From positions 1-64,000 of the IMG/VR virus record IMGVR_UViG_3300042868_004707: a DNA stretch of 64,000 nt; one strand, given 5' to 3'. Below the pieces are notes generated by a model that was not told the DNA's origin, ran no database searches, and saw nothing but the letters and a program-made list of their open reading frames with translations. Of the stretch, positions 1 through 64,000 are shown piece after piece. The DNA comes from a virus. Both the position numbers and the translations under genes were made by a program. Position 1 is the first letter of the stretch; the number at the start of each line of letters is the position of its first letter.

Positions 1-771
1 ACAAGAGATGCTACAGATGAATTTGGTGTAATTACTAGAGTGTTTACAGATATATTACAAGATGCATACAAAGATTCAGGATTTAAAATTAAATATGAAG
101 CTGTAGTAACTAAGTTTATAGGAAGTGATGCAGAGATATACTATAATGAAATAAGACAGGTTAGAAGTAAAAACCTAACTGTTGTAAACACTATGGAGAT
201 ATCTATTGCAGAGAAGATTGTAGAACAACTTAGAATCAATAGCACTACAGCACCTATTGTAAATCTTACAAATAGCTCTAGATATCAAATTATCGATCAA
301 ATGCAAGTGGAAGGATATGATGTAGATGGACATTTGTTTAAATCTATGCTTGATAAAGTGATAATTGACCATAAGGAGAAAGTGGTTATGCCATACGATC
401 TTAAATGCACATGGAGTGTAGAAAACTTCTATGAAGAGTATTACTTGTATAGAAGAGCATACATCCAAGCATATTTATATTATTATGCAATGTTGCATAT
501 AGTAAGTGATCCAGAAAGTGAATGCTATGGATATAGAGTGGAATACTTGAAGTTTATTGTATGTGATAGCACAAACTATTACAGACCATTAATTTACACT
601 CTTGACATGGATGATATGATGGATGCATACAAAGGATTTGTACACAAAGGAAGAACTTATCCAGGAGTGGGAGAGTTGATAGCAGCATTGAAATGGTGTA
701 GAGAAACAAACACATGGGATATAAGCCACAAAAATTATTTGTCTAATGGAGTAGTAAATATTAAAGGATAG
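1..771 (+). CDS. PD-(D/E)XK nuclease, RecB/Cas4-like (5' end outside window)
   Basis: The reading frame is open to the first base, so the true start lies upstream; the first in-window start would be GTG at 40. The core reads LDKVIID, then about 15 residues on MPYDLKC, which fits the D...(D/E)xK active site of PD-(D/E)XK nucleases. QAYLYYYAM about 30 residues further on fits the QxxxY motif of RecB/Cas4-like exonucleases. Crass-like phages carry conserved PD-(D/E)XK genes in the replication block, so a role in DNA end processing or recombination beside RecA is likely. It ends 3 bases before the next gene. The family is fairly sure; the substrate is not known. Confidence 0.75.
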   Translation, partial: TRDATDEFGVITRVFTDILQDAYKDSGFKIKYEAVVTKFIGSDAEIYYNEIRQVRSKNLTVVNTMEISIAEKIVEQLRINSTTAPIVNLTNSSRYQIIDQMQVEGYDVDGHLFKSMLDKVIIDHKEKVVMPYDLKCTWSVENFYEEYYLYRRAYIQAYLYYYAMLHIVSDPESECYGYRVEYLKFIVCDSTNYYRPLIYTLDMDDMMDAYKGFVHKGRTYPGVGELIAALKWCRETNTWDISHKNYLSNGVVNIKG

Positions 772-774
772 AAT

Positions 775-1341
775 ATGGAGATTAAAAAGAATATAACTAG
801 CATATTTATGGTGCCCACTCTCAAGGTGCCTAAAGATGCTCTTAGAGGAAATGGTTTTATTAATGCATATATAAAAGATGCAAGAAAAGAAGACCAGTAT
901 AAAGGATGTGTTTATTTATTATTTAAACCTGAAAACTTAGATAAGTTCAGAGAGTTCTTAGATAGTGAATATGAAAGAACAAAAGCAGTAATTGAAGATT
1001 ATGATTATGAAGATGGATATGTAGTGGTTGTTTATCAACTTGATGATAAATATAAAAATGATTTCACTTTAGTTCAAGGTGGTAAATATTCCAAGACATC
1101 TGCAAACTTTCAGAAATTATTTCCAAAGGTGGTTAAAATTACTAGAAATGGATTAAGTAAAGATGAAATATCATTACAATATAGAATCTTTAATAAAGCT
1201 GAAGACTTAATCAGTTTCTGGGAAACTAAACTAGGTATTGAATTTGAAGATGATTATGAAGTGTGGGATGGTTGGGATGAATCAAAAGAAATTTTAGAAC
1301 TTGATAAAATAAAAGAATTATGTGTAACAGAGAAATCTTAG
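775..1341 (+). CDS. Hypothetical protein, 188 aa
   Basis: I do not recognise this protein. It is soluble, with no membrane segment, and rich in Lys, Asp and Glu. The middle contains KYSKTSANFQKLFPK, and the C-terminal third is acidic and Trp-rich (FEDDYEVWDGWDE). ATG at 775 follows the TAG of the nuclease gene by 3 bases, so the two are probably co-transcribed. Its 3' end overlaps the next gene by 22 bases. The position next to nuclease and RecA genes suggests a DNA-metabolism accessory role, but nothing in the sequence shows a catalytic site. Confidence 0.7.
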   Translation: MEIKKNITSIFMVPTLKVPKDALRGNGFINAYIKDARKEDQYKGCVYLLFKPENLDKFREFLDSEYERTKAVIEDYDYEDGYVVVVYQLDDKYKNDFTLVQGGKYSKTSANFQKLFPKVVKITRNGLSKDEISLQYRIFNKAEDLISFWETKLGIEFEDDYEVWDGWDESKEILELDKIKELCVTEKS

Positions 1342-1520
1342 AAATTATTGTAGAAGAAGTGGGTTTAGAAAAAGCTACTGAATTCTGTAACTTAGTAAGT
1401 CTAATGTATGACATTAGATATAATGCCTGTAAAGACCTTGAACCACTCAATGAACTTGATTTTGAAAGAGATTGGTGGAAGATGGCAGAAATAGAATTAA
1501 AAGAAAATTTAAAAAAATAA
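1320..1520 (+). CDS. Hypothetical protein, 66 aa
   Basis: A small acidic, probably helical protein with MxxIxxxxLKENLKK-type amphipathic C-terminal residues. ATG at 1320 lies inside the end of the preceding gene (22-base overlap), and the TAA is followed by a single base before the next ATG at 1522, so it sits in a tightly packed operon. No known motif is seen. The start is the only ATG near the N-terminus. The packing makes it a likely real gene despite its size. Confidence 0.6.
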   Translation: MCNREILEIIVEEVGLEKATEFCNLVSLMYDIRYNACKDLEPLNELDFERDWWKMAEIELKENLKK

Positions 1521-1521
1521 T

Positions 1522-1914
1522 ATGGAAACACTAAAATTATTAGAAAAATACCCTCTATCTACAGAAGTGGTTAGAGAATGGTTCATTAACAAAATGGTAG
1601 AGTCTGTAAAAGGAGATGATACAGTTCCTGAAGACTTCAAAAATTACATGTTAGAACAAGGAATTCCAAATGACAAACTTTGTATATTTATAGATTCAAG
1701 TCCTCGTAGTTTATTTGATGCGTTTGATGAGAATAATGTTATTATAATAATCAAATATCATGACAACTTTGGATTTACTTGGGCTGTAGAAGAAGCAGAT
1801 GACCAATCTTTTTATAAAACAAGAAAAGAATCAGAAATATTTGCTATAGAAGCAGCATTTGAAATATTAGAACAACAATTAACCCATAAAGAAAACACTG
1901 ATGAGAACGAGTAA
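1522..1914 (+). CDS. Hypothetical protein, 130 aa
   Basis: Unrecognised soluble protein. The N-terminal half is helical with alternating charged residues; the centre has a beta-like run (NNVIIIIKYHDNFGFTWAV) followed by an acidic helix. It begins 1 base after the previous stop and overlaps the next gene by 14 bases. These overlaps are typical of the compact run of small genes between the nuclease and recA. No function can be assigned. Confidence 0.65.
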   Translation: METLKLLEKYPLSTEVVREWFINKMVESVKGDDTVPEDFKNYMLEQGIPNDKLCIFIDSSPRSLFDAFDENNVIIIIKYHDNFGFTWAVEEADDQSFYKTRKESEIFAIEAAFEILEQQLTHKENTDENE

Positions 1915-2239
1915 TGAATTTAATAATAAGTACAAAGAATACATAGAAGAAGATCATTATGGAATGGCTATCAATGATCCTTCTGTAATTGCTTATGTAG
2001 ATCAAATATTCAATGATCTTACACAGATTCCTGGATTCAAATATCAACAAATTAAAACTAAATTTGGTTTGGCCAGAGTGTACACAAACCTTGATGACCT
2101 TATGCCATTTGTTGGTAGAATAATTAATCAAGAGCTTGAAGAGAAAATTAACTTCATTCTTAAAGTAGAGTTTGAAGTGGAGAATAGATTAAAAAGTTTA
2201 AATTTAGATAAAGATGGAAAAACTATTCAACCAGTTTAA
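1901..2239 (+). CDS. Hypothetical protein, 112 aa
   Basis: Unrecognised soluble protein with predicted long helices, for example around residues 25-45 and the C-terminal LEEKINFILKVEFEVENRL region. It overlaps both neighbours (14 and 26 bases), consistent with translational coupling. It has no cysteine motif, signal peptide or membrane segment. Its place in a co-oriented run of small genes supports it being expressed, but not any particular role. Confidence 0.62.
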   Translation: MRTSNEFNNKYKEYIEEDHYGMAINDPSVIAYVDQIFNDLTQIPGFKYQQIKTKFGLARVYTNLDDLMPFVGRIINQELEEKINFILKVEFEVENRLKSLNLDKDGKTIQPV

Positions 2240-2474
2240 AAACATGTTAGTTGTATATCCAAAATATAAAGGGTATGTTTGTGGATATAATGATGCACAT
2301 TTTATTATTGCTGTTGAAACAAAAGATGATAAGAACTTCTTTAGAAAAATGGAAAATCCATACATCATGGATGAGTATAAAGATGTTAAATACAGATACA
2401 CCTTTGCAGATGAATCACAGCTAATAAAACAATCTAACAATGACAAATATAAGAAAGCTATCAATAAAGACTAA
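2214..2474 (+). CDS. Hypothetical protein, 86 aa
   Basis: Small basic and acidic mixed protein without recognised motif. The centre (YVCGYNDAHFIIAVETKDD) looks like a short beta sheet. ATG at 2214 lies inside the end of the previous gene (26-base overlap); its own end overlaps the next small gene by 35 bases. A function cannot be inferred; the overlaps on both sides favour a real gene. Confidence 0.6.
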   Translation: MEKLFNQFKNMLVVYPKYKGYVCGYNDAHFIIAVETKDDKNFFRKMENPYIMDEYKDVKYRYTFADESQLIKQSNNDKYKKAINKD

Positions 2475-2619
2475 GTTACTAATATATGAATACAAAGAAA
2501 AGTATCCAGCAGTAACAGCTGAACACATCTCAGATTTGTTTGATCTTCAATTAGCAGCTGTAGTAAAATTATTCAGAGAAGGAGAAATAACTGTTCCTTC
2601 TAGGATTAATGAAAAATAA
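2440..2619 (+). CDS. Small helix-turn-helix-like protein, 59 aa
   Basis: A 59-codon reading frame starting at ATG 2440 inside the previous gene and ending at TAA 2617-2619. The product has a basic N-terminus and then VTAEHISDLFDLQLAAVVKL, which has the spacing of a helix-turn-helix: a helix, a short turn, and a second amphipathic helix. GEITVP after it resembles a wing. It may be a small transcription regulator or DNA-binding partner at the end of this operon. The evidence is only the pattern and the gene packing, so confidence is moderate. Confidence 0.55.
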   Translation: MTNIRKLSIKTKLLIYEYKEKYPAVTAEHISDLFDLQLAAVVKLFREGEITVPSRINEK

Positions 2620-2650
2620 GTTGTAGATTGCGATATGAAATTTACAAGTT

Positions 2651-2815
2651 ATGGCAAAGAAAGATTTTATACAACATGTAGATTACTATCTAGAAGAAGG
2701 TAGAATCATATTCACAGAAAAATACTTAAAGCAAAAAGGATTTTGCTGTGGTGGGCAATGTAGACATTGTCCTTATACAGAAAGATCAAAAAATAATACT
2801 GAGTTAAAAAAATAA
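2651..2815 (+). CDS. DUF5522-like small cysteine protein, 54 aa
   Basis: ATG 2651 to TAA 2813-2815; an in-frame TGA just upstream fixes this start. The product contains GFCCGGQCRHCPY (Cys32, Cys33, Cys37, Cys40), the signature I know from DUF5522, a short bacterial family of unknown function expected to bind metal. The first 30 residues fit the usual FxxxGxxxFTExYLxxxG lead. It is the last gene before the terminator at 2845-2870. A phage copy of this bacterial family probably came by transfer; its function is unknown. Confidence 0.72.
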   Translation: MAKKDFIQHVDYYLEEGRIIFTEKYLKQKGFCCGGQCRHCPYTERSKNNTELKK

Positions 2816-2844
2816 TTTCTGTTCTGTTTTTAATTGTTGAGAAG

Positions 2845-2870
2845 GCCCTGAAGAAATTCGGGGCTTTTTT
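2845..2870 (+). terminator. Rho-independent terminator
   Basis: GCCCTGAA (2845-2852) pairs with TTCGGGGC (2857-2864) around a GAAA tetraloop, with one G-T pair, followed by six T (2865-2870). This ends the operon of small genes before recA. Confidence 0.85.
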
Positions 2871-2882
2871 ATCCTCAATAGG

Positions 2883-2914
2883 TTAGGAAATAAGCAGAAA
2901 AATCGTTATCTTTA
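2883..2914 (+). promoter_or_regulatory. Candidate promoter for recA (TTAGG...TATCTTTA)
   Basis: TATCTTTA at 2907-2914 is one base from the Bacteroidota -7 element TAnnTTTG. TTAGG at 2883-2887 lies 19 bases upstream, in the place of the -33 TTTGG. It follows a terminator and precedes recA at 2936. The same TATCTTTA element stands upstream of 48964 and 59118 on the minus strand. Confidence 0.5.
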
Positions 2915-2935
2915 AACATTAAAAACAATTAAATA

Positions 2936-4015
2936 ATGGCAAAAACAGTAAAAGCAAAAGAAACTAATAGTAAGTTTCAAGAAGCAATGGACAAATTGAA
3001 CAAGACTTATGGTGTTGGTTCAATATTAGCATTAGACTCTAAAACAGGAGGAGATTATGATGTAATCAGTACAGGTAGTATTGGTTTTGATCACATCACT
3101 CTTGGTGTAGGAGGATTTGTAAAAGGTAAACTTTATGAATTGATGGGCTGGGAAGGCACAGGTAAATCTACAATCTGTGGACATGCTGCAGCAGAATGTC
3201 AAAAAGCAGGAGGTACTGTATTGTATATCGATGGTGAGCATGCTGTTGATAAGAATTATTTTAAACAGTTAGGAGTGGATACAACTAAGATGTTGATTTC
3301 TCAACCATCATGTGGTGAGGAAGGATTTAACATTGCTATGGAAATGATTAACACTGGAGAGATTGATCTTGTAATAATAGATAGTGATTCATCATTGATT
3401 CCTAAGAAGATGTTAGATGGTGATGTAGGTGATTCTACAATAGGTAGAAAAGCTTTATTGAACAGTAATGCCTATCCAAAACTTAAGGGTGCTCTATCAC
3501 AACACAATACATGTGTCATCGTAATATCCCAATATAGAGAGAAGATTGGTGTTATGTTTGGTAATCCTACAACAACTCAGGGTGGTCATGCTCTTAAATT
3601 CTATGCAGATGTTCGTATAGAAGTGTCTAGAACTCTTGCAAAAGATGGTGATGTAAACTATGGTAATATTACTAAGTTAAAAGCTATCAAGAACAAGATG
3701 TCTCCACCATATAGAAAATCAGAGTTTGAAATAGTGTATGGAGTGGGTATAGACAAACTTGATGAGATGATGAGTCTTCTTAATGAGTTTGAATTAGGAC
3801 GTAAGTATGGTAAGACAATGACTGTTGATGGTGTTAAATATGATTTAGAAGAATTCAAACAATTAGTTATTGACAATCCAGAATTCTATGATGAATTAAA
3901 AGAGAAGATTGTAGCTAAGATTAATGAAACTGATCTTCCTGTAGAGGAAATAGAAGTAGAAGAAGATGTTGTTCCACAAGTTTCAACACCAACTAATTTA
4001 TTTGATGAAATATGA
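2936..4015 (+). CDS. recA: RecA-type recombinase
   Basis: ATP-dependent strand-exchange protein for homologous recombination and repair of phage DNA. At 359 aa it is the length of a bacterial RecA. Walker A GWEGTGKST lies at residues 71-79; the Walker B strand is DLVIIDSDS. The RecA signatures DGEHAVD, ISQPSCGEE, SQYREKIGVMFGNP and GGHALKFYADVR are all present, so this is closer to bacterial RecA than to T4 UvsX. The C-terminus is acidic, as in RecA. It starts a new transcription unit after a terminator and overlaps the kinase gene by 4 bases (ATGA). Confidence 0.93.
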   Translation: MAKTVKAKETNSKFQEAMDKLNKTYGVGSILALDSKTGGDYDVISTGSIGFDHITLGVGGFVKGKLYELMGWEGTGKSTICGHAAAECQKAGGTVLYIDGEHAVDKNYFKQLGVDTTKMLISQPSCGEEGFNIAMEMINTGEIDLVIIDSDSSLIPKKMLDGDVGDSTIGRKALLNSNAYPKLKGALSQHNTCVIVISQYREKIGVMFGNPTTTQGGHALKFYADVRIEVSRTLAKDGDVNYGNITKLKAIKNKMSPPYRKSEFEIVYGVGIDKLDEMMSLLNEFELGRKYGKTMTVDGVKYDLEEFKQLVIDNPEFYDELKEKIVAKINETDLPVEEIEVEEDVVPQVSTPTNLFDEI

Positions 4016-4692
4016 TAATAGGTATAAACGGTAAGATAGGTTCTGGAAAGGACACTATTGGTGATATTATTCAGAAGATATGTATTACAAATGATGGACC
4101 AGAATTTGAAGTGAAGAAGTTTGCAGGGAAGCTAAAACAAATAGCTTCTCTGTTAACTGGTATTCCTGTAAAGAAATTTGAAGATCAAGAATTTAAAAAA
4201 TCTTTATTAGGAGATGAATGGGGAACAGTGAAAGAAAATCCTTTAAACTCTATTCCTGTATTTGAAGATGTTCAGTTTAATCATCTAATGAGCGTAAGAG
4301 AACTTCTTCAAAAGCTTGGTACAGAAGCAATGCGTGATGGATTACATGAGAATGTATGGGTGAATGCTTTGTTTGCTGATTATAAAGCAAAATGGGTTCC
4401 TACAGGAGATGCTATTGAAGAAGATGAAGTTTCTCTTGAGAAAGAATATCCTAATTGGATTATTACAGACATGAGATTTCCTAATGAATTAGAAGCTATT
4501 GAGTTAAGAGAAGGCATCACTATTAGAGTGGTTAGACCAGATATGCATTCTTTACAAGCAATGGTTCCAACTCATGCAAGTGAAACAGCTCTTGATGATG
4601 CTGAGTTTGATTATGAAATCATCAATGACGCTGGAATACCAGAATTAATTGAAAAAGTTCGTGAAATACTTGTTATTGAAAAAATTATATAA
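4012..4692 (+). CDS. Deoxynucleoside monophosphate kinase
   Basis: Phosphorylates dNMPs to dNDPs for phage DNA synthesis, as T4 gene 1 product does. The P-loop GKIGSGKDT is at residues 7-15. RELLQKLGTEAMRDGLHENV and WIITDMRFPNE fit the dNMP kinase family (substrate and lid regions). It overlaps recA by 4 bases. Its last 23 codons (from ATC at 4621) are duplicated in diverged form at 5320-5391, after the next gene. This suggests that the present C-terminus was brought in with the neighbouring homing endonuclease. Confidence 0.82.
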   Translation: MIIGINGKIGSGKDTIGDIIQKICITNDGPEFEVKKFAGKLKQIASLLTGIPVKKFEDQEFKKSLLGDEWGTVKENPLNSIPVFEDVQFNHLMSVRELLQKLGTEAMRDGLHENVWVNALFADYKAKWVPTGDAIEEDEVSLEKEYPNWIITDMRFPNELEAIELREGITIRVVRPDMHSLQAMVPTHASETALDDAEFDYEIINDAGIPELIEKVREILVIEKII

Positions 4693-4701
4693 TACCTTTG
4701 T
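4670..4701 (+). promoter_or_regulatory. Bacteroidota-type promoter (TTG-N21-TACCTTTG)
   Basis: TTG at 4670-4672 and TACCTTTG at 4694-4701 match the TTG...TAnnTTTG consensus with a 21-base spacer. It overlaps the end of the kinase gene and lies 20 bases before the endonuclease start, so the mobile gene appears to carry its own promoter. Confidence 0.65.
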
Positions 4702-4721
4702 TTTAAATAAAACAAAAAACA

Positions 4722-5327
4722 ATGGACTATTTAAAAGGTAACAGTAATGCATGGATAGATATTTCTAACAAGAAGTATGGAAGGTTAACTGTTTTAGGCT
4801 ATGTTGGAAATGGTAAATGGGAATGCGTATGTGAATGTGGTAATAAAAAAGTTTTAAAAACTGGAAAAATTACCACTTTACATACAAAATCTTGTGGATG
4901 TCTTTCTAAAACTAATGCATTAAAACATGGTGGAATAGGCTCAAGAGAATATAATATTTGGGCAAACATGAAAGCAAGGTGTAATAATATTAATAATACA
5001 TCATACAAAAACTATGGTGGTAGAGGTATTACTATATGTGATGAGTGGAATAATTCTTTTGAAAAATTTATAGGAGATATGGGACCTTGTCCAAAAAATT
5101 ACTCTATAGATAGAATAAATAATGAATTAGGATATTCTAAAGATAACTGTAAATGGTCTTCTAATAAAGAGCAATCATTAAATAGAAGAAGTAATTTTAT
5201 AATTACACACAATGGTATAACTAAGCCATTAAAAGAAATGTGTGAAATTTTTAAAAAAGATTATAAAAAAACTTTTGCAAGATTGTCTACATTAGGATGG
5301 TCAGTAGAAAAAGCTTTCAATCAATGA
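4722..5327 (+). CDS. HNH homing endonuclease with AP2-like region
   Basis: The N-terminal part has a zinc-binding pattern CVCECGNKK...KSCGCL. The HNH part follows with RCNNINNTSYKNYGGRGI, CDEW and SIDRINNELGY...NCKWSS, as in the HNH/AP2 family common in phages. The C-terminal ITHNGITKPLKEM segment looks like a DNA-binding NUMOD/AP2 region. A relative with the same order of motifs is at 48302-48964. It is free-standing, with its own promoter, and sits between two versions of the dNMP kinase 3' end. Its stop codon lies inside the repeated kinase sequence ATCAATGA. Confidence 0.85.
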   Translation: MDYLKGNSNAWIDISNKKYGRLTVLGYVGNGKWECVCECGNKKVLKTGKITTLHTKSCGCLSKTNALKHGGIGSREYNIWANMKARCNNINNTSYKNYGGRGITICDEWNNSFEKFIGDMGPCPKNYSIDRINNELGYSKDNCKWSSNKEQSLNRRSNFIITHNGITKPLKEMCEIFKKDYKKTFARLSTLGWSVEKAFNQ

Positions 5328-5391
5328 TGGAACTATAGAAGATCTCATAGAAAAAGTAAAAGAAATATTAATTAAAGAACAAATAATTTAA
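5320..5391 (+). pseudogene. Displaced 3' end of dNMP kinase gene
   Basis: Read from ATC at 5320, 23 codons then TAA give INDGTIEDLIEKVKEILIKE plus QII. The intact kinase ends with 23 codons from 4621 reading INDAGIPELIEKVREILVIE plus KII. Fifteen of 23 residues agree and the lengths are identical. There is no start codon, so this is a remnant of the kinase 3' end left downstream of the inserted endonuclease gene. Confidence 0.8.
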
Positions 5392-5420
5392 TATTTATAG
5401 GAATGTAACATGGAATTTGT

Positions 5421-5428
5421 TATATTTG
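5421..5428 (+). promoter_or_regulatory. Promoter -7 element TATATTTG
   Basis: An exact TAnnTTTG element 18 bases before the LAGLIDADG gene start. No clear TTG is seen 19-21 bases upstream, so only the -7 half is supported. Confidence 0.45.
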
Positions 5429-5446
5429 TAATCTAAAATATAGATT

Positions 5447-6052
5447 ATGAAAGAACAGATTTTATTAGGAACATTATTAGGAGATGCTTCAATATCAAAA
5501 CTTATTGATAGAAGAAAAACTTATTCTATAAGATGGGAACATTGTTTAGAGCAAGAAGAATATGCATTATGGAAAGCAGATAATAGTTTAGATAATTATT
5601 CTATTTATAAAAGAGATAGATTAGATAGTAGAACAGGTAATATATATAAATCTATTACCTGTTACTCTACTAAAGATGATTATAAATACTATAGAAATTT
5701 ATTTTATAAAGAATCTAAAGAAGTAAATCAAGAAATACTTAATATGTTGCAACCTTTAGGTATAGCTGTTTGGTTTATGGATGATGGTAATTTATACTAT
5801 AATGGTAACAGTTGTCATTTGACATTGTCTGTCAATGGTTTTGATGATAATTCTATAAATAGAATAATAGAATATTTTAAGAACACTTATAATATTTATT
5901 TTAAGAAAAGTGGTAGAGCAATTAGAATAACATCAGTTAAACAAGTTTTATTATTTGAATCATACTTTAAACAATATTATCATTATTCAATGATGTATAA
6001 AACATTAATTTATAATAAAGAAAAACATGCAAGAAATAAAAAAGAAAGGTAG
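5447..6052 (+). CDS. LAGLIDADG homing endonuclease
   Basis: Two LAGLIDADG motifs are visible: ILLGTLLGDASI (residues 5-16) and GIAVWFMDDGNL (residues 105-116). The second carries the DD-G core. About 200 aa is right for a single-chain two-motif enzyme. It makes a site-specific double-strand break that drives its own spread. It directly follows the HNH endonuclease and kinase remnant, so two unrelated mobile endonucleases are stacked between the kinase and phosphatase genes. The last 26 bases overlap the phosphatase reading frame. Confidence 0.85.
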   Translation: MKEQILLGTLLGDASISKLIDRRKTYSIRWEHCLEQEEYALWKADNSLDNYSIYKRDRLDSRTGNIYKSITCYSTKDDYKYYRNLFYKESKEVNQEILNMLQPLGIAVWFMDDGNLYYNGNSCHLTLSVNGFDDNSINRIIEYFKNTYNIYFKKSGRAIRITSVKQVLLFESYFKQYYHYSMMYKTLIYNKEKHARNKKER

Positions 6053-6815
6053 AACAATGGTCTGTGGAGACATTCATGGATCCAATAAAGCTCTTCTCCA
6101 AGTGTTAGAAAAAAGTGGGTTTGACAAAGAGTCAGACCTGCTTATTTCTTTAGGAGATGTAGCTGATGGATGGAATGAAGTTCCTGAATGTGTAGACACA
6201 TTGTTGTCTATAAAGAATCTGATTGCTATACGTGGTAATCATGATGTTTGGTGTTATGATTGGTTTGAAATGGGTGCTACACCACTTATTTGGACACAAC
6301 AAGGTGGCCAAGCTACACTTGATGCATATGTACGTGCAGGTAAAATGACTGAATACTCTCATAAAGCATTCTGGAAAAATCAAGTTGACTGGTATATAGA
6401 TGATGAGAATAGATTGTTTATACATGCTGGATGGGATTATACATTAACACCTATTGAACTTAGTGTTGGAAATGTTTCTGATAGAACAATGTTTGAGTTA
6501 CAAGCAAATGCATCTGTTAATGCAGGAAGCATTGCTAAAGAATGTCATTGGGACAGAAGTGTGTTATCAGGAGCTCGTTCAGCTTTTGGTGATAAGAATA
6601 GACCAGGTAAGTTTAAAGCTCTTGAACAGTTCAAAGAGATCTATATAGGCCATACAGCAATGAATGGAGAACCAAGACAATTTGGAAACCTATGGAACTT
6701 AGATACAGGTGCTGGATGGAATGGTCAGTTAACTATTATGGATATAGATAGTAAAGAATTCTGGCAAAGTGATAACGTTAAGGAGTTACATCCTGACCAA
6801 TTAGGAAGATTCTAA
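6027..6815 (+). CDS. Calcineurin-like phosphoesterase (lambda phosphatase type)
   Basis: Metal-dependent phosphatase with the motif order GDIHG (residues 14-18), GDVADG and GNHD, then distal His residues in FIHAGW and IGHTAMNG. This is the serine/threonine protein phosphatase branch known from phage lambda. ATG at 6027 keeps the first beta strand (GRTMVCGDIHG); ATG at 6057 would remove it, so the overlapping start is preferred. The 26-base overlap with the LAGLIDADG gene suggests the endonuclease inserted right against its 5' end. The substrate is unknown. Confidence 0.85.
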   Translation: MQEIKKKGRTMVCGDIHGSNKALLQVLEKSGFDKESDLLISLGDVADGWNEVPECVDTLLSIKNLIAIRGNHDVWCYDWFEMGATPLIWTQQGGQATLDAYVRAGKMTEYSHKAFWKNQVDWYIDDENRLFIHAGWDYTLTPIELSVGNVSDRTMFELQANASVNAGSIAKECHWDRSVLSGARSAFGDKNRPGKFKALEQFKEIYIGHTAMNGEPRQFGNLWNLDTGAGWNGQLTIMDIDSKEFWQSDNVKELHPDQLGRF

Positions 6816-7018
6816 TGAGCAATAGTTTAGATCTTAATAAAGAATTATTAATTTTATATATTAATTCAGGTTTAAATCAAATTGAATTTACAAAAAAAAC
6901 TAAACAAAGTTATAGTAGTATAAATCATTGGTTAAACAATCATCAAATCATAAGCTATAATAAATTCTTTGAGATTTGTAATAATTTAAATTTAAAAATA
7001 ACAATTAAAATAGAATAG
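6815..7018 (+). CDS. Small helix-turn-helix protein, 67 aa
   Basis: LNQIEFTKKTKQSYSSINHW has the Cro/C1-type helix-turn-helix pattern: a helix, the S-SIN recognition helix and a following helix. The start ATG shares one base with the phosphatase stop (TAATG), suggesting coupling. It may be a small regulator. The codon use is very AT-rich, like the mobile genes nearby, so it may have been acquired. Confidence 0.6.
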   Translation: MSNSLDLNKELLILYINSGLNQIEFTKKTKQSYSSINHWLNNHQIISYNKFFEICNNLNLKITIKIE

Positions 7019-7023
7019 AAAAT

Positions 7024-7269
7024 ATGGAAAAACTAAAATTATTTATAACAGGATTTGTACAAGTATTCTTTGTAGCAATTAATACATATTTTCTTAGTAG
7101 GATATTCTATTTAGGTGTATTTTTGTGTGCTTTTATGATATCATTAGTATGGAGTTGGAATGTGAAGAAGGTTGCTTTTGGAACAACCTCAGACAGACTT
7201 ATATACGCATTAGGTGCTGCTTTTGGTAGCATTGTAGGATTATTAATATCAACATTAATTTTAAAATAA
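7024..7269 (+). CDS. Small membrane protein, 81 aa
   Basis: Three hydrophobic stretches (about residues 5-27, 28-45 and 60-80) separated by short charged loops (WNVKKVAFGTTSDR) predict an inner-membrane protein with three passes. There is no recognised family motif. It lies 5 bases after the helix-turn-helix gene and 5 bases before the MazG gene. The role is unknown; it is far from the lysis cassette, so a holin role is unlikely. Confidence 0.65.
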   Translation: MEKLKLFITGFVQVFFVAINTYFLSRIFYLGVFLCAFMISLVWSWNVKKVAFGTTSDRLIYALGAAFGSIVGLLISTLILK

Positions 7270-7274
7270 AAAAA

Positions 7275-7667
7275 ATGAGACATTACGGTGAATTAGAAGC
7301 TCTTGTTATAGCATGGGCAGCACAGAAAGGTATTCTAGAGAATGGAACACCAAGAGCACAAGCTGGTAAAACAGAAGAAGAAGTGCAAGAACTTATTGAT
7401 GCAATCGATACAGATAATAGAGTAGAAGTGATTGATGCTCTAGGAGATATTCTAGTAACCATCATCATCCAAGCAGAAATGCAAGGACTGAAGCTTACAG
7501 AATGTTTAGAGAGTGCGTACAATGTAATCTCTAAGCGTACAGGGGTCATGAAAGATGGACAATTTCACAAGGATGATGCAAAAGAAATGATTCCTCCTAT
7601 TTCTGGAGGAGTAAGAACTGTTACTGATCATATTGATTTTGTTATCAAAAATCAATCACACACATAA
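7275..7667 (+). CDS. mazG: MazG-like nucleotide pyrophosphohydrolase
   Basis: Hydrolyses nucleoside triphosphates to monophosphates; phage MazG proteins are thought to adjust nucleotide or alarmone pools. The metal-binding helices are visible: EEEVQE at residues 34-39 and EVIDALGD at 51-58, matching EExxE...ExxD. The length is that of a single-domain MazG. It overlaps the following HNH gene by one base. Placement among kinase, phosphatase and PhoH genes fits nucleotide metabolism. Confidence 0.82.
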   Translation: MRHYGELEALVIAWAAQKGILENGTPRAQAGKTEEEVQELIDAIDTDNRVEVIDALGDILVTIIIQAEMQGLKLTECLESAYNVISKRTGVMKDGQFHKDDAKEMIPPISGGVRTVTDHIDFVIKNQSHT

Positions 7668-8080
7668 TGAAATGTAAAGTATGTGGAAAGAACGCAGACA
7701 GTGAATATTGTTTTGCTCATAAATCTAGAAAGCCCTTGCCATCATCTGGTAAGGGCTTAAATACTAGAATGTCTAGTATTTCATACAATAAGGCTAAAAA
7801 TGTCCATAATAACGGACACATCATGCAAAGAGAGATGTTTCTTGCTATATGGAAGAAGAGACCACATAGATGTGAGAATTGCGATGCATACTTAGGAAGT
7901 GAACCATTATCATATATGTTTGATCATGTTTTAGAGAAATCTAAATATCCAGATCTTAGATATGAAGAAGAAAACATATGTATGTTATGTTTAGATTGCC
8001 ATAGTGATAAAACTAACTGTAACTTAAGTGATTTTATGAAAGAAAAAATAAAAAAAGTCAAAGAAATATTTGGAAAATAA
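7667..8080 (+). CDS. HNH endonuclease with zinc-binding cysteines
   Basis: N-terminal CKVC...YCFAH and a later CENC...CLDC give two zinc-binding pairs. The HNH core is MFDHVLEKSKYPDLR followed by ENICMLCLDCH. This resembles phage recombination-type HNH enzymes rather than the HNH/AP2 homing family, since it lacks AP2 and NUMOD parts. It starts on the last base of the mazG gene (shared A of TAATG), so it looks like a resident operon member. It may cut branched or replicating DNA. Confidence 0.75.
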   Translation: MKCKVCGKNADSEYCFAHKSRKPLPSSGKGLNTRMSSISYNKAKNVHNNGHIMQREMFLAIWKKRPHRCENCDAYLGSEPLSYMFDHVLEKSKYPDLRYEEENICMLCLDCHSDKTNCNLSDFMKEKIKKVKEIFGK

Positions 8081-8100
8081 TATTATACTTCTTACCTTTG
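8069..8100 (+). promoter_or_regulatory. Bacteroidota-type promoter (TTTG-N20-TACCTTTG)
   Basis: TTTG at 8069-8072 and TACCTTTG at 8093-8100 with a 20-base spacer. The endonuclease ATG is only 4 bases downstream, which would give a leaderless or nearly leaderless transcript. Confidence 0.6.
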
Positions 8101-8104
8101 TCAT

Positions 8105-8347
8105 ATGAATGAGAAATACTATTTATACAGACATATAAGACTTGATAAGAATGAACCATTTTATATTGGAATTGGTACTAAAACTAATGCTGATATAAAA
8201 TATGGTACATATACTAGAGCTAACATCAAGAGTAAAAAAAATAATGTTTGGGTAAAAATAACTAATAAAACTAGTTATATAGTTGAGATTCTTATTGAAT
8301 CAGATGATTATGATTTTATTAAAAAAAAAAGAAATAGAGTTTGTTAA
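8105..8347 (+). CDS. GIY-YIG homing endonuclease, N-terminal part (frame broken)
   Basis: The first 80 residues carry the GIY-YIG nuclease start: YYLYRHIRLDKNEPFYIGIG, then RANIKSKKNNVWVKI and SYIVEIL. The frame ends soon after a run of ten A at 8321-8330. Removing one A joins it to the downstream frame and gives ...DFIKKKEIEFVKLYGR, the expected continuation. So this is the front half of one endonuclease gene disrupted by a one-base shift. It could be decay, a homopolymer sequencing error, or a slippage site. Confidence 0.75.
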   Translation: MNEKYYLYRHIRLDKNEPFYIGIGTKTNADIKYGTYTRANIKSKKNNVWVKITNKTSYIVEILIESDDYDFIKKKRNRVC

Positions 8348-9038
8348 ACTTTATGGGAGAATAGATTTAAAAACAGGAACATTAACTAATATGACTGATG
8401 GAGGAGAAGGTGCTACAAATGTTATTGTATCAGAACATTCCAGACAACTCAGAAGAGGATTTCAAACTGGAAAAAAGAAAACTCAAGAAAGTATAGATAA
8501 AAGATTAGCTACATTAAAGAAAAATGGATTTAAACTTTCTGATGATTCTAAAAGAAAAATCAGTTTAACTAAATCTAAATCTGTATTACAATATTCATTA
8601 GAAGGAATTTTAATTAAACAATGGAATACTGTAATAGAAGCATCTGAAGAATTAGGCATTCCAAAAACATCTATTACTCAATGTGCAAATTACAATGAAA
8701 GAAAAACCTTCACTGGATTTAATTATATTTGGTTATATCTAGAAGATTTTAATTCTAATAAACTAGATAAATTTAATATAGCTCTAACTAGAGTTCAAGA
8801 AGGTAAAATTAAATCTTTTATAACTATAAATAAAAAGTTAGAAATTATAGAAGATTATAAAAAAATATATAATACCTTTGTTAAAAAGGAGGACAAGTTG
8901 AAGTACTTAGAATTAAAACATAACATAAACTATAGTACAATACGAGCTATAGTTTCTAATGTTGAGAACGACATGTACAGATATGAAGAGGTAAATAAAA
9001 GACGTAATTATTTACTAACCAAATATGAAAGAACCTAA
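8283..9038 (+). CDS. GIY-YIG homing endonuclease, C-terminal part with NUMOD1 and HTH
   Basis: After the A10 run this frame continues the GIY-YIG domain (EIEFVKLYGRIDLKTGTL, TNMTDGGEG). A NUMOD3-like stretch follows (KKTQESIDKRL...LSDDSKRKISLTKSK), then NUMOD1 (LQYSLEGILIKQWN...ASEELGIPKTSI) and a C-terminal helix-turn-helix (LKHNINYSTIRAIVSN). These are the DNA-binding parts of such enzymes. The first residues from ATG 8283 to the A-run are out of frame and not part of the native protein. The end overlaps the PhoH gene by 14 bases. Confidence 0.72.
   Translation: MRFLLNQMIMILLKKKEIEFVKLYGRIDLKTGTLTNMTDGGEGATNVIVSEHSRQLRRGFQTGKKKTQESIDKRLATLKKNGFKLSDDSKRKISLTKSKSVLQYSLEGILIKQWNTVIEASEELGIPKTSITQCANYNERKTFTGFNYIWLYLEDFNSNKLDKFNIALTRVQEGKIKSFITINKKLEIIEDYKKIYNTFVKKEDKLKYLELKHNINYSTIRAIVSNVENDMYRYEEVNKRRNYLLTKYERT
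8873..8900 (+). promoter_or_regulatory. Internal TACCTTTG element with strong ribosome site
   Basis: Inside the endonuclease frame there is TACCTTTG (8873-8880), then AAAGGAGG (8885-8892) 5 bases before an in-frame TTG at 8898. Strong Shine-Dalgarno sites are rare here. It could give a separate 46-residue helix-turn-helix product or transcribe phoH. A TTG at the right distance upstream is not seen. Confidence 0.4.
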
Positions 9039-9672
9039 CAGGGAAAGAAAGGGTGAGATTAAATATAATATCACTCTTAACGAAGAACAAAAGCTTGCTA
9101 AAGAATTGATTATTAACAATCAGATAGTCATTGTAACTGGTAGAGCTGGAAGTGGTAAGTCATTAATATGTGCTCAATCAGCTTTAGACTTCTTGATGAA
9201 AAAACAATGTAATCATGTTTATGTCACTAGAGCTACAATTGAAGTGGGTGGATCATTAGGATTTTTACCAGGAGATCTAGAAGACAAATTCAATCCTTAC
9301 TTAGAAGCTTTTCAAGAAAACCTTGAGAAGTGCTATGATAAAGTGAAGATTGGTGAACTTGTTAAGAACAAAAAAATCTTAGCATATCCTGTACAGTTTA
9401 TTAGAGGAAAGACAATTGATGATGTTCTTGTTGTAGAAGAAGCACAAAATCTAACTAAAGGAGAAATGTTAGCTATTCTAACAAGACTTGGTAAAACAGG
9501 TAAAATCATCATTAATGGTGACAATGAGCAAAAGGATATTAAAGAATCCTACACAGGACTTTCTTATGCTATTGAACTCTCTAAGAAGATAGAAGGTATA
9601 GAATGGATTAAACTTAAAGCAAACCACAGAAGTGATCTTGTGGGTAAAATATTAGACCTAGAATATAATTAA
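9025..9672 (+). CDS. phoH: PhoH-like ATPase
   Basis: P-loop ATPase of the PhoH family, related to the RecD/SF1 helicase core and frequent in phages. Walker A is GRAGSGKS; the family signatures RATIEVGGSLGFLPGD and VVEEAQNLTKGEM (Walker B with EEAQ) are clear, and IINGDNEQKD and LKANHRSD follow. It starts 14 bases before the end of the endonuclease gene. It may act on RNA or under phosphate stress; its exact role in phages is not settled. One base separates it from thioredoxin. Confidence 0.88.
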   Translation: MKEPNRERKGEIKYNITLNEEQKLAKELIINNQIVIVTGRAGSGKSLICAQSALDFLMKKQCNHVYVTRATIEVGGSLGFLPGDLEDKFNPYLEAFQENLEKCYDKVKIGELVKNKKILAYPVQFIRGKTIDDVLVVEEAQNLTKGEMLAILTRLGKTGKIIINGDNEQKDIKESYTGLSYAIELSKKIEGIEWIKLKANHRSDLVGKILDLEYN

Positions 9673-9673
9673 C

Positions 9674-9937
9674 ATGAGTGTAGAAGTATTAAAATTTAGT
9701 GCAACATGGTGTGGCCCATGTAGAGTGTTATCTGAAACACTAAAAGGAGTTGAAGGTATTACCAATATCGATATTGATAAAGATATGGAAATAGCTAGAC
9801 AACATAATGTAAGAAATGTTCCTACATTAGTATTTAAGAAAGATGGAAAAGAAGTTCATAGAATTTCTGGATCTATTCCGTTACATACATATAATGGAAT
9901 TTTAGATGAGATTAACTTCTCAGGTAAAGACGAATAA
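9674..9937 (+). CDS. Thioredoxin-like protein
   Basis: An 87-residue thioredoxin fold with active site WCGPC (residues 12-16) and the cis-proline loop NVPTLV. It is shorter than bacterial thioredoxin (about 105 aa), lacking part of the N-terminal strand. Likely roles are electron donor to ribonucleotide reductase or redox folding. It follows phoH by one base and precedes a conserved small gene, so all are probably in one transcript. Confidence 0.85.
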   Translation: MSVEVLKFSATWCGPCRVLSETLKGVEGITNIDIDKDMEIARQHNVRNVPTLVFKKDGKEVHRISGSIPLHTYNGILDEINFSGKDE

Positions 9938-9952
9938 TTAAAAACAAGTAAT

Positions 9953-10231
9953 ATGAGAAACCAATTTTTTTACACAGCCAAGATTGGCGACAAAGAGTAT
10001 TTAGCCTCTTTAAACGTTAACAAAATCATTAGAACATTAGCTAATGATGCAGGAGGATTAATAATCATCTTAGATGACTTCAATGAGAGAGTTACAGAAC
10101 AACCAGACATTGATTTAAAGACTAACAAGATGAAAGGATTCAAAAAAGTTCGTGAAACTGTACAATCAGAGATTGAACTAAACGCTGAAGATGCACAAAA
10201 ATTTATTAAACTAACTGAATACAAAGGATAA
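9953..10231 (+). CDS. Conserved phage protein, 92 aa, unknown function
   Basis: The pattern MRNQFFYTAKIGDKEYLASL, then NKIIRTL, IILDDFNE and ETVQSEIELNAEDAQKF, resembles a short protein I recall from many phages of Bacteroidota. No catalytic motif is visible. It is an alpha/beta soluble protein with no membrane segment. It is spaced 15 bases from thioredoxin and 2 from the GroES-like gene, suggesting co-expression. Function unknown. Confidence 0.68.
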   Translation: MRNQFFYTAKIGDKEYLASLNVNKIIRTLANDAGGLIIILDDFNERVTEQPDIDLKTNKMKGFKKVRETVQSEIELNAEDAQKFIKLTEYKG

Positions 10232-10233
10232 AA

Positions 10234-10524
10234 ATGGCAAAGTTATTAGGAAACCGCATCTATTTAGAGATGCCAAAGAAAGAAGAGAGTAAGCTTATTG
10301 TAGATGAGAATACAAAAGAAGCATTACAGAAAGAACTACTTAAGAAAATGAGTAGATTGAAAGTGCACAGTGTAGGAACAGCTATTACAGATCCAGATCT
10401 TGTTATTGGTTGTGAAGTGTTAGTAGATCCTACAGCATTGAGAGATAAAACATTAATCATTCCTTTATCAGAGAATGAAGATGTTATGTTAGTTTCTATA
10501 TTTGACATTGTACATATTTGGTAA
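10234..10524 (+). CDS. GroES-like co-chaperonin candidate
   Basis: At 96 aa it has the size of GroES and its pattern: an N-terminal strand GNRIYLEMP, a variable loop rich in charge, HSVGTAI, then GCEVLVDP and a last strand pair DVMLVSIFDIVHIW that matches the GroES ending (VLIMSESDILAIVE). T4 gp31 shows that phages may supply their own GroES-like lid for capsid protein folding. The mobile loop region (SKLIVDENTKEAL) is less typical, so this is an inference from overall pattern. Confidence 0.45.
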   Translation: MAKLLGNRIYLEMPKKEESKLIVDENTKEALQKELLKKMSRLKVHSVGTAITDPDLVIGCEVLVDPTALRDKTLIIPLSENEDVMLVSIFDIVHIW

Positions 10525-10525
10525 T

Positions 10526-11281
10526 ATGGAATATCCTTTCATTAGTTGCAAATGTATAACCTATGGAAGAGTAGATACTCTGGAGGAAGCTATTCAAAGT
10601 TTCCTCCTACAAGAGTATCCAGGTAAGAAAGAACTTATTATAGTTAATGACTACCCTCTACAAAAATTGGTATACGATCATCCAGAAATAAAAATTTATA
10701 ATATGGATGAAACATTCTCTACTATTGGAGAGAAAGAAAACTATGCTATAGAGAGATGTTCTGGAGAACTTATTGCTGTATGGGATGATGATGATGTAGC
10801 ATTAAGCAATCATTTATCTAACATAGCTAAGTTTTGGAAACCAAACACTAATCTGTTACATTGGCAAAATGGTGTCTTCTATAATGAACCTAACATAACA
10901 CAATTGATGGCTCTTGGTAACTCAGGTATTGTATATAGCAAAAAAGCTTGGGAAGAAATTGGTAAGAGTCCAATAGAGAATGCTGGTGGAGATATGACAT
11001 TAGTTGTAGCTATTCATAACTTAGGAAGAGATAAAGTGGTATTAGCTGATCCTCCTAACGCAGAGTGTTCTTGGTTTTATATGTGGGGCGGTAGAGGATA
11101 TCATCAATCAGGCATGGGAACAGACACTGCAGATAGACCTAATGTTATACAAAGACATAGTCAATATGTAGAACAATTAAGAACAAAAGGATTGATTCCT
11201 ACAGGAGATGTTCATCTAAATCCTCATTGGAACAAAGACTATTCACAAATGCTAAAAGATTATATCAATGCAAATAAATAG
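10526..11281 (+). CDS. Family 2-like glycosyltransferase
   Basis: GT-A fold enzyme: N-terminal ISCKCITYGRVDTLEEAIQS, LIIVNDYP and the metal-binding VWDDDDVAL. A later GGDMTL and conserved Trp and His residues fit the acceptor side. An upstream ATG at 10502 would overlap the previous gene and add eight residues unlike the family; ATG 10526, right after that gene's TAA, gives the expected first strand. It is followed by a methyltransferase and a second glycosyltransferase with 14- and 10-base overlaps. Target could be virion protein, DNA or cell surface sugar. Confidence 0.78.
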   Translation: MEYPFISCKCITYGRVDTLEEAIQSFLLQEYPGKKELIIVNDYPLQKLVYDHPEIKIYNMDETFSTIGEKENYAIERCSGELIAVWDDDDVALSNHLSNIAKFWKPNTNLLHWQNGVFYNEPNITQLMALGNSGIVYSKKAWEEIGKSPIENAGGDMTLVVAIHNLGRDKVVLADPPNAECSWFYMWGGRGYHQSGMGTDTADRPNVIQRHSQYVEQLRTKGLIPTGDVHLNPHWNKDYSQMLKDYINANK

Positions 11282-11924
11282 TATATCAATAGATTCAACT
11301 AATTCTATTACAGAATTATGTATGCTTGGTGTGAAATATCCAACAGACAAATCTCCATATAACACTGATAAGAATTTACACAAACATGCTTACACTGCTA
11401 TATACAGTTTATTATTCTCTAACATTAGATATAATAATATTCGTGTAGGAGAGTTAGGTATATTAGAGAATCATTCAATGCTTTCTTGGAGAGAATTCTT
11501 TCCTAATGCTACATTATATGGATTTGAATGGTTTGATAGTAGATTAGATAAGGCAATTGGTGATAACATACCAAACTGTACTTATACTAAGATGAATGTT
11601 ACTGATTCAAAATCAATTGAGAAAGGATTAACTGATGCAGGGAGCAACTTTGATATACTAATGGATGATAGCACACATGTGTTTGAGGATCAGATTAAGT
11701 TTATCAATGTAGCATATAAACATTTAAAGCCTGGAGGGTTCTTAATTGTAGAAGATATATTCATTGATGCTAACGAAGAAGATTATTCAAAAGCAATAGA
11801 TCATTTATCAGATTATTTTTCTTCTTCTACATTTATAGTTGCTAATCATGATTTAAAACATTCTCCTGGATGGAATAATGATAAACTACTTTTATTACAT
11901 AGAAACAATAAGCCATGTTCTTAA
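11268..11924 (+). CDS. SAM-dependent methyltransferase
   Basis: Class I fold: the SAM-binding first strand is RVGELGI, followed by an acidic residue after strand 2 (LYGFEWFDS) and FDILMDDSTHVFEDQ, then LKPGGFLIVEDI. This is the Methyltransferase_24/cephalosporin-hydroxylase-like group, often found with sugar-modifying genes. It lies between two glycosyltransferases with overlapping ends, so it probably modifies a glycan made by them. The methyl acceptor cannot be read from sequence. Confidence 0.78.
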   Translation: MQINSISIDSTNSITELCMLGVKYPTDKSPYNTDKNLHKHAYTAIYSLLFSNIRYNNIRVGELGILENHSMLSWREFFPNATLYGFEWFDSRLDKAIGDNIPNCTYTKMNVTDSKSIEKGLTDAGSNFDILMDDSTHVFEDQIKFINVAYKHLKPGGFLIVEDIFIDANEEDYSKAIDHLSDYFSSSTFIVANHDLKHSPGWNNDKLLLLHRNNKPCS

Positions 11925-12454
11925 ATATTATAACACCGTCTTGTAGACCAGAAAATCTACATGTTATTTCTAAAAGTATAAATATCCCTAGAGATCAATA
12001 TAGATGGATAGTGGTATTTGATCTTTTAGATATGCCAGAAAACATTCCTGATAATTGTGAATGGTATGCTATTAAAGATGCTAATAGTACATCAGGTAAC
12101 GCTCAGAGAAACTTTGCTCTTGATTTAGTTACACATGGACATATATATTTCAATGATGATGATACAGTGATACATCCTGATCTATGGGAAAATATAAAGA
12201 ATGAATCTAATGAAGACTTTATTTCTTTTAAACAAGCTAACAAAGATGGAACAATTAGACTAGAAGGAACTAATATATCTGTAGGAAACATAGATAGTCA
12301 CAATTTTGTAACATCTGTAAATTGTGTAGGAGATACACGATGGGTACTAAATAGATATGATGCTGATGGTGTGTTTGCACATGAATGCTACCAGAAAGCA
12401 AAAAACAAATCATATATAAACAAAGTGCTATCAGTGTATAACACTCTTAGATAG
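11915..12454 (+). CDS. Small GT-A glycosyltransferase
   Basis: A 179-residue glycosyltransferase core: LNIITPSCRPENL start, IVVFD strand, NAQRNFALDL and HIYFNDDDTVIHPDLW with the DxD-type metal site. The later part is short, so the acceptor domain is minimal. It is the last plus-strand gene before the strand switch and overlaps the methyltransferase by 10 bases. Together the three genes look like a glycan-building cassette. Confidence 0.75.
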   Translation: MFLNIITPSCRPENLHVISKSINIPRDQYRWIVVFDLLDMPENIPDNCEWYAIKDANSTSGNAQRNFALDLVTHGHIYFNDDDTVIHPDLWENIKNESNEDFISFKQANKDGTIRLEGTNISVGNIDSHNFVTSVNCVGDTRWVLNRYDADGVFAHECYQKAKNKSYINKVLSVYNTLR

Positions 12455-12463
12455 AAAACAAAA

Positions 12464-12490
12464 AAGCCTCCGTTATCTGGAGGCTTTATT
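12464..12490 (+). terminator. Terminator hairpin at the strand switch
   Basis: AAGCCTCC (12464-12471) pairs perfectly with GGAGGCTT (12479-12486) around GTTATCT. On the plus strand TTTATTATTTT follows; on the minus strand TTTTTGTTTTC follows. It therefore can stop transcription from both converging blocks. Confidence 0.8.
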
Positions 12491-12665
12491 ATTTTGATAA
12501 TCTTTTAGCTTTCATAGGTTGTTGAGCACTTGTTCTCTTTCGAATAACATCTGCTTCTCTCATAAAATTTCCATTGATGGGTTTAGGAGGAGCTACCTTT
12601 GGAGCCATTCTAGGTTTACCAGATTTCTTAGCTTTGCCAGAAGTCATTGATTTACTTGCAGCCAT
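12489..12665 (-). CDS. Small basic protein, 58 aa
   Basis: ATG at 12665 to TAA at 12489-12491. Strongly basic (Lys, Arg) with many Met, Ser, Pro and Gly; no hydrophobic core is obvious, so it may be disordered or DNA-bound. Its 5' end overlaps the next upstream gene by 14 bases, which supports translation. It is the last gene of a cluster of seven basic proteins and its stop adjoins the terminator hairpin. Confidence 0.6.
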   Translation of the reverse strand: MAASKSMTSGKAKKSGKPRMAPKVAPPKPINGNFMREADVIRKRTSAQQPMKAKRLSK

Positions 12666-13056
12666 ACTTACATTTCTTCATTGATGTTCCAGATTTAGCC
12701 TTCTTAACAGAAGCACCTTTCTTAGCTATAACACCACGTCCTTTAAGAATATCAGCTTTTGTAATCTTTCCATCTTTGTTAAGATCAGGAAATGATTTAC
12801 CATTTTTAGCTTTCATCATAGTTTTACCATTCTTAGCTGGTTTACCACCTACATATGTTCTTTTTGGTAAAGTAGCTGACTTCACTGGTAAATCACCTTT
12901 TTCAAAAGGAGGGCGAGTACCTTCACCACCCATGGTTCCTTTCTTACCTGTTGCAGGATCAACCATGTTTTTATACATGTCTACAGGAGAATTAGATTTT
13001 TTCTTTTGTACAGGTTTTTTAGGTGCTGTACTTTTTTTAGGTTTTGGTTGCATCAT
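12652..13056 (-). CDS. Basic protein with EF-hand-like loop, 134 aa
   Basis: Lys-rich protein with a clear calcium-loop pattern DLNKDGKITKAD (residues 91-102; D1, N3, D5, T9, D12), as in EF-hands and dockerins. KAKNGK and KKAKSGTS resemble the KAQxG motif of the neighbours. The C-terminus has paired cysteines (KCKYGCK). It may start at the first or second Met. Probably a small virion or DNA-associated protein; the calcium role is inferred from the loop alone. Confidence 0.65.
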   Translation of the reverse strand: MMQPKPKKSTAPKKPVQKKKSNSPVDMYKNMVDPATGKKGTMGGEGTRPPFEKGDLPVKSATLPKRTYVGGKPAKNGKTMMKAKNGKSFPDLNKDGKITKADILKGRGVIAKKGASVKKAKSGTSMKKCKYGCK

Positions 13057-13058
13057 AA

Positions 13059-13205
13059 CTATTTCTTTTTAGATTTTATTTTACGTTCTTGTTTCAGCAT
13101 TGCAGCTGTAGGTTTCTTACCAGATCCTTTATTAGCTCTAATGTTATCCCAAAGTCCTCTTTGAGAAGTAGAACCATCTGCACGTTTAATCATTTGTTTT
13201 TTCAT
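13059..13205 (-). CDS. Small basic protein, 48 aa
   Basis: ATG at 13205, TAG at 13059-13061. The product contains KRADGSTSQRGLWDNIRANK and GSGKKPTAAMLKQERKIK, a pattern I recall in short proteins of Bacteroidota phages, with no known function. It is packed between its neighbours with 2-base gaps on both sides. The high basic charge suggests nucleic-acid contact. Confidence 0.68.
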   Translation of the reverse strand: MKKQMIKRADGSTSQRGLWDNIRANKGSGKKPTAAMLKQERKIKSKKK

Positions 13206-13207
13206 AA

Positions 13208-13480
13208 TTAACAATTCCATTTACGAAGAGCAAGAGCTTTTCTTGTAGGTTTACCATTGGGTTTTTTCATAGGACCTTTTACGCCACCCATTCTAGCACA
13301 AAAAGATTTTCTTCTATTAGCTGCTTTACTTCCAGGTTTTAACTTAGAAGGTTTAGTTGTAACAGCTTTTTTGAGCTTCGAACCTGGATTTGCAGCTCTA
13401 TATGATGCTATGCCTTTAGCGTTTAATCCTCCACTCTTACTTTTACCTTCAGAGCGAGTCCAAGCTGGTGTTTTTGCCAT
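13208..13480 (-). CDS. DUF6321-like basic protein, 90 aa
   Basis: WTRSEGKSKSGGLNAKG, SYRAANPGSKLKKAVT and RRKSFCARMGGVKGPM, ending ALALRKWNC, give the pattern of a short basic phage family that I would place in DUF6321. Two cysteines are near the C-terminal half. It probably is a small DNA-bound or virion protein; the function is not known. It shares its first base with the stop of the upstream gene. Confidence 0.7.
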   Translation of the reverse strand: MAKTPAWTRSEGKSKSGGLNAKGIASYRAANPGSKLKKAVTTKPSKLKPGSKAANRRKSFCARMGGVKGPMKKPNGKPTRKALALRKWNC

Positions 13481-13992
13481 TATTTCTTCTTATTAGATTT
13501 AGCAATTTTTTTAAATGTAAGAGCTAAAGTTTTAGCTTTTCCAGAACAACTTTTTTTTGTGATGGGTGTACATTTTCCTTCAGTACCTCTACGTTTGATA
13601 GAAGCTGCAGCTTTCTGCATCCATTTACCATCTTTAGCTATAGAGCCACCATTTTTCTTTTTACTCCAATCAGATTTAGATTGTTTAGAAGCTGCTTTAC
13701 TTGTACCACATCTTGTAGACTTAAAGTTAGGATCAGCTGTATCACAAGCAGGAACATCTTTTTGTTTATTTTGCTTTCTTTGAAACGCCTGATATTGCTC
13801 TTTAGTCATATTATCAGGTCTCTGTCTTGCGATAATAGAATCTTTCTTTCTTACAATATCAGCTCTTTTAACTGCTGTAATGCTGTCCATTTTTTTTCTA
13901 TTCTCTCTTGCTTCAATAAGTCTTTCAGCAGTAGTTTTCTTTTTAATAGTATCTACAGATGTACCTGTTTGAGCTTTCTTAATAGTTCTCAT
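13480..13992 (-). CDS. KAQxG-motif basic protein, 170 aa
   Basis: Begins MRTIKKAQTGTS and then forms a long charged helix with two KDSI repeats. The centre has KKNGGSIAKDG and the end has KWMQKAAASIKRRGTEGKC...LALTFKKIAK. The KKAQxG start and the NGGS element recur in the next two genes and in the large proteins at 43532-48305. Three or more cysteines lie in the second half. Probably a virion or packaging-associated protein; the function is unknown. Confidence 0.65.
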   Translation of the reverse strand: MRTIKKAQTGTSVDTIKKKTTAERLIEARENRKKMDSITAVKRADIVRKKDSIIARQRPDNMTKEQYQAFQRKQNKQKDVPACDTADPNFKSTRCGTSKAASKQSKSDWSKKKNGGSIAKDGKWMQKAAASIKRRGTEGKCTPITKKSCSGKAKTLALTFKKIAKSNKKK

Positions 13993-13995
13993 GAC

Positions 13996-14343
13996 TTATT
14001 TCTTTTTAACAGATCCACCAGATTTCATTCTAGAAGCAGCACCTCTAGCACCCATAGCTCTATCAGCTCTCTTAACCATTCTCTTCTCAACTCTTTCAGC
14101 TCTTTCTGGATTATTTTCTTTGATTCTAGAAAGTCTTTTTTGTTGTCTTGGATTTTCTTTAACAACTTTAGAACCAATAGATCCACCAGTTTGTTTTTTA
14201 TCCAATCCAACAGGCATTTTACTTTTACCTTTATTTATTTTATCTGAAAGTTTTTTAACTTTTGGTAATATTCTTTCTATAGAATCTCTTTCTTTGCTAA
14301 TATTTTTTAATTGTAGATTAGCTCCTTTCTGTGCTTTTTTCAT
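13996..14343 (-). CDS. KAQxG-motif basic protein, 115 aa
   Basis: Starts MKKAQKGANL, has a KERDSIERI helix, TGGSIGSK in the middle and MKSGGSVKKK at the end. Composition is dominated by Lys, Arg and Ala and the helix RIKENNPERAERVEKRM is highly charged. Same layout as its neighbours: motif, helix, GGS, basic tail. It lies 3 bases from the upstream and downstream genes. Function unknown, likely DNA- or virion-associated. Confidence 0.63.
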   Translation of the reverse strand: MKKAQKGANLQLKNISKERDSIERILPKVKKLSDKINKGKSKMPVGLDKKQTGGSIGSKVVKENPRQQKRLSRIKENNPERAERVEKRMVKRADRAMGARGAASRMKSGGSVKKK

Positions 14344-14345
14344 GA

Positions 14346-14720
14346 TTATTTCTTTTTAGAGATTTTCATTCCTTTCTTAGCCATCTTTGTAGCACCAAGT
14401 TGTTTATCTTTGGTAAGAGAAGCTTTTCCTTTAGCACCAGCTAATGCTTTCTTTTGAACCTTTGTGAATGCTCCTTTAGGATCTACAGGACCAACTCTTT
14501 TGTTAGAAGCTTTAAGTGCAGATAAAGAACCACCATTCTTCATTTTCTTTTTTAGGTTTTCCATTTTAGTTTTGAACTCTGCCTCTGTTTTTCTTTTTTT
14601 ATTTGTAAGATTAAGCTTAGCATTATCAATAGAATCTTTACTTTTTCTTAATTTTTCAAATATAGGTCTTGGATCAGAATATTTCACTGTTCCATTTTGT
14701 GCCTTTTTAATTGTTGCCAT
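14346..14720 (-). CDS. KAQxG-motif basic protein, 124 aa
   Basis: Starts MATIKKAQNGTVKY, followed by a KSKDSIDNAKLNL helix, MKNGGSLSAL and a Lys-rich C-terminal half with several KGxxSLTKDK-like repeats. The repeated order with the two preceding genes suggests they arose by duplication and divergence. It overlaps the upstream gene by 14 bases. No enzymatic motif. Confidence 0.63.
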   Translation of the reverse strand: MATIKKAQNGTVKYSDPRPIFEKLRKSKDSIDNAKLNLTNKKRKTEAEFKTKMENLKKKMKNGGSLSALKASNKRVGPVDPKGAFTKVQKKALAGAKGKASLTKDKQLGATKMAKKGMKISKKK

Positions 14721-14910
14721 AGCGTTTAAATGTTATATTGGGTTTAACAATAATATCTTTGTGAGTGTATTGCCACATCTCACCAGTTTGATTAATTATA
14801 ATTGTATAGATGGTGTCTGTCTCATGACCATAATCTGTCACAAGAAAAATCACACCCTCTCCCTTTGGTGTTATAACATCTATTCTATTCTTTGGTTCAT
14901 ATATTCTCAT
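14707..14910 (-). CDS. Small beta-rich protein, 67 aa
   Basis: MRIYEPKNRIDVITPKGEG begins a series of short beta strands (VIFLVTDYG, TIYTIIINQTGEMWQY, DIIVKP), giving an SH3-like barrel pattern. Similar short proteins occur in crass-like phages, as I recall, but no function is known to me. It overlaps the next gene by 14 bases. Soluble, no cysteine. Confidence 0.6.
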   Translation of the reverse strand: MRIYEPKNRIDVITPKGEGVIFLVTDYGHETDTIYTIIINQTGEMWQYTHKDIIVKPNITFKRYGNN

Positions 14911-14934
14911 AGAGAAGTGCTTTTGTTCAAATCC

Positions 14935-14959
14935 ACCTGTTATTCGTCACCCAACAGGT
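14935..14959. other. Inverted repeat between genes
   Basis: ACCTGTT (14935-14941) and AACAGGT (14953-14959) are perfect complements around an 11-base loop. No T-run follows on either strand, so it is not a clear terminator; it may be an RNA hairpin in the minus-strand transcript or a protein site. Confidence 0.5.
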
Positions 14960-14967
14960 ATGTTAAT

Positions 14968-15219
14968 TTAGTCTTTTACAACTTCCATTGTAGGAACTTG
15001 TGGTTCTTCTACTTCTTTAATAATATCAGCTTCTACACCTTTAATCATTAATTCTTCAATCGCCTGATTAGCTTGCATCATTAATTGAAACCTTGCAGCT
15101 TCTTCTGATGATAAATAAGCTCTAACTGTGTTTAAAAATAATCCAAACTGTTGTCCTGTTAATGTGAACGTGTCTTCAGGAGTCCATGTGTACCTTTTTG
15201 AAGGATCATACTGTGCCAT
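14968..15219 (-). CDS. Hypothetical small protein, 83 aa
   Basis: MAQYDPSKRYTWTPEDTFTLTGQQFGLFLN leads into a helix rich in Ala, Gln and Glu and an acidic C-terminal tail (VEEPQVPTMEVV). It looks like a small structural or assembly protein of the tail block; a similar pattern occurs in other crass-like phages as far as I remember. It has no membrane segment. The gene precedes a 57-base gap with a hairpin. Confidence 0.65.
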   Translation of the reverse strand: MAQYDPSKRYTWTPEDTFTLTGQQFGLFLNTVRAYLSSEEAARFQLMMQANQAIEELMIKGVEADIIKEVEEPQVPTMEVVKD

Positions 15220-15268
15220 AATTTAATTGGTTTTAAAATTAACAGTAAAAGTATATAATGTTTTTTAA

Positions 15269-15844
15269 TTATCCAATATTAAATATAGAAAAGTTTACAG
15301 ATGGTGATAATGGTCTTGTAGGACTTGTTCCAGCTGCAGTTGTTAAAAGTCTCATTCCTGTAACTGCTGACCACCAATAAAACTTAATATATTGTCCAGC
15401 TGTTAATTCTATTGTATCTGATAATCTTCCTAATGTTTGATCATTTTGTCCACCAGTAGTTGTAAATGTAAAAGCTGAGTTAGGTACAATTACATCATCT
15501 ATGGTAAACCAAATTGTTACATTATAAGGTGCTGATGCCCCTCCTGTAAAACTGAGTTGAGCAGCAAAATCTAAATAATAAGTTCCTGTATTTATAACAT
15601 TAATTCTATTATCAGGACCTAATGTAAACCCATTAGCTTGTTGAGTGCTATTAAGTCTTACTTGATTAGCTGTAGTTGCTCCACCATTAGTTTGTGTTGT
15701 AGTATCAAAAAAAGTAGCAGAATATAAAGTTGTAGGAGTAGGAAGTTTACTTTCTACAAATTGATCAAGATTTAATTCTCCTTTATATCCTTGTGCAGGA
15801 TTAGTTCTTTTTTCCCAAAGGGTAGGTTTAATGAATGTTGGCAT
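15269..15844 (-). CDS. Tail/receptor-binding protein with C1q-like domain
   Basis: Residues 1-35 form an anchor shared with the protein at 16131-16751 (IKPTLWEKR...KGELNLDQFVESKLPTPT). After it, INVINTGTYYLDFAAQ, VTIWFTIDDVIVPNS, IELTAGQYIKFYWWS and a last strand SPSVNFSIFNI follow the ten-strand order of C1q/TNF-like jelly rolls used in phage tip proteins. It probably sits in the tail tip and binds the host surface. Alternative: a head fibre. Confidence 0.68.
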   Translation of the reverse strand: MPTFIKPTLWEKRTNPAQGYKGELNLDQFVESKLPTPTTLYSATFFDTTTQTNGGATTANQVRLNSTQQANGFTLGPDNRINVINTGTYYLDFAAQLSFTGGASAPYNVTIWFTIDDVIVPNSAFTFTTTGGQNDQTLGRLSDTIELTAGQYIKFYWWSAVTGMRLLTTAAGTSPTRPLSPSVNFSIFNIG

Positions 15845-15846
15845 AA

Positions 15847-16131
15847 TTATTCTAATGTTATTTCGAATGTTATTACACTCGTTGTTTTAATTGATTTACT
15901 CATATCTATTCTCATCTTAAACATGTTACAAAACTTAAGAATTTCTTCTATAAGCATATTGTTATACATTGGATGACTTGTTGCTATTCTGAATCTGTAA
16001 GACTCTGATAGTTTTGTTATTTCAAGACTACATAGTTCATCTACAGAAGAGATAACACCTTCTAAATGTGCAAGAAAAACCTCATCGTTATCTTGCATCA
16101 CTTTAGGAAAATGTTTTCTATTTATCTCCAT
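15847..16131 (-). CDS. Hypothetical protein, 94 aa
   Basis: Unrecognised alpha/beta protein lying between two tail proteins that share an N-terminal anchor. It has helical segments (FLAHLEGVISSVDELCS, NNMLIEEILKFCNMF) and beta ends (TSVITFEITLE). Its first base is shared with the previous stop codon, so it is coupled to the upstream gene. It may be a chaperone or minor structural protein for the adjacent tail proteins, but this is only inferred from position. Confidence 0.6.
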   Translation of the reverse strand: MEINRKHFPKVMQDNDEVFLAHLEGVISSVDELCSLEITKLSESYRFRIATSHPMYNNMLIEEILKFCNMFKMRIDMSKSIKTTSVITFEITLE

Positions 16132-16751
16132 TAGTTATACACTCTAATTTCTATGAAAGTACCGTTTAAACTATTATTACTAGGGGACGAAGCAAGTGAA
16201 AGAGTGTATAAATCTATTAAATTTTCTTGCTGATACCTAGTAGTATATGTTCTAGGGGTTAAAGGATCTCCTTGGTCATATGGAGTTGCCATTATAACAC
16301 TTGTCTTTGCTCCAGTAAATAAATTATTAGAACCAATAGAGTAAGCACCTATATCAATATATTCAAAAAAAATGTTGCCAATAGTGTTTTCTAATACTGT
16401 TACTACTGGTGCTGCGTCACTATAATATAAAGTAGCATCTTCACCCCAACTATTTGGTGTTGTACCTGTAGCTATAAACTTAGTACCTACTTCATTATTA
16501 GGAGCTCCTACATTAGTCCAATCAGGATTACCTGATATAATCTCATCAATTATATATGTAACACCTATTGTTAATAAGCCAGAACTTACAAATACATTAC
16601 TATTATCTCCACCACTCTGTGTTAAAAAAGCTGTGAACACTTTATATGTAGGAACAGGTATTTTACTCTCTATAAATTGATCTAGATTCAACCATTCTTT
16701 ATATCCTTTTCTAGCTTTTTCCCAAAAACCAGTTTTAATGTATGTAGACAT
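16131..16751 (-). CDS. Tail/receptor-binding protein, shared anchor
   Basis: The N-terminus (YIKTGFWEKARKGYKEWLNL then DQFIESKIPVPTYKVF) matches the anchor of 15269-15844, but the rest differs: a beta-rich domain with VSSGLLTIGVTYIID and later VTVLENTIGNIFFEYIDIG. The common start with different C-terminal parts is typical of receptor-binding proteins that attach to the same base. No depolymerase or peptidase motif is seen. Confidence 0.68.
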   Translation of the reverse strand: MSTYIKTGFWEKARKGYKEWLNLDQFIESKIPVPTYKVFTAFLTQSGGDNSNVFVSSGLLTIGVTYIIDEIISGNPDWTNVGAPNNEVGTKFIATGTTPNSWGEDATLYYSDAAPVVTVLENTIGNIFFEYIDIGAYSIGSNNLFTGAKTSVIMATPYDQGDPLTPRTYTTRYQQENLIDLYTLSLASSPSNNSLNGTFIEIRVYN

Positions 16752-16758
16752 AATGTTT

Positions 16759-17172
16759 TTATGACAATGTTAATAAATATTTTGTTTTAGCTGCTTCTCC
16801 TGATAATGCATCTGCTAGATTACATACATCATGGAAACCATTCTTCTCACCATACATCTTTAAACTTGATGCAAACTTCATAAGATCTGATACACATTGT
16901 TCAGGTTTGCAATTTGTAAGAGGTTCTATTTTATAAAGACCAGGTCTTTTACCTGTATATCCCATAATCTTTTCTACCACACCATCTTTGAAATCATGTA
17001 CGTAATCATACAATGCACCAAGAGCTTGATGCTCTGCATAACTGGTTGTTTGCCAATGTAGCAGATGTAATTGCTCATGAAAATATGTAAGCTTTGCAGC
17101 TATAGATTCTAATGAAAGATCCATAACTGCTTTACTTGCCATATCGTTTGGAAATAATGATAACTCAGCCAT
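16759..17172 (-). CDS. Dps/ferritin-like protein (DUF5856-like)
   Basis: Four-helix ferritin-like pattern: KLTYFHEQLHLLHWQTTSYA, then AEHQALGALYDYVHDFKDG and VVEKIMGY. His and Glu/Asp residues stand where Dps-type ferroxidase ligands lie. I relate it to DUF5856 known from phages. A role in binding iron or in protecting DNA is possible, but it sits in the tail gene block, so it may be a virion component. The C-terminal half has a Cys pair (NCKPEQC). Confidence 0.65.
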   Translation of the reverse strand: MAELSLFPNDMASKAVMDLSLESIAAKLTYFHEQLHLLHWQTTSYAEHQALGALYDYVHDFKDGVVEKIMGYTGKRPGLYKIEPLTNCKPEQCVSDLMKFASSLKMYGEKNGFHDVCNLADALSGEAAKTKYLLTLS

Positions 17173-17174
17173 AA

Positions 17175-17378
17175 TTAAGTTGTGGTTGTAGTTGTTGTAG
17201 TTGGAGCTACAGTGGTAGTAGTGGTAGTAGTATAATTACAACACTCGTATGCTGGAATCTCTTTCCATTTTCCTACTTTTGGCTTATTTTTTCTAAGGAT
17301 TAAGCTTCCTGCAACTATACGTCCTGAACCATCAAAACGAACAAATGCTTTCAAAGGCCTTGTATTAATTGTACTCAT
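17175..17378 (-). CDS. Small protein with threonine-rich tail, 67 aa
   Basis: Residues 1-47 form a basic beta unit (RPLKAFVRFDGSGRIVAGSL, KPKVGKWKEIPAYECC) common in Bacteroidota phages, as I recall. The rest is two threonine runs split by VAP. The Thr codons are mixed (ACT, ACC, ACA), so the tail is kept at protein level and is not a simple microsatellite. Probably an appendage or decoration protein, directly after the Dps-like gene. Confidence 0.68.
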   Translation of the reverse strand: MSTINTRPLKAFVRFDGSGRIVAGSLILRKNKPKVGKWKEIPAYECCNYTTTTTTTVAPTTTTTTTT

Positions 17379-17406
17379 TTTTATTAAATTTTATTTGTTA
17401 ATATTA

Positions 17407-18117
17407 TTAAACTAATTTGACATATGACCATATAAAATTATTACTAGGTCTTTTTTGTTGTCTACACCACTCACCTATACTTGTAGGTGATACATTTTCT
17501 TTTGTTCCTGCTTCTTGTAAACAAGAATAAGTAACTAAAAGTACTCTGTCTTTATTATATTTATATACTTTTTTTCTTCTAGGATTAACCCAACCTTTTT
17601 CTATTCTCTCTTTGCTTTTTAAAGATATGATTTGTTTTGATTTATCGCTATGTTTTTTGCCTTTATTTCCAGAAACTTGTCCTAAATGTGAATCAGATAA
17701 TTTTTTTAAATGTTCATCTGTATACACATTAACTTTTCCTTTGTTCCAAGGAGTTCTTCCAGTAGGTCCTTTTCCACCATCAGTACTATTTAATATAGTA
17801 TAATTTTTTTGACTATAATTAGAAATTAATTGTTTTTCTTTTAAAAAAGCTTCTTCTTCTGTTAAGTTACTTTCAATAACTTTAAACATAACCTTTAATT
17901 TCTTTTCTTCTATAACATCATTCATCCAAATATATAATGGAAAATCTATATATCTTTTATAAGTTCTATTTATAGAATGTTTATATGCTCTTTGATTATA
18001 ATCAGAAGTAACTCCTATATAAATATTTTTATCAATCTCATCTTCAGAATACATTGTATAAACACAATATGGTTTATCTGGATAATCAAGATTTACTAAA
18101 CCATTATATTCTTTCAT
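17407..18117 (-). CDS. GIY-YIG homing endonuclease with NUMOD modules
   Basis: GIY-YIG core: YCVYTMYSEDEIDKNIYIGV with catalytic Arg in QRAYKH and Glu in EEAFLKEKQLI. NUMOD3 repeats follow (GPTGRTPWNKGK, GKKHSDKSKQIISLKSKER), then NUMOD1 (VYKYNKDRVLLVTYSCLQEA...SIGEWC). This is a free-standing homing endonuclease inserted between a threonine-tail gene and a glycosyltransferase. Unlike the plus-strand endonucleases it has no space for its own promoter. Confidence 0.85.
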   Translation of the reverse strand: MKEYNGLVNLDYPDKPYCVYTMYSEDEIDKNIYIGVTSDYNQRAYKHSINRTYKRYIDFPLYIWMNDVIEEKKLKVMFKVIESNLTEEEAFLKEKQLISNYSQKNYTILNSTDGGKGPTGRTPWNKGKVNVYTDEHLKKLSDSHLGQVSGNKGKKHSDKSKQIISLKSKERIEKGWVNPRRKKVYKYNKDRVLLVTYSCLQEAGTKENVSPTSIGEWCRQQKRPSNNFIWSYVKLV

Positions 18118-18118
18118 A

Positions 18119-19135
18119 TTAATAATGTAAGTTATATTTTTCTTTTATTTCGTTTAGCTTAGTGGCATAAAACCACGTACAAAACTTTTTAGAATTCTCA
18201 TCATTCAATACAGTTTCTAAATATGGATCTTTTGTCGGATCAGTTCCCATGTGGTATTTACCTTTATAGAAAGCTGGGTATCCATTTCCTGTTTCAGAAA
18301 CTATTCCTGCGTTATGAAAGATTGTGTGAGACTCTAATTTTACAATAGGATCTGTTGCCCATGCAAAATCTAATTCTCTCACCACTTTTGTCTCTTGATC
18401 TCTTAACCAGATGTTCCATAAGACAGCCCACATATCTGCACACCAACTTTGAAACCCTGAGTTTTCATCTTTAAAGAATTCTCTATTTATCTTTTGTAAA
18501 TAGGTTCTTATAAGAATACAATCATTCATCACCTTACTCCAGAAATCAGCATCTACATTCTTTAATAAATATTGTGCTCCTCCTGAATGATCATTATTAG
18601 CTTCAGCTATCTCTCTACTGATTCCAATAACACTTGCTATTTCTGCAAGAACATCTCTACCTTTATACTCTTCTAGTTTCTCTGGTAATACTTGATGTAT
18701 CTTACTATCAAAATATTTAGCGTTGATGTAGCTATTTGTGTCTGATAGATAGTTTATATCATCTTCTAAAAACTGATCTACATTAAAGTCTTTCATAAAT
18801 AGAATGTCAGAATCACAATAAAAGATTGCTTTCTCACTTAGTTCTGGATGTTTCTTAAAATGTTTCCAAAGAACATATGGTCTAAGTACAGGAATGTATA
18901 TTCCTATTAATCTATTTAAGTTGTCTTCATCTTCATAGAAATGAAATTCAGCTTCTGGATACAACTCTTCGATCTGTTTCCACTTATCTCTATTCTCTCT
19001 TCCTTTAGGAGTGAATATAAGATTGATTGCTTTGTCAGAATGTCCTATCTCTTTTAGACTTTCCATCCATAAGTTTACTTGCCATGTGTAATAGATGTCA
19101 CTTGGACAACATTGAACAAATTTTAAATCTTTCAT
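18119..19135 (-). CDS. GT-A glycosyltransferase, 338 aa
   Basis: The metal-binding DxD site reads IFYCDSDILFMKDF, with an N-terminal strand LKFVQCCPSD and a central region of Trp and His residues (DMWAVLWNIW, HTIFHNAG). It belongs to the GT-A superfamily, near GT8-like or arabinosyltransferase-type enzymes found in large phages. It lies inside the tail-protein block, unlike the other two glycosyltransferases, so a virion protein or a host surface sugar is a likely target. No signal peptide is present. Confidence 0.75.
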   Translation of the reverse strand: MKDLKFVQCCPSDIYYTWQVNLWMESLKEIGHSDKAINLIFTPKGRENRDKWKQIEELYPEAEFHFYEDEDNLNRLIGIYIPVLRPYVLWKHFKKHPELSEKAIFYCDSDILFMKDFNVDQFLEDDINYLSDTNSYINAKYFDSKIHQVLPEKLEEYKGRDVLAEIASVIGISREIAEANNDHSGGAQYLLKNVDADFWSKVMNDCILIRTYLQKINREFFKDENSGFQSWCADMWAVLWNIWLRDQETKVVRELDFAWATDPIVKLESHTIFHNAGIVSETGNGYPAFYKGKYHMGTDPTKDPYLETVLNDENSKKFCTWFYATKLNEIKEKYNLHY

Positions 19136-19174
19136 AATGTAGTTGGTTTATTATATTTTATTGTTGTGTGGTTA

Positions 19175-19378
19175 TTAGTTTTCTGGGAATGGTGTATATT
19201 CAATCCTTTCTAACTCGTTAAGTTGGTCGTAAATTTCTGAAAAGTTTGGGTCGTTTAAGACCTCTAAACCAACTATCCATCTATCACTACCATCTTTTAC
19301 AAATAGTAATTCAGATGCGTTATTCTTATAACCATTCAATGCGTTATATTGCTCTGTATTTGGGTGTAGTACTAACAT
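19175..19378 (-). CDS. Hypothetical protein, 67 aa
   Basis: Short protein of alternating strands and a helix (SELLFVKDGSDRWIVGLEVL, DPNFSEIYDQLNELERIEY). No known family. It lies one base from the following tail protein gene and 39 bases from the glycosyltransferase. Its closeness to the tail protein suggests a small assembly factor, but there is no direct evidence. Confidence 0.6.
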   Translation of the reverse strand: MLVLHPNTEQYNALNGYKNNASELLFVKDGSDRWIVGLEVLNDPNFSEIYDQLNELERIEYTPFPEN

Positions 19379-19379
19379 A

Positions 19380-20150
19380 TTATAAAGAATTTAAATAAGT
19401 ATCAAAAGTATTTACAAAAGCAGTGTTTTCTGTAATCATAGAAGCACCCATTGCATACATAGATATTTTAGCGTTCACATAAATTGCTCCTTGTCTTAAA
19501 ATCCATTGGTTTGCATTTGGTAAGCCTGTTGACAACAATGTTCTATTTTCTCCTACCGAAGCATTATATAAAGAAACAGCAGTTGAACTTGTACGATGTA
19601 TAGACTTCATTTCTTTAGTTGCCGTATACGTAAAAGCTGAATTTAAAATATTTACTGCTCCTGAATTAATTTTATGTGTTGTATATACTCCTAGTCTAAT
19701 GTTATTTGTATCAATTGAATTACCCTCAATTCTTTGCCCTAAACTTCCAGAAAATAAATACATAAATCTACTTGCGTTATTAGTAACGTAGTTAGTACTT
19801 TGAGTACTTGGATTGAAATTTGTATCAATGTAACTTGATGTTCCGTTACCCATAAATCCTTCATTAGCTGTGAAGGTTGGTGTATTTATTAAAGTTGATT
19901 GGTTTAATGTAGGTGCTTTCCAATTTAATGTAGCAAAATTTGAACCTCCATCATTTGCAAAGATATACAACACATCAAGTTTAGTCCATATCCCACCTGA
20001 CTTTAAGGCTAAAACTAAAGTATTTTGTTTTATTCGTTGAGAAACTGAAGGCAATGTATATCCTAACGCAACAGCTCTATTCAACACAGCTTGATAATCT
20101 GCATCAAATGAACTATTTTGTCCTTGTCCACAACTTAATAGCGTTAACAT
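19380..20150 (-). CDS. Tail fibre-like protein with LamG-type domain
   Basis: N-terminal helices (ADYQAVLNRAVALGYTLPS, QNTLVLALKSGGIWTKLDVL) are a module often found at the start of phage tail proteins. The rest resembles a concanavalin/laminin-G beta sandwich: FMGNGTSSYIDTNFNPSTQS and later SLYNASVGENRTLLS. It probably binds cell-surface glycans. The N-terminal LSC might suggest a lipoprotein signal, but the hydrophobic stretch is too short. Confidence 0.62.
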   Translation of the reverse strand: MLTLLSCGQGQNSSFDADYQAVLNRAVALGYTLPSVSQRIKQNTLVLALKSGGIWTKLDVLYIFANDGGSNFATLNWKAPTLNQSTLINTPTFTANEGFMGNGTSSYIDTNFNPSTQSTNYVTNNASRFMYLFSGSLGQRIEGNSIDTNNIRLGVYTTHKINSGAVNILNSAFTYTATKEMKSIHRTSSTAVSLYNASVGENRTLLSTGLPNANQWILRQGAIYVNAKISMYAMGASMITENTAFVNTFDTYLNSL

Positions 20151-20151
20151 A

Positions 20152-20718
20152 TTATGCGTAAGTTAAATTAACAATTACATCTCCTGCTCCTACTGAACCA
20201 GTATCATTATCTGCTGAACCACTTGTAATAGCAATACCAATTCCTAATGGAAAATTAACTCCCATAGAGAATGGAATAGCCACCCCTGCTCCTTGTGTAT
20301 TAGCTGGAATTGGAATAGTCATCACTGGAACATCTGTTCCTACTGTTGGAGCTGTTGCTTTGTTATATAATTTTAAATATCTAACGGTACTTGTAAGTCC
20401 TATTGCTACAATTGAATATAAATTACCAGGAGTAGCTTTAATTGCATTAGCATTTGTTGAAGCTAATGAAATTAATTTATAAGGAGTGGTTCCATTAGTA
20501 CCTGTAGTATTTGCTCTAGGACTAACTGCTACTGGTGTAGCTCTTAATTCTGTATCAGTTAAAGGTCCTGTTACAGGAACTGGATCTGTTATATCATTAA
20601 TTACTGTCACATCTGATGCAGTTCCTGTCACCTTTGTTAAGTATTCTAATTGTTTTGATATTTGCCATAATAGATTAGAGTCTGTTCCCCAACCTATCTG
20701 TCTTGAAGGTATTGCCAT
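20152..20718 (-). CDS. Structural protein with tail anchor, 188 aa
   Basis: Begins PSRQIGWGTDSNLLWQISKQ, a short helical anchor repeated in many phages of this type, followed by a Pro/Thr-rich linker and a beta domain (YKLISLASTNANAIKATPG, YLKLYNKATAPTV, ending VGAGDVIVNLTYA). Its partner is the 19380-20150 gene (1-base gap). It is probably a tail or head appendage protein. It is the first gene of this transcription unit, with a promoter candidate just upstream. Confidence 0.65.
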   Translation of the reverse strand: MAIPSRQIGWGTDSNLLWQISKQLEYLTKVTGTASDVTVINDITDPVPVTGPLTDTELRATPVAVSPRANTTGTNGTTPYKLISLASTNANAIKATPGNLYSIVAIGLTSTVRYLKLYNKATAPTVGTDVPVMTIPIPANTQGAGVAIPFSMGVNFPLGIGIAITSGSADNDTGSVGAGDVIVNLTYA

Positions 20719-20741
20719 GATTTAAATTTTTATTCGTTATA

Positions 20742-20749
20742 CAAAAATA
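20742..20749 (-). promoter_or_regulatory. Promoter -7 element TATTTTTG
   Basis: An exact TAnnTTTG on the minus strand, 23 bases before the start at 20718 and after a terminator. No TTG stands at the usual distance, so only the -7 half is supported. Confidence 0.4.
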
Positions 20750-20789
20750 AGTTTTTTTAATTATAAGTAGATGATTATCACCAAAATAA

Positions 20790-20820
20790 AATAACAAAAA
20801 TAGTTAGAACGAATCTAACT
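20790..20820 (-). terminator. Terminator after the lysis genes
   Basis: On the minus strand AGTTAGA and TCTAACT (20802-20808 and 20814-20820) pair over a 5-base loop, followed by ATTTTTGTTATTTT. It ends the lysis operon. Confidence 0.68.
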
Positions 20821-20838
20821 AATCTGATTACTTATTTT

Positions 20839-21270
20839 CTAAATAGATCTAAGTTGGAAGTGCATACCGTCAGGTCTACTTGTCCAAGTTCCTCCCCATT
20901 CAAATCCACAATCAGTAAAACATTTTACTAATTTAGGAGACATTGTAGGTGTTTTACCTAATCCATTCCACGCAGCATTGATATCTATAGCTATTCCCCA
21001 AGAGTGTAAAGACATCGATTTAAGACCTCTTTTCTTTCTTACATTGAAACAACCATCCCACGTTTTTAATTCATCTATAAGCCCTCTATCTATTATATTA
21101 GAGAAAGCTTGCATTAATGGACCAATCATTAATTTGTTACAATATAACTTCTTTGGTATAACTCCTATCTCAAGATGTGAGGGCACATCCCAAAGAGTCA
21201 TGTATTTTAACTCGTTAGTAGTTATTGCAGGATCACCCCACTTCTTTAAGCATTGTGTACTTGTTACCAT
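20839..21270 (-). CDS. M15-type peptidase endolysin
   Basis: Cell-wall peptidase: SLHSWGIAIDIN supplies His89 and Asp96 and RPDGMHFQL supplies His137, the three zinc ligands of the peptidase M15 (D-Ala-D-Ala carboxypeptidase/L-Ala-D-Glu) fold. The preceding strand FEWGGTW fits. It has no export signal, so it needs a holin. It is the last gene of the lysis cassette, followed by a terminator. The exact peptide bond cut is unknown. Confidence 0.85.
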   Translation of the reverse strand: MVTSTQCLKKWGDPAITTNELKYMTLWDVPSHLEIGVIPKKLYCNKLMIGPLMQAFSNIIDRGLIDELKTWDGCFNVRKKRGLKSMSLHSWGIAIDINAAWNGLGKTPTMSPKLVKCFTDCGFEWGGTWTSRPDGMHFQLRSI

Positions 21271-21273
21271 TTA

Positions 21274-21882
21274 TTATTTGATTTTAATTTTCCAATATGT
21301 TCCAAGTCCATAAGTAATGGTTCCATTAAAGTCTACACCAATAGATCCTTGGTAAATATGATCTTTTTTTGTTTTGTATATAAATCCAGGACTAAATGCT
21401 GTTATATCAGTTCTGTTAACAAAACCATTAAGACCTACATATAATTGTCTTTTAGGTTCTTCTTGTTTTGTTATAGTGATAGTTTTTATAACCTGTGGTA
21501 TCTTATAGTCTTTTATGTATCCTCTTTTACCATATAATTTATTAATCCACACAGTGTCTCTAATCACTATTGTACCAAGACTATCTAATTTCAATGTGTC
21601 TGTATATATTGTTCTAACTAAATGTTCTTTTAAAAGATTCTGAAATCTAGCTTTACATGTATCAATAGTTTCACCAGGATAGTATTCTGGTTTATTTATA
21701 TGCACATACTGCTTTTTATAAACAGTCACTTCTTTAGTTATTGTGTCATGTACATGTTTGTAGATAGTATCAATTTTCACTTCTGTAGTGTCTCCTGCTT
21801 TTTCTATCTTATCACAGCTTCTCTGTATTAATATGATAGCCACTAGACATGCTATAATGATAAAGTAAAATCTATTTTTCAT
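21274..21882 (-). CDS. Membrane-anchored spanin-like protein, 202 aa
   Basis: The N-terminal hydrophobic helix FYFIIIACLVAIILIQRSC anchors it in the inner membrane. A periplasmic part with VKIDTIYKHVHDTITKEVTV follows (DUF6808-like pattern, as I recall). The C-terminal 60 residues alternate polar and hydrophobic (LYVGLNGFVNRT, GSIGVDFNGTITYGLGTYW), which could insert into or lie on the outer membrane. In the position next to endolysin and holin, a spanin linking both membranes is likely. The family is inferred. Confidence 0.5.
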   Translation of the reverse strand: MKNRFYFIIIACLVAIILIQRSCDKIEKAGDTTEVKIDTIYKHVHDTITKEVTVYKKQYVHINKPEYYPGETIDTCKARFQNLLKEHLVRTIYTDTLKLDSLGTIVIRDTVWINKLYGKRGYIKDYKIPQVIKTITITKQEEPKRQLYVGLNGFVNRTDITAFSPGFIYKTKKDHIYQGSIGVDFNGTITYGLGTYWKIKIK

Positions 21883-22078
21883 AATTCCCTCTTGCTTTAA
21901 ATAAACGTTCTGCTATTTCAGTAGCTGCTTGTGATCCTATATATATTGCTGCTACCACTGTCCAATTGTCTGAATCTATATTTGATGTAAATAAAGCTAC
22001 TGATGCAATTATAAATGCCATCAGTTTTCTACTCACCCATTTAGATAACAACAAATCTATCTTTTCTTTTGTGCTCAT
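21872..22078 (-). CDS. Holin candidate, 68 aa
   Basis: A small protein with two hydrophobic stretches (KLMAFIIASVALFTS and WTVVAAIYIGSQAAT) and charged ends, fitting a small two-pass holin. The frame can be read from an upstream ATG at 22201, but that would lie inside the upstream gene. ATG at 22078, one base after that gene's stop, gives a normal start (MSTKEKIDLLLSKW). It overlaps the spanin-like gene by 11 bases. Confidence 0.6.
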   Translation of the reverse strand: MSTKEKIDLLLSKWVSRKLMAFIIASVALFTSNIDSDNWTVVAAIYIGSQAATEIAERLFKARGNYEK

Positions 22079-22079
22079 G

Positions 22080-22397
22080 TTATTTGATTTTACTGTATAT
22101 GTTAGCAAGATATTGTAAACCTGCAGCAGCTGCAACAATGATACCAATAGTCCAAGTAAATTTCTTTTTAAATTCTTCTTGCTTTTGAATCTTGGTCTCA
22201 AGCTCTTTGATTTTTATTTTTAAATCATCTATATCCTTAACGAATCCTCCTGTTTTAGTAAGAGCGTTTCCCAAGATAGCATCTACTACTTGACTTAGTT
22301 TTGTGTCTATAGAGGTCATTTTTTCCTCTAGATCATATAGGCGTTGATCCATGCTCTTTAATTCTTTTTCTACTTGTTGTTCAAATGATTGGGCCAT
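22080..22397 (-). CDS. Coiled-coil membrane protein in lysis cassette, 105 aa
   Basis: Long heptad coiled coil (LYDLEEKMTSIDTKLSQVVD, IKELETKIQKQEEFKKKF) followed by one C-terminal transmembrane helix (WTIGIIVAAAAGLQYLANIY). The layout resembles XhlA-like proteins that act with holins. It starts the lysis operon and is followed after one base by the holin candidate. It might be an antiholin or a holin partner. Confidence 0.6.
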   Translation of the reverse strand: MAQSFEQQVEKELKSMDQRLYDLEEKMTSIDTKLSQVVDAILGNALTKTGGFVKDIDDLKIKIKELETKIQKQEEFKKKFTWTIGIIVAAAAGLQYLANIYSKIK

Positions 22398-22442
22398 ACT
22401 GGTAAAGATTTTTACATATATTATTTATTTAAACGCAAAATG

Positions 22443-22464
22443 CCCAAGCTCGCAGTTGAGTGGG
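22443..22464 (-). other. GC-rich hairpin upstream of the lysis genes
   Basis: CCCA (22443-22446) pairs with TGGG (22461-22464) and CTC (22449-22451) with GAG (22458-22460), with a 2-base bulge and a 6-base loop. It stands out in a very AT-rich gap. On the minus strand ATTTTG follows, so it may be a weak terminator for the gene at 22588 or a 5' leader structure. Confidence 0.4.
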
Positions 22465-22492
22465 TTTGTTGGTTACATATATAATTAAAGAA

Positions 22493-22500
22493 CAAATATA
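22493..22500 (-). promoter_or_regulatory. Promoter -7 element TATATTTG
   Basis: An exact TAnnTTTG on the minus strand, 95 bases before the first lysis gene (22397). No -33 TTG is visible. It lies just upstream of the GC-rich hairpin, which would then be in the leader RNA. Confidence 0.4.
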
Positions 22501-22529
22501 AATTGTTTATTCCATATAAAGAAGTGCTA

Positions 22530-22552
22530 ATATTATATTTCTGATATAATAT
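22530..22552. repeat. Perfect 9-bp inverted repeat
   Basis: ATATTATAT (22530-22538) and ATATAATAT (22544-22552) with a 5-base centre TTCTG. It lies between the 22588 gene and the lysis genes. It may be an operator or a 3' hairpin; no T-run follows. Confidence 0.5.
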
Positions 22553-22587
22553 AGCATAAGGTAAATATATTTACGTAAAAATTATTC

Positions 22588-22977
22588 TTAGTGAACAATC
22601 TTCAAAAGATCTCCTGTACGATATATTTGACCAACACTCAATCCTGCAAATATAGCAGAAGCATTATCAGAATATTGAGGAGTGATTTTAGGTGTTGTTA
22701 ATACAATACTCCAATCATTTGATCCAGCACCTACTGACTTAGCAAAGTATAATATAGAATTAGTTGTATTCAAATAAAGCTGTCCTATATATGTAGCAGA
22801 AGTAGTAGGAGCAGTGGTACCAGTTTTTGGTACCAAGTTATTATTTATTTTAGCTAATATAGACTCAAGACTTTCTAAAGGATTGGCTTGTATATTAGTT
22901 AAATAAGAGCCATTGTATATAATGCATTTAGCATTTTCATATGTGGCACACGTTGGGCAAATTGCAGCTGTTCTCAT
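22588..22977 (-). CDS. Appendage/tail protein, 129 aa
   Basis: Starts with CPTCATYENAKCIIYNGSYL and a helix LESLESILAKINNNL, the Cys-rich start with a following coiled coil that recurs at 59595-62310. The C-terminal part YLNTTNSILYFAKSV and SAIFAGLSVGQIYRTGDLL is a short beta module known at the ends of phage fibre proteins. It is downstream of the 1719-residue virion protein. Likely a minor fibre protein. Confidence 0.6.
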   Translation of the reverse strand: MRTAAICPTCATYENAKCIIYNGSYLTNIQANPLESLESILAKINNNLVPKTGTTAPTTSATYIGQLYLNTTNSILYFAKSVGAGSNDWSIVLTTPKITPQYSDNASAIFAGLSVGQIYRTGDLLKIVH

Positions 22978-22982
22978 GTGAG

Positions 22983-22990
22983 CAAATTTA
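22983..22990 (-). promoter_or_regulatory. Promoter -7 element TAAATTTG
   Basis: Exact TAnnTTTG on the minus strand only 5 bases upstream of the ATG at 22977, which would give a leaderless transcript. No -33 TTG is found. Confidence 0.35.
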
Positions 22991-23047
22991 TATATTAATT
23001 ATGTATTATAAAAGGGTGTATGTTAAATATTTGGTATAATATAGCGT

Positions 23048-26000
23048 TTATCTAATTCCGTATTGACCTTGCATTTTTATACCAAGATCTTTTGCCAACT
23101 CTGGATAGAACATAGGTAAATATCCAGCAGCTTGATTAGATATAGGAAAAGATTTCATTAAGTATTTAATTGGTTTAGCATCATCTTGTATTTCTTCATC
23201 ACCTACAACCATTCCAAAATTCTGTAAAGCAAATTCTTTTGTAAATTTAGCATAATTTTCTAAAAGTCCTAAAGAAGGTACAATACCTTTCCCAAGTAAA
23301 TCAAATGGAGTGGTAGGATCATAAAAGTACATAAGCTCGTCTTTTAACTTATCTGTAGCTTTTACATAAAACTTCCATTGATTTTTTACAATTGCTTCTT
23401 CATCATCATCTGGAGCAGCAGCTTTTAATCCTGCTAATAATGTTGATATAGATAGTAATATTACAAGGTCAGTAACTTGATTTTTTATATTTTGATTAAC
23501 AAGAAATATAAACTCATCCTCTGTCATATCAAGATCTTTATTTGTTTTATCTTTATACTCTTTTCTTTTCTTTTCATACAACTCTCTAACTTGAGCTAAC
23601 CAAACATCTCCATCTCCACCAATAGCAGCTTTTGTACTATTAATAGATTTCATTATATCTGTTGTAAGCATGCCAAATATCATACGCATTCTTCCCCACT
23701 CATATGCATCAGAAGCAGCGTTGTATTTCATATTTCCAATACGAACATCAACAAGTCTAGGAATCCAGTTCTTGAATACCATCATTGATGCAGCATATAC
23801 ATTCATGTTTGCTTTACGTCTATTCTCTTCACTCATAGAACCAAGAGCATCAGATGTAAAACTTTGAACAAGTCTTCTAAATTCTATAACTGAATCAGAT
23901 TTTTTATCCACTCCAGGAATAACAAACTCTCCATCTTTCACTTCTCCAAGTTTCAATACACCTTTCTCATCAATAAGTGCTTCTACATCTTTATCAAACT
24001 TATCAGCTCTTTGTTTTCTTTCTTCTTGTGTTCCAGTGTAGAAGTTTTTATACTCATCAGTCTTTCTTAGATATTCTCTAACATTAACTATTTTACCATC
24101 TACAACAATAGCATTTTTAAGAAAAGCATAAAAGTTTAATGTCTGTACAGCTTGTTCTCCACTTCTCATCATAAACATTAAGAAGTCTTGAAGTTGCTGT
24201 TCATCAAATTTGTTTAATGAAAGTTTCTTAGCAGCATCTCTATTATAACTTTCTACAAAAGGAAGGAAGTAATCAAGAGCAGCTAATGCTTTTTTAGGAT
24301 CATCACCTAAAGAACTTTTTCCTAATATAGTTCCTTGCATTTTATTAGTAAGAAACCACATCTGTGTCTTAACATAATCAAGTTTAGTAAAATACTTACC
24401 AGCATTAATAATTCCATTGGCAGTACCACCAAACAAGTTAGAGATAGCAGATAAAGAGTTAAGTCCTAATGTTGTCAATTGGAATTGCGTGTTGACAGTA
24501 TCAATAAGTTTATTTGCAGAAAGTTGTCTTTCTTCAAGATCTTCAGGGAATATTTTCATTCCTAACTTATCGTTTATGTTTTTTCCAAACCCAGATATCT
24601 TTCCTAGGTATGCATCAAACACTTCACTCTCTATATATTTCTGTTGATATATAACAGCTTTAATTAAGTCTTCTAATAATTGAGAGTTTTCAGAGTTGTC
24701 TACATATTTGAAATCATCACCTTCTTTAACAAGTCTTCCAAATCTAGAAGTCATTATTGACTTCTTGTTTCTTTCAATTCTAAGAAGTTGCAATGCACTT
24801 TCCTCAATATCTTTTAAGTTCTTAAACTTAATAGCATACTGATTATATAAAGCCATTGTTTTGAATAAGTCTGTTGAGTATCCTTCTCCAAAATCTTTTG
24901 TAAAATATTTAGGAACAACATTAATTAATTCACCAGTTGTTGGATCTGTTTGTCCATATCCAGCTTCTGCTTCATCCATTGAAATGTTTCTTAAGAATTG
25001 CTCACCCATTCCTCTTGTAGCTCCATCAAATGCAAGTCCTTCAACAAAACCTTTTCTAATCCAAGGAAGAAACTTTCTAGCTTTATTTCCATGTAAATAT
25101 TCTATTTTTTGATAATAATTATTACGTTCAATAATGTAATCATAGAATTTTTTAACAGGCTCATTTTCTGGTTTGTTTAACTCTTTCCATTCTGCAGATT
25201 CCCATTTATCTCTTTTTGGAAACTGTCTAACATCTACATATGATAACCATCCATTAGCTTTTCTATTTTCAAGACTATATTTATTATACATTTTAGCAAG
25301 CTGTTTTTTCACTTTAGCTTGTGCTTCTTCTTTTGTACCTACTACAGGTAATGCAAATATCCTCTTTGTTTCTTCTTCAATCTTATCTTCTATATAATCT
25401 CTATAAGCTTGTTCATCAATATTTTCTATTACCCAAGCATGATCTTTCTTAGCTATTCTAGCTTTTAATTCATCGTAAAATTTTCTATCAAACTCATCAA
25501 TCAATTCATTCTTATCTTTCTTCATAAGAATATCAAAATAGTTTTTTACAGAAAGACCTTTTGAAGAAGCCCACTTCTCATAGTTCTCTTTTAACGTAGA
25601 TAGTTTTTTAACTTCTTCTAATGTTTCTATTTCAGAAAGAGCAAATGCTCTGTTTGCTTTTTTATATAATTCTTGAATATTAACAACTTGTAATGTAGCC
25701 ATATTAGAAAGCCACTTACTAATTCCTTTCACCACTTTTTCTGGTGTACTACTTGCTTCATTAAATTTCTCACCAAAGGTTTCATCTAAGTCTTCAAGAT
25801 CTGCAATATAGTTTTCAACCTTCTCAAGAGTGTTGTTTATTTCTGTCTTCAATTTTAAACCTTCTTCTGTAGAATCATCTATACTTGATCTTAGAAGTCT
25901 TAAATCTAAATAAGGAGCAAGTGCTTCAAGATGAATTCTAATCATACCAGCAAAAGCATTTATCTTCTCTTGAGGAATGTCTTCTTTTTCTTTACCTTCA

Positions 26001-28207
26001 AAATCAGACTTGTATCTATCCATTAACATAGACACTTGTTTGTTTAATATCTTTGCTTGATTGATTAATGGAACAATGTTTCCTTTGATTTGTAAGTGTC
26101 TAATAGCTTTATAAAGAGAGTTTAATTGCTCTGCTTTATTTGCTTTTTCAGCATCTGAAACTTTCTCTTCAGAAAGTTTTTTATATGTATTGTTTAGTTT
26201 CTCAATAAGAGTATCTATTTTTTTATTTCCTGTTTTTTCTTGTGTTATACCTACAGGAAGTAAATAGTCTTCTGTAATATTTTGAACATTAACATCACCT
26301 ATCTTTATAGATCTTAACCTAGGAAGAATTTCTTTTTCATAATCAGCTTGGGTATATATTGCTAATATAGGAATCATTCTAGTTTGTTGGAAATCTTGAT
26401 TTTTTATATCATAATTAGAAATAAGAATATTTTTATAGTCTTTCATCTGCATTTCCCATGCTTTCACTTTATACCAAGGAACGTCTTCATATCTTTCTGT
26501 ATTAAGATCCATAAACTTCCAGTCAAGTATATTCACCTTTCCTTCAGGAGTGATGGCTAAAAAGTCTATTGTACCAGATACACTTCTTTTAGGATCAACA
26601 ATTTTCACCTCAGACATAAATCTAGTTCCATCTTTAAAAGAATTAAGTCTATCTCTTAAATTATTTTTAAGAGCAATATATATATCTCTATCTATATTGT
26701 TTAATTCATTCATGTATTCAGAGTCATCTAAAAATTCTTCTCTTAGAAGTCCTGTTTCTGGATCAACAAAAACTTCTTGTGCATGTTCAAGTGCAGCATG
26801 TTTCTCTGTACCCTTCTCAGCCTTAAGATCATTTACAGCTTTGACAAATTCATCTTCATTAAGATCTGTTCCAAACAATCTTTCATAAAACTCCTTAACT
26901 CTATCACTCACTCTATATTTAATCTTCTCACCATTAACAACATATCTCCCATCTTCTGTAGTAATTTGTTCAGAAGTTTCTTTTATTGAATTAAACACTC
27001 TCTCTCCTTCTGTCAATTGGAAATAAGCACTTCCTTTAGAAACATCAATGTCTTCTACACTTGCTAACCTACCTAATAAAACATCCATAGAAACTTTATC
27101 AAATCCTGTCTTTAAAAATCTAGGAGTTAACCAATCAAGAATTTTCTGCCACCAATTTCTTCCTACAACATCTTGCATTCTATCTGCTAACACTTGAGCA
27201 ATAGCTTCTTCTTTAAGTTTAACAATATCACGTTTTCCATCTTTTTGATATAATGGATGATCTCCATATAAAGCAATCACTTCATTTAATTTAGGATGAT
27301 TATTGATTTCTTTAAGAAGTTGTTGATATAATTTAGGATTTGTTTGTTTAACAATCTCTACAGCAAAGTGCATAGCTTCTTCTGGTAAAGCAACATTCTC
27401 TTGTCCTTCTACCACTTGAATAAGCTTCTGCATTATAAGAGCTACACCATTAGCATCTTGTTTCTTTCCATTTACAACAATATTACTAACTAATTGATAA
27501 TCTACACCAATTTGTTTAATGAATTCCTTCATCAATTTAATTAGTTGTGGAGAAGCAGCCTTCTGTCCTTCTTTAGGAAGTTGAAACATTGCTTTTTCTT
27601 GTCCTGCTACAAATTCTTTAAATCCTTCTACATCTTGTTTAGAACCTAATATATGAATTTGTTCTGGGTTAGTGACAACAATAGTCTTACCTTCTTTCTG
27701 ACCCGCATCCTGTCCTATTACAGCATCTACACCATCTTTAATCAAATCTTTAGGATTTACAAATTTACCATAAGTTTCTCTTAATAATTTTCTCTCAGTT
27801 TCAATATAAGGATTTACAGAATTAATTAACATTGGTACTGCTACCCCTGCTATATAATCATTAAAATTTAAAGCATACCATTTACTATCTGTTGTGTATA
27901 TAACTTCACTTCTAGGTTTTTCTTTTAAATCTGCTCTATCTTTACTTGTAGCTCTATAAACAATATCTTTCACTTTACTATCAGGAAATATAGAATCTAA
28001 GTATTGAGAGTATTGTTGTTCATTACCTATGTTAGATAATTCAGAATTACTATTAAATAAATCTTCTACTCCTGGTTTAATATAAGAATATTCATTTTGA
28101 GGAACATCACCTTCATATTTATCCCATAAATAATATGCTGTGTCCTCCCCACGAGAGGACACTAACATTTTCCAAGACTCTAAATTTTTATTTGGACAAG
28201 TTGCCAT
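23048..28207 (-). CDS. Giant virion protein with ART-like and PD-(D/E)XK regions
   Basis: 1719 residues, next to the virion RNA polymerase, so probably packed and ejected with it. Near residues 60-195, VYRATSKDRADL, YALNFNDYIAGVAVP and DGVDAVIGQDAGQ...TNPEQIHILG follow the ADP-ribosyltransferase-like domain of phage polyvalent proteins. PEEAMHF (His280) resembles a degenerate zincin helix. GTIDFLA (Asp548), ILDWKF (Asp562-Lys564) and MQMKDYKNIL fit a PD-(D/E)XK nuclease with QxxxY. The rest is mostly charged helix with VILLSISTLLAGLKAA near the end as a possible membrane segment. Activities are inferred; catalytic function is untested. Confidence 0.7.
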   Translation of the reverse strand: MATCPNKNLESWKMLVSSRGEDTAYYLWDKYEGDVPQNEYSYIKPGVEDLFNSNSELSNIGNEQQYSQYLDSIFPDSKVKDIVYRATSKDRADLKEKPRSEVIYTTDSKWYALNFNDYIAGVAVPMLINSVNPYIETERKLLRETYGKFVNPKDLIKDGVDAVIGQDAGQKEGKTIVVTNPEQIHILGSKQDVEGFKEFVAGQEKAMFQLPKEGQKAASPQLIKLMKEFIKQIGVDYQLVSNIVVNGKKQDANGVALIMQKLIQVVEGQENVALPEEAMHFAVEIVKQTNPKLYQQLLKEINNHPKLNEVIALYGDHPLYQKDGKRDIVKLKEEAIAQVLADRMQDVVGRNWWQKILDWLTPRFLKTGFDKVSMDVLLGRLASVEDIDVSKGSAYFQLTEGERVFNSIKETSEQITTEDGRYVVNGEKIKYRVSDRVKEFYERLFGTDLNEDEFVKAVNDLKAEKGTEKHAALEHAQEVFVDPETGLLREEFLDDSEYMNELNNIDRDIYIALKNNLRDRLNSFKDGTRFMSEVKIVDPKRSVSGTIDFLAITPEGKVNILDWKFMDLNTERYEDVPWYKVKAWEMQMKDYKNILISNYDIKNQDFQQTRMIPILAIYTQADYEKEILPRLRSIKIGDVNVQNITEDYLLPVGITQEKTGNKKIDTLIEKLNNTYKKLSEEKVSDAEKANKAEQLNSLYKAIRHLQIKGNIVPLINQAKILNKQVSMLMDRYKSDFEGKEKEDIPQEKINAFAGMIRIHLEALAPYLDLRLLRSSIDDSTEEGLKLKTEINNTLEKVENYIADLEDLDETFGEKFNEASSTPEKVVKGISKWLSNMATLQVVNIQELYKKANRAFALSEIETLEEVKKLSTLKENYEKWASSKGLSVKNYFDILMKKDKNELIDEFDRKFYDELKARIAKKDHAWVIENIDEQAYRDYIEDKIEEETKRIFALPVVGTKEEAQAKVKKQLAKMYNKYSLENRKANGWLSYVDVRQFPKRDKWESAEWKELNKPENEPVKKFYDYIIERNNYYQKIEYLHGNKARKFLPWIRKGFVEGLAFDGATRGMGEQFLRNISMDEAEAGYGQTDPTTGELINVVPKYFTKDFGEGYSTDLFKTMALYNQYAIKFKNLKDIEESALQLLRIERNKKSIMTSRFGRLVKEGDDFKYVDNSENSQLLEDLIKAVIYQQKYIESEVFDAYLGKISGFGKNINDKLGMKIFPEDLEERQLSANKLIDTVNTQFQLTTLGLNSLSAISNLFGGTANGIINAGKYFTKLDYVKTQMWFLTNKMQGTILGKSSLGDDPKKALAALDYFLPFVESYNRDAAKKLSLNKFDEQQLQDFLMFMMRSGEQAVQTLNFYAFLKNAIVVDGKIVNVREYLRKTDEYKNFYTGTQEERKQRADKFDKDVEALIDEKGVLKLGEVKDGEFVIPGVDKKSDSVIEFRRLVQSFTSDALGSMSEENRRKANMNVYAASMMVFKNWIPRLVDVRIGNMKYNAASDAYEWGRMRMIFGMLTTDIMKSINSTKAAIGGDGDVWLAQVRELYEKKRKEYKDKTNKDLDMTEDEFIFLVNQNIKNQVTDLVILLSISTLLAGLKAAAPDDDEEAIVKNQWKFYVKATDKLKDELMYFYDPTTPFDLLGKGIVPSLGLLENYAKFTKEFALQNFGMVVGDEEIQDDAKPIKYLMKSFPISNQAAGYLPMFYPELAKDLGIKMQGQYGIR

Positions 28208-28208
28208 A

Positions 28209-31200
28209 TTAACATATTGATTTTAAAATTTTACCTATTTCTTTTGGATTATATCCTAATGCTTCTAACATATTACTGTTGATGTCAGACTTGTTATATT
28301 CTTTACCATCTTTCAATGTTAGTTTGTCTTCAAATAAACCTAATTGTTCTCCTGGTTGTACTACTTGTTCAGCAGAAACTTCTGCTGGTAAAGATACAAC
28401 TTCTTCTGCAATTCCTGGATTAATCATAGAAACTATTTGATCATCAGACATTTCATTAGAAACTCTCATTGATCCATTATCAATAACAGAACGTGTGAAG
28501 TTTGTATTCATCTCTACAGCTCTATTACCATCTCCATATACATTGATAAGTTTGTAATAATATTGTCTTCCTACTTTTTCATCATATGTAGAAAGAGGAA
28601 TAGGATTGCCAAATTCATCCAATGATTTTGTATACACCTTCTTGTAATAGTATGCATCAAATAAATTGAAATCACCTTTCTTCATCATGTATGCATAATC
28701 AGCTTTAGAAATCTCTGTTCCTGTTTCAACATTAAACTTCTTACCTTCTTTATCTGAAATAACTTTAGGCACCTTAATGAAATCTGAAGCTAATTGAAAA
28801 GAATTATATTGTTCGCTAAGCTTTACTAATGTTCTATTTGCTCCAAATCCAGCTATAGAAAAATTAGGAAACGTATGAATCAATTTATTTTCTCCTGTTA
28901 TAGGATCAAACATATATTGTTCTTTATCATATTCTCCTGTATTACGATTAGGAAATGGTTTCCATATAACAGGTTTGAAATCTTCAAACAATTCTGAATT
29001 TGTAAAATTGTTTCTTTCAAACATTGCATTCTCAAAGGCTTTTAAAGAATTAGATGTTTGTAGCTGTTGGAATATTGGAGCAATCTTTTTAGAATAGTCT
29101 TCTATAGGAATAATGTTTCTTATAGAAATAGCAGACTGTCCTGTTCCTTGTAATATAGAAACATTAATTATGTCATCATACAACTCTTTAAGATCTGAAT
29201 TCTCAGAATCTCTTAACTCTCTCATCATTCCTGTATACAAGTTCTCACTATATGCATCTTTAATATTTGCTTTAATAGTGATAGATTTAGCAGATCCTTC
29301 TCTGTTACCTAATACAGGAGCAAGATCTTGTATCAATTGATTAGAAGGATATTTTTGTTTAGCTTGCTCTAATTTATTCACAATAGATGTTGCACTGTTT
29401 ATAAGAAATGGTTCAATCATTTCTCGAACAGTTGTATTGTTTTGAATAACAAAATCTATAAATGAATTCTTAATAAGATTAGATATTTTTTCATAATCAT
29501 TCAAAGACATATACTTCTTCGTAGCATATCTTTTCAATGTACTCAATGTATATGCTTTTATCTTAGGGTTTTCTGTAACCATTACAGCTCCTAAAGCTTG
29601 ATAAGAGTTAGAAAGTAATTCTGAAAGTTTTCCAATAAATGTCTTAGCTAATACATCATTTACATTTGATATCAAATTATAGTTAGCAGCATTCATTGTT
29701 CCCCATTCTTTTTTCAAATATGTATCTGAACTACTGAATCTAGTTGTATCATAGTTTGTAGCTTGTGTATAAGAAAACAATTGATCTGCTAATATTTTAT
29801 ACTTAACAAACTCATTAAGTATTAATTGTTGCTCAGCGTTTTTCTTTGCATCAAACTTTTTCTTTTCTCCATACTCCTCGATATTCTTTAACAACCCATC
29901 AACAGATATCTTTGTGTCTTTTAATTGTTGTTCTGTTGTAGGAAATAAAGATTTTATATAATCTAAATCATCGTTACTCATTACATTCTTACTCCCTTTA
30001 GAATCTAAGTATTCTAAATACTTATCTATGATAGGTTGATTCAAGAAATAGATTCCTGAATTTCCAGCACCAATAGATTCTAAGAACATGAATGTAGATA
30101 CCACTGTATCACTTTTTATAATCTTAGTGATAAATGGTTTGTTAGCAATATCCACAAATGCTGTAGCATATCCAGAAAGTCTTTGAGAGATTAATTGAGT
30201 ACCATCTTCTGTCATTGTACCAGATAGAGAAACATATTTTCTACCGTTTATATCCACTGTATTGTGTGGAAGAATAATATCAAGATCTTTAACAAAACTT
30301 CTTTCTCTTTTATCAAGTAAAGCAATTTTAGAATCATCTAAATACACCTTAGACTTTTGTCTTAAAGAAAGATTTGTAATATTAACAGCAGCAATACCCA
30401 CCCATCTCTTACCAGTGATGAATGCATGACGCAGGTTAGTCATATAGTTTCTATTAATAAGTCTTGCTTTAATATCTCCTTCATCATATCCTTTTGCATC
30501 ATCTAACACTTCAGACATAGTTTCAAGACCACCATCATCAACAGGAGAGATTAATCTATTAAAGTTTTCAGGAAGCGTAAGAAGTTTTTCTAATGAAACA
30601 TAGTATTCATTCTCTAATGCTTTCTTATACATCTTCTTAACATAATCCAATTTTAATTGATCATTTAATTTTTTGATAGCAAGTTCATTTTTAGACTCAT
30701 CTAACTTTGCTTGTTGATTAATTATATACTCAGAAGGACTTAATCCTTTTTCAGAAGATTGATCTATCATTTCTTGCAAAAGAGTGTAGTGATAATTAAA
30801 GAAATCTATTTGATCATTAGTCATCAATGATGCAATATCAGATGTTCCTTCTACACTAGCTCTTTCTATAAGTTTTAATACATCAATTGTTTTACTTCTA
30901 AACTCATCATATTTTTCAATCTTATCAATCTCTTTTTGTATTGTAGTTTCCCACACCTTAGAATAAAAATCTTTTGTAGCTTGCTCAGATCCTTTATATG
31001 AAACTAATCTAACATCTCCATTCTCATCTACATATATAGATTTAAGATAGGTGCTTAATTTATCAATATCAAAATCCGATCCTGCTTTAGTAGTAATTTC
31101 AGAAGGAACTACCACTGTATATCCCATATACTCTGGAAGAAATGCCTTCACTCTAAACACTTCAACTGAAGACAATGCTTGTGTAGGAATACGAAAACCT

Positions 31201-34200
31201 ATACCTGATAAAATCTTTTTACCATCAGGTGTTTTATTTAAATAATCTATAAGTTGATCGTCTGCATAATCTTTTAACTTACCTTTTTTTAATTCTTTAG
31301 CAAACCAGTTAGGTAACATCACTTCACAATATGGACTTTCAGGAGTATAGAATTTAAGTGTGCTATCTGTTAACATAACATCTTTCTTTTCTTCTTCTGT
31401 AAGAGTATCATATTCTTTACGAGTAATTTTTTTCCATTCTCCATCTATTTTTCTTACTAAATCTCTTCCTTCTGTAGCTTTCTCAAACATTGTAACAGGA
31501 ACCTGTACGTGAGGAGCTCCACTCATTTTAGGAGAAACTAATGCATTGTTAACTAATGAATAAAGAATACTCTTTATTTGTAAGTAGGAAGGAGATGCTT
31601 CAAATGGAATTAAGAATTGTTGTGTTTCTGGATTTAATTCAATTGTATCTTTTGCATTCTCAGAAAGTTCTCTTCTTAACATTTCACCCATTAATGTAGC
31701 AGAAACAGCAGAACCATTTTCCATTACAAAATCTCCATCTATATCTACTACACCAAGTCTTTCTAATAAAGTGTTATATGCATTCTCATTCATTAAGTTT
31801 AAGAACTTCATGTTCTCTTCATAAACTTCTTTTATTTCTTTTTGTCTTTCTGGGGTAGCACCAATTGCTTCTCCATTATTGTAAAGGTCCATACTAGACA
31901 TTTTAGTTAACTGAGATCCTCTAGTTTGTGTCTTCTCTCCTTCAGACATAGTTTCTACTTGTGTACCATATATAGACCAAGGCACTTCAATAATGTTCTC
32001 TATAGGAGATTCATTAAACTTACCACCTGCATTGTAGATATTATGTGGAGTTTCAACTCCCACCTTTCTACCAGATACAACAATACCATAACCAATTCCT
32101 TGGTCAAACATCTTAAGATACATTTTCTCAAGACTTTTTCCTTCTACCATATGATAGTAAAGAGGCATTTGAGATGTTTTATCTAATACAAGATCAATCT
32201 CTGTTTTGTTAGCTTTGTTTCCTGATACAATAGGTTTTCTTACAGCCAGTTTGTATTTAGGTATGTCTTTCTTTATAAGATCAGCATCTCTTTTATTTAA
32301 AGCACTCTTTTCATATGCTTCTTTTAATTCTTTTGTTTTGAATAGATCTTTCTTTAAAAAAGCTTGTCTTGTATAAGCCATTTGCCATTGATGAAAAGCT
32401 TCAGCTTCAACACTCCATTGTCCTTCTTTAAGAGCAATTTCTTTATGTGTATTATCCATTAACCAAGACATTGCATCTGTTTCATCAACTTTAGCATATG
32501 CAGTATTTATATTAGCAAGACTACCAACTACATCTACATTACTAAACGTTGCTGTGTTTGTATGTGATTTATATTCATGATTACCAGGAACTCCTTTTTC
32601 TAAAGCTATTCCATCTACAGAGTTATATGTTCTTTTTAAGAAGTTATTAAACTCTGGATGATTAAATGTTCTTCTTCTTGGAGATAAGAAAGATTTAATA
32701 CGTTTAGTTTCATCTAGTTTTCCTTTCTCAGTTTTAAATTGATATGGATCTCCAAATATAAACTTGTGGTATTCAATGTTATTTATCTCATAGTTCAAGT
32801 TTAGGAAGTTTATAATATTCATCACTTGATCTTTAGAAAGATCTCCTGTTAATCTATATTTGCTTATAAACTCTGAATCAAGTCCCATAAACATATATTC
32901 ATTCTCTCCAACTTGAATTATTTTTCTATTATTCAAAAGAATATTAAATGTATCTTCTGATATAGATTCAAATGTAGATTTTATAGATGCATTAATTGCT
33001 TCTTTGTTTTTAGAAACTTCTTTTTGAATATCTGTAAATGTTTTTGTATTATCTTCAATCATCTTCTCAATCTTCTCAACAATTGTTGAAGGTAGAAGAT
33101 CTTTCATAAATCTCAACTCTTGAGATTTATCTCTTACATATTTATTTTGTTTTCTATCTTCTAAAGCAAGATTGATTTCATCTTCTAGATATCCATTGTA
33201 AATACTGTAAACTTTATCCCAGTGATTTCCTTCAAGAATATCATCCATAGAAATAACATTCCCTAGATTCATCATCCATTCTGTTGAACTATCTCCAGGA
33301 ATAAGAACATAATATTTACCATTGATGTTCTGATTCATTTCTTGTATAAAACGATCTCCTAATTCTAATCTTGCTGTTGTTTTATTCTTTCCTGTAAAAA
33401 GATTTTTACTTCCTTGAATATATTCAACTTTTATTTCAGCAATTCTATTTCCATCTTTATCAAAAAACAATCCACCTTTCTTAAGAATCTGACTTCCTCT
33501 AGAGAATACATCTTTTAACTCAGGTCTTTTCTCAAGAAGTTCATCTAATGTTTTAGACTCATTAAAATCATTCTCAAAATAAGAAGGAGCATCATTTTCT
33601 GCAAAAGAACTAATACGTTGTCCTTCTACACCAAAATATGTAGAGTCTTGATTAGGATTGTTTACTTTTACATACAGTTCAGCTAATGTTCTAAGAGGAC
33701 CATTAATGTCTAATTTCTCAGCATTAAATGTCATCAATTCATTGTTCTTACCTAAATAAGTATGTATTTTATCTACAGCATCTGTAAATTCTTTAAGTTC
33801 AGAAGATTTCTTTCCTTTTATAATTTGTTCTTTATTACTTAAAGCTTCATATGTTCCAATAGGAAATTCCACTCCTATCTTAGCAAGGAAGTTTATTTGT
33901 TCTAATGGTTTCTTAACAGGAATGTCAGCAAGTGCAGCAGTGTTAATTCTATAAACTTTACTTTGTCTAGCATAGCTAATTATTCCTCCAGGACCTTTAC
34001 CAATCACCTTCATATTATCAACCCATCCATCAACTGTTTGATTAATGATTGTAAATATGTTAGCTGGTGCAGAATACACTTTTAAATCATCAGAAGTATA
34101 TTGTATTACAGCTTCAGGTTTTTGTCTAGAGAATGTGTTAAAGAATTGTATAAACAATCTCCAATCTGATTCTTTAAATTCTTGATTACTAAAATCAATT

Positions 34201-37200
34201 GTATGTGTTTCAAGATTTCCTCCTAATGCTCTGAACAAAGGAAGATAGTTAGAATCTTCTTTAGCAAGTTGAACTAACTTCTCTATGAATACATCAACAT
34301 CATTTGTATTATGTAATCTATCCATTAATGTTACAAACACTCTATTAAAGTTCAAAAGCTTAAATCCTACATCAGATAACTTTTCTTCAGCAGGTTGTAA
34401 CTTTTTACCAACTTCAATATTAGTTTGATTTAATGCATTTCTTTCTGTAAGTGTAGACAATAAAAACTTAAGAGCACCTGTAGAATATTTCTTCCAATCT
34501 GTAGAGAAAGGATCTTGTGCATATTCTTTTCCTGTTCTTTCTTCATCATTGATAGAAACAACCTCATCTGCATTTATAGTAACACCAATTGTTTTTAAAT
34601 ATTCTGTAGCACGTTTAACTAATTGATTATATCTATTTTCTCCAAGAGCATCTATTTCTCCAAGTTCTTCATATTCATCTCTTAAAATGTTTAGTACATC
34701 AGCACCTGACATCTTTTCTGGATTGAATAAAAGATCTTTTCTTCCTTCTTGGAATATAATCATTTTCATCTGAGCAACCATATCCTGAACATAATCATTT
34801 GTTTGTTGCTCTGTTAATCCTTCAACAGCTCTATACTCAGGAGCATAAGATTTAACTCTCTCAGATATTTTAGCTTCTTTATATTTACCAGAATCAATTG
34901 CTTTGAATAATGATTCTTTTAGTGATGGTTTAGTACCAAATGTTTTAAAGAAGTTCATTATTCTATTGAATAACTCTTTGATTTTTGATAAAAGAGATTT
35001 AGCTTTAATTTTACCAAGTCTAAAATCAGCAAAGTCATCAGCAATTCTTTCCTTAATCATTCTATTTGTTACAGTAGGATCTGAATAATCATACTTCTTA
35101 CCAGATTGTCTATCTGTAAACTGTCCTTGTTGATTTCTGAATTCATTTAATATAGCTTCTCTTTCACTCTCGCTTAAGAATGAAGCCCATATTCCTTCAA
35201 ATATCTCATGATATTCTGTACCTTTTAATCCACCACGAACAAACTTAGCAACACCTTCTTCAAATACACCCCAAGCTTCTTCATTCTCATTCACTTGAAT
35301 CATTCTATCCAAAATTTGAAATGGAATACCAGAAGCATTTTTAGCATGCCAAGCTTTAAACTCTTCAAGTTCTGCATTAGTCATTCTATCAGAAACATCT
35401 GCTCCAACCATTCTGAATTCACTAGGACCATTTTTACCTCTTTTTCTTTTAGATGGGTCGTATGGAGCTTCAGCAGGTTTGCTTCCTTCTAAAGCAGCTA
35501 ACTCAGCATTATAATTAGCTTCAAGCTCTTCTGATACTTGTATCCAACCTCCTTTATATTCTTTACCTTTATAGAAACCAGTTTCATATACTTCTTTAGA
35601 AGCTGCTCTTATCTCTTCCTCTTTTCTTTTTTCTATATCAGCTTTCTTAGCTTCTATATCAGAAACTTCTTCTACAGTTGTAGTAGGAGCTTTTTCTAAA
35701 GCAGCTAACTCATCTAATAAAGCTTTTGGATTTTCTGAATAGTCAGCCTCAAAAGGAATTTCTTTTTCATCACTAAAGCCACTAGTAGGTCTTTGTTTAT
35801 AATCTACAACTAATGAATCAGTAGTTCCATCAGGATATACTATTTCAAAAACTTCACTACCTCTACCATACTGATCTCTTTGAGATTTTACAAATGTCAC
35901 CTTAGTACCATCTTCAGTAAACTTAACTGTTCCTGGAGTTACTGTACTAGAGAAACCTAAAGATCTTCCTTCTATACTTTTAAGTTTTTCTTTGATTTCA
36001 GTTTTTCTATCTTTCTGAACAGGAGAAGCTTCTGCAACTACAGGAGCTGGTTTAGAACCTTCTGCTTCTAATGTTTTACCTAGTTCACTTTCAATTCTTA
36101 ACTTAACAAACAGTTTAGCTTTTTCTTCGTTTGTAGATTCATCTAAATCTATTGTTACAATGTTTTCTGGAAGAGCACGTAAGTTACCATCAACAGCTGC
36201 AATCAATTGTGGCTCTGTGGAAAGTTTAGTAATTGTTTCATTATTTTTAACATCTACAACAATTCTATTATCAGGTGTGATTGTTCCTGTAAATAATACA
36301 GGACCTGTGTTAAATTCACCAAAAGTGTTCACCTTTTCTGAATTCAATTCATATTTACCAATAACAATTCCTCCTGACACTGTTGGTTGAGCAGGAGCTG
36401 GTTTTGGTTTAGCTGGAATTTTATCATAAGGAAGAACATTCCCATCTGTAATATATGAATACTTCTGTTTATAAGAAGCTTGTGTTTGTGTTGGAGCAGC
36501 TGTATGTGTTATTAATGGAGTTTCTTCTGTTGATCTTTTAGAACCATCAGGATTTTTTCCAGATAATAAATATGATTGATAGTTAGGCCATTGAACTTTT
36601 GTTATGTTTCCATCTTTATCAGCTCTATATTCTGTAAATGTTTTAGACGTACCTAATTTAAGAGTGGTGTTATTCGCTGTAATAAATGCATTTTGTAATA
36701 CATCCATTATCTCTTGTTTACTTTCAGAAACTTTAGACAATGGAAATGCTTTACCACCAACATTAAATGTCATGTTAATAGTATCTATTCCTATTTGACT
36801 AGGTGTCTTAGTATCTCCTTTAGATTTCCAGTAAAGAACATTCTGTAAGAAGTTAGAATACGCATAGTTAATCTTAACAGGTTTACCTGTATTAGATTGC
36901 ACAATCATCTCTTTAGATATAGCTTCAACTAAACTGAATATAGTGTTTGCTTGAGAGTTTGTTAAATTTTTATTATTCAAATAATCTAAAAGATCTCCAT
37001 ATTGAATTAATGTTGTTCCTGCAGGAAAAGATAATAACTCTCCTTTATGTTGAATCTTTCCTGTTGTAACAATTTGAATAAGTCCTTCTGTGTTAGCAAT
37101 AATGTCTTCAGCATTATCACCAAGAATAACTCCTACATTATTATTTTCTCTTACACCATTAATTTTATTCTGTCTAGGAATTCCTCTAGAGATGTCAAAT

Positions 37201-40200
37201 GAATATGGGGTGTATCCTTTTTGTTTGAATACATCAGCTCTGAATATTTTATATGCTTCAAGAGCTCTTTCAGCTTCTTCTTCTTGACCAGCTCTCACTT
37301 TTACATACCCACCTTCTGTAATAGGTTTAGCAGAAGTCATTGTTTCAAAGATCACCTCATCAAGTATTGTAGGATTTTCATCTCCAACCTTTGATAACTT
37401 TTCTCCTTTTTCATTAACAAAGAAATCTCCTTCAGGTGTTTGTAATATAAACACCTGTGCCATAAATCCTAATTCAACATTAGTTTGATCTGCTGTTAAA
37501 GGCTCTGTAATATTCTTTTCATAAGAAAGCTGTACAATTCCTTCTAAGCCAAGATCTTTAGCATTGTTAGGAGTGACAATAATCACTTTATACTTGTCTC
37601 TGTTGTTAAAGAATTTTAGATTGTTTAAAAACTTTCTTGCTCTAACAATATGTGGAAGTTTATTTTTAACCTCTCCAGCTGTATCTTCAGAAGGAGTAGA
37701 AGTTGATAAGTATAAAATACTAGCATCTTTTCTTTGCTCTTCAGATCCTACAATATCTCCTTCTTTAGGATTGATTGTAACCACTGTAGCAGAACCTTGT
37801 TCCAACTTCTCTTGTTGTTTATCAAGAGTTTCTTTATCCTTTGCTAATTTCTCTTCTTCTGTTTGTAACTTCTCATATCCTTTAAGTGCAGAAACATTAA
37901 TGTTTTGAATGTTACCAGCTAAGTCTTCCACCTTCACTGTACCATCTTCATTTAATCTAATAACCTTCACTGTAGTTAATTCTGAGAAATCTACATTAAG
38001 ATCATCAGCAGCTTGTTTAGCTTCTTCTCTACTATCATAGTATTTAACTTCTCCATTAGGAGATGTCACTTTAAATTGATCACCAGTTTTTCTAACCTTA
38101 GCAGGAGAAAAACCAGGAACTTGATATTCTCTACCAACTTCTGCTGTTTCTTTCTTACCAAGTTTATTTAAGAATCCAAACTTCTCATCTTGTGGAAACA
38201 ATGATGCTTGTCCTTCTTCTTCTTTTTGTTTTTGTTTTTCTTCTTCTTGTTTGAAATATTTATCAAATCCTTCTTCTGTAGAAAGATCTTCAAACTTTGT
38301 AGCTGCTGCTTCTTTTCTAGCTTCTAATTTATTTAAGTCTTCAGCATATTCTCTAAGTCCTGATGTTTCATCAATTCTTAAATTACCAAATGATATTCCT
38401 GGAGAAAATTCTTGACCGTTAAGTTCAAAATTGATCAACTCATTGAATAGTTTAGGATCAATGTTTTTAGAATTTAAAGCAATGCTTATTTTCTCAGATA
38501 AAGTTCTAAGTTTCTTAATCTCTTCACGTTTAGCTTTTCTTTCTGTAGGAGATAGATTAGCAAGAGATTCACTTAATTGATTTGCTTTTTGCTCATAAGA
38601 GTTACTTAATTCTTTTAATCCTTTATCACTTGTTGTTAATGTTAAAAGATCATTTGTAAGAAGAGGATTTACTTGTGATATAGATGTTTGTATATCTGCA
38701 ATTCTTTGATTAGTATCTTGTTGAAGATATGATAAATGTGAAAGATCTGTTTTCCAGTTCTCAAACATACCATACTTTAATGCTTCATTTTTCTCATCAT
38801 CTGTCTTAGGATCTATTATTCTTTTGTAAGGATTATTGAACGTAAAATTAATAGATGTTGATATATCATTAATGTTATTAGCTTTTTGTATTAATGCATC
38901 AACATATCCAGTAACAGTAGATTGGTTTGAACTATTAAAGTCCATACCAAATGTTTTCTCAAATTCTTCTTTAGGAAGATCTTTTAACATTTCTAATTGT
39001 TCAATTGTAACATCATGCATTCCAATTGGAATTCTTGAGTTTACAAATCCAAAGAACATGTCAGCTTTTAAATTTTTATACTTAAAAATGTTTCCAGCAT
39101 TAACAGCTTCATTCATCTGTTTTGCAATCTCTACACTTCTAGATGTATCTTCATACTTATTAGAAAGTACACCTGTCATTCCATATTGGTTCAATATGTT
39201 AAGTGTACTATTAAGTCTTTGATTATCTGATTTTGATTTACCTGTAACTCTATCTACAATAGGTCCAGTGATAGCAGCTGTAATACCACCAATCACCATA
39301 CTTTCTATTCCTTCAGAAGAACCAAATTGTTCAACCATTCCTTTAGTAGTAGAAGTCATTGCTTCTTTTACAAAGTCCCAGCTTTCTTTTCCTTGTGCTT
39401 TATATTTTCTTGTGTAATAATCTTCTACACCAACTTGTGCAGCAAATTGTCCACCTTCTTCATACACCCCTTCTGTAAATACATTGATTGCTTTTGGTTT
39501 TACAAACTCCCAAGCTTTACCAGAAAATGTTTGTGGAAGTTTTTTCTCAAATGTATCAAGAGTTCCTTCTTTAAGACCTACTTTTCCTGCAGAACCAAAA
39601 TCACTTAATGAAGAAGATGTAACTCCTTTTTGTGCTCCTGTAAATGATTTAAAAATATTATCAAACTGTACAGCATTAGATACAGTTAAAAGAGCCATGT
39701 TAATACCAAATCTAGTATTCATAGCATCTGTAGCATAATCTTCTATTTGTTGAATTGCTTCTGGTGTAGGTTCTTCACCAAAATTATCTAATTTATATTG
39801 TTCTGTAAGCTCTTCTTTTATTGTTCTATATGATTCTCTTGACTCAATAGCTGCTTCAGTTCTTGCAGATCCATATACAGACATTCCATATCTAAATCCA
39901 CTATTGATTTTTGTAGCAGCAGCAAGTTGACCAAGTCTTTCAATATTTAATAAAGTTTGTTCAGATTTACCAGCAGCTCTTGCAAGATCTAACACTCTAT
40001 CAACTTTGTTAGTACCTGCAAATAATTTATTTAAATATAAAGAAGCTTTACCTAATTGTATACCAACTAATGGAATAGCACCAACTCCTTCTGTAGCAGC
40101 ACCAATAATAGCATCTTGAGCAACAGCACCAGCAATTGCTCCCACCATAAATCCTGAGTTCTTTAATACTTTATCTCCCCAGAAGTTTGCTGATCCATAT

Positions 40201-40769
40201 GTAAAAGGAATAGCTGTAGCAAGTCCTCTTGATTTTTCATAATTTGTTACATAATTTGGAAAGTAGTCTTCTACATTTCTCATCCATGTATCAATAGAAG
40301 ATTCATATCCATCAGGATTTGAAAGATCTGATAAACTTCCATTTTTAAGTGCACTTGCTGTATTAGGAATTGTAGCAAATGATTGTCCAAATGTTCCTAA
40401 TGCAAATGCTCCCATTTTAACAAGACCGTTTCCTAATTGTGAAAGTCCTGATTGTTGTAAACCATATACGTTCTCAAGATTAATCCCTCTTTCATATAAT
40501 GGGTAACGCTGGTTTGCTAAAAGTTCACTTCTAGAAACCATAGAAAATGGAGAATTAGGAGTCATTGGTCCATTTATACTCTTGAAACTTCTTGCTTCTT
40601 CTGCAGTTATTCCTCCATAACTATCGTTGAATTGACCAGGTATTCCTAAATTTTGATGAATATTAATTTGGTCAAATGCAGTTAATGAAGATCCTAAAGG
40701 TTTATCTACAGAAGATTCATAATTTCTATCAGAAGTATTGCTTAAAAGTTCGTTATCGAAAATTGGCAT
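28209..40769 (-). CDS. Giant virion RNA polymerase polyprotein, 4186 aa
   Basis: GSDFDIDKL places the metal-binding motif DFDID at residues 3232-3236 (bases 31062-31076). Upstream, RIPTQALSSVEVFRVKAFLP and GYTVVVPSEITTK mirror the order before NADFDGD in cellular beta-prime. This is the catalytic signature of crAss-like virion RNA polymerase, shown for phi14:2 gp66. The N-terminal third has hydrophobic stretches (FMVGAIAGAVAQDAIIGAA, MVIGGITAAITGPIV) suited to crossing membranes. EYHEIFEGIW at residue 1854 is a zincin-like HExxE. It is about twice the length of gp66, so more domains are fused. It would be injected and transcribe early genes. Confidence 0.85.
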   Translation of the reverse strand: MPIFDNELLSNTSDRNYESSVDKPLGSSLTAFDQINIHQNLGIPGQFNDSYGGITAEEARSFKSINGPMTPNSPFSMVSRSELLANQRYPLYERGINLENVYGLQQSGLSQLGNGLVKMGAFALGTFGQSFATIPNTASALKNGSLSDLSNPDGYESSIDTWMRNVEDYFPNYVTNYEKSRGLATAIPFTYGSANFWGDKVLKNSGFMVGAIAGAVAQDAIIGAATEGVGAIPLVGIQLGKASLYLNKLFAGTNKVDRVLDLARAAGKSEQTLLNIERLGQLAAATKINSGFRYGMSVYGSARTEAAIESRESYRTIKEELTEQYKLDNFGEEPTPEAIQQIEDYATDAMNTRFGINMALLTVSNAVQFDNIFKSFTGAQKGVTSSSLSDFGSAGKVGLKEGTLDTFEKKLPQTFSGKAWEFVKPKAINVFTEGVYEEGGQFAAQVGVEDYYTRKYKAQGKESWDFVKEAMTSTTKGMVEQFGSSEGIESMVIGGITAAITGPIVDRVTGKSKSDNQRLNSTLNILNQYGMTGVLSNKYEDTSRSVEIAKQMNEAVNAGNIFKYKNLKADMFFGFVNSRIPIGMHDVTIEQLEMLKDLPKEEFEKTFGMDFNSSNQSTVTGYVDALIQKANNINDISTSINFTFNNPYKRIIDPKTDDEKNEALKYGMFENWKTDLSHLSYLQQDTNQRIADIQTSISQVNPLLTNDLLTLTTSDKGLKELSNSYEQKANQLSESLANLSPTERKAKREEIKKLRTLSEKISIALNSKNIDPKLFNELINFELNGQEFSPGISFGNLRIDETSGLREYAEDLNKLEARKEAAATKFEDLSTEEGFDKYFKQEEEKQKQKEEEGQASLFPQDEKFGFLNKLGKKETAEVGREYQVPGFSPAKVRKTGDQFKVTSPNGEVKYYDSREEAKQAADDLNVDFSELTTVKVIRLNEDGTVKVEDLAGNIQNINVSALKGYEKLQTEEEKLAKDKETLDKQQEKLEQGSATVVTINPKEGDIVGSEEQRKDASILYLSTSTPSEDTAGEVKNKLPHIVRARKFLNNLKFFNNRDKYKVIIVTPNNAKDLGLEGIVQLSYEKNITEPLTADQTNVELGFMAQVFILQTPEGDFFVNEKGEKLSKVGDENPTILDEVIFETMTSAKPITEGGYVKVRAGQEEEAERALEAYKIFRADVFKQKGYTPYSFDISRGIPRQNKINGVRENNNVGVILGDNAEDIIANTEGLIQIVTTGKIQHKGELLSFPAGTTLIQYGDLLDYLNNKNLTNSQANTIFSLVEAISKEMIVQSNTGKPVKINYAYSNFLQNVLYWKSKGDTKTPSQIGIDTINMTFNVGGKAFPLSKVSESKQEIMDVLQNAFITANNTTLKLGTSKTFTEYRADKDGNITKVQWPNYQSYLLSGKNPDGSKRSTEETPLITHTAAPTQTQASYKQKYSYITDGNVLPYDKIPAKPKPAPAQPTVSGGIVIGKYELNSEKVNTFGEFNTGPVLFTGTITPDNRIVVDVKNNETITKLSTEPQLIAAVDGNLRALPENIVTIDLDESTNEEKAKLFVKLRIESELGKTLEAEGSKPAPVVAEASPVQKDRKTEIKEKLKSIEGRSLGFSSTVTPGTVKFTEDGTKVTFVKSQRDQYGRGSEVFEIVYPDGTTDSLVVDYKQRPTSGFSDEKEIPFEADYSENPKALLDELAALEKAPTTTVEEVSDIEAKKADIEKRKEEEIRAASKEVYETGFYKGKEYKGGWIQVSEELEANYNAELAALEGSKPAEAPYDPSKRKRGKNGPSEFRMVGADVSDRMTNAELEEFKAWHAKNASGIPFQILDRMIQVNENEEAWGVFEEGVAKFVRGGLKGTEYHEIFEGIWASFLSESEREAILNEFRNQQGQFTDRQSGKKYDYSDPTVTNRMIKERIADDFADFRLGKIKAKSLLSKIKELFNRIMNFFKTFGTKPSLKESLFKAIDSGKYKEAKISERVKSYAPEYRAVEGLTEQQTNDYVQDMVAQMKMIIFQEGRKDLLFNPEKMSGADVLNILRDEYEELGEIDALGENRYNQLVKRATEYLKTIGVTINADEVVSINDEERTGKEYAQDPFSTDWKKYSTGALKFLLSTLTERNALNQTNIEVGKKLQPAEEKLSDVGFKLLNFNRVFVTLMDRLHNTNDVDVFIEKLVQLAKEDSNYLPLFRALGGNLETHTIDFSNQEFKESDWRLFIQFFNTFSRQKPEAVIQYTSDDLKVYSAPANIFTIINQTVDGWVDNMKVIGKGPGGIISYARQSKVYRINTAALADIPVKKPLEQINFLAKIGVEFPIGTYEALSNKEQIIKGKKSSELKEFTDAVDKIHTYLGKNNELMTFNAEKLDINGPLRTLAELYVKVNNPNQDSTYFGVEGQRISSFAENDAPSYFENDFNESKTLDELLEKRPELKDVFSRGSQILKKGGLFFDKDGNRIAEIKVEYIQGSKNLFTGKNKTTARLELGDRFIQEMNQNINGKYYVLIPGDSSTEWMMNLGNVISMDDILEGNHWDKVYSIYNGYLEDEINLALEDRKQNKYVRDKSQELRFMKDLLPSTIVEKIEKMIEDNTKTFTDIQKEVSKNKEAINASIKSTFESISEDTFNILLNNRKIIQVGENEYMFMGLDSEFISKYRLTGDLSKDQVMNIINFLNLNYEINNIEYHKFIFGDPYQFKTEKGKLDETKRIKSFLSPRRRTFNHPEFNNFLKRTYNSVDGIALEKGVPGNHEYKSHTNTATFSNVDVVGSLANINTAYAKVDETDAMSWLMDNTHKEIALKEGQWSVEAEAFHQWQMAYTRQAFLKKDLFKTKELKEAYEKSALNKRDADLIKKDIPKYKLAVRKPIVSGNKANKTEIDLVLDKTSQMPLYYHMVEGKSLEKMYLKMFDQGIGYGIVVSGRKVGVETPHNIYNAGGKFNESPIENIIEVPWSIYGTQVETMSEGEKTQTRGSQLTKMSSMDLYNNGEAIGATPERQKEIKEVYEENMKFLNLMNENAYNTLLERLGVVDIDGDFVMENGSAVSATLMGEMLRRELSENAKDTIELNPETQQFLIPFEASPSYLQIKSILYSLVNNALVSPKMSGAPHVQVPVTMFEKATEGRDLVRKIDGEWKKITRKEYDTLTEEEKKDVMLTDSTLKFYTPESPYCEVMLPNWFAKELKKGKLKDYADDQLIDYLNKTPDGKKILSGIGFRIPTQALSSVEVFRVKAFLPEYMGYTVVVPSEITTKAGSDFDIDKLSTYLKSIYVDENGDVRLVSYKGSEQATKDFYSKVWETTIQKEIDKIEKYDEFRSKTIDVLKLIERASVEGTSDIASLMTNDQIDFFNYHYTLLQEMIDQSSEKGLSPSEYIINQQAKLDESKNELAIKKLNDQLKLDYVKKMYKKALENEYYVSLEKLLTLPENFNRLISPVDDGGLETMSEVLDDAKGYDEGDIKARLINRNYMTNLRHAFITGKRWVGIAAVNITNLSLRQKSKVYLDDSKIALLDKRERSFVKDLDIILPHNTVDINGRKYVSLSGTMTEDGTQLISQRLSGYATAFVDIANKPFITKIIKSDTVVSTFMFLESIGAGNSGIYFLNQPIIDKYLEYLDSKGSKNVMSNDDLDYIKSLFPTTEQQLKDTKISVDGLLKNIEEYGEKKKFDAKKNAEQQLILNEFVKYKILADQLFSYTQATNYDTTRFSSSDTYLKKEWGTMNAANYNLISNVNDVLAKTFIGKLSELLSNSYQALGAVMVTENPKIKAYTLSTLKRYATKKYMSLNDYEKISNLIKNSFIDFVIQNNTTVREMIEPFLINSATSIVNKLEQAKQKYPSNQLIQDLAPVLGNREGSAKSITIKANIKDAYSENLYTGMMRELRDSENSDLKELYDDIINVSILQGTGQSAISIRNIIPIEDYSKKIAPIFQQLQTSNSLKAFENAMFERNNFTNSELFEDFKPVIWKPFPNRNTGEYDKEQYMFDPITGENKLIHTFPNFSIAGFGANRTLVKLSEQYNSFQLASDFIKVPKVISDKEGKKFNVETGTEISKADYAYMMKKGDFNLFDAYYYKKVYTKSLDEFGNPIPLSTYDEKVGRQYYYKLINVYGDGNRAVEMNTNFTRSVIDNGSMRVSNEMSDDQIVSMINPGIAEEVVSLPAEVSAEQVVQPGEQLGLFEDKLTLKDGKEYNKSDINSNMLEALGYNPKEIGKILKSIC

Positions 40770-40775
40770 ATTATA

Positions 40776-43418
40776 TTATTTAAATAATGTATCTATTGTT
40801 TTTGGTCCTATATTATATAATAATTCTTGTAATCCCATTTCATTTAAATATCCTCCTTGATTTAGAATTTCATCTTTCCATTCTTTACCATCATTATAAT
40901 ATAGTCTAATTTGAAATTTATCATTTTCATCTCCTATATTATTAGGACTTCCTTCAACATCCACTCTAACGTTAGGAGCAATTCTTGTATTATTTATTCC
41001 AGGAAGCAATGGACTATATCCAGATATACCAGCTGTAGATGCATTTATTATATCTTCTTGATTTGTTGTTTTCTTTGCAGAACTATTAACAGAATATTTA
41101 ATATCTGTAATTGGATTTATGTAAGAATATTCAGGTAACCAGTTTTGCATTTCTACAGGAGTTAATGGAATTTTTTGAGAAACTCCATCTGCACCTGTAA
41201 TAAAAAGAGTTCCTGATCCATCTTTTCTTTTTTGAAGATTATAATTTGCTTTACCATCTTTTCTAATTCCAGCAACTGTAGTAGGATTAAAATCATTAGG
41301 ATTATCAGAATCTAAACTTCCATACTCGTTATAATCTTTTAGTTTCATAGCTATAATCTGATCTATTGTTGACATATCAGCTTTGTTCTGTTTACTAAAC
41401 TGAATTCCCATAGCTTGTAATTGAGGATCGAGATCAGCAATCACTTTTGATTGAGCATTATATTTATCTATTGTTGCTTTTTTAACTTCACCTGAAACAG
41501 TATTTGCTAAGTTTGAAAGTTTAGTAAATATTGCTTTTTGAGAATCGCTAGATGGTCCATTATTATAAGTGTTATATAATGTCAATGCTAATGGATATTG
41601 TTTTGTACCTTTATATTGATCTAAAATAGATTTATTAATTTTAGTTACTTTCTTACCACTAGTTCCTTCTCTACCCATTGCAAATGAATCAGATTGTTCA
41701 TAAGAATGTTTATTCATTGCAGAAATGTAAAAATCATAAAGTTCATTTGATGTATAATTATCATTTCCAATCTTTAAACCTTTTTCACGATTGATTACAT
41801 TACCTATTTCTTTCTCAAAAGGTTGTCCTGCTTGAATAGCAGCACTTGCCACTTTACTTTTTTGATTAAGTGTATATTCTAAATTATCTATGTTTTCAAT
41901 TAATTCTCTTTGTTTGTTATCTGTTATAGAATAAGGATTATTTCTATATTTTATATATACATCATTAGCAGCTTTTAATTTTGCTGCTTTGGCTTGTTCA
42001 GGACTCATACCTTTTGTATTAACTATTGCTCCTCCTAATTCCAACTTTGAATAAGTTAAATCATTATCAATAGAAGTAATTTCAGCATTTAAATCTTCTA
42101 AAGAAGGTTTATTAACTCCTGTAGATATTTTTTCTGCTTTTACAATTGGTTGTAATTTTTTATCAGCTTCTCTTTCTTTTTTTGCTTTTTCTTCTTCTCT
42201 AGCATCTTGTTTTATATCAAGAACATGTTTAGCATTCCATTCTATTTGTCTTCTAAGTTCTTTTTGGATATCAAATTCAAATTCTTTTTTCTGCATCATT
42301 GCTTGAAAACCTGGATTGGTTTTATACTCTGTAGAATAACTTTCATTAGAAAGATCTTTAGCAAGATTAGTTAAATATTTTTGTGTATAGATTTTATATT
42401 TATAAGAAGATGCTTCAGCTTCTGTATCAACACCAGCCATATCTTCGTTCATTTGCTTATCAAGTCCTCCTTCATAAACTAATTCTTTAGCTTTATTTAT
42501 TTGATTTTGAAAAGCAATTTTTTGTTCTGGAGTGTAACTTCCTGTTGCTAATTTTACAGAAGCATCAACAATAGCATCAGAATAAAGTTTTTTCTTTTCA
42601 TTATATGATTTAATAATATCATTTTGAAATGTAATAGGAGTGGCATCTTTGTAATGATATTGAGCTGTAATATTTAATTGTCTTTTATCTCCTTCATCAA
42701 GACTATCATAAAAGTTATTTAATATTCTTTCAGCCCCTATGCCTTTAACTTTTGTAGTTAACATTGTCATATCATACTGAGGTTTACCTCCTTTAGATGC
42801 ATCTAAAGATTGTGTACCATCAGAATTAAAGTATATTGTTTTTCCAGAATTATCTCTTATATAAGGATTATCTATTGAAGAATCAACTTCTTTTAATTTA
42901 GAAGCAAGATCTCTAAGTTTCTTATCTACATCTTTGTATTCAATATATTGACCACTAAAAGATTCTCCAGGTTTTGTAGAACTTAAATAACCATTAACTT
43001 GATTATTAAACCACCACTCGTTTTCTGGAGAAGACTTACCATCTTGTATAGCTTTTTCTTTTCTCTGTTGTTCTTTTTTTAATTTAGCAGTAGAATTTAC
43101 TGCTGTTTGAATATTAGGATCATAAGCAATTTGTTTAGTCATTCCTGCTACAGAGTTTACAAGTTGATAGTTTGAAAAATCTCCAGCTGCTACAGTGGTT
43201 AAATTATTACCTAACTGATTAAGCTTTGATTGTAAATAAGCTCTATCTACATCACTTGCAACTTCTAATCCAGCTATAGCATCTATGTTAGCTTGTATTT
43301 TTTGGTAACCCTCGTCATAGCGTTTTTGTTTTTCCATGCCAACAGCAACCATAGCTTCTACAGGAAGTTGTTGTACGTAAGGATTAAACTGAGGGATATT
43401 ATCGGTAAATGAAGCCAT
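40776..43418 (-). CDS. Virion cargo protein, coiled coil, 880 aa
   Basis: Begins DNIPQFNPYVQQLPVEAMVA with EKQKRYDEGYQKIQANIDAI, a pattern seen in crass-like virion proteins. Long stretches are coiled coil or charged helix (KAKKEREADKKLQPIVK). No enzyme motif is evident. It is the first gene downstream of a strong promoter candidate and is followed by the RNA polymerase with a 6-base gap, so it is likely packaged or co-ejected with it. Confidence 0.7.
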   Translation of the reverse strand: MASFTDNIPQFNPYVQQLPVEAMVAVGMEKQKRYDEGYQKIQANIDAIAGLEVASDVDRAYLQSKLNQLGNNLTTVAAGDFSNYQLVNSVAGMTKQIAYDPNIQTAVNSTAKLKKEQQRKEKAIQDGKSSPENEWWFNNQVNGYLSSTKPGESFSGQYIEYKDVDKKLRDLASKLKEVDSSIDNPYIRDNSGKTIYFNSDGTQSLDASKGGKPQYDMTMLTTKVKGIGAERILNNFYDSLDEGDKRQLNITAQYHYKDATPITFQNDIIKSYNEKKKLYSDAIVDASVKLATGSYTPEQKIAFQNQINKAKELVYEGGLDKQMNEDMAGVDTEAEASSYKYKIYTQKYLTNLAKDLSNESYSTEYKTNPGFQAMMQKKEFEFDIQKELRRQIEWNAKHVLDIKQDAREEEKAKKEREADKKLQPIVKAEKISTGVNKPSLEDLNAEITSIDNDLTYSKLELGGAIVNTKGMSPEQAKAAKLKAANDVYIKYRNNPYSITDNKQRELIENIDNLEYTLNQKSKVASAAIQAGQPFEKEIGNVINREKGLKIGNDNYTSNELYDFYISAMNKHSYEQSDSFAMGREGTSGKKVTKINKSILDQYKGTKQYPLALTLYNTYNNGPSSDSQKAIFTKLSNLANTVSGEVKKATIDKYNAQSKVIADLDPQLQAMGIQFSKQNKADMSTIDQIIAMKLKDYNEYGSLDSDNPNDFNPTTVAGIRKDGKANYNLQKRKDGSGTLFITGADGVSQKIPLTPVEMQNWLPEYSYINPITDIKYSVNSSAKKTTNQEDIINASTAGISGYSPLLPGINNTRIAPNVRVDVEGSPNNIGDENDKFQIRLYYNDGKEWKDEILNQGGYLNEMGLQELLYNIGPKTIDTLFK

Positions 43419-43433
43419 GTCTTATTTTTATTT

Positions 43434-43489
43434 TAACGTAACGTATTACGTATGTTAGCAAATTTATTGTTAATTAATTTATTACACAA
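43434..43489 (-). promoter_or_regulatory. Promoter for the virion RNA polymerase operon
   Basis: Minus strand: TTG (43489-43487), 20 bases, TAAATTTG (43466-43459), a full match to TTG...TAnnTTTG. The start region holds ACGTA/TACGT inverted repeats and three ACGT copies (43436, 43441, 43448), which may be an operator or RNA hairpin. Confidence 0.68.
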
Positions 43490-43531
43490 CAGTTGAATAA
43501 CATTTTTAAGTAATTTTTATAATCAAATTAA

Positions 43532-46500
43532 TTACTTAAATGCTTTAACTATTGAGCTTTGTGAATAATTTTTCTTTGTTTTCCCTCCATACTTATTCTT
43601 AGGAGCAACTTCATTCATCACTTCTGTGTTATTTGCAGGAATCATCTCATATTCATTATCTTCGTATGACATATTACTATTTGGATTAATTCCAGGTGTA
43701 GACATAGAAGGTGCTTTTGTTGCAACTTCTTCTTTACCACTCACTTTCTTATATGAATATGTACCATCAGCATTTTGAACAAGTCTATAATTTGGATCAT
43801 TGTATTGTGGATATTTTTGATCAACATTAAATTGAGCCAAAGGATTCATGTTTACAGCTCTTCCAGATTTATCATATCTATAGTTGTATAAGTTTTCATA
43901 TACACCTAATGTTCTATTCTCTAATTTGTTTTTAGCATATTTATCAGCAATAGAATTAAGAGCAGCCTGTGCTGTAGCTTTAGTGTTACTCTTAGCTTGT
44001 TCTTGTCTTGTATATTGTTGATCATAGATTGCCAAGTTTTTTAACTCTGCATCATTCAATGTGTTGATGTTTCCAGAATACACCTGATCTTTCATAGCTT
44101 GGTTAGCTCTAAACTGATCAGCTAACACTTTTGATTTAGCACCATATGTTTGTGCAGCAAGATTAGCCTGAGCAGCAGGATTATATCCCATCATTCTTTG
44201 AGCACTTCTTTGATCAGCAGTTATTTCATTCAATTGATCTTGTAATGATATATCATAAGGAACTCTTAATTGTGGAGTGTATGGTGTTGCTTGTACAGGT
44301 TCTAATTGATTACTTGACATAGCATACATCTCTCCCATCAATTGTTGTGGGTCTAATTCTTCTTGATCTGTTGGTCTAATATATGGAAGCACTTCATTAA
44401 ATGCTGTAATCCAAGGATTTTTCTTATGTTTAATTATTTCAAATTTATCTTCTTCTTTTGGTGAAGCTTTTGGTTCTTCTTTTAAAGGAGAAGTCATTTG
44501 AGGAGAAGTATATTTAATAGCAGCATCTACAACATTATGTATAGGTCCAACTTCTTTATTTGTAGCTTGCTGTTGTAAAAACATTATTTTACCTTCTTTA
44601 GTTGGAATTTTATTTAATGCTTTTTTAATATTAGTAGAACCTTCTCCTCCATAAGATTCAATGTACGTCAACATTTTTTCAGCTCTATCTTTGTCTGATA
44701 AAGCTGTGTTTACAGAAGGAGCCCATTCATTTTCATAACGTTGCATATCATCCCACATAGGATTACCAGTTTGACCAGCTTTTGTAAAGCTCCATTTATC
44801 ACCTCTTCCTTTTGTTTTATATCCATCTTGAGCTTTTGGAATAGAGGTTCCAAACTTAGCTTGTTCTTTCATAGCTTTTTTATCTACTGTTGCTTTACCT
44901 CTTGCAAGATCATCTGCAACAAGTCCATATTCTTCTGCTGTATCATTAATAGCATTCTGTAAATCAGCAGCTTTTATTTTCTTATCTGCTATAGATTTAA
45001 GTTTCATGTTACCTCCTTGAATGTTTGCTTCTAATGCAGAAAGTTTTAATCTATCAAAAGAATTTTTTACATCAAGACTATTCAACTCATTGGTTGATTT
45101 CTCAATAAGTTTATTTTGCTTAGCTTCTGTTTTAGAAAGATCAGCTATATAGTTTTTAAATTTCTTACCTTTAGCTTTAGGATCTCCTAATAAATCTATG
45201 TATTGATTAGGTATTTTTAAATTACCATATACAACAAGACTTTCTTCTCCTGAAGATCCATCTTTTAGTTTTACAGCAGGTTCTCCTCTTTCCACTTCTA
45301 CAGGATTATCACCATATGTAATACCAATACCAGTGTTACCTTTTCCATCAGACTCATCGTGAGATTTTCCTCTGAACATTACAGTTTCTCCACTACCAGG
45401 TAGGTATGGATTTTCAGACATAGGTTCAGCATATCCACCCCAATGCGTTTGAAGTTCACCACCCATAGCATAAGTTTGCATAGCTCTTTCACTAGGTTCT
45501 CTATAAGCTTTTAAATGTCCACCAGCTCTGAATTCATCTTTATGTGCAAAATCAGCAAAGTCTTGATCATTAACATCTCCAAACATTGTAATCACTTGTG
45601 GATTATATTCAGGATTCATGTATCCACCATTTCTCATATAAGATCCATATTGTGAATGAACAGAATCTTTGAACTGAGAAGCCATGATTCTATTCATATT
45701 ATTTTTAGTTCTTGCTTCAGCTTTTCTTTGATCTCTATCATTTGTATCAAGTAATCCACCAGCAAATGTACCTACAGTTTGACCAATTGCTCCACCTAAT
45801 GGACCACCAATAGCTGTTCCAGCAAGACCACCAATAGTACCACCAATTTGTCCACCACCATCATTTCCTGTCATATTACCAGCAAGACTAGAACCCATTC
45901 CTCCAATTGCTCCCCATGGAGTTCCTCCTCCACTAGCTCCACCCATTGAAGACATCATACTAGATGGATCAAACATTTCTGCTCCACCTTGTGCTTTAGG
46001 AAGGTATCCTCCCATTCTATATGATTTAACTTGGTTTACATTATATAATGGTTCATATTCAAGATCTGAATAAATATCATTTCCTCCTTCATATGTATTT
46101 TGTATCTCTGTTGGGTTACCACCAACCATTCCTCCTTCTTGTAACCTAGCACCATTTCTAGCAAGAACATTTGTTCCTACACCATATACAGGAAAGAATT
46201 CTTCACCTGTCATTTCAGGCATCATTGCATTTGCTTTCTTTCTTGCATTCTCAGTGTATTGTCTTAAGTCATCAACATCTGTAGATTCAGCTGCTCTTGC
46301 TTGAACATCTGTAACATTTGCCCATTTCTGTGCTTCTTTTTTAGCTCTTCTACCTGCTCTTAAGTTTTGATAACCAGAAATAAGTTCTCCAGCTGGTCCA
46401 GCGAACTTACTAACTTGATTTCCAATGTTATTCATTTTTCCAACATTAGTGTTAGGTCCTCCAGGAGAAGCGTATCCAGACTTATCATCTGCTAATGTAG

Positions 46501-46795
46501 AAGCATTAATTGTAGATACACTATTGTCAACTTGTGGACCATTAAACATTCCAGCATTTACACCAACAGATTGTGTTTGTCCTTGCATCATGTTCTGCAT
46601 GTTAGGAAGATTATTCATTCCTTGCATTCCTTGCAAATAAGAACTCATACCTGACATCACTGCTCCTTGTTGTGCTTTCTTTATCATCTTCTTAGCTTCT
46701 GGATGAGCTTTGAAAAAACTTTTTTCATCTGGGTATTTAGCGTAAAACTGTTTATCTGTTTTAACACCTGCTAGTTTTAAGAATTCTGCTTTCAT
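43532..46795 (-). CDS. Large virion protein with KAQxG motifs and glycine zipper, 1087 aa
   Basis: KKAQQGAVM near residue 40, PKAQGGAEM near 265 and IPKAQDGYK near 655 repeat the KAQxG motif of the small basic proteins. A glycine-rich stretch (GGTIGGLAGTAIGGPLGGAI) has GxxxG spacing that favours membrane helices, as in ejection or pore proteins. MFRGKSHDESDGKG and VEVERGEPAVKL fit a module common in Bacteroidota phages. The C-terminal third is helix and Gln-rich. It probably takes part in genome ejection. Confidence 0.68.
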   Translation of the reverse strand: MKAEFLKLAGVKTDKQFYAKYPDEKSFFKAHPEAKKMIKKAQQGAVMSGMSSYLQGMQGMNNLPNMQNMMQGQTQSVGVNAGMFNGPQVDNSVSTINASTLADDKSGYASPGGPNTNVGKMNNIGNQVSKFAGPAGELISGYQNLRAGRRAKKEAQKWANVTDVQARAAESTDVDDLRQYTENARKKANAMMPEMTGEEFFPVYGVGTNVLARNGARLQEGGMVGGNPTEIQNTYEGGNDIYSDLEYEPLYNVNQVKSYRMGGYLPKAQGGAEMFDPSSMMSSMGGASGGGTPWGAIGGMGSSLAGNMTGNDGGGQIGGTIGGLAGTAIGGPLGGAIGQTVGTFAGGLLDTNDRDQRKAEARTKNNMNRIMASQFKDSVHSQYGSYMRNGGYMNPEYNPQVITMFGDVNDQDFADFAHKDEFRAGGHLKAYREPSERAMQTYAMGGELQTHWGGYAEPMSENPYLPGSGETVMFRGKSHDESDGKGNTGIGITYGDNPVEVERGEPAVKLKDGSSGEESLVVYGNLKIPNQYIDLLGDPKAKGKKFKNYIADLSKTEAKQNKLIEKSTNELNSLDVKNSFDRLKLSALEANIQGGNMKLKSIADKKIKAADLQNAINDTAEEYGLVADDLARGKATVDKKAMKEQAKFGTSIPKAQDGYKTKGRGDKWSFTKAGQTGNPMWDDMQRYENEWAPSVNTALSDKDRAEKMLTYIESYGGEGSTNIKKALNKIPTKEGKIMFLQQQATNKEVGPIHNVVDAAIKYTSPQMTSPLKEEPKASPKEEDKFEIIKHKKNPWITAFNEVLPYIRPTDQEELDPQQLMGEMYAMSSNQLEPVQATPYTPQLRVPYDISLQDQLNEITADQRSAQRMMGYNPAAQANLAAQTYGAKSKVLADQFRANQAMKDQVYSGNINTLNDAELKNLAIYDQQYTRQEQAKSNTKATAQAALNSIADKYAKNKLENRTLGVYENLYNYRYDKSGRAVNMNPLAQFNVDQKYPQYNDPNYRLVQNADGTYSYKKVSGKEEVATKAPSMSTPGINPNSNMSYEDNEYEMIPANNTEVMNEVAPKNKYGGKTKKNYSQSSIVKAFK

Positions 46796-46799
46796 AATA

Positions 46800-48305
46800 T
46801 TATTGGTATTTGTCCATCCAGCCTCCTGGTTGTTTTGTATTATAGTTTGTAAAATTAGTTAATTGGTTTAGTTTTACCAACTCTTTTCCATCTTTTGCTA
46901 ATGGATATTTTTTATCTTCAAAGTTTTCAATTGAATCTTGATTTTCAGAAATAGTATTTAGTAAATGAATCATTTGAGTTTCATCATATATCGAATTTAA
47001 ATCTAAAGCTTCTTGTGGTAAAATATCTTTGTTGTTAAACAATTCTTTAAATTTATTTTTATCTATTTTTTCAGTAAAAGGGTCATATATTTTATTTTCT
47101 TTTGCAAATTTTCTAATAACATTAAGTCTAGCTCTTGTTTCAGTTGGAGTAGTAAAATATTTAATTTTTTCATCACTCATTAAATTTAAATTTTTTACAT
47201 TAGCTTTACTTTTTGAGTCTAATCTTTTATACATTGCTGTATCTTTATATGAAGCAGGTGTATATTTTTTAATAAGCTCAATATCATCTGATGGAATTAA
47301 TCTATCTGACGAATTATAAAAAAATCCAGGAATTGAAGCATCTGTAGCATGTGAGATTTCATGTGGTATGGTTCCAGAATACTCATAAGGCATTGTAGAT
47401 TTATAAAAATTTAAAACTCCAGTATTAGGATTTGCATGAGCACTTTCTCCTTTAGTACCATATTCTTCATTAGGTCTTCTTATTAATGTTTTTTTATTTT
47501 TAATTAGTGTTTGTAACTGTTTGTTTCTATCTTCTTCATATCCATAATCAAACCAATCACTTTTTGTAGAATTTTTCAACATTTGTTTGTACATAGGAGA
47601 AGCTTGCCAATTTTTAAAATATTCTAAACTTTTATCAACTTCATTATTAAAATTAGCATTATCTACTTTATTTCCATCTTGAGCAATAGGAAACTCTGTC
47701 ACCTTCTTTCCTTTGAATTTATATTCTTCTTCTGGATACATCATCTGTGTATCACCTGTATCTGATATACCAAGAACAGGATAAGGTACACCTTGCATTG
47801 TTATGTATGGAGAATCTATTTCTGTTATCTCTCCTGGATGAGCCCATTGTCCTCTGTCATCTTTAATAACTTTTCCACTCTTAGCACTAGCCATTGTTTT
47901 CTTTGCATAAGGACCATTGCTTGGAGCAGGATTGTTTGTACGTGCATATGAGAAACCTACAGCTCCTGGAATAGAACCACCCATTTGTGCTTGAGGAACA
48001 TAGTTAACTGGATATACAGATCCACCCATTTGAAACTGCCCTCCCCATGCAGGAGAATAATCTCTACCTTTGGTATCATATCCTTCACCTACATATCCTT
48101 CTGGTAAAGAAACAGAATTATCATTATAGTTCTCTTGGTGTTCTTGCATAGATCCACCATCAGCATAGCTATCTAACCAACCACCATTTTTCATGTTGTT
48201 AGAATTATCTCTACCACACTCATGACATACATACATGTCTTTCTTACTAGAATCAGATTTGTTCCAGCTCCATCCGCATGTACATTTTACTTTACTACTA
48301 CTCAT
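46800..48305 (-). CDS. Zincin metallopeptidase virion protein, 501 aa
   Basis: N-terminal zinc ribbon with Cys8, Cys10, Cys27 and Cys30. The middle carries QAQMGGSIPG, WAHPGEITEIDSPYITMQGV and FPIAQDGNK, a module repeated in related phages. The C-terminal half has IPHEISHATDAS (His315-His319, Asp322), the HExxHxxD zinc site of zincin peptidases. It is in the tail/ejection block, so it may cut the cell wall on entry or process a virion protein. It overlaps the HNH gene by 4 bases. Confidence 0.75.
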   Translation of the reverse strand: MSSSKVKCTCGWSWNKSDSSKKDMYVCHECGRDNSNNMKNGGWLDSYADGGSMQEHQENYNDNSVSLPEGYVGEGYDTKGRDYSPAWGGQFQMGGSVYPVNYVPQAQMGGSIPGAVGFSYARTNNPAPSNGPYAKKTMASAKSGKVIKDDRGQWAHPGEITEIDSPYITMQGVPYPVLGISDTGDTQMMYPEEEYKFKGKKVTEFPIAQDGNKVDNANFNNEVDKSLEYFKNWQASPMYKQMLKNSTKSDWFDYGYEEDRNKQLQTLIKNKKTLIRRPNEEYGTKGESAHANPNTGVLNFYKSTMPYEYSGTIPHEISHATDASIPGFFYNSSDRLIPSDDIELIKKYTPASYKDTAMYKRLDSKSKANVKNLNLMSDEKIKYFTTPTETRARLNVIRKFAKENKIYDPFTEKIDKNKFKELFNNKDILPQEALDLNSIYDETQMIHLLNTISENQDSIENFEDKKYPLAKDGKELVKLNQLTNFTNYNTKQPGGWMDKYQ

Positions 48306-48964
48306 TCTTTTTTATTTTTATAAGTGAATGATTTTTCTACACTCCAATTATTTAATCTTGCTAATAATCTTTTATAAGGAATGTTTAATTCATCTGACCA
48401 TTCACTTACAGTTTTAGTAATACCATCATATTCAATATATCTACTTCTCCTGGTATTATTCATATTTTGTTTTCTAGTAATCCATCTACAATTATCTGGT
48501 TCATAATTACCATTAACATTAATTCTATCTAATTCTAAACCTTCTTTATATGTTGAATACATATCTGATAAAAAATTATTAATATCTTTCCATCTATCAC
48601 AAACAGTAATCCCTCTTCCACCATAATTATAATAACCAAAATCATTAGGGTCATTACATCTTCTAATCATTGCTGCCCAAGTTTTATACAAACGATGTTT
48701 TCTATATCCATGAATTTTATTTTTAAATCCTTGTTGTTGTATTTTATTATCTCTCAAACATCCACAAGATTTAGTATTACCATTTTTAACTGCTAATATT
48801 ATACAGTCAAATTTTTTTCCACAATTACATTGAAAGGTAGCACATCTTTTAGTTGTTTTACTTTTATTAGTTTTTGTTACTTCAAATACTATTGGACTTG
48901 TTTCTTTTATAAATATACAAGTCCCTATTATATCTCCTTTTTTATATTCTACTTTCTGTCTCAT
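48302..48964 (-). CDS. HNH homing endonuclease with AP2-like region
   Basis: Relative of the gene at 4722-5327: FQCNCGKKFD...TKSCGCL, then TWAAMIRRCNDPNDFGYYNY, GGRGITVCDRW and LELDRINVNGNYEPDNCRW, followed by YDGITKTVSEW and LLARLNNWSVEKSF. The shared C-terminus includes ARLxxxWSVEKxF. It lies between two virion genes and overlaps the downstream one by 4 bases. It appears to have its own promoter of the TATCTTTA type. Confidence 0.85.
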   Translation of the reverse strand: MRQKVEYKKGDIIGTCIFIKETSPIVFEVTKTNKSKTTKRCATFQCNCGKKFDCIILAVKNGNTKSCGCLRDNKIQQQGFKNKIHGYRKHRLYKTWAAMIRRCNDPNDFGYYNYGGRGITVCDRWKDINNFLSDMYSTYKEGLELDRINVNGNYEPDNCRWITRKQNMNNTRRSRYIEYDGITKTVSEWSDELNIPYKRLLARLNNWSVEKSFTYKNKKE

Positions 48965-48987
48965 CTTATTATTTATTAATTAAGATA

Positions 48988-49018
48988 TAAAGATAAGACT
49001 ATCATTTGATAATTCCTA
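48988..49018 (-). promoter_or_regulatory. Candidate promoter (TTAGG-N18-TATCTTTA)
   Basis: On the minus strand TTAGGAAT is followed, after 18 bases from TTAGG, by TATCTTTA (48995-48988), very like the recA promoter candidate. It precedes the HNH endonuclease gene. Confidence 0.45.
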
Positions 49019-49020
49019 AT

Positions 49021-49887
49021 TTATTTGTAACTAATTTGACTAGGAGTTATCAAAAATTGTGAAACAAGATGAGTAGTACTTGATGAGTCTAAGATGTGAC
49101 GAATCTTCAATTCTTTTGCTCTTAATGTTGCTTTCTTAAAGCTTCTCAATCCGTAGTCCATGTTCTCTTGATTCACTTCTTTATCTATTGACATAGACTC
49201 ACATGATGATCTAAATAATGGAACCTGAGAACTCTTCTCTAAAGCCCAGAATGTATTATACTGATAGAAGTTATCACTCTTTGTATAAGTGATTGTTTTA
49301 CTGTCTGTATTGTATATTGGATATTGTCCATATGCTTGTAAGTTATGAAGTGGTTTTGCAACAAGATTTAATATTCCAGAACTCTGTTGTCCATTATATA
49401 GAATAGCTTTATTAAACCATTTGTCGTTTGTTTCAATTTTTAAATTACTATCATATGCTTCATATGGATTTCTTATGTATTCATACGCTTTTGTATAGTC
49501 TTTTACGTTCTGTAATATCTCATCTTGGAATTGATAAGCAAATGGATATTCTATTACGTATGGTTTTATACTTCCATAAAAATAATTATAGATTTGCGTG
49601 TTGGTTAAATGTTTCCACAAACAAGCAGTTTTAGTTTGCTTATATCCACTCTTAGAATATTCTAAATAAGGAATTTCTCTTAATTGAAAGGTTTTTTCAA
49701 ACCCACATTCTCCATTTGATACTAGTCTTACATTTGTCACTTTATTATCTACTAGATATGTCCTACCTTTAATTAACTGTTTTCTACTTACATTTTCATC
49801 TAGTAGATTATTATAATTATCGTAAACACTGAAAGGTCCTGTATTAGGACCTGTCTGTGTTATCTTTATTGTAATTTCTCTTTTCAT
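49021..49887 (-). CDS. Tail-associated protein with beta module, 288 aa
   Basis: Starts MKREITIKITQTGPNTGPF; this module (GPFSVYDNYNNLL, LIKGRTYLVD, VRLVSNGECG) is repeated at 59294-59575. The remaining 220 residues are beta and aromatic-rich with no known motif. A longer frame from ATG 49950 would overlap the preceding gene; the ATG at 49887 shares one base with its TAA, so it is preferred. It probably assembles with the preceding giant tail protein. Confidence 0.7.
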   Translation of the reverse strand: MKREITIKITQTGPNTGPFSVYDNYNNLLDENVSRKQLIKGRTYLVDNKVTNVRLVSNGECGFEKTFQLREIPYLEYSKSGYKQTKTACLWKHLTNTQIYNYFYGSIKPYVIEYPFAYQFQDEILQNVKDYTKAYEYIRNPYEAYDSNLKIETNDKWFNKAILYNGQQSSGILNLVAKPLHNLQAYGQYPIYNTDSKTITYTKSDNFYQYNTFWALEKSSQVPLFRSSCESMSIDKEVNQENMDYGLRSFKKATLRAKELKIRHILDSSSTTHLVSQFLITPSQISYK

Positions 49888-52800
49888 TATATAGTAGTGG
49901 TTGTTGTTGTGGTTGGACAATCTATAACTTCTGTACAAGGATCCCCACAAGCTTGAATAAATATATATCCATCAGAATCTGTTTCAAATGATATAGATTC
50001 GTATTGTGCACATAACGTTACAAATGTATCTGAATATTCATCATAATGAGTGACATTTGATCCATCTGTCCAGATTAAAACTACGCTACCATAAATAGTT
50101 ACATTGTAACAATATGTATCAGGAACAAATGTTGTAGTGGTAGTTGTTGTACCACAATTATAAATTCCTACAATCACTCCTGATTCCACTTGATAAACAG
50201 TGGTATCAAACGCACTTTCTTCTGTAAAATAAAAACCATCAGGAACTAATGTACAATCTGTAGAATATGCATCAAGATAAACAATTTGTCCTATTTCTAA
50301 TTCATTATATGCTACAGATATTGTTTCTATATTTATGTAAGACCAATCTTCATTTGTATTCAAATACTCTATTCCTAAACAAGCATCTTCAAAACTTCCT
50401 GTTGTATCTAATATATTTGTATCACAACTTTCAGAATATCCTGTTATAAATAAATTATCACTGGAAAGATTACCTCTTTGACATATTGTAGTGGTAGTTG
50501 TAGGAGGAACAGTTATTATAGCATCTCCTTCAAGATTACAATATGTTTCAATAATTGTTCCTTCTAATTCACAATCTAATGCTAATGTACTAGTTGTTGT
50601 TGTAGTAGGTAAAGGTATAGGTGCAGCACTTGTAGTGGAGGTTGTTGTTGGTTTAGTTCTATTTATCTCTCCTACTAAAGCAGTAAATGTAGCTTCTCCA
50701 TTTACAGAATCACAACATCCATTAAGTCCTGTATAAAAGAAATTATTTTCTGCTATGTAAAAATTAGGAACATAGCTATGGAAAGAAACCCAAGATTTTG
50801 TATTAAAATTAAATGATATTGTAAATGATCTGTTACAAAAAAATTCAGCATCATCTAAATAAACTACATCTCTAAAAACAACATCATTAATTATGTTTTC
50901 AACATAAAATTCTTTATTAACTTCGTCATATTTAATATCTTCATCTAAAGGCACATAATCTAATTTTGTAATTATCACTCTATCAAATTTAGCATCAAAC
51001 ACTCCATGTAAACCTATTCCATTAAAATTGTTATCAGTGTCTACATTTGGAAAATATTTTAATATTTTAAATGGTAAATTGTCTGTCATAAATCTATTTA
51101 CACCAGAACCAAATGCTGTCATATCTACAGCTTCTGTTCCTTGTATAAGAAATATTTGCCCACGTTTAGCATCAATGGTTATTTGTCCTTGTGGAATCTT
51201 TAATAAAAACTTATTCTGTGTCCCTACATATCCAAGATCTGTTTCAGCAAAATCAATAGGAGGTGCACTAAACATGTTAGGGTTACCTACATATGCTGCT
51301 TGTGGATTACTTGTATCAATAGTTAATAAGTTATTATACATTAATGATTTGTTTTCAAACCTAGCAAGGATTGCTCTGTTTTGAATACCATCTAATGATA
51401 TAAGATTTCCATAGTTTTGTGGAAAATCATAAAAAGAAAGAGCTCTGTATATTAACCAGTTATTCACTTTATTATCTGCATCTGTAAATTGCTTTTCAGA
51501 ATAAATAGTTCTAAAAGGATAATACGTAGAACAGATTGCATTCCAATCAATAGGAAGATTCGTAAATGAATTTTCTTTATTTTGTTTTGAGAAAGTTACA
51601 TTATAATAATATGTATTATCTTGCTCAATAGGAACAAATGATTGTTGCACCCATGCATCAGGAATACTTGTAGATACATGTGGCCAGAAATCACCTTCTC
51701 TATTATTGAATGCTTGTCTAAGATCTAAATTATAAGAACTCTCACAATAGAAATTAGGAACACCATATGCAAACATATAAAAATATCCATCATAATAAGT
51801 TAACTCACTAGGTGAATTAATACTAGTGTATTGTGTTGTATCATTAGGACAATCAAAATTATGAGCTTTATATGAAATAAAGTTTACTAATTGTTGGTTT
51901 GCAGCTGTTGCATTACGTAATACACTTCTTGCAGAATGCCAGTATTTTGGATATGCAATGTTTCCAATTGCATCATAAAACACATCTGAATCATCAGGAG
52001 CATTCACTCTATTTTGTAAAAAGAAAGGAAGTTTTGTTTTAAATGCAAATTTACCAATGAATGTATCTCCTCCAAATATAGTGGATTCTGTAGGAGTAAA
52101 TTGTGAAAATATCACTTGAAACCCTGTATCCACTTTTTCATATGAATATATTTGACCCCATTGTCCAGGAACAATATTTTTAATTGATCCATAATATGAA
52201 ACAACATTAATATCTTGTTCTCTTTGTGGAGTGGCACAAGCATTAGTTCCTCCAATTGTAAATCTAGAATTATCTTCAATTAAAGAATTCCCTAAGTAAA
52301 CTAATGAATCTGTTTTACTAGGAAAAGGAAGACTATCATCTGTTTTTAAATAGACAGAAGTTTCTCTATTGTAATTATTAATATTATTATCATCACCAAC
52401 GTTTTGTAATCCAGGAATTAAATATCTTTTTATATCAAGATTTCTTTGTTTGATTCCTAAATTATTGTATACAGGAGAATGATAACTGTAACTAGCTATA
52501 GAATTAAATGAGTATGCATAGTTTTTTCTAGTTATACCATTAATGTATATTTCTAAATAAGCTTGATAAGCTGCAAACAATGCAACAATATCTCCTCCAG
52601 CAATGTTTGAAGAACTTTGTAATGCAACTTGTTGAGCTTCTTTACTTAATAATCTATACTTAGCATTGTCTCTCACTTCAACAAAGTGAGCTCTACCACC
52701 ACCATACATTACATTCTCAAGCTTTAGTACATCACCTAAGAAAGGTTGTCCAAAAGATGTTTCTGGAGAATTAAATATTTGTCTGTTTGTAAGAGATTCT

Positions 52801-55211
52801 GATAATGGAGCTAGAGGTTCTTCTTCTTTACAACCTGGATCTCTTACTTCAGAATCTTTTGAAAAGTTTTTTCTTTTTCCTCTACCTAATGTAGGAAAAG
52901 TTCCAACTCTTACATATATTTTAAGATTATGACCAGAACCTATCCAAGGACTTTCTATAGGTCCTTCTACAGCATCATCAAAATATACAGTTATACCAGC
53001 TCTACCATTTTCAGCTCCAACAGTCCAAATATCATAATTTGCATATCTAGAATAAGCTACACATTTTTTATTATCTGGAACATATCCTGGAATTCCTGGT
53101 GTAATTTGATAAGAAGCATATCCATAAGCTACAGGACCAGAATTCCATCTTACTTGTTCCACTTTATTAAATACACCTTCTCCTAAGAATGTAGGTTTTA
53201 TAATTGAACAAATTTTTAAAGGATTGTTTTCAAGATGAAGTTCATATATTTTTCTTATTATTTCTTTGTTTGTATTACAATCAGTATATCTAACTGCTGT
53301 ATATGGACCTAATTCATCTTCATTATTAAAACTACGAACAATGATATCAAAAGATTCACATGACTCAAAATATGCATTATTATTAGCATTTAAAAATGCA
53401 TCTTCACTAAGATCATTATATGGATAGTTTGGATAGTAATATGTTTCTTCTTCTTTAACATAGCTTCCTACATTACGAAGAATACCTTTAGCAACAATAG
53501 ATCTATTTGTACTTCTATCACCACGAACAATTTTATATCCTACAATATCATCTTTCTCTTCATTTGTTAAATTAGACTCTCTGATTAATTGTATAACCTG
53601 TTCGTTGTTAATTTTTATACCAATAGGATAAATTGCACTAGATTGTTGCATTTCCACTTGATATCTATCTGAAACAATTACAGGAACAGAAGATTCAAAT
53701 GAAGGACTAATTAATATATCAGGAAACTTATGATGTCTAATTTGTTGATTAGCTAAGTCTCCCCAAACTTCTACATTACAAGGATAAGTTTCTGTAGATT
53801 CCCAATAAGCAAATTGACCAAATTGATATGGTCCTTTATAACTAGGCTCATCAGAGAATTGTGGAGATATTCCTATTACAGAAGCTGTATTATATATTTT
53901 CCAATAAGGAGCAGAAGTTCCTTCTCCTATAAAATCAGGATTGGTGTTTGGAACATCTGGTTGACTTACTATCTCATTGTTTGTTTGTTTTCTACCTGGA
54001 ATATGAAAACCATCTGTTTGTTTTCCATTTCTTAATAAGAATACAATCTCAAGTGCATACACTTCATCACGCAAGTACCCACGTAAGTTTGTTGCATTCA
54101 CTTCATCTGCATAACTTTCTGTAGAAGGTATTCTCCAACTTTCCCATTGAAGAGTTATTTGATTAGCTATTTTTTGATAATTCACTCTATCTATTGTAGA
54201 TAGTTTATCCCAAACTAAAACATCTTGCACTGCAGTTAAATCTCCTGCTACATCATAGTATGGAAACTTTTCAAATATATCATTTATAGAAAGTCTTATA
54301 TCAGTTTTACTTTGTCCTGTATAAGTTATTTGTTGTGTAAAATTATCTATGAAGTATGTTCCAACAAGTTCAACTGATGATATACCATTAATTGTTTTTA
54401 TTACAGCTAAGTTATAATATTGATACTTTCCTGTTGTATCTAAATTAGTTATATCAATAACTATTGACTTTCCTACAGGATAGTTAAAATTTACTGTAGT
54501 GAAGTCTGGATCTGCAATAGGTGTAGGATTTGTTATAGAATAGAAAGAAGTGTATGGACTACCTTGTGCATCTGTATATTGTATACCAAATTGATAAGTA
54601 CCTGCAATTAAATCTCCTCCTGAAATTACATCTATAATTTCTAATTGAGGAATATTAAAATTAGGTTGTATTTTTAATTTATTACAATCTAATTCATCTA
54701 ATGTAAGTACACTACAAGAATTAGGAATAATCTCTGTTACATAAGGCACATTATCAATGTCCATATATCTTCTAGGATTAAATCCATCTGTCCAATAAAT
54801 CTCTGTAGAGCAGTTTGTTATTCTATGAACAACTTTAGGTATAGGATGGTCAATGTTAAAGTTTAAACAATTAGCATTTACAATTGTTCTGTAAATACAA
54901 TCATTATTAATCATCTGTCCTATTTCACTTTCTCCTGTAGAAGAGTTAGCTAAAAAGAAAATAAACTTGTTTCTTTCTTGTATAAAATGACTTCCAATTA
55001 AGGAATATCCGTTAGGGAAACTAATACATAATTCATTCCCTGGCTCATTCTGGTAGTTTACAGAATTAGCATCAAAGTTTTCAACAGCAGCATTCAATGC
55101 ATATGTAAGTGTGCCTGGTTTAATCTGATTAACAGATTGATCCATGTTCAGTCCTACAGTGGCATTATTATACTCCTGCTTAATGTTTCCTTGTTGTTGT
55201 TCTTCAGCCAT
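49887..55211 (-). CDS. Giant crass-like tail protein (muzzle/tube candidate), 1774 aa
   Basis: VGLNMDQSVNQIKPGTLTYA, LNAAVENFDANSVNYQNEPG and FIFFLANSSTGESEI form the start typical of the large tail proteins of crass-like phages, whose beta-propeller-like repeats build the muzzle. The long centre is beta-rich with TDGFNPRRYMD and IGNIAYPKYWHSARS. The C-terminal part has several threonine runs linking small Cys-containing domains, ending in Thr-Thr-Ile. It follows the ring protein by 5 bases. The exact structural slot is inferred from order. Confidence 0.72.
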   Translation of the reverse strand: MAEEQQQGNIKQEYNNATVGLNMDQSVNQIKPGTLTYALNAAVENFDANSVNYQNEPGNELCISFPNGYSLIGSHFIQERNKFIFFLANSSTGESEIGQMINNDCIYRTIVNANCLNFNIDHPIPKVVHRITNCSTEIYWTDGFNPRRYMDIDNVPYVTEIIPNSCSVLTLDELDCNKLKIQPNFNIPQLEIIDVISGGDLIAGTYQFGIQYTDAQGSPYTSFYSITNPTPIADPDFTTVNFNYPVGKSIVIDITNLDTTGKYQYYNLAVIKTINGISSVELVGTYFIDNFTQQITYTGQSKTDIRLSINDIFEKFPYYDVAGDLTAVQDVLVWDKLSTIDRVNYQKIANQITLQWESWRIPSTESYADEVNATNLRGYLRDEVYALEIVFLLRNGKQTDGFHIPGRKQTNNEIVSQPDVPNTNPDFIGEGTSAPYWKIYNTASVIGISPQFSDEPSYKGPYQFGQFAYWESTETYPCNVEVWGDLANQQIRHHKFPDILISPSFESSVPVIVSDRYQVEMQQSSAIYPIGIKINNEQVIQLIRESNLTNEEKDDIVGYKIVRGDRSTNRSIVAKGILRNVGSYVKEEETYYYPNYPYNDLSEDAFLNANNNAYFESCESFDIIVRSFNNEDELGPYTAVRYTDCNTNKEIIRKIYELHLENNPLKICSIIKPTFLGEGVFNKVEQVRWNSGPVAYGYASYQITPGIPGYVPDNKKCVAYSRYANYDIWTVGAENGRAGITVYFDDAVEGPIESPWIGSGHNLKIYVRVGTFPTLGRGKRKNFSKDSEVRDPGCKEEEPLAPLSESLTNRQIFNSPETSFGQPFLGDVLKLENVMYGGGRAHFVEVRDNAKYRLLSKEAQQVALQSSSNIAGGDIVALFAAYQAYLEIYINGITRKNYAYSFNSIASYSYHSPVYNNLGIKQRNLDIKRYLIPGLQNVGDDNNINNYNRETSVYLKTDDSLPFPSKTDSLVYLGNSLIEDNSRFTIGGTNACATPQREQDINVVSYYGSIKNIVPGQWGQIYSYEKVDTGFQVIFSQFTPTESTIFGGDTFIGKFAFKTKLPFFLQNRVNAPDDSDVFYDAIGNIAYPKYWHSARSVLRNATAANQQLVNFISYKAHNFDCPNDTTQYTSINSPSELTYYDGYFYMFAYGVPNFYCESSYNLDLRQAFNNREGDFWPHVSTSIPDAWVQQSFVPIEQDNTYYYNVTFSKQNKENSFTNLPIDWNAICSTYYPFRTIYSEKQFTDADNKVNNWLIYRALSFYDFPQNYGNLISLDGIQNRAILARFENKSLMYNNLLTIDTSNPQAAYVGNPNMFSAPPIDFAETDLGYVGTQNKFLLKIPQGQITIDAKRGQIFLIQGTEAVDMTAFGSGVNRFMTDNLPFKILKYFPNVDTDNNFNGIGLHGVFDAKFDRVIITKLDYVPLDEDIKYDEVNKEFYVENIINDVVFRDVVYLDDAEFFCNRSFTISFNFNTKSWVSFHSYVPNFYIAENNFFYTGLNGCCDSVNGEATFTALVGEINRTKPTTTSTTSAAPIPLPTTTTTSTLALDCELEGTIIETYCNLEGDAIITVPPTTTTTICQRGNLSSDNLFITGYSESCDTNILDTTGSFEDACLGIEYLNTNEDWSYINIETISVAYNELEIGQIVYLDAYSTDCTLVPDGFYFTEESAFDTTVYQVESGVIVGIYNCGTTTTTTTFVPDTYCYNVTIYGSVVLIWTDGSNVTHYDEYSDTFVTLCAQYESISFETDSDGYIFIQACGDPCTEVIDCPTTTTTTTI

Positions 55212-55216
55212 TGTTA

Positions 55217-56191
55217 TTAATTGTTACGTCTTCTACCATATCTATTAGTACGGTTAGGAAGCTCATACATATTAAATCTATTAAGATCGTTTTTAATTCT
55301 TCTTTGTTTCTCCCAAGGAGTTTGTTTCTTCATTTCAATCTCAGCCATGATGTACGCTTCTTCATAAGCTTGTTTGTGATACATCATTTTTTGTTGCAAC
55401 TGATTAAAAGTTTCATCATTAGTTTGATTCGTAAGAGTTTCAAACATTTTAAATTTAATGAATGCTTCTACATATTCTCTAATACGATAATTGTCTGGAA
55501 TCATTTGATTACCTATTTCATCATATTCTGTAGCATAGAATAATAAATGTACAACACCATTTCTAAAATTAGTTACAAACTTATTATCTCTAATATCAAA
55601 ACTATCGTAACTAGCAGCACCAGGAGTGAATTCATGAATAGGAGGAGCTTCAGCATAGAAGTCCCAATTGTTTGTATATTCCACTCCACAGTTTTGTTTT
55701 GCAGATATATTACCAGGTTTAAGTAAATACTGATGAGTAAATCCTCTAGCAACAGTGTTGTTTGTTTTGTATACAGCTTGTACTAATTCTGGCATACATG
55801 TACCATTACATGCAGGATCTTGACAACCTGGTCTATTACAAGGAGTTCCTCCAATAGTTAATGGAGCCACTTGAATAGTGGTTGCACTAGCAGCTTGTGA
55901 ATAAAATGAATTAGCTGATTGATATGGATATCCAGAAACTTCTGTACACATCCAAGCTTCTCTTACAGCATAAAAGTTATCAGGAAGTCTAGCTTGAAAA
56001 TCTTCTACAAACAAGATTTCTTCACTTATTACAAATGTAGTTCTTCCTAACTTCTTTAGAGCTTTGTCTAAGTAAGTAGGAAATAAAAGATCATCTATTG
56101 CACCAGTATCGAAATAACTTTTAAGTTCTTCTTTAACAGTGGCATAAACAGGTTCTGGTGATACGAAATTATATTTATAGTAGTATGACAT
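55217..56191 (-). CDS. Tail stabilisation/ring protein (P22 gp4-like), 324 aa
   Basis: The N-terminal half has LDKALKKLGRTTFVI and ARLPDNFYAVREAWMCTE, then DIRDNKFVTNFRNGVVHLLF and MIPDNYRIREYVEAFIKFKM, followed by a helical end with FNQLQQKMMYHKQAYEEAY. This fits the Tstab-type gp4-like neck proteins of crass-like phages. It is a head-to-tail connector. Next gene upstream is the IHF-like protein, as in p-crAssphage. Confidence 0.72.
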   Translation of the reverse strand: MSYYYKYNFVSPEPVYATVKEELKSYFDTGAIDDLLFPTYLDKALKKLGRTTFVISEEILFVEDFQARLPDNFYAVREAWMCTEVSGYPYQSANSFYSQAASATTIQVAPLTIGGTPCNRPGCQDPACNGTCMPELVQAVYKTNNTVARGFTHQYLLKPGNISAKQNCGVEYTNNWDFYAEAPPIHEFTPGAASYDSFDIRDNKFVTNFRNGVVHLLFYATEYDEIGNQMIPDNYRIREYVEAFIKFKMFETLTNQTNDETFNQLQQKMMYHKQAYEEAYIMAEIEMKKQTPWEKQRRIKNDLNRFNMYELPNRTNRYGRRRNN

Positions 56192-56197
56192 AGTTTA

Positions 56198-56677
56198 TTA
56201 TTTTTTCCATTCACGATAAATGTGTTGATACTTGTCGTTGGTTTTTAAGTAATGTGACAATAGTCTTGATGTAAGTCTAGAAGGTTTGAAATACCATAGA
56301 TCAGAATGTTTAAATCGTGCTGTTGACTTAAACCACATCCAACCAAAGAAATATCCTTCTGTGTGATAATTGAAGTTGTATATAACCTTACCTTTCTCTT
56401 TAGTTTTTTGCCAGTCAATAGGTAAGTTTACAAACTCTTTACCATCTATATTATTTTTTAGTTTTCTTCTTTTCTTTTTATTGATTGAGAACTCTCCAAA
56501 CCCATAAGGTAGTTTTGCTTTATCACCTGTTTCTAAAATGTATTCTTTAAATAACTCATTGAATGTATAGAGAATATTTCTCCACTCATCATATGTAAGT
56601 TTTATAGAAGGGTGTTTTTTGCAAAACTGATTATAGTTTTCTTTACTAGAGCTTCTCCAATCAATCTTCGTTCTCAT
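56198..56677 (-). CDS. IHF/HU-like crass family protein (IHF_54-like candidate)
   Basis: WRNILYTFNELFKEYILETG then KAKLPYGFGEFSINKKKRRK resembles the HU/IHF core, where a helix is followed by G-x-V-x-LPGFG and a strand into basic residues. NLPIDWQKTKEKGKVIYNFN and FFGWMWFKSTARFK follow, which are outside ordinary HU. The order beside the ring protein matches the IHF_54 gene of p-crAssphage. A neck/tail structural role is possible; the DNA binding is inferred. Confidence 0.5.
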   Translation of the reverse strand: MRTKIDWRSSSKENYNQFCKKHPSIKLTYDEWRNILYTFNELFKEYILETGDKAKLPYGFGEFSINKKKRRKLKNNIDGKEFVNLPIDWQKTKEKGKVIYNFNYHTEGYFFGWMWFKSTARFKHSDLWYFKPSRLTSRLLSHYLKTNDKYQHIYREWKK

Positions 56678-57405
56678 TAACTATTTGGTTTTGAGTTAGG
56701 TGCTTGTCCATCTATTCCTTCTGCACTCATGTCTGTTTTAAGATTGAAGTATGTAGATAAAAGTTTTTGAGATGTAAGTTCTAATGTTTGCTGTTCCAAG
56801 TATCCAGGAAGAGGAAACTCTTTATCTAATGGATTCTTACATATCTCATCTAATGTATACTCTGGAGATCCACATCCACATTCTGGATACATGATTTCAT
56901 TATTTACATCTTCTTCAAATAAAGCTACAAATCGAATTGATTTAAGTAAAGGATTGTTTACATATAGATATCCATTAGATATCCAGAAGTATTCTTCTTT
57001 CTTGATTATAGGAAGCTTTAATAGATTGATGTATCTGTTTACAGTGATCTCTTTTAATTTCTTTCCTGTACCACCCATAGCATTAATAGAATAAACTCCT
57101 TGTATTACATATTGGTAATTACCTTCTGATATACGTGGGAGTTTAAGTTTTGTTCTTGCAATAGTACATTCATCTACATAGTTACAACATTCAGAGATGG
57201 GTACTTCTATCATCTCTAAACATGGAATAGTAGTGAACAATGTGTCAGTTGCCCAAAGTTTTCTAAGATTGGTTTCTCTTTTAATAAGTAATAAAGCATT
57301 GTTTCTAATCTCAGAAGCAATTGCACGGTCAGTTATAAGAGAGTCAGTCGATAATATTTTATGAACTGAACGAACGTCACTAACAAGTTTTCTTAATGTT
57401 GCCAT
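56677..57405 (-). CDS. Neck/tail ring protein, 242 aa
   Basis: MATLRKLVSDVRSVHKILST, DSLITDRAIASEIRNNALLL and NLRKLWATDTLFTTIPCLEM form a helical N-terminus common to crass-like neck proteins. ECCNY, GNYQYVIQGVYSI and YFWISNGYLYVNNP are the following beta domain. No enzyme motif. It shares a base with the IHF-like gene's start/stop junction. Probably a ring in the head-to-tail connector. Confidence 0.7.
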   Translation of the reverse strand: MATLRKLVSDVRSVHKILSTDSLITDRAIASEIRNNALLLIKRETNLRKLWATDTLFTTIPCLEMIEVPISECCNYVDECTIARTKLKLPRISEGNYQYVIQGVYSINAMGGTGKKLKEITVNRYINLLKLPIIKKEEYFWISNGYLYVNNPLLKSIRFVALFEEDVNNEIMYPECGCGSPEYTLDEICKNPLDKEFPLPGYLEQQTLELTSQKLLSTYFNLKTDMSAEGIDGQAPNSKPNS

Positions 57406-57899
57406 TTTTCTAAATAAATTATTGCGTTATTTAATAATTTTTTATCATCTTTAAAGTTTCCAAGAGCTAAATTACAATTATGACATAATATTCCTCTTAT
57501 TTTATTAGAAACATGACAATGGTCAATATATAAATCTCTTTTATATTTTATAAAATGTTCTTTTCTTGATAAAGAACATATACTACATTTATTATCATCT
57601 CTTAATAATAAAGAATCAAATTCTTCTGGAGTTAATTTATATGGTCTTAATCTACTTTTAGTTCTTCTTTCTGGATTATTTTTCCAATCTTCTTTAGATT
57701 TTACACTTAACTTTTCTTTATTTTTTACATAATGTTTTCTTGATAACTCTTTAGCTTTATCTTGATTGTTATCATAATACAACTTAGCTGTTTTAGAAGT
57801 GCATTGTTTACATATAGATTTTAAACCATCTCCATTATGAGAATTTTTATAAAAATCATCAGTACTTTTATTTATTTTACATCGATTGCAAACTTTCAT
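57393..57899 (-). CDS. Endonuclease VII-like (HNH/His-Me) nuclease
   Basis: N-terminal KVCNRCKINKSTDDFYKNS...SICKQC is a zinc-binding start. The nuclease core is DDNKCSICSLSRK, LYIDHCHVSNKIRGILCHNC then NLALGNFKDD, the Endonuclease_7 family pattern. ATG at 57899 follows the phosphoesterase stop by 4 bases; an ATG at 57950 would lie within that gene. It overlaps the ring protein gene by 13 bases, so it is probably an inserted mobile endonuclease, not a resident resolvase. Confidence 0.78.
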   Translation of the reverse strand: MKVCNRCKINKSTDDFYKNSHNGDGLKSICKQCTSKTAKLYYDNNQDKAKELSRKHYVKNKEKLSVKSKEDWKNNPERRTKSRLRPYKLTPEEFDSLLLRDDNKCSICSLSRKEHFIKYKRDLYIDHCHVSNKIRGILCHNCNLALGNFKDDKKLLNNAIIYLEKWQH

Positions 57900-57903
57900 A
57901 ACT

Positions 57904-59118
57904 TTAAATTCTTTCTTCAAATTCGGCAACTTTACCTTTAATAGAATCATACACTAAAACTAATGCACAACGGATACTGTGTACGAAATTATTATCTAAG
58001 TGCCATCTATCTGTTCCAGATAAGCTAGGCATTTGTTGTATTCTTACTCCCTTCACTTCTTTAGCCATATAGTGATGTTTATCACCTGTATGAACTTCTC
58101 TGTAAACAGCATCACCAAATTGATGACTATATTTAGAATGTGTTGCAAATAATAATGGAAGATCTTCTATCTTACAATTACCATGATGCCATCCAATAAA
58201 TGTATTTCCTAATGTGATTCCTTTTATAACAGAATGTTCTCTTATAAACTCTACATCTAATTCATCTCTAAAGAACACATCTAATGCATGTGCTAGATAA
58301 TAAGATTTAGTTCTATCATGGTTTCCTTGTACAAGAACAACAGTTACATTGTTACAATGTTGTCTCAACATATTAATTGTATCTACAAGAATAGCAAAGC
58401 CTAATTCATACTCTTCTGCATAATCCATTATAGTGTCTTGTGGAGTACCGTTTGTAGTTTGGTGTTGATAATTATCAGTGTGAAAATAATCGTTGGATAT
58501 AGGAAGAATGATATTGTTTACATTGTAATTACTAGTCACTTTCTCAATCAAAGACTGAGCCACACTAACATATCTTAAAACTCTTGTAGTTATGTCATTA
58601 TCACCATCCACTGTTCTTTTAGCTAAATGATAATCAGATATAGAGATTTCTACATCTACAAAGTCTTTATCTACAAAACGATCTACTTTGGTGATTGATA
58701 CATTATTTGGTTTGTAGTTTTCTAAAAATCTTGCAAAGTCTTCAGGAGAGTAATCTTTTGCTTCTTTTCTTTTTGAAAAGATTGAGGAAGTGAATTTACC
58801 ATTAGGTAATAATTTAGACCAGTAGTTTGTTATAACATACTTATCTAAGTTTATCTTATGTAACTTAGCTAGTTCAATGTCATCTTTAGGTTCAAAGTCT
58901 GTAACTATTGTACTTTCTATTGTACCTTTTTCAACATTCACTTTGCGTTCTCCTGCAATAGTTTTTATTACATCTTCATTATCTTTTTCTCTAAGTTCTT
59001 TCATGAGCTCATTGACCTCAAATTCACTTATCCCTAGTTTCTCAGCATAGAACTTTTTACTTTTCTTCTGACTTAATAACTCTTCTAATCGGTTCAATAA
59101 ACTTTGATTTTCAGACAT
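57904..59118 (-). CDS. Calcineurin-like phosphoesterase with HTH start, 404 aa
   Basis: N-terminus: KFYAEKLGISEFEVNELMKE looks like a helix-turn-helix. The catalytic part has ISISDYHL, ISNDYFHTDN, VQGNHDR, GWHHGN and TGDKHH, the ordered metal ligands of calcineurin-like enzymes. Such phage proteins may be nucleases or phosphodiesterases. It starts a transcription unit with its own promoter candidate. The presence of the DNA-binding domain suggests a DNA substrate, but this is inference. Confidence 0.8.
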   Translation of the reverse strand: MSENQSLLNRLEELLSQKKSKKFYAEKLGISEFEVNELMKELREKDNEDVIKTIAGERKVNVEKGTIESTIVTDFEPKDDIELAKLHKINLDKYVITNYWSKLLPNGKFTSSIFSKRKEAKDYSPEDFARFLENYKPNNVSITKVDRFVDKDFVDVEISISDYHLAKRTVDGDNDITTRVLRYVSVAQSLIEKVTSNYNVNNIILPISNDYFHTDNYQHQTTNGTPQDTIMDYAEEYELGFAILVDTINMLRQHCNNVTVVLVQGNHDRTKSYYLAHALDVFFRDELDVEFIREHSVIKGITLGNTFIGWHHGNCKIEDLPLLFATHSKYSHQFGDAVYREVHTGDKHHYMAKEVKGVRIQQMPSLSGTDRWHLDNNFVHSIRCALVLVYDSIKGKVAEFEERI

Positions 59119-59147
59119 ATTTGCTCATGTTAGTTAAAAAAATATTG

Positions 59148-59180
59148 TAAAGATAATTAATAGTTTTTATATATTCCAAA
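59148..59180 (-). promoter_or_regulatory. Promoter (TTTGG-N20-TATCTTTA)
   Basis: On the minus strand TTTGG (59180-59176) is followed after 20 bases by TATCTTTA (59155-59148). It precedes the phosphoesterase gene and matches the recA and 48964 promoter candidates. Confidence 0.58.
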
Positions 59181-59224
59181 TAATTTTAGTTAGAGACTTA
59201 ATTCTTTATAATTAAAATAGTTAG

Positions 59225-59257
59225 AAACAAAAACTCCCCAAGAAAAACCTTGAGGAG
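59225..59257 (-). terminator. Rho-independent terminator
   Basis: Minus-strand CTCCTCAAG and CTTGGGGAG pair (one G-T, so the fold is better on this strand), followed by TTTTTGTTT. It ends the fibre gene operon. Confidence 0.85.
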
Positions 59258-59287
59258 AAATCTTGTAAAACCAACAAAACAAGATTT
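59258..59287 (-). other. Second hairpin before the terminator
   Basis: AAATCTTG (59258-59265) and CAAGATTT (59280-59287) are perfect complements with a 14-base loop. It lies directly between the threonine-tail gene and the terminator, and may protect the 3' end. Confidence 0.5.
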
Positions 59288-59293
59288 TTTATT

Positions 59294-59575
59294 TTAAATA
59301 GGTATAGTAGTAGTACTAGTTGTTGTAGGACTAACTGTTGTTGTAGTGGTAGTTGTAGATTCTAATAAAATATCTACATAGTTTGTGCACACCCCATTAG
59401 ATTTAATTCTAACAGTAGTAGTATAATCAGGAACTAATGCAGAAGAATATCCTGCAAGCAATGCTGATTTAGAAACTCCTGATTCAAAAGCTGACACATA
59501 TCCATCTAGATTTGAATATAAATCAAATGGACCTGAATCACTTCCTGCGGTTGTTAATGTTATTAATATTGTCAT
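59294..59575 (-). CDS. Beta module with threonine tail, 93 aa
   Basis: Consists of the module ILITLTTAGSDSGPFDLYSN...VSKSALLAGYSSALV and TTVRIKSNGVC found also at the N-terminus of 49021-49887, followed by a threonine/serine tail (TTTTTTTVSPTTT). It is the last gene before a terminator. Probably an appendage or attachment unit; the tail may be a linker or a glycosylation site. Confidence 0.65.
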   Translation of the reverse strand: MTILITLTTAGSDSGPFDLYSNLDGYVSAFESGVSKSALLAGYSSALVPDYTTTVRIKSNGVCTNYVDILLESTTTTTTTVSPTTTSTTTIPI

Positions 59576-59594
59576 ATTATATTATTTTAAATTA

Positions 59595-60767
59595 TTAAAT
59601 ACAATAGCTTATTGGATATTCAATACGTCCATCTGTTCTAATTTCTACATATCCTGAAGCATCTCCAAGTATTTGTATATGCCAAAATCTATTATTTCCA
59701 TTAAAAGGACTAGAACCATCAGGATTTATGTACGCATATTTATTAAGACCAACATTTTTGATATATAATGTGGTAGTTAATTCATAAGTACAAGTATCTG
59801 GTGAATTAGTTGCTTTACTTTCAGTAGATATTAACATAGGTGCAATACAACATTCATTAAGTTTTATAGGATCTGGTAAAGGAGTAATCTCTGAATCTAT
59901 TTCTATATATTGTGAAATATATGGATTAGTTCTACTTACACAAATAGTTTCAGTTCCAACTTTATTAAATGAGAATGTGTAATACTCATTAGAAAAACAA
60001 GCTTCATCTACATACACGTAAACTGTATTATTATCACTATCGTCTAATTGTTCTTGAGTTACAGTAACTTCATAAACATAACAATCGCAATATATAGTGG
60101 TTGTGGTGGTCGTAGTTGGTACTACAGTAGTGCTTGTAGTAGTTGTTGTGATACATTCTCCAATTACGTATATATCACCTTCTCCACATGAAAATGTAGG
60201 AGTTGGAGCTGTTGATAGTACACAAAATGTAGGAAGATCTCCTGTACCAACCTCTGCTGTTTGAACATCTCCATAACAATCTGTATATTCAAATATTGCA
60301 TATAGTTTTCCTGGACAGTTTATACTTACATTAACTTCATAATTTAAACAAGATGACACAACAGTTGTTGTGGTTGTAGTTGTACTAGAAGAAGAAGAAG
60401 TAGTAGTGGTTGATGTTGAACTACTGCTACTAGTTGTAGTTGTAGTTACAGGTAATGTAGTGGTGGTTGTAGTTGTTGGAGGTAATGTTGTTGTAGTTGT
60501 AGTAGTTGGACAACATACATTTAATTGACTATATATGTTAGTTATATCTTCTGTAATAACCATTACATCTTCTGTAAGATTTATCACATTTTCCGTAATA
60601 GAATCAACATCAGCTTTAACTTCACATATAACAGCATCAAATTTAGCAAGAATAGTATTTAATCCATCACACGTACTTACATCTGTACAAGGAAGTGGAG
60701 TGCTATCATATTTGACAGCACTCGTTCCTATTATACTTGTGTTATTTATTTGAGAGCAATTAGCCAT
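59595..60767 (-). CDS. Appendage protein with threonine tracts, 390 aa
   Basis: Starts with a Cys-rich unit and coiled coil (YDSTPLPCTDVSTCDGLNTI, LAKFDAVICEVKADVDSITE) homologous to 60775-61158. Three long Thr/Ser runs then separate small Cys-containing beta domains (CPGKLYAIFEYTDCYGD, CDCYVYEVTVTQEQLDD, CTYELTTTLYIKNVG). This resembles a beads-on-a-string fibre. Expected on the virion surface; receptor unknown. Confidence 0.65.
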   Translation of the reverse strand: MANCSQINNTSIIGTSAVKYDSTPLPCTDVSTCDGLNTILAKFDAVICEVKADVDSITENVINLTEDVMVITEDITNIYSQLNVCCPTTTTTTTLPPTTTTTTTLPVTTTTTSSSSSTSTTTTSSSSSTTTTTTTVVSSCLNYEVNVSINCPGKLYAIFEYTDCYGDVQTAEVGTGDLPTFCVLSTAPTPTFSCGEGDIYVIGECITTTTTSTTVVPTTTTTTTIYCDCYVYEVTVTQEQLDDSDNNTVYVYVDEACFSNEYYTFSFNKVGTETICVSRTNPYISQYIEIDSEITPLPDPIKLNECCIAPMLISTESKATNSPDTCTYELTTTLYIKNVGLNKYAYINPDGSSPFNGNNRFWHIQILGDASGYVEIRTDGRIEYPISYCI

Positions 60768-60774
60768 TTTATTT

Positions 60775-61158
60775 TTAAATTAAAGTGGTAGTTGTAGTGG
60801 TTGTTGCAGAACAACATTCATCTAATCTATTGTATATATCAACTATATCACCATTGATGTCAATCACTTGATTAGTGATGTTTGTAACTTGGTTAGTTAG
60901 ATAATTTATCTGCGTTATCAAATTACAAATAATCTCATCTATCTTTTGTAACACTACATTAAGTGTATCACATGGTTCAGCCACTATACATGGTAATTCA
61001 GGACCATCATAGACAATAGTACTAGATATAGTTAAATGAGTGCTACATGGATTGTTGTTGTTACAACTACTATTGGTAATTGTAGAACTACACCCACAAG
61101 GACTATTTAAGACTACGTCTGTACAACAAGGATTGACTGGTAAAAAAGGATATGCCAT
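60775..61158 (-). CDS. Cys-rich coiled-coil protein with threonine tail, 127 aa
   Basis: Cys-rich start (NPCCTDVVLNSPCGCSS), IVYDGPELPCIVAEPCDTL, then a helical coiled coil (VVLQKIDEIICNLITQINYL, VTNITNQVIDINGDIVDIYN) ending DECC followed by a Thr tail. The same order is in the neighbour at 59595, so they are paralogues. The Cys may form disulphides. Likely trimeric fibre piece. Confidence 0.65.
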   Translation of the reverse strand: MAYPFLPVNPCCTDVVLNSPCGCSSTITNSSCNNNNPCSTHLTISSTIVYDGPELPCIVAEPCDTLNVVLQKIDEIICNLITQINYLTNQVTNITNQVIDINGDIVDIYNRLDECCSATTTTTTTLI

Positions 61159-61170
61159 TTTGATAAGTTG

Positions 61171-62310
61171 TTAAGGTATATAAATAATATAACGACAACC
61201 AATTGATGGTTGAATATTTGAGTGAGCTAAACCTCCACCAAATGGTGCAGCACTAGAACTTACACTTACAGTTACACCTGTTTCTTCATTAGATGTTTCA
61301 TAAATTTGACCATTTCCTGTACCAGTTCCACTGATTATTGCACTAGAAGGAGTTGTTACAAAAGGAATAATATCATTTGTAGATCTTAAAGTATTTGTAG
61401 GATTAGTAGAATCATCAGAAAACTTATGTCTATGTCCATCATCTGTAACTGTTACAGCATTTGTAATAGCATGTGTATGTGAAGGAATTTGATTATCGTT
61501 TAATACAATTTGATTTGCTCCTGTGACAGTTCCTATAGAATAATTAGGATTACCTGCAATAGTAGGATCAACTGCTGCTGCCATTGTTCCTCCTAACATT
61601 GTACCATCTGTAACACCAACTAATGTTCTACCTCTTAAATCAGGAGTACCATTATTACCATTACATAAATAAATATTAATCCAATCTCCTGTACCAGCTC
61701 CAGATCCATTAAAATATGTTATTGGACCATAATAAGGAACAGCAGCATAAGGAACCATTCTGTTTTTGATTAATGAACCTTCACCAGAACCATCTAGATA
61801 AGCTTGAATCAAAGCATCTAATTCATCTATTTGCACATATGTGTTAGGTAAGTTAAGTAGAAGTCCATTAAAATCTGTTTTTAATGTACACAATGTATTA
61901 ATTGTAACTTGTAATATAGAATGTGTACCAGAAGATGATGTAACTCCTGCTAAACAATTTGTTGTGTAAGGAGCTTCTATAACATTAATAGCTTCATCTA
62001 ATAAATCTAATTCTTCCTGTAATTTACATGTAGCTTTAATTAAAGCAATAGAAAGATCTAATACATTAATGTCTCTACACGTTGGAAGATATTGTTTCAC
62101 TACATCACAAATAATTGATGAGTTAATATCTAATATAATTCCTGTACCATCTAATGTAGATGTAAGAAACGTAATTAATGCTTGTTCTACAAAAGATAGA
62201 GAATCACCAGTTTGAATTCCTAAGACAGGAACATCAATTCCTGTATATCTAACACATCTGTCAGAGACAATCTCTGTACATCCGTTATAACAATTTGAGC
62301 AATTGGACAT
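61171..62310 (-). CDS. Tail fibre protein with collar domain, 379 aa
   Basis: Cys-rich start and helical middle, then the phage tail collar pattern: MVPYAAVPYYGPITYFNGSG, YLCNGNNGTPDLRGRTLVGV, NQIPSHTHA, DGHRHKF and a last PFGGGLAHSNIQPSIGC. HxH motifs in SHTH and HRH fit the metal-binding core of T4 gp12-like collars. It should be a receptor-binding fibre. It is in the middle of the fibre cluster. Confidence 0.83.
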   Translation of the reverse strand: MSNCSNCYNGCTEIVSDRCVRYTGIDVPVLGIQTGDSLSFVEQALITFLTSTLDGTGIILDINSSIICDVVKQYLPTCRDINVLDLSIALIKATCKLQEELDLLDEAINVIEAPYTTNCLAGVTSSSGTHSILQVTINTLCTLKTDFNGLLLNLPNTYVQIDELDALIQAYLDGSGEGSLIKNRMVPYAAVPYYGPITYFNGSGAGTGDWINIYLCNGNNGTPDLRGRTLVGVTDGTMLGGTMAAAVDPTIAGNPNYSIGTVTGANQIVLNDNQIPSHTHAITNAVTVTDDGHRHKFSDDSTNPTNTLRSTNDIIPFVTTPSSAIISGTGTGNGQIYETSNEETGVTVSVSSSAAPFGGGLAHSNIQPSIGCRYIIYIP

Positions 62311-62330
62311 ATTATTTTATTTTAAAAAGT

Positions 62331-62693
62331 TTAAACTGTTGTTGTGGTGGTAGTAGTTGGATTTTGTACAATTGTAATATCACAAGGTTCTTCTAAACAA
62401 CGTTCTGGTTCATTACATTTATTAACACATCCTGATGTAAGACGAATCACTCTACTAGCAATCATTTGTACAGAGTAGGTATGTACATAATTAGGATTGT
62501 AATATTTGTACATAAGAATTCTTCTATATCCAATTAGTTGAAGTATGTCATTAGAAGGCACAGATTTATTCAACATATATGAAATATTGTTGTATAAGTT
62601 GTTGCCAAGTTCTGCCAACTTGCAATCTATTTTCTTAATTAAAGAAGGAATGTTTGCACATTCTGGACAATTAGTTAGTCTTGGTGATAACAT
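62331..62693 (-). CDS. Conserved protein with threonine tail, 120 aa
   Basis: CPECANIPSLIKKIDCKLAE, LYNNISYMLNKSVPSN, YRRILMYKYYNPNYV and MIASRVIRLTSGCVNKC form a helical pattern I recall from many Bacteroidota phages, always near fibre genes. The tail is a Thr run. Cys pairs may bind zinc or make disulphides. Function unknown. Confidence 0.68.
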   Translation of the reverse strand: MLSPRLTNCPECANIPSLIKKIDCKLAELGNNLYNNISYMLNKSVPSNDILQLIGYRRILMYKYYNPNYVHTYSVQMIASRVIRLTSGCVNKCNEPERCLEEPCDITIVQNPTTTTTTTV

Positions 62694-62704
62694 AATCAGG
62701 TTTT

Positions 62705-62800
62705 TTATTTTTCAACTTTAGATGCACATTGTCCACATAACCCATTGGTTAATTGACATCCACATCCCACTCTAGCTCCGCATGAAGTACATTGTGCCAT
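62705..62800 (-). CDS. Cysteine-rich mini-protein, 31 aa
   Basis: ATG at 62800, TAA at 62705-62707. MAQCTSCGARVGCGCQLTNG then LCGQCASK gives CxxC, CxC and CxxC in 31 residues, a zinc-binding pattern I recall from other crass-like phages. It is just 2 bases from the upstream gene and 11 from the next. Missed by length-limited gene calls. Confidence 0.68.
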   Translation of the reverse strand: MAQCTSCGARVGCGCQLTNGLCGQCASKVEK

Positions 62801-62802
62801 AA

Positions 62803-63366
62803 TTAATAAAAGTTTATTAGGTAGTTGTTACCAGAACAACCACAGTTGGATTTTAAAAAGTTGTTTAACATATTATCTGCTTGAGCATATAATGTGTTTG
62901 ATTCATATTCTGCACAGTTATTAGCTGCTGAAATAGCTCCTTGAATAAAGAAGTTAATTGTATTTAATTGTACACTAGATTGTGTTTTAAGTGCTCTGTC
63001 ACATTCCATCATATTTAATTGAAGAAATGCGTTATCAAACTTTTCTTGAAGTTTATCAACACGTAATATTGTCTTCTCTACATAATTTGCATATGCAGGA
63101 GCAACGGAATATTTAATTCTATATATTCCATCAGGAAGAGCTTGATTGCAACCAGGATCTGTTATTCCTAAATTAGATGATGTAAATACATTGATTTCAT
63201 TAGGAACAAAAGGTAATATTTTGGTTCCAAATCCAGGAATGTCAATCTCAATAGATGGTGCAGAAACCACTGAAGGATTGGTAGGATATACAGAAGCATC
63301 TGCAACACCAAGTGTAAGTACACTATAAGTAGGAACTACTAATATATCTAATTGTAAGTTTGCCAT
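62803..63366 (-). CDS. Conserved virion protein, 187 aa
   Basis: N-terminal beta domain (LDILVVPTYSVLTLGVADAS, IEIDIPGFGTKILPF), then LPDGIYRIKYSVAPAYANYV and a helical half (EKTILRVDKLQEKFDNAFLQ, NMMECDRALKTQ, NTINFFIQGAISAANNCAEY). It looks like a structural protein of the collar or tail appendage. No enzyme motif. It is between the partial gene at the right edge and the Cys-rich mini-protein. Confidence 0.65.
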   Translation of the reverse strand: MANLQLDILVVPTYSVLTLGVADASVYPTNPSVVSAPSIEIDIPGFGTKILPFVPNEINVFTSSNLGITDPGCNQALPDGIYRIKYSVAPAYANYVEKTILRVDKLQEKFDNAFLQLNMMECDRALKTQSSVQLNTINFFIQGAISAANNCAEYESNTLYAQADNMLNNFLKSNCGCSGNNYLINFY

Positions 63367-63382
63367 GTTGTTTTTAAATAAA

Positions 63383-63422
63383 TATGCCAGAGGATGTGAG
63401 TTATCCTCTATCCCCTGGCATA
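63383..63422 (-). terminator. Bulged hairpin, possible terminator or processing site
   Basis: TATGCC (63383-63388) pairs with GGCATA (63417-63422) and AGAGGAT (63389-63395) with ATCCTCT (63403-63409), with a 7-base bulge. On the minus strand TTTATTTAAAAAC follows, a weak T-run. Confidence 0.5.
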
Positions 63423-63454
63423 GGTTATTATTAATTTACTCTCTTCTTTTATTC

Positions 63455-64000
63455 TTAAGGAATAAGAGTAGAAGTAGTAGTTGTTGTAGATGCAGGAGCA
63501 CTAGAAGTAGTTGTTGTAGTTGTGATACAAGCATTGTTATCAACAACAGCACCTAAAGCACCTTCTAAGATAGCTTGGAACTCATCTGTAAGATCATTAC
63601 CACCTTGAGGTACAGCAAGAATCACTGTAGAATCTTCCATGATGTAATCACCCCATTGGTACTCAGATCTGTTATACTCGTTAAATCTAATATAGAAAGT
63701 GTTATAAATAGCACCATCAGATACCCAAGACTCAAAGTTCTCGTTGTAACCATTCATTCTATATAAATGTTTCAAGTAACCAGCTTGGTAACTGTAGAAG
63801 TTTTTCTCTAATTGAGCAATTTCTGCAGATGTACCAGTAGCATAAGAAGCACGTTGTCTAATAATAGGATCAGCAACTAAATTACAAGCATCTGCTACAA
63901 TAAAGTCAGCAGTTGTAGCTGGACCAGAATAAACAAAAGTTCTAAAAGACATTCTATCATATTCAAAAGGGAACGCTGCGATATCACAAGGTTGACCATA
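63455..64000 (-). CDS. Structural protein with threonine tail (5' end outside window)
   Basis: The frame is open to the last base; ATG at 63952 is internal, because the 16 codons before it (YGQPCDIAAFPFEYDR) continue the protein. Visible parts include YSGPATTADFIVADACNLVA, ASYATGTSAEIAQLEKNFYS, YLKHLYRMNGYNENFESWVS and a Thr tail. It is likely a virion protein near the capsid genes. Its real length is not known. Confidence 0.7.
   Translation of the reverse strand, partial: YGQPCDIAAFPFEYDRMSFRTFVYSGPATTADFIVADACNLVADPIIRQRASYATGTSAEIAQLEKNFYSYQAGYLKHLYRMNGYNENFESWVSDGAIYNTFYIRFNEYNRSEYQWGDYIMEDSTVILAVPQGGNDLTDEFQAILEGALGAVVDNNACITTTTTTSSAPASTTTTTSTLIP

Follow-up and report, generated by a model that had tools for sequence, protein, structure and literature searches.

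Selfish endonuclease genes are usually tolerated because they lie between genes or within introns or inteins that are spliced out. A further arrangement has been described in fungal mitochondria. In atp6 of Allomyces macrogynus, and in atp6, atp9, cox2 and nad3 of Glomus sp., a foreign gene end, an endonuclease gene and the native gene end follow one another in that order, and the native copy is the one closest to relatives (PMC3630166). In phage T4, the endonucleases that have been reviewed are intronic, intergenic or gene-splitting, and a search of that review for duplication found nothing in its text on a replacement end with a relic (PMC2988022). The nearest functional analogue in T4 is mobA with the 50-nt bypass insert of gene 60 (PMC5009743).

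Here we describe a viral DNA stretch of 64,000 nucleotides (positions 1 to 64,000 of IMG/VR record IMGVR_UViG_3300042868_004707; hereafter the window) in which a putative HNH endonuclease ORF is flanked by two versions of the end of one gene, a dNMP kinase. The coordinates of the features are listed in Table 1. A preliminary description of this DNA had likened the layout to Allomyces atp6 and knew of no phage case. The comparison holds well, and four Glomus mitochondrial genes have this layout too (PMC3630166). Our literature search, with limited open-access coverage, likewise found no precedent for a relic with a replacement end in a phage. The window kinase is not unique, however, as other genes in this phage group are also affected.

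Table 1. Features of the window around the two replaced gene ends.
Feature	Position	Strand	Evidence and remarks
dNMP kinase gene, chimeric	4012-4692	+	Pfam DNMK 3.4e-12; PHROG 139 1.2e-49; L028 identity profile
Apparently foreign kinase body and 3' end	4062-4692	+	Left edge between 4026 and 4062
Tail 1, probable kinase C-terminus in use	4621-4692	+	Encodes INDAGIPELIEKVREILVIEKII, then stop; allele of L016/L118/L120
HNH homing-endonuclease-like gene	4722-5327	+	PHROG 374, 2e-61; 201 aa
Probable right border of transferred block	5319-5333		Pattern of differences between window and L001
Tail 2, probable stranded 3' end of recipient kinase	5320-5391	+	Encodes INDGTIEDLIEKVKEILIKEQII, then stop; without start codon
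LAGLIDADG endonuclease gene	5447-6052	+	PF03161 3.8e-25; between relic and phosphoesterase
Metallophosphoesterase	6027-6815	+	PF00149 6.5e-12; 93.8% to L028
Second target gene, HNH-domain protein	7667-8080	+	PF01844 1.5e-5; 7832-8080 is the apparently foreign 3' end
GIY-YIG-like homing endonuclease gene	8105-8953	+	Sequence and translation; weak NUMOD1 match, E 0.028
Probable relic of second target's own 3' end	8954-9038	+	27 codons; 85/85 nt to L124

Two versions of the kinase 3' end

Tail 1, the closing 23 codons of the kinase gene, is matched by a second stretch downstream (tail 2), with 15 of 23 residues and 48 of 72 nucleotides identical. Both tails open with ATCAATGA, and 5320-5327 is the same as 4621-4628. 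The HNH gene lies between the two tails and ends at a TGA inside tail 2. The preliminary description had reported this duplication and the position of the endonuclease stop, and its coordinates and features were confirmed.

The ungapped BLOSUM62 score of the two tails is 70, compared with 26 for the runner-up match to tail 1 when the six frames of the window are scanned for 23-codon stretches free of stops (38,520 in total). None of 200,000 shuffled versions of tail 2 reached a score of 70, and the best-scoring pair among the ends of the 119 long ORFs scored 25. A chance resemblance of the tails is ruled out by these values. The tail is a C-terminal element of the kinase, as the alignment with T4 dNMP kinase (1dek) runs through it and places NDGSLEEL of the T4 enzyme against NDGTIEDL of tail 2. 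With tail 1, the kinase ORF is in frame and encodes 226 aa, so the inserted end completes the gene.

The protein encoded between the tails falls into the phage HNH endonuclease family PHROG 374 and was aligned with its homologues, of which there are 36 in viruses. It had no match among Pfam or NCBIfam models or among solved structures, and its probable identity as an HNH endonuclease is taken from the PHROGs and the homologue alignment. In the homologues, the C-terminus is GWSxERAL, and the equivalent stretch of the window protein is GWSVEKAFN, indicating that the last codon and the stop of the HNH gene are supplied by tail 2.

The native end and the borders of the foreign block

We compared the last 24 codons of 80 kinase loci from viral contigs, denoted by L-numbers, with both tails. 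There were 58 distinct kinase tails, and 43 of these were closer to tail 2, 3 were closer to tail 1 and 12 were tied. The tail of L028 agrees with tail 2 at 69 of 72 nucleotides and all 23 residues (67/68 nt between the window and L028 over 5320-5387), and the tail 2 type is also present in L035 and L057. The nearest match to tail 1 is L016 (62/72 nt, 86%; 22 of 24 codons including the stop), followed by the type found in L118, L120 and L121 (60/72 nt), which was recovered by a degenerate DNA search. The third tail closer to tail 1, in L046 and L048, has a different length and was not aligned in register (4 versus 3 residues). Since two of the three tails are true tail-1 alleles, tail 1 is a real minority allele that some phages lacking this insertion carry naturally; the native kind is represented by tail 2. 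The codon differences between tail 1 and L016, four synonymous and two other in this small sample, would be compatible with a tail in use.

The preliminary description had proposed that, if the tail was replaced, the kinase ends of relatives without the endonuclease should match tail 2 better, and the counts above and the tail of L028 agree with this. Empty loci that match tail 1 only, the outcome it named as contrary, were not found among close relatives. These comparisons clearly mark 5320-5391 as the relic and 4621-4692 as the imported end on which the kinase now relies.

L028 lies on one contig with a further locus, L124, and near both loci this contig is about 98-99% identical to the window. 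L028 carries no endonuclease gene, and its kinase is directly followed by the metallophosphoesterase, whose start overlaps the kinase stop. Between the window and L028, identity is 95-100% up to the first kinase codons and falls to about 70-80%, with indels, from 4062. The HNH gene region has no match in L028, and identity is back at 98.5% from 5320. The recipient sequence resumes exactly at tail 2, and the block is bounded, against L028, at about 4062 and 5319. The kinase is chimeric: its start, to about 4061, resembles the recipient L028, and the remainder is foreign, including 4201-4350, which is 100% identical to L057. This identity profile indicates that the foreign piece consists of most of the kinase and the HNH gene, and that the 23-codon relic is the remainder of the recipient kinase end. 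The earlier suggestion that the mobile gene brought a replacement tail and pushed the old tail downstream was supported, but the replaced stretch exceeds the tail and runs from about codon 18 of the kinase to its end. The exact donor of the kinase block was not among the relatives found.

A second strain, L001, carries the same block. From 12 to 5333, the window and L001 differ at only two sites (5021 and 5027), both within the HNH gene, and past 5333 there are six differences in 52 bases (5334, 5346, 5352, 5380, 5382 and 5385). The L001 relic matches the native tail of L057 at 70 of 72 nucleotides, and the window relic is L028-like. Thus, one block stands before two native alleles, with the change at the border between endonuclease and relic. 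This breakpoint pattern looks like a signature of homing, as it would be expected if the block had been copied into a break in the native tail.

The final bases of tail 2 have been changed by the next insertion. The LAGLIDADG gene is missing from L001 and L028, both of which run from the tail straight into the phosphoesterase, and it appears to be a later insertion beside the relic. The first phosphoesterase codons were also altered by the LAGLIDADG insertion.

Some other kinase loci have neighbors of their own. In L016, a NUMOD1-domain gene (699-1154), possibly an endonuclease remnant, lies directly 3' of the tail-1 type kinase. The 5' half is separated from the tail-1 type kinases of L118 (2294-2996, in reverse strand orientation) and L121 (5421-6123), and a small endonuclease-like ORF is found just upstream of the remaining part. 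In L057 (3980-6161), a GIY-YIG gene and two small genes split the kinase, the 3' half is a separate ORF and no Rfam intron was matched.

Other replaced gene ends in the window and in related phages

The second event in the window lies at 7667-9038. The target gene is 97% identical to L124 up to 7831 and then has no match; its 3' end from 7832 resembles the type found in L191-L193, with CHSDKT instead of HSNVEND. It is followed by the GIY-YIG-like endonuclease gene, and the relic of the target's own 3' end is fused in frame to the endonuclease C-terminus. The window is 98.97% identical to L124 over 8954-10998 and 100% identical over 8954-9200. The foreign stretch at 7832-8953 is a second event in the same window and against the same contig as L028. 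As judged from these borders, the GIY-YIG-like endonuclease appears to have done the same end replacement to its target gene. Comparing the window with itself misses this event because the two ends are too different, and it was seen only against relatives. The GIY-YIG-like frame is broken at a run of ten A residues (8321-8330; ORFs 8105-8347 and 8283-9038). The endonuclease may therefore be inactive or decayed, it may depend on slippage, or the break may be a sequencing error. Elsewhere in the window, two adjacent stretches on the - strand (47247-48318) have about 55 residues in common (49% identity) and are probably paralogous genes.

Comparison of the collected loci with themselves gave further cases. 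All the positive cases are metagenomic contigs, and each of the other cases, 3' or 5', was checked against a smaller set of relatives than the kinase. L122, an upstream locus of the L001 contig, comprises a gene of 77 aa whose tail is divergent, then a GIY-YIG endonuclease (TIGR01453, 83.8 bits, cut-off 56) and then a relic, which matches the intact gene of L034 at 28 of 28 residues. L011 and L019 have foreign tails that are alike at 19 of 20 amino acids and HNH genes that are 85% identical. Their relics match each phage's own kind (18/19 to L148 and 16/17 to the window, respectively).

Duplicated 5' ends were detected as well. In L022, L042 and L052, a DNA polymerase is affected: its stranded head is of the common FW(I/V)MDYET type, and an altered head begins the polymerase in use. 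In L120, the gene concerned is MazG-like; its stranded head, MKSYNELEALVIAWA, which relatives commonly have, forms a fusion with an HNH-type gene. An island common to L211 and L212 (1912-2645) contains a single difference and lies between flanks that are about 10% divergent. This island covers both the HNH gene and the altered head, together with the edge of the stranded one. From these comparisons, end replacement appears to recur in this phage group, at both 3' and 5' gene ends. No clean duplicated end was found at 12 HNH loci of cultured phages or in positions 1-50000 of T4, which suggests that end replacement is not the general rule for phage endonucleases.

Two further observations concern 5' ends. 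The HNH frame of L042 (344-967) starts at an ATG that lies out of frame within the stranded polymerase head. In L110 (2844-3589), the 5' end of a GMP reductase gene is present on both sides of an HNH gene, making this a candidate further case.

Proposed mechanism, alternatives and known systems

We consider it very likely that the HNH gene encodes a homing endonuclease of the free-standing type and moves as one block with the foreign 3' part of the dNMP kinase. The foreign block, the native relic, their polarity, the breakpoints and the repeated occurrence can all be read from the alignments. For the steps behind them we rely on the established double-strand-break repair model of homing (PMC2988022). 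The breakpoints suggest that the endonuclease would cut an uninterrupted kinase gene close to where the final 23 codons begin, with the cut or nick near ATCAATGATGGAAC in native kinase ends. Repair of the break from a donor would copy in the donor kinase 3' part and the endonuclease gene, giving the junctions seen in the window, and the recipient DNA to the right of the break would be retained. The kinase would stay complete through the foreign tail, with its own tail stranded as the relic, as is observed. Since the foreign tail differs at the target, it would be spared by the endonuclease, and the relic could act as the right homology arm for later rounds of homing. A mirrored scheme for 5' ends would account for the further insertions in this phage group.

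Another possible explanation is that ordinary homologous recombination swapped in a kinase with an already linked endonuclease gene, which would then not be the driver. Phage genomes are mosaic, and the foreign block takes in most of the kinase, as any recombination tract might. We think this is improbable because the right breakpoint falls at the border between endonuclease and relic in two strains and at a second locus, similar borders surround other endonucleases (L211 and L212), and the comparison with the empty relative reveals no long homology at the right border for a crossover. An assembly chimera is also unlikely, as the separate contig of L001 has the same junction; agreement among L212-L215, which are separate contigs, at another locus also counts against it.

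A local tandem duplication of the kinase 3' end, with the endonuclease inserted between the copies and drift thereafter, would explain why the copies are homologous and close together. Recent copies, however, would be expected to be near-identical, as opposed to the 48 of 72 nucleotides observed. The two alleles also exist separately, tail 1 in L016, L118 and L120 and tail 2 in L028, L035 and L057, and relatives with both tails but without the endonuclease are absent, making this account extremely improbable. We give hardly any credence to a group I intron that carries the endonuclease, in which case the true 3' exon would be 5320-5391 and tail 1 would be intron read-through. The endonuclease does have the location within a gene that is seen for intron endonucleases, and a native-like kinase would result from splicing to tail 2, but tail 1, which other kinases use, makes up a complete kinase C-terminus and ends in a stop of its own. 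No group I intron structure was matched by Rfam at a relaxed threshold in the window region and four loci.

If the homing model is correct, the endonuclease supplies a spare end for the gene that it breaks, a strategy documented in mitochondria. Sudden allele exchanges in phage core genes would then have an explanation at the genome level, and further cases can be sought by looking for a relic end beyond an endonuclease gene. As phages grow quickly and are easy to work with, direct tests are possible of where the cut falls, whether the new end is immune and what the relic does. We lean slightly toward the view that cut-resistant end replacement is a general route of phage endonucleases into conserved genes, a third one beside introns and inteins. 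It would be open to unrelated nuclease families and to both 3' and 5' ends, and would have been overlooked since annotation shows a complete gene beside an endonuclease gene.

The free-standing Seg and Mob endonucleases of T4, which carry out intronless homing, resemble the window in that there is no intron or intein and that flanking host-gene DNA is co-converted (PMC2988022). Unlike the window element, they are intergenic, cleave at a distance or divide a gene in two, as in nrdA/mobE and 39/60 (PMC2988022). In the window, the kinase end is replaced and a relic is left behind, in contrast to a T4-type intergenic endonuclease. With mobA and gene 60, as in the window, a conserved gene is invaded, a companion element is thought to protect against cleavage and the gene remains usable; in the T4 case, the companion is a translational bypass and belongs to a split gene, whereas the window has a divergent gene end in this role (PMC5009743). 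The HNH enzyme gp210 of PhiPA3 also targets a conserved phage gene, and recoding of the target blocks its action, but it resides in a putative self-splicing intron and hence needs no replacement end (PMC11620839). The fungal mobile ORF gene hybrids share with the window the arrangement of an endonuclease ORF between a foreign C-terminus in use and a displaced native C-terminus. In the window, too, the displaced copy matches close relatives without the element and the copy in use does not. The fungal hybrids are mitochondrial, with a LAGLIDADG enzyme in the atp6 example and 3' ends in the described cases, whereas the cases here are in tailed-phage DNA, involve HNH and GIY-YIG enzymes and include 5' ends.
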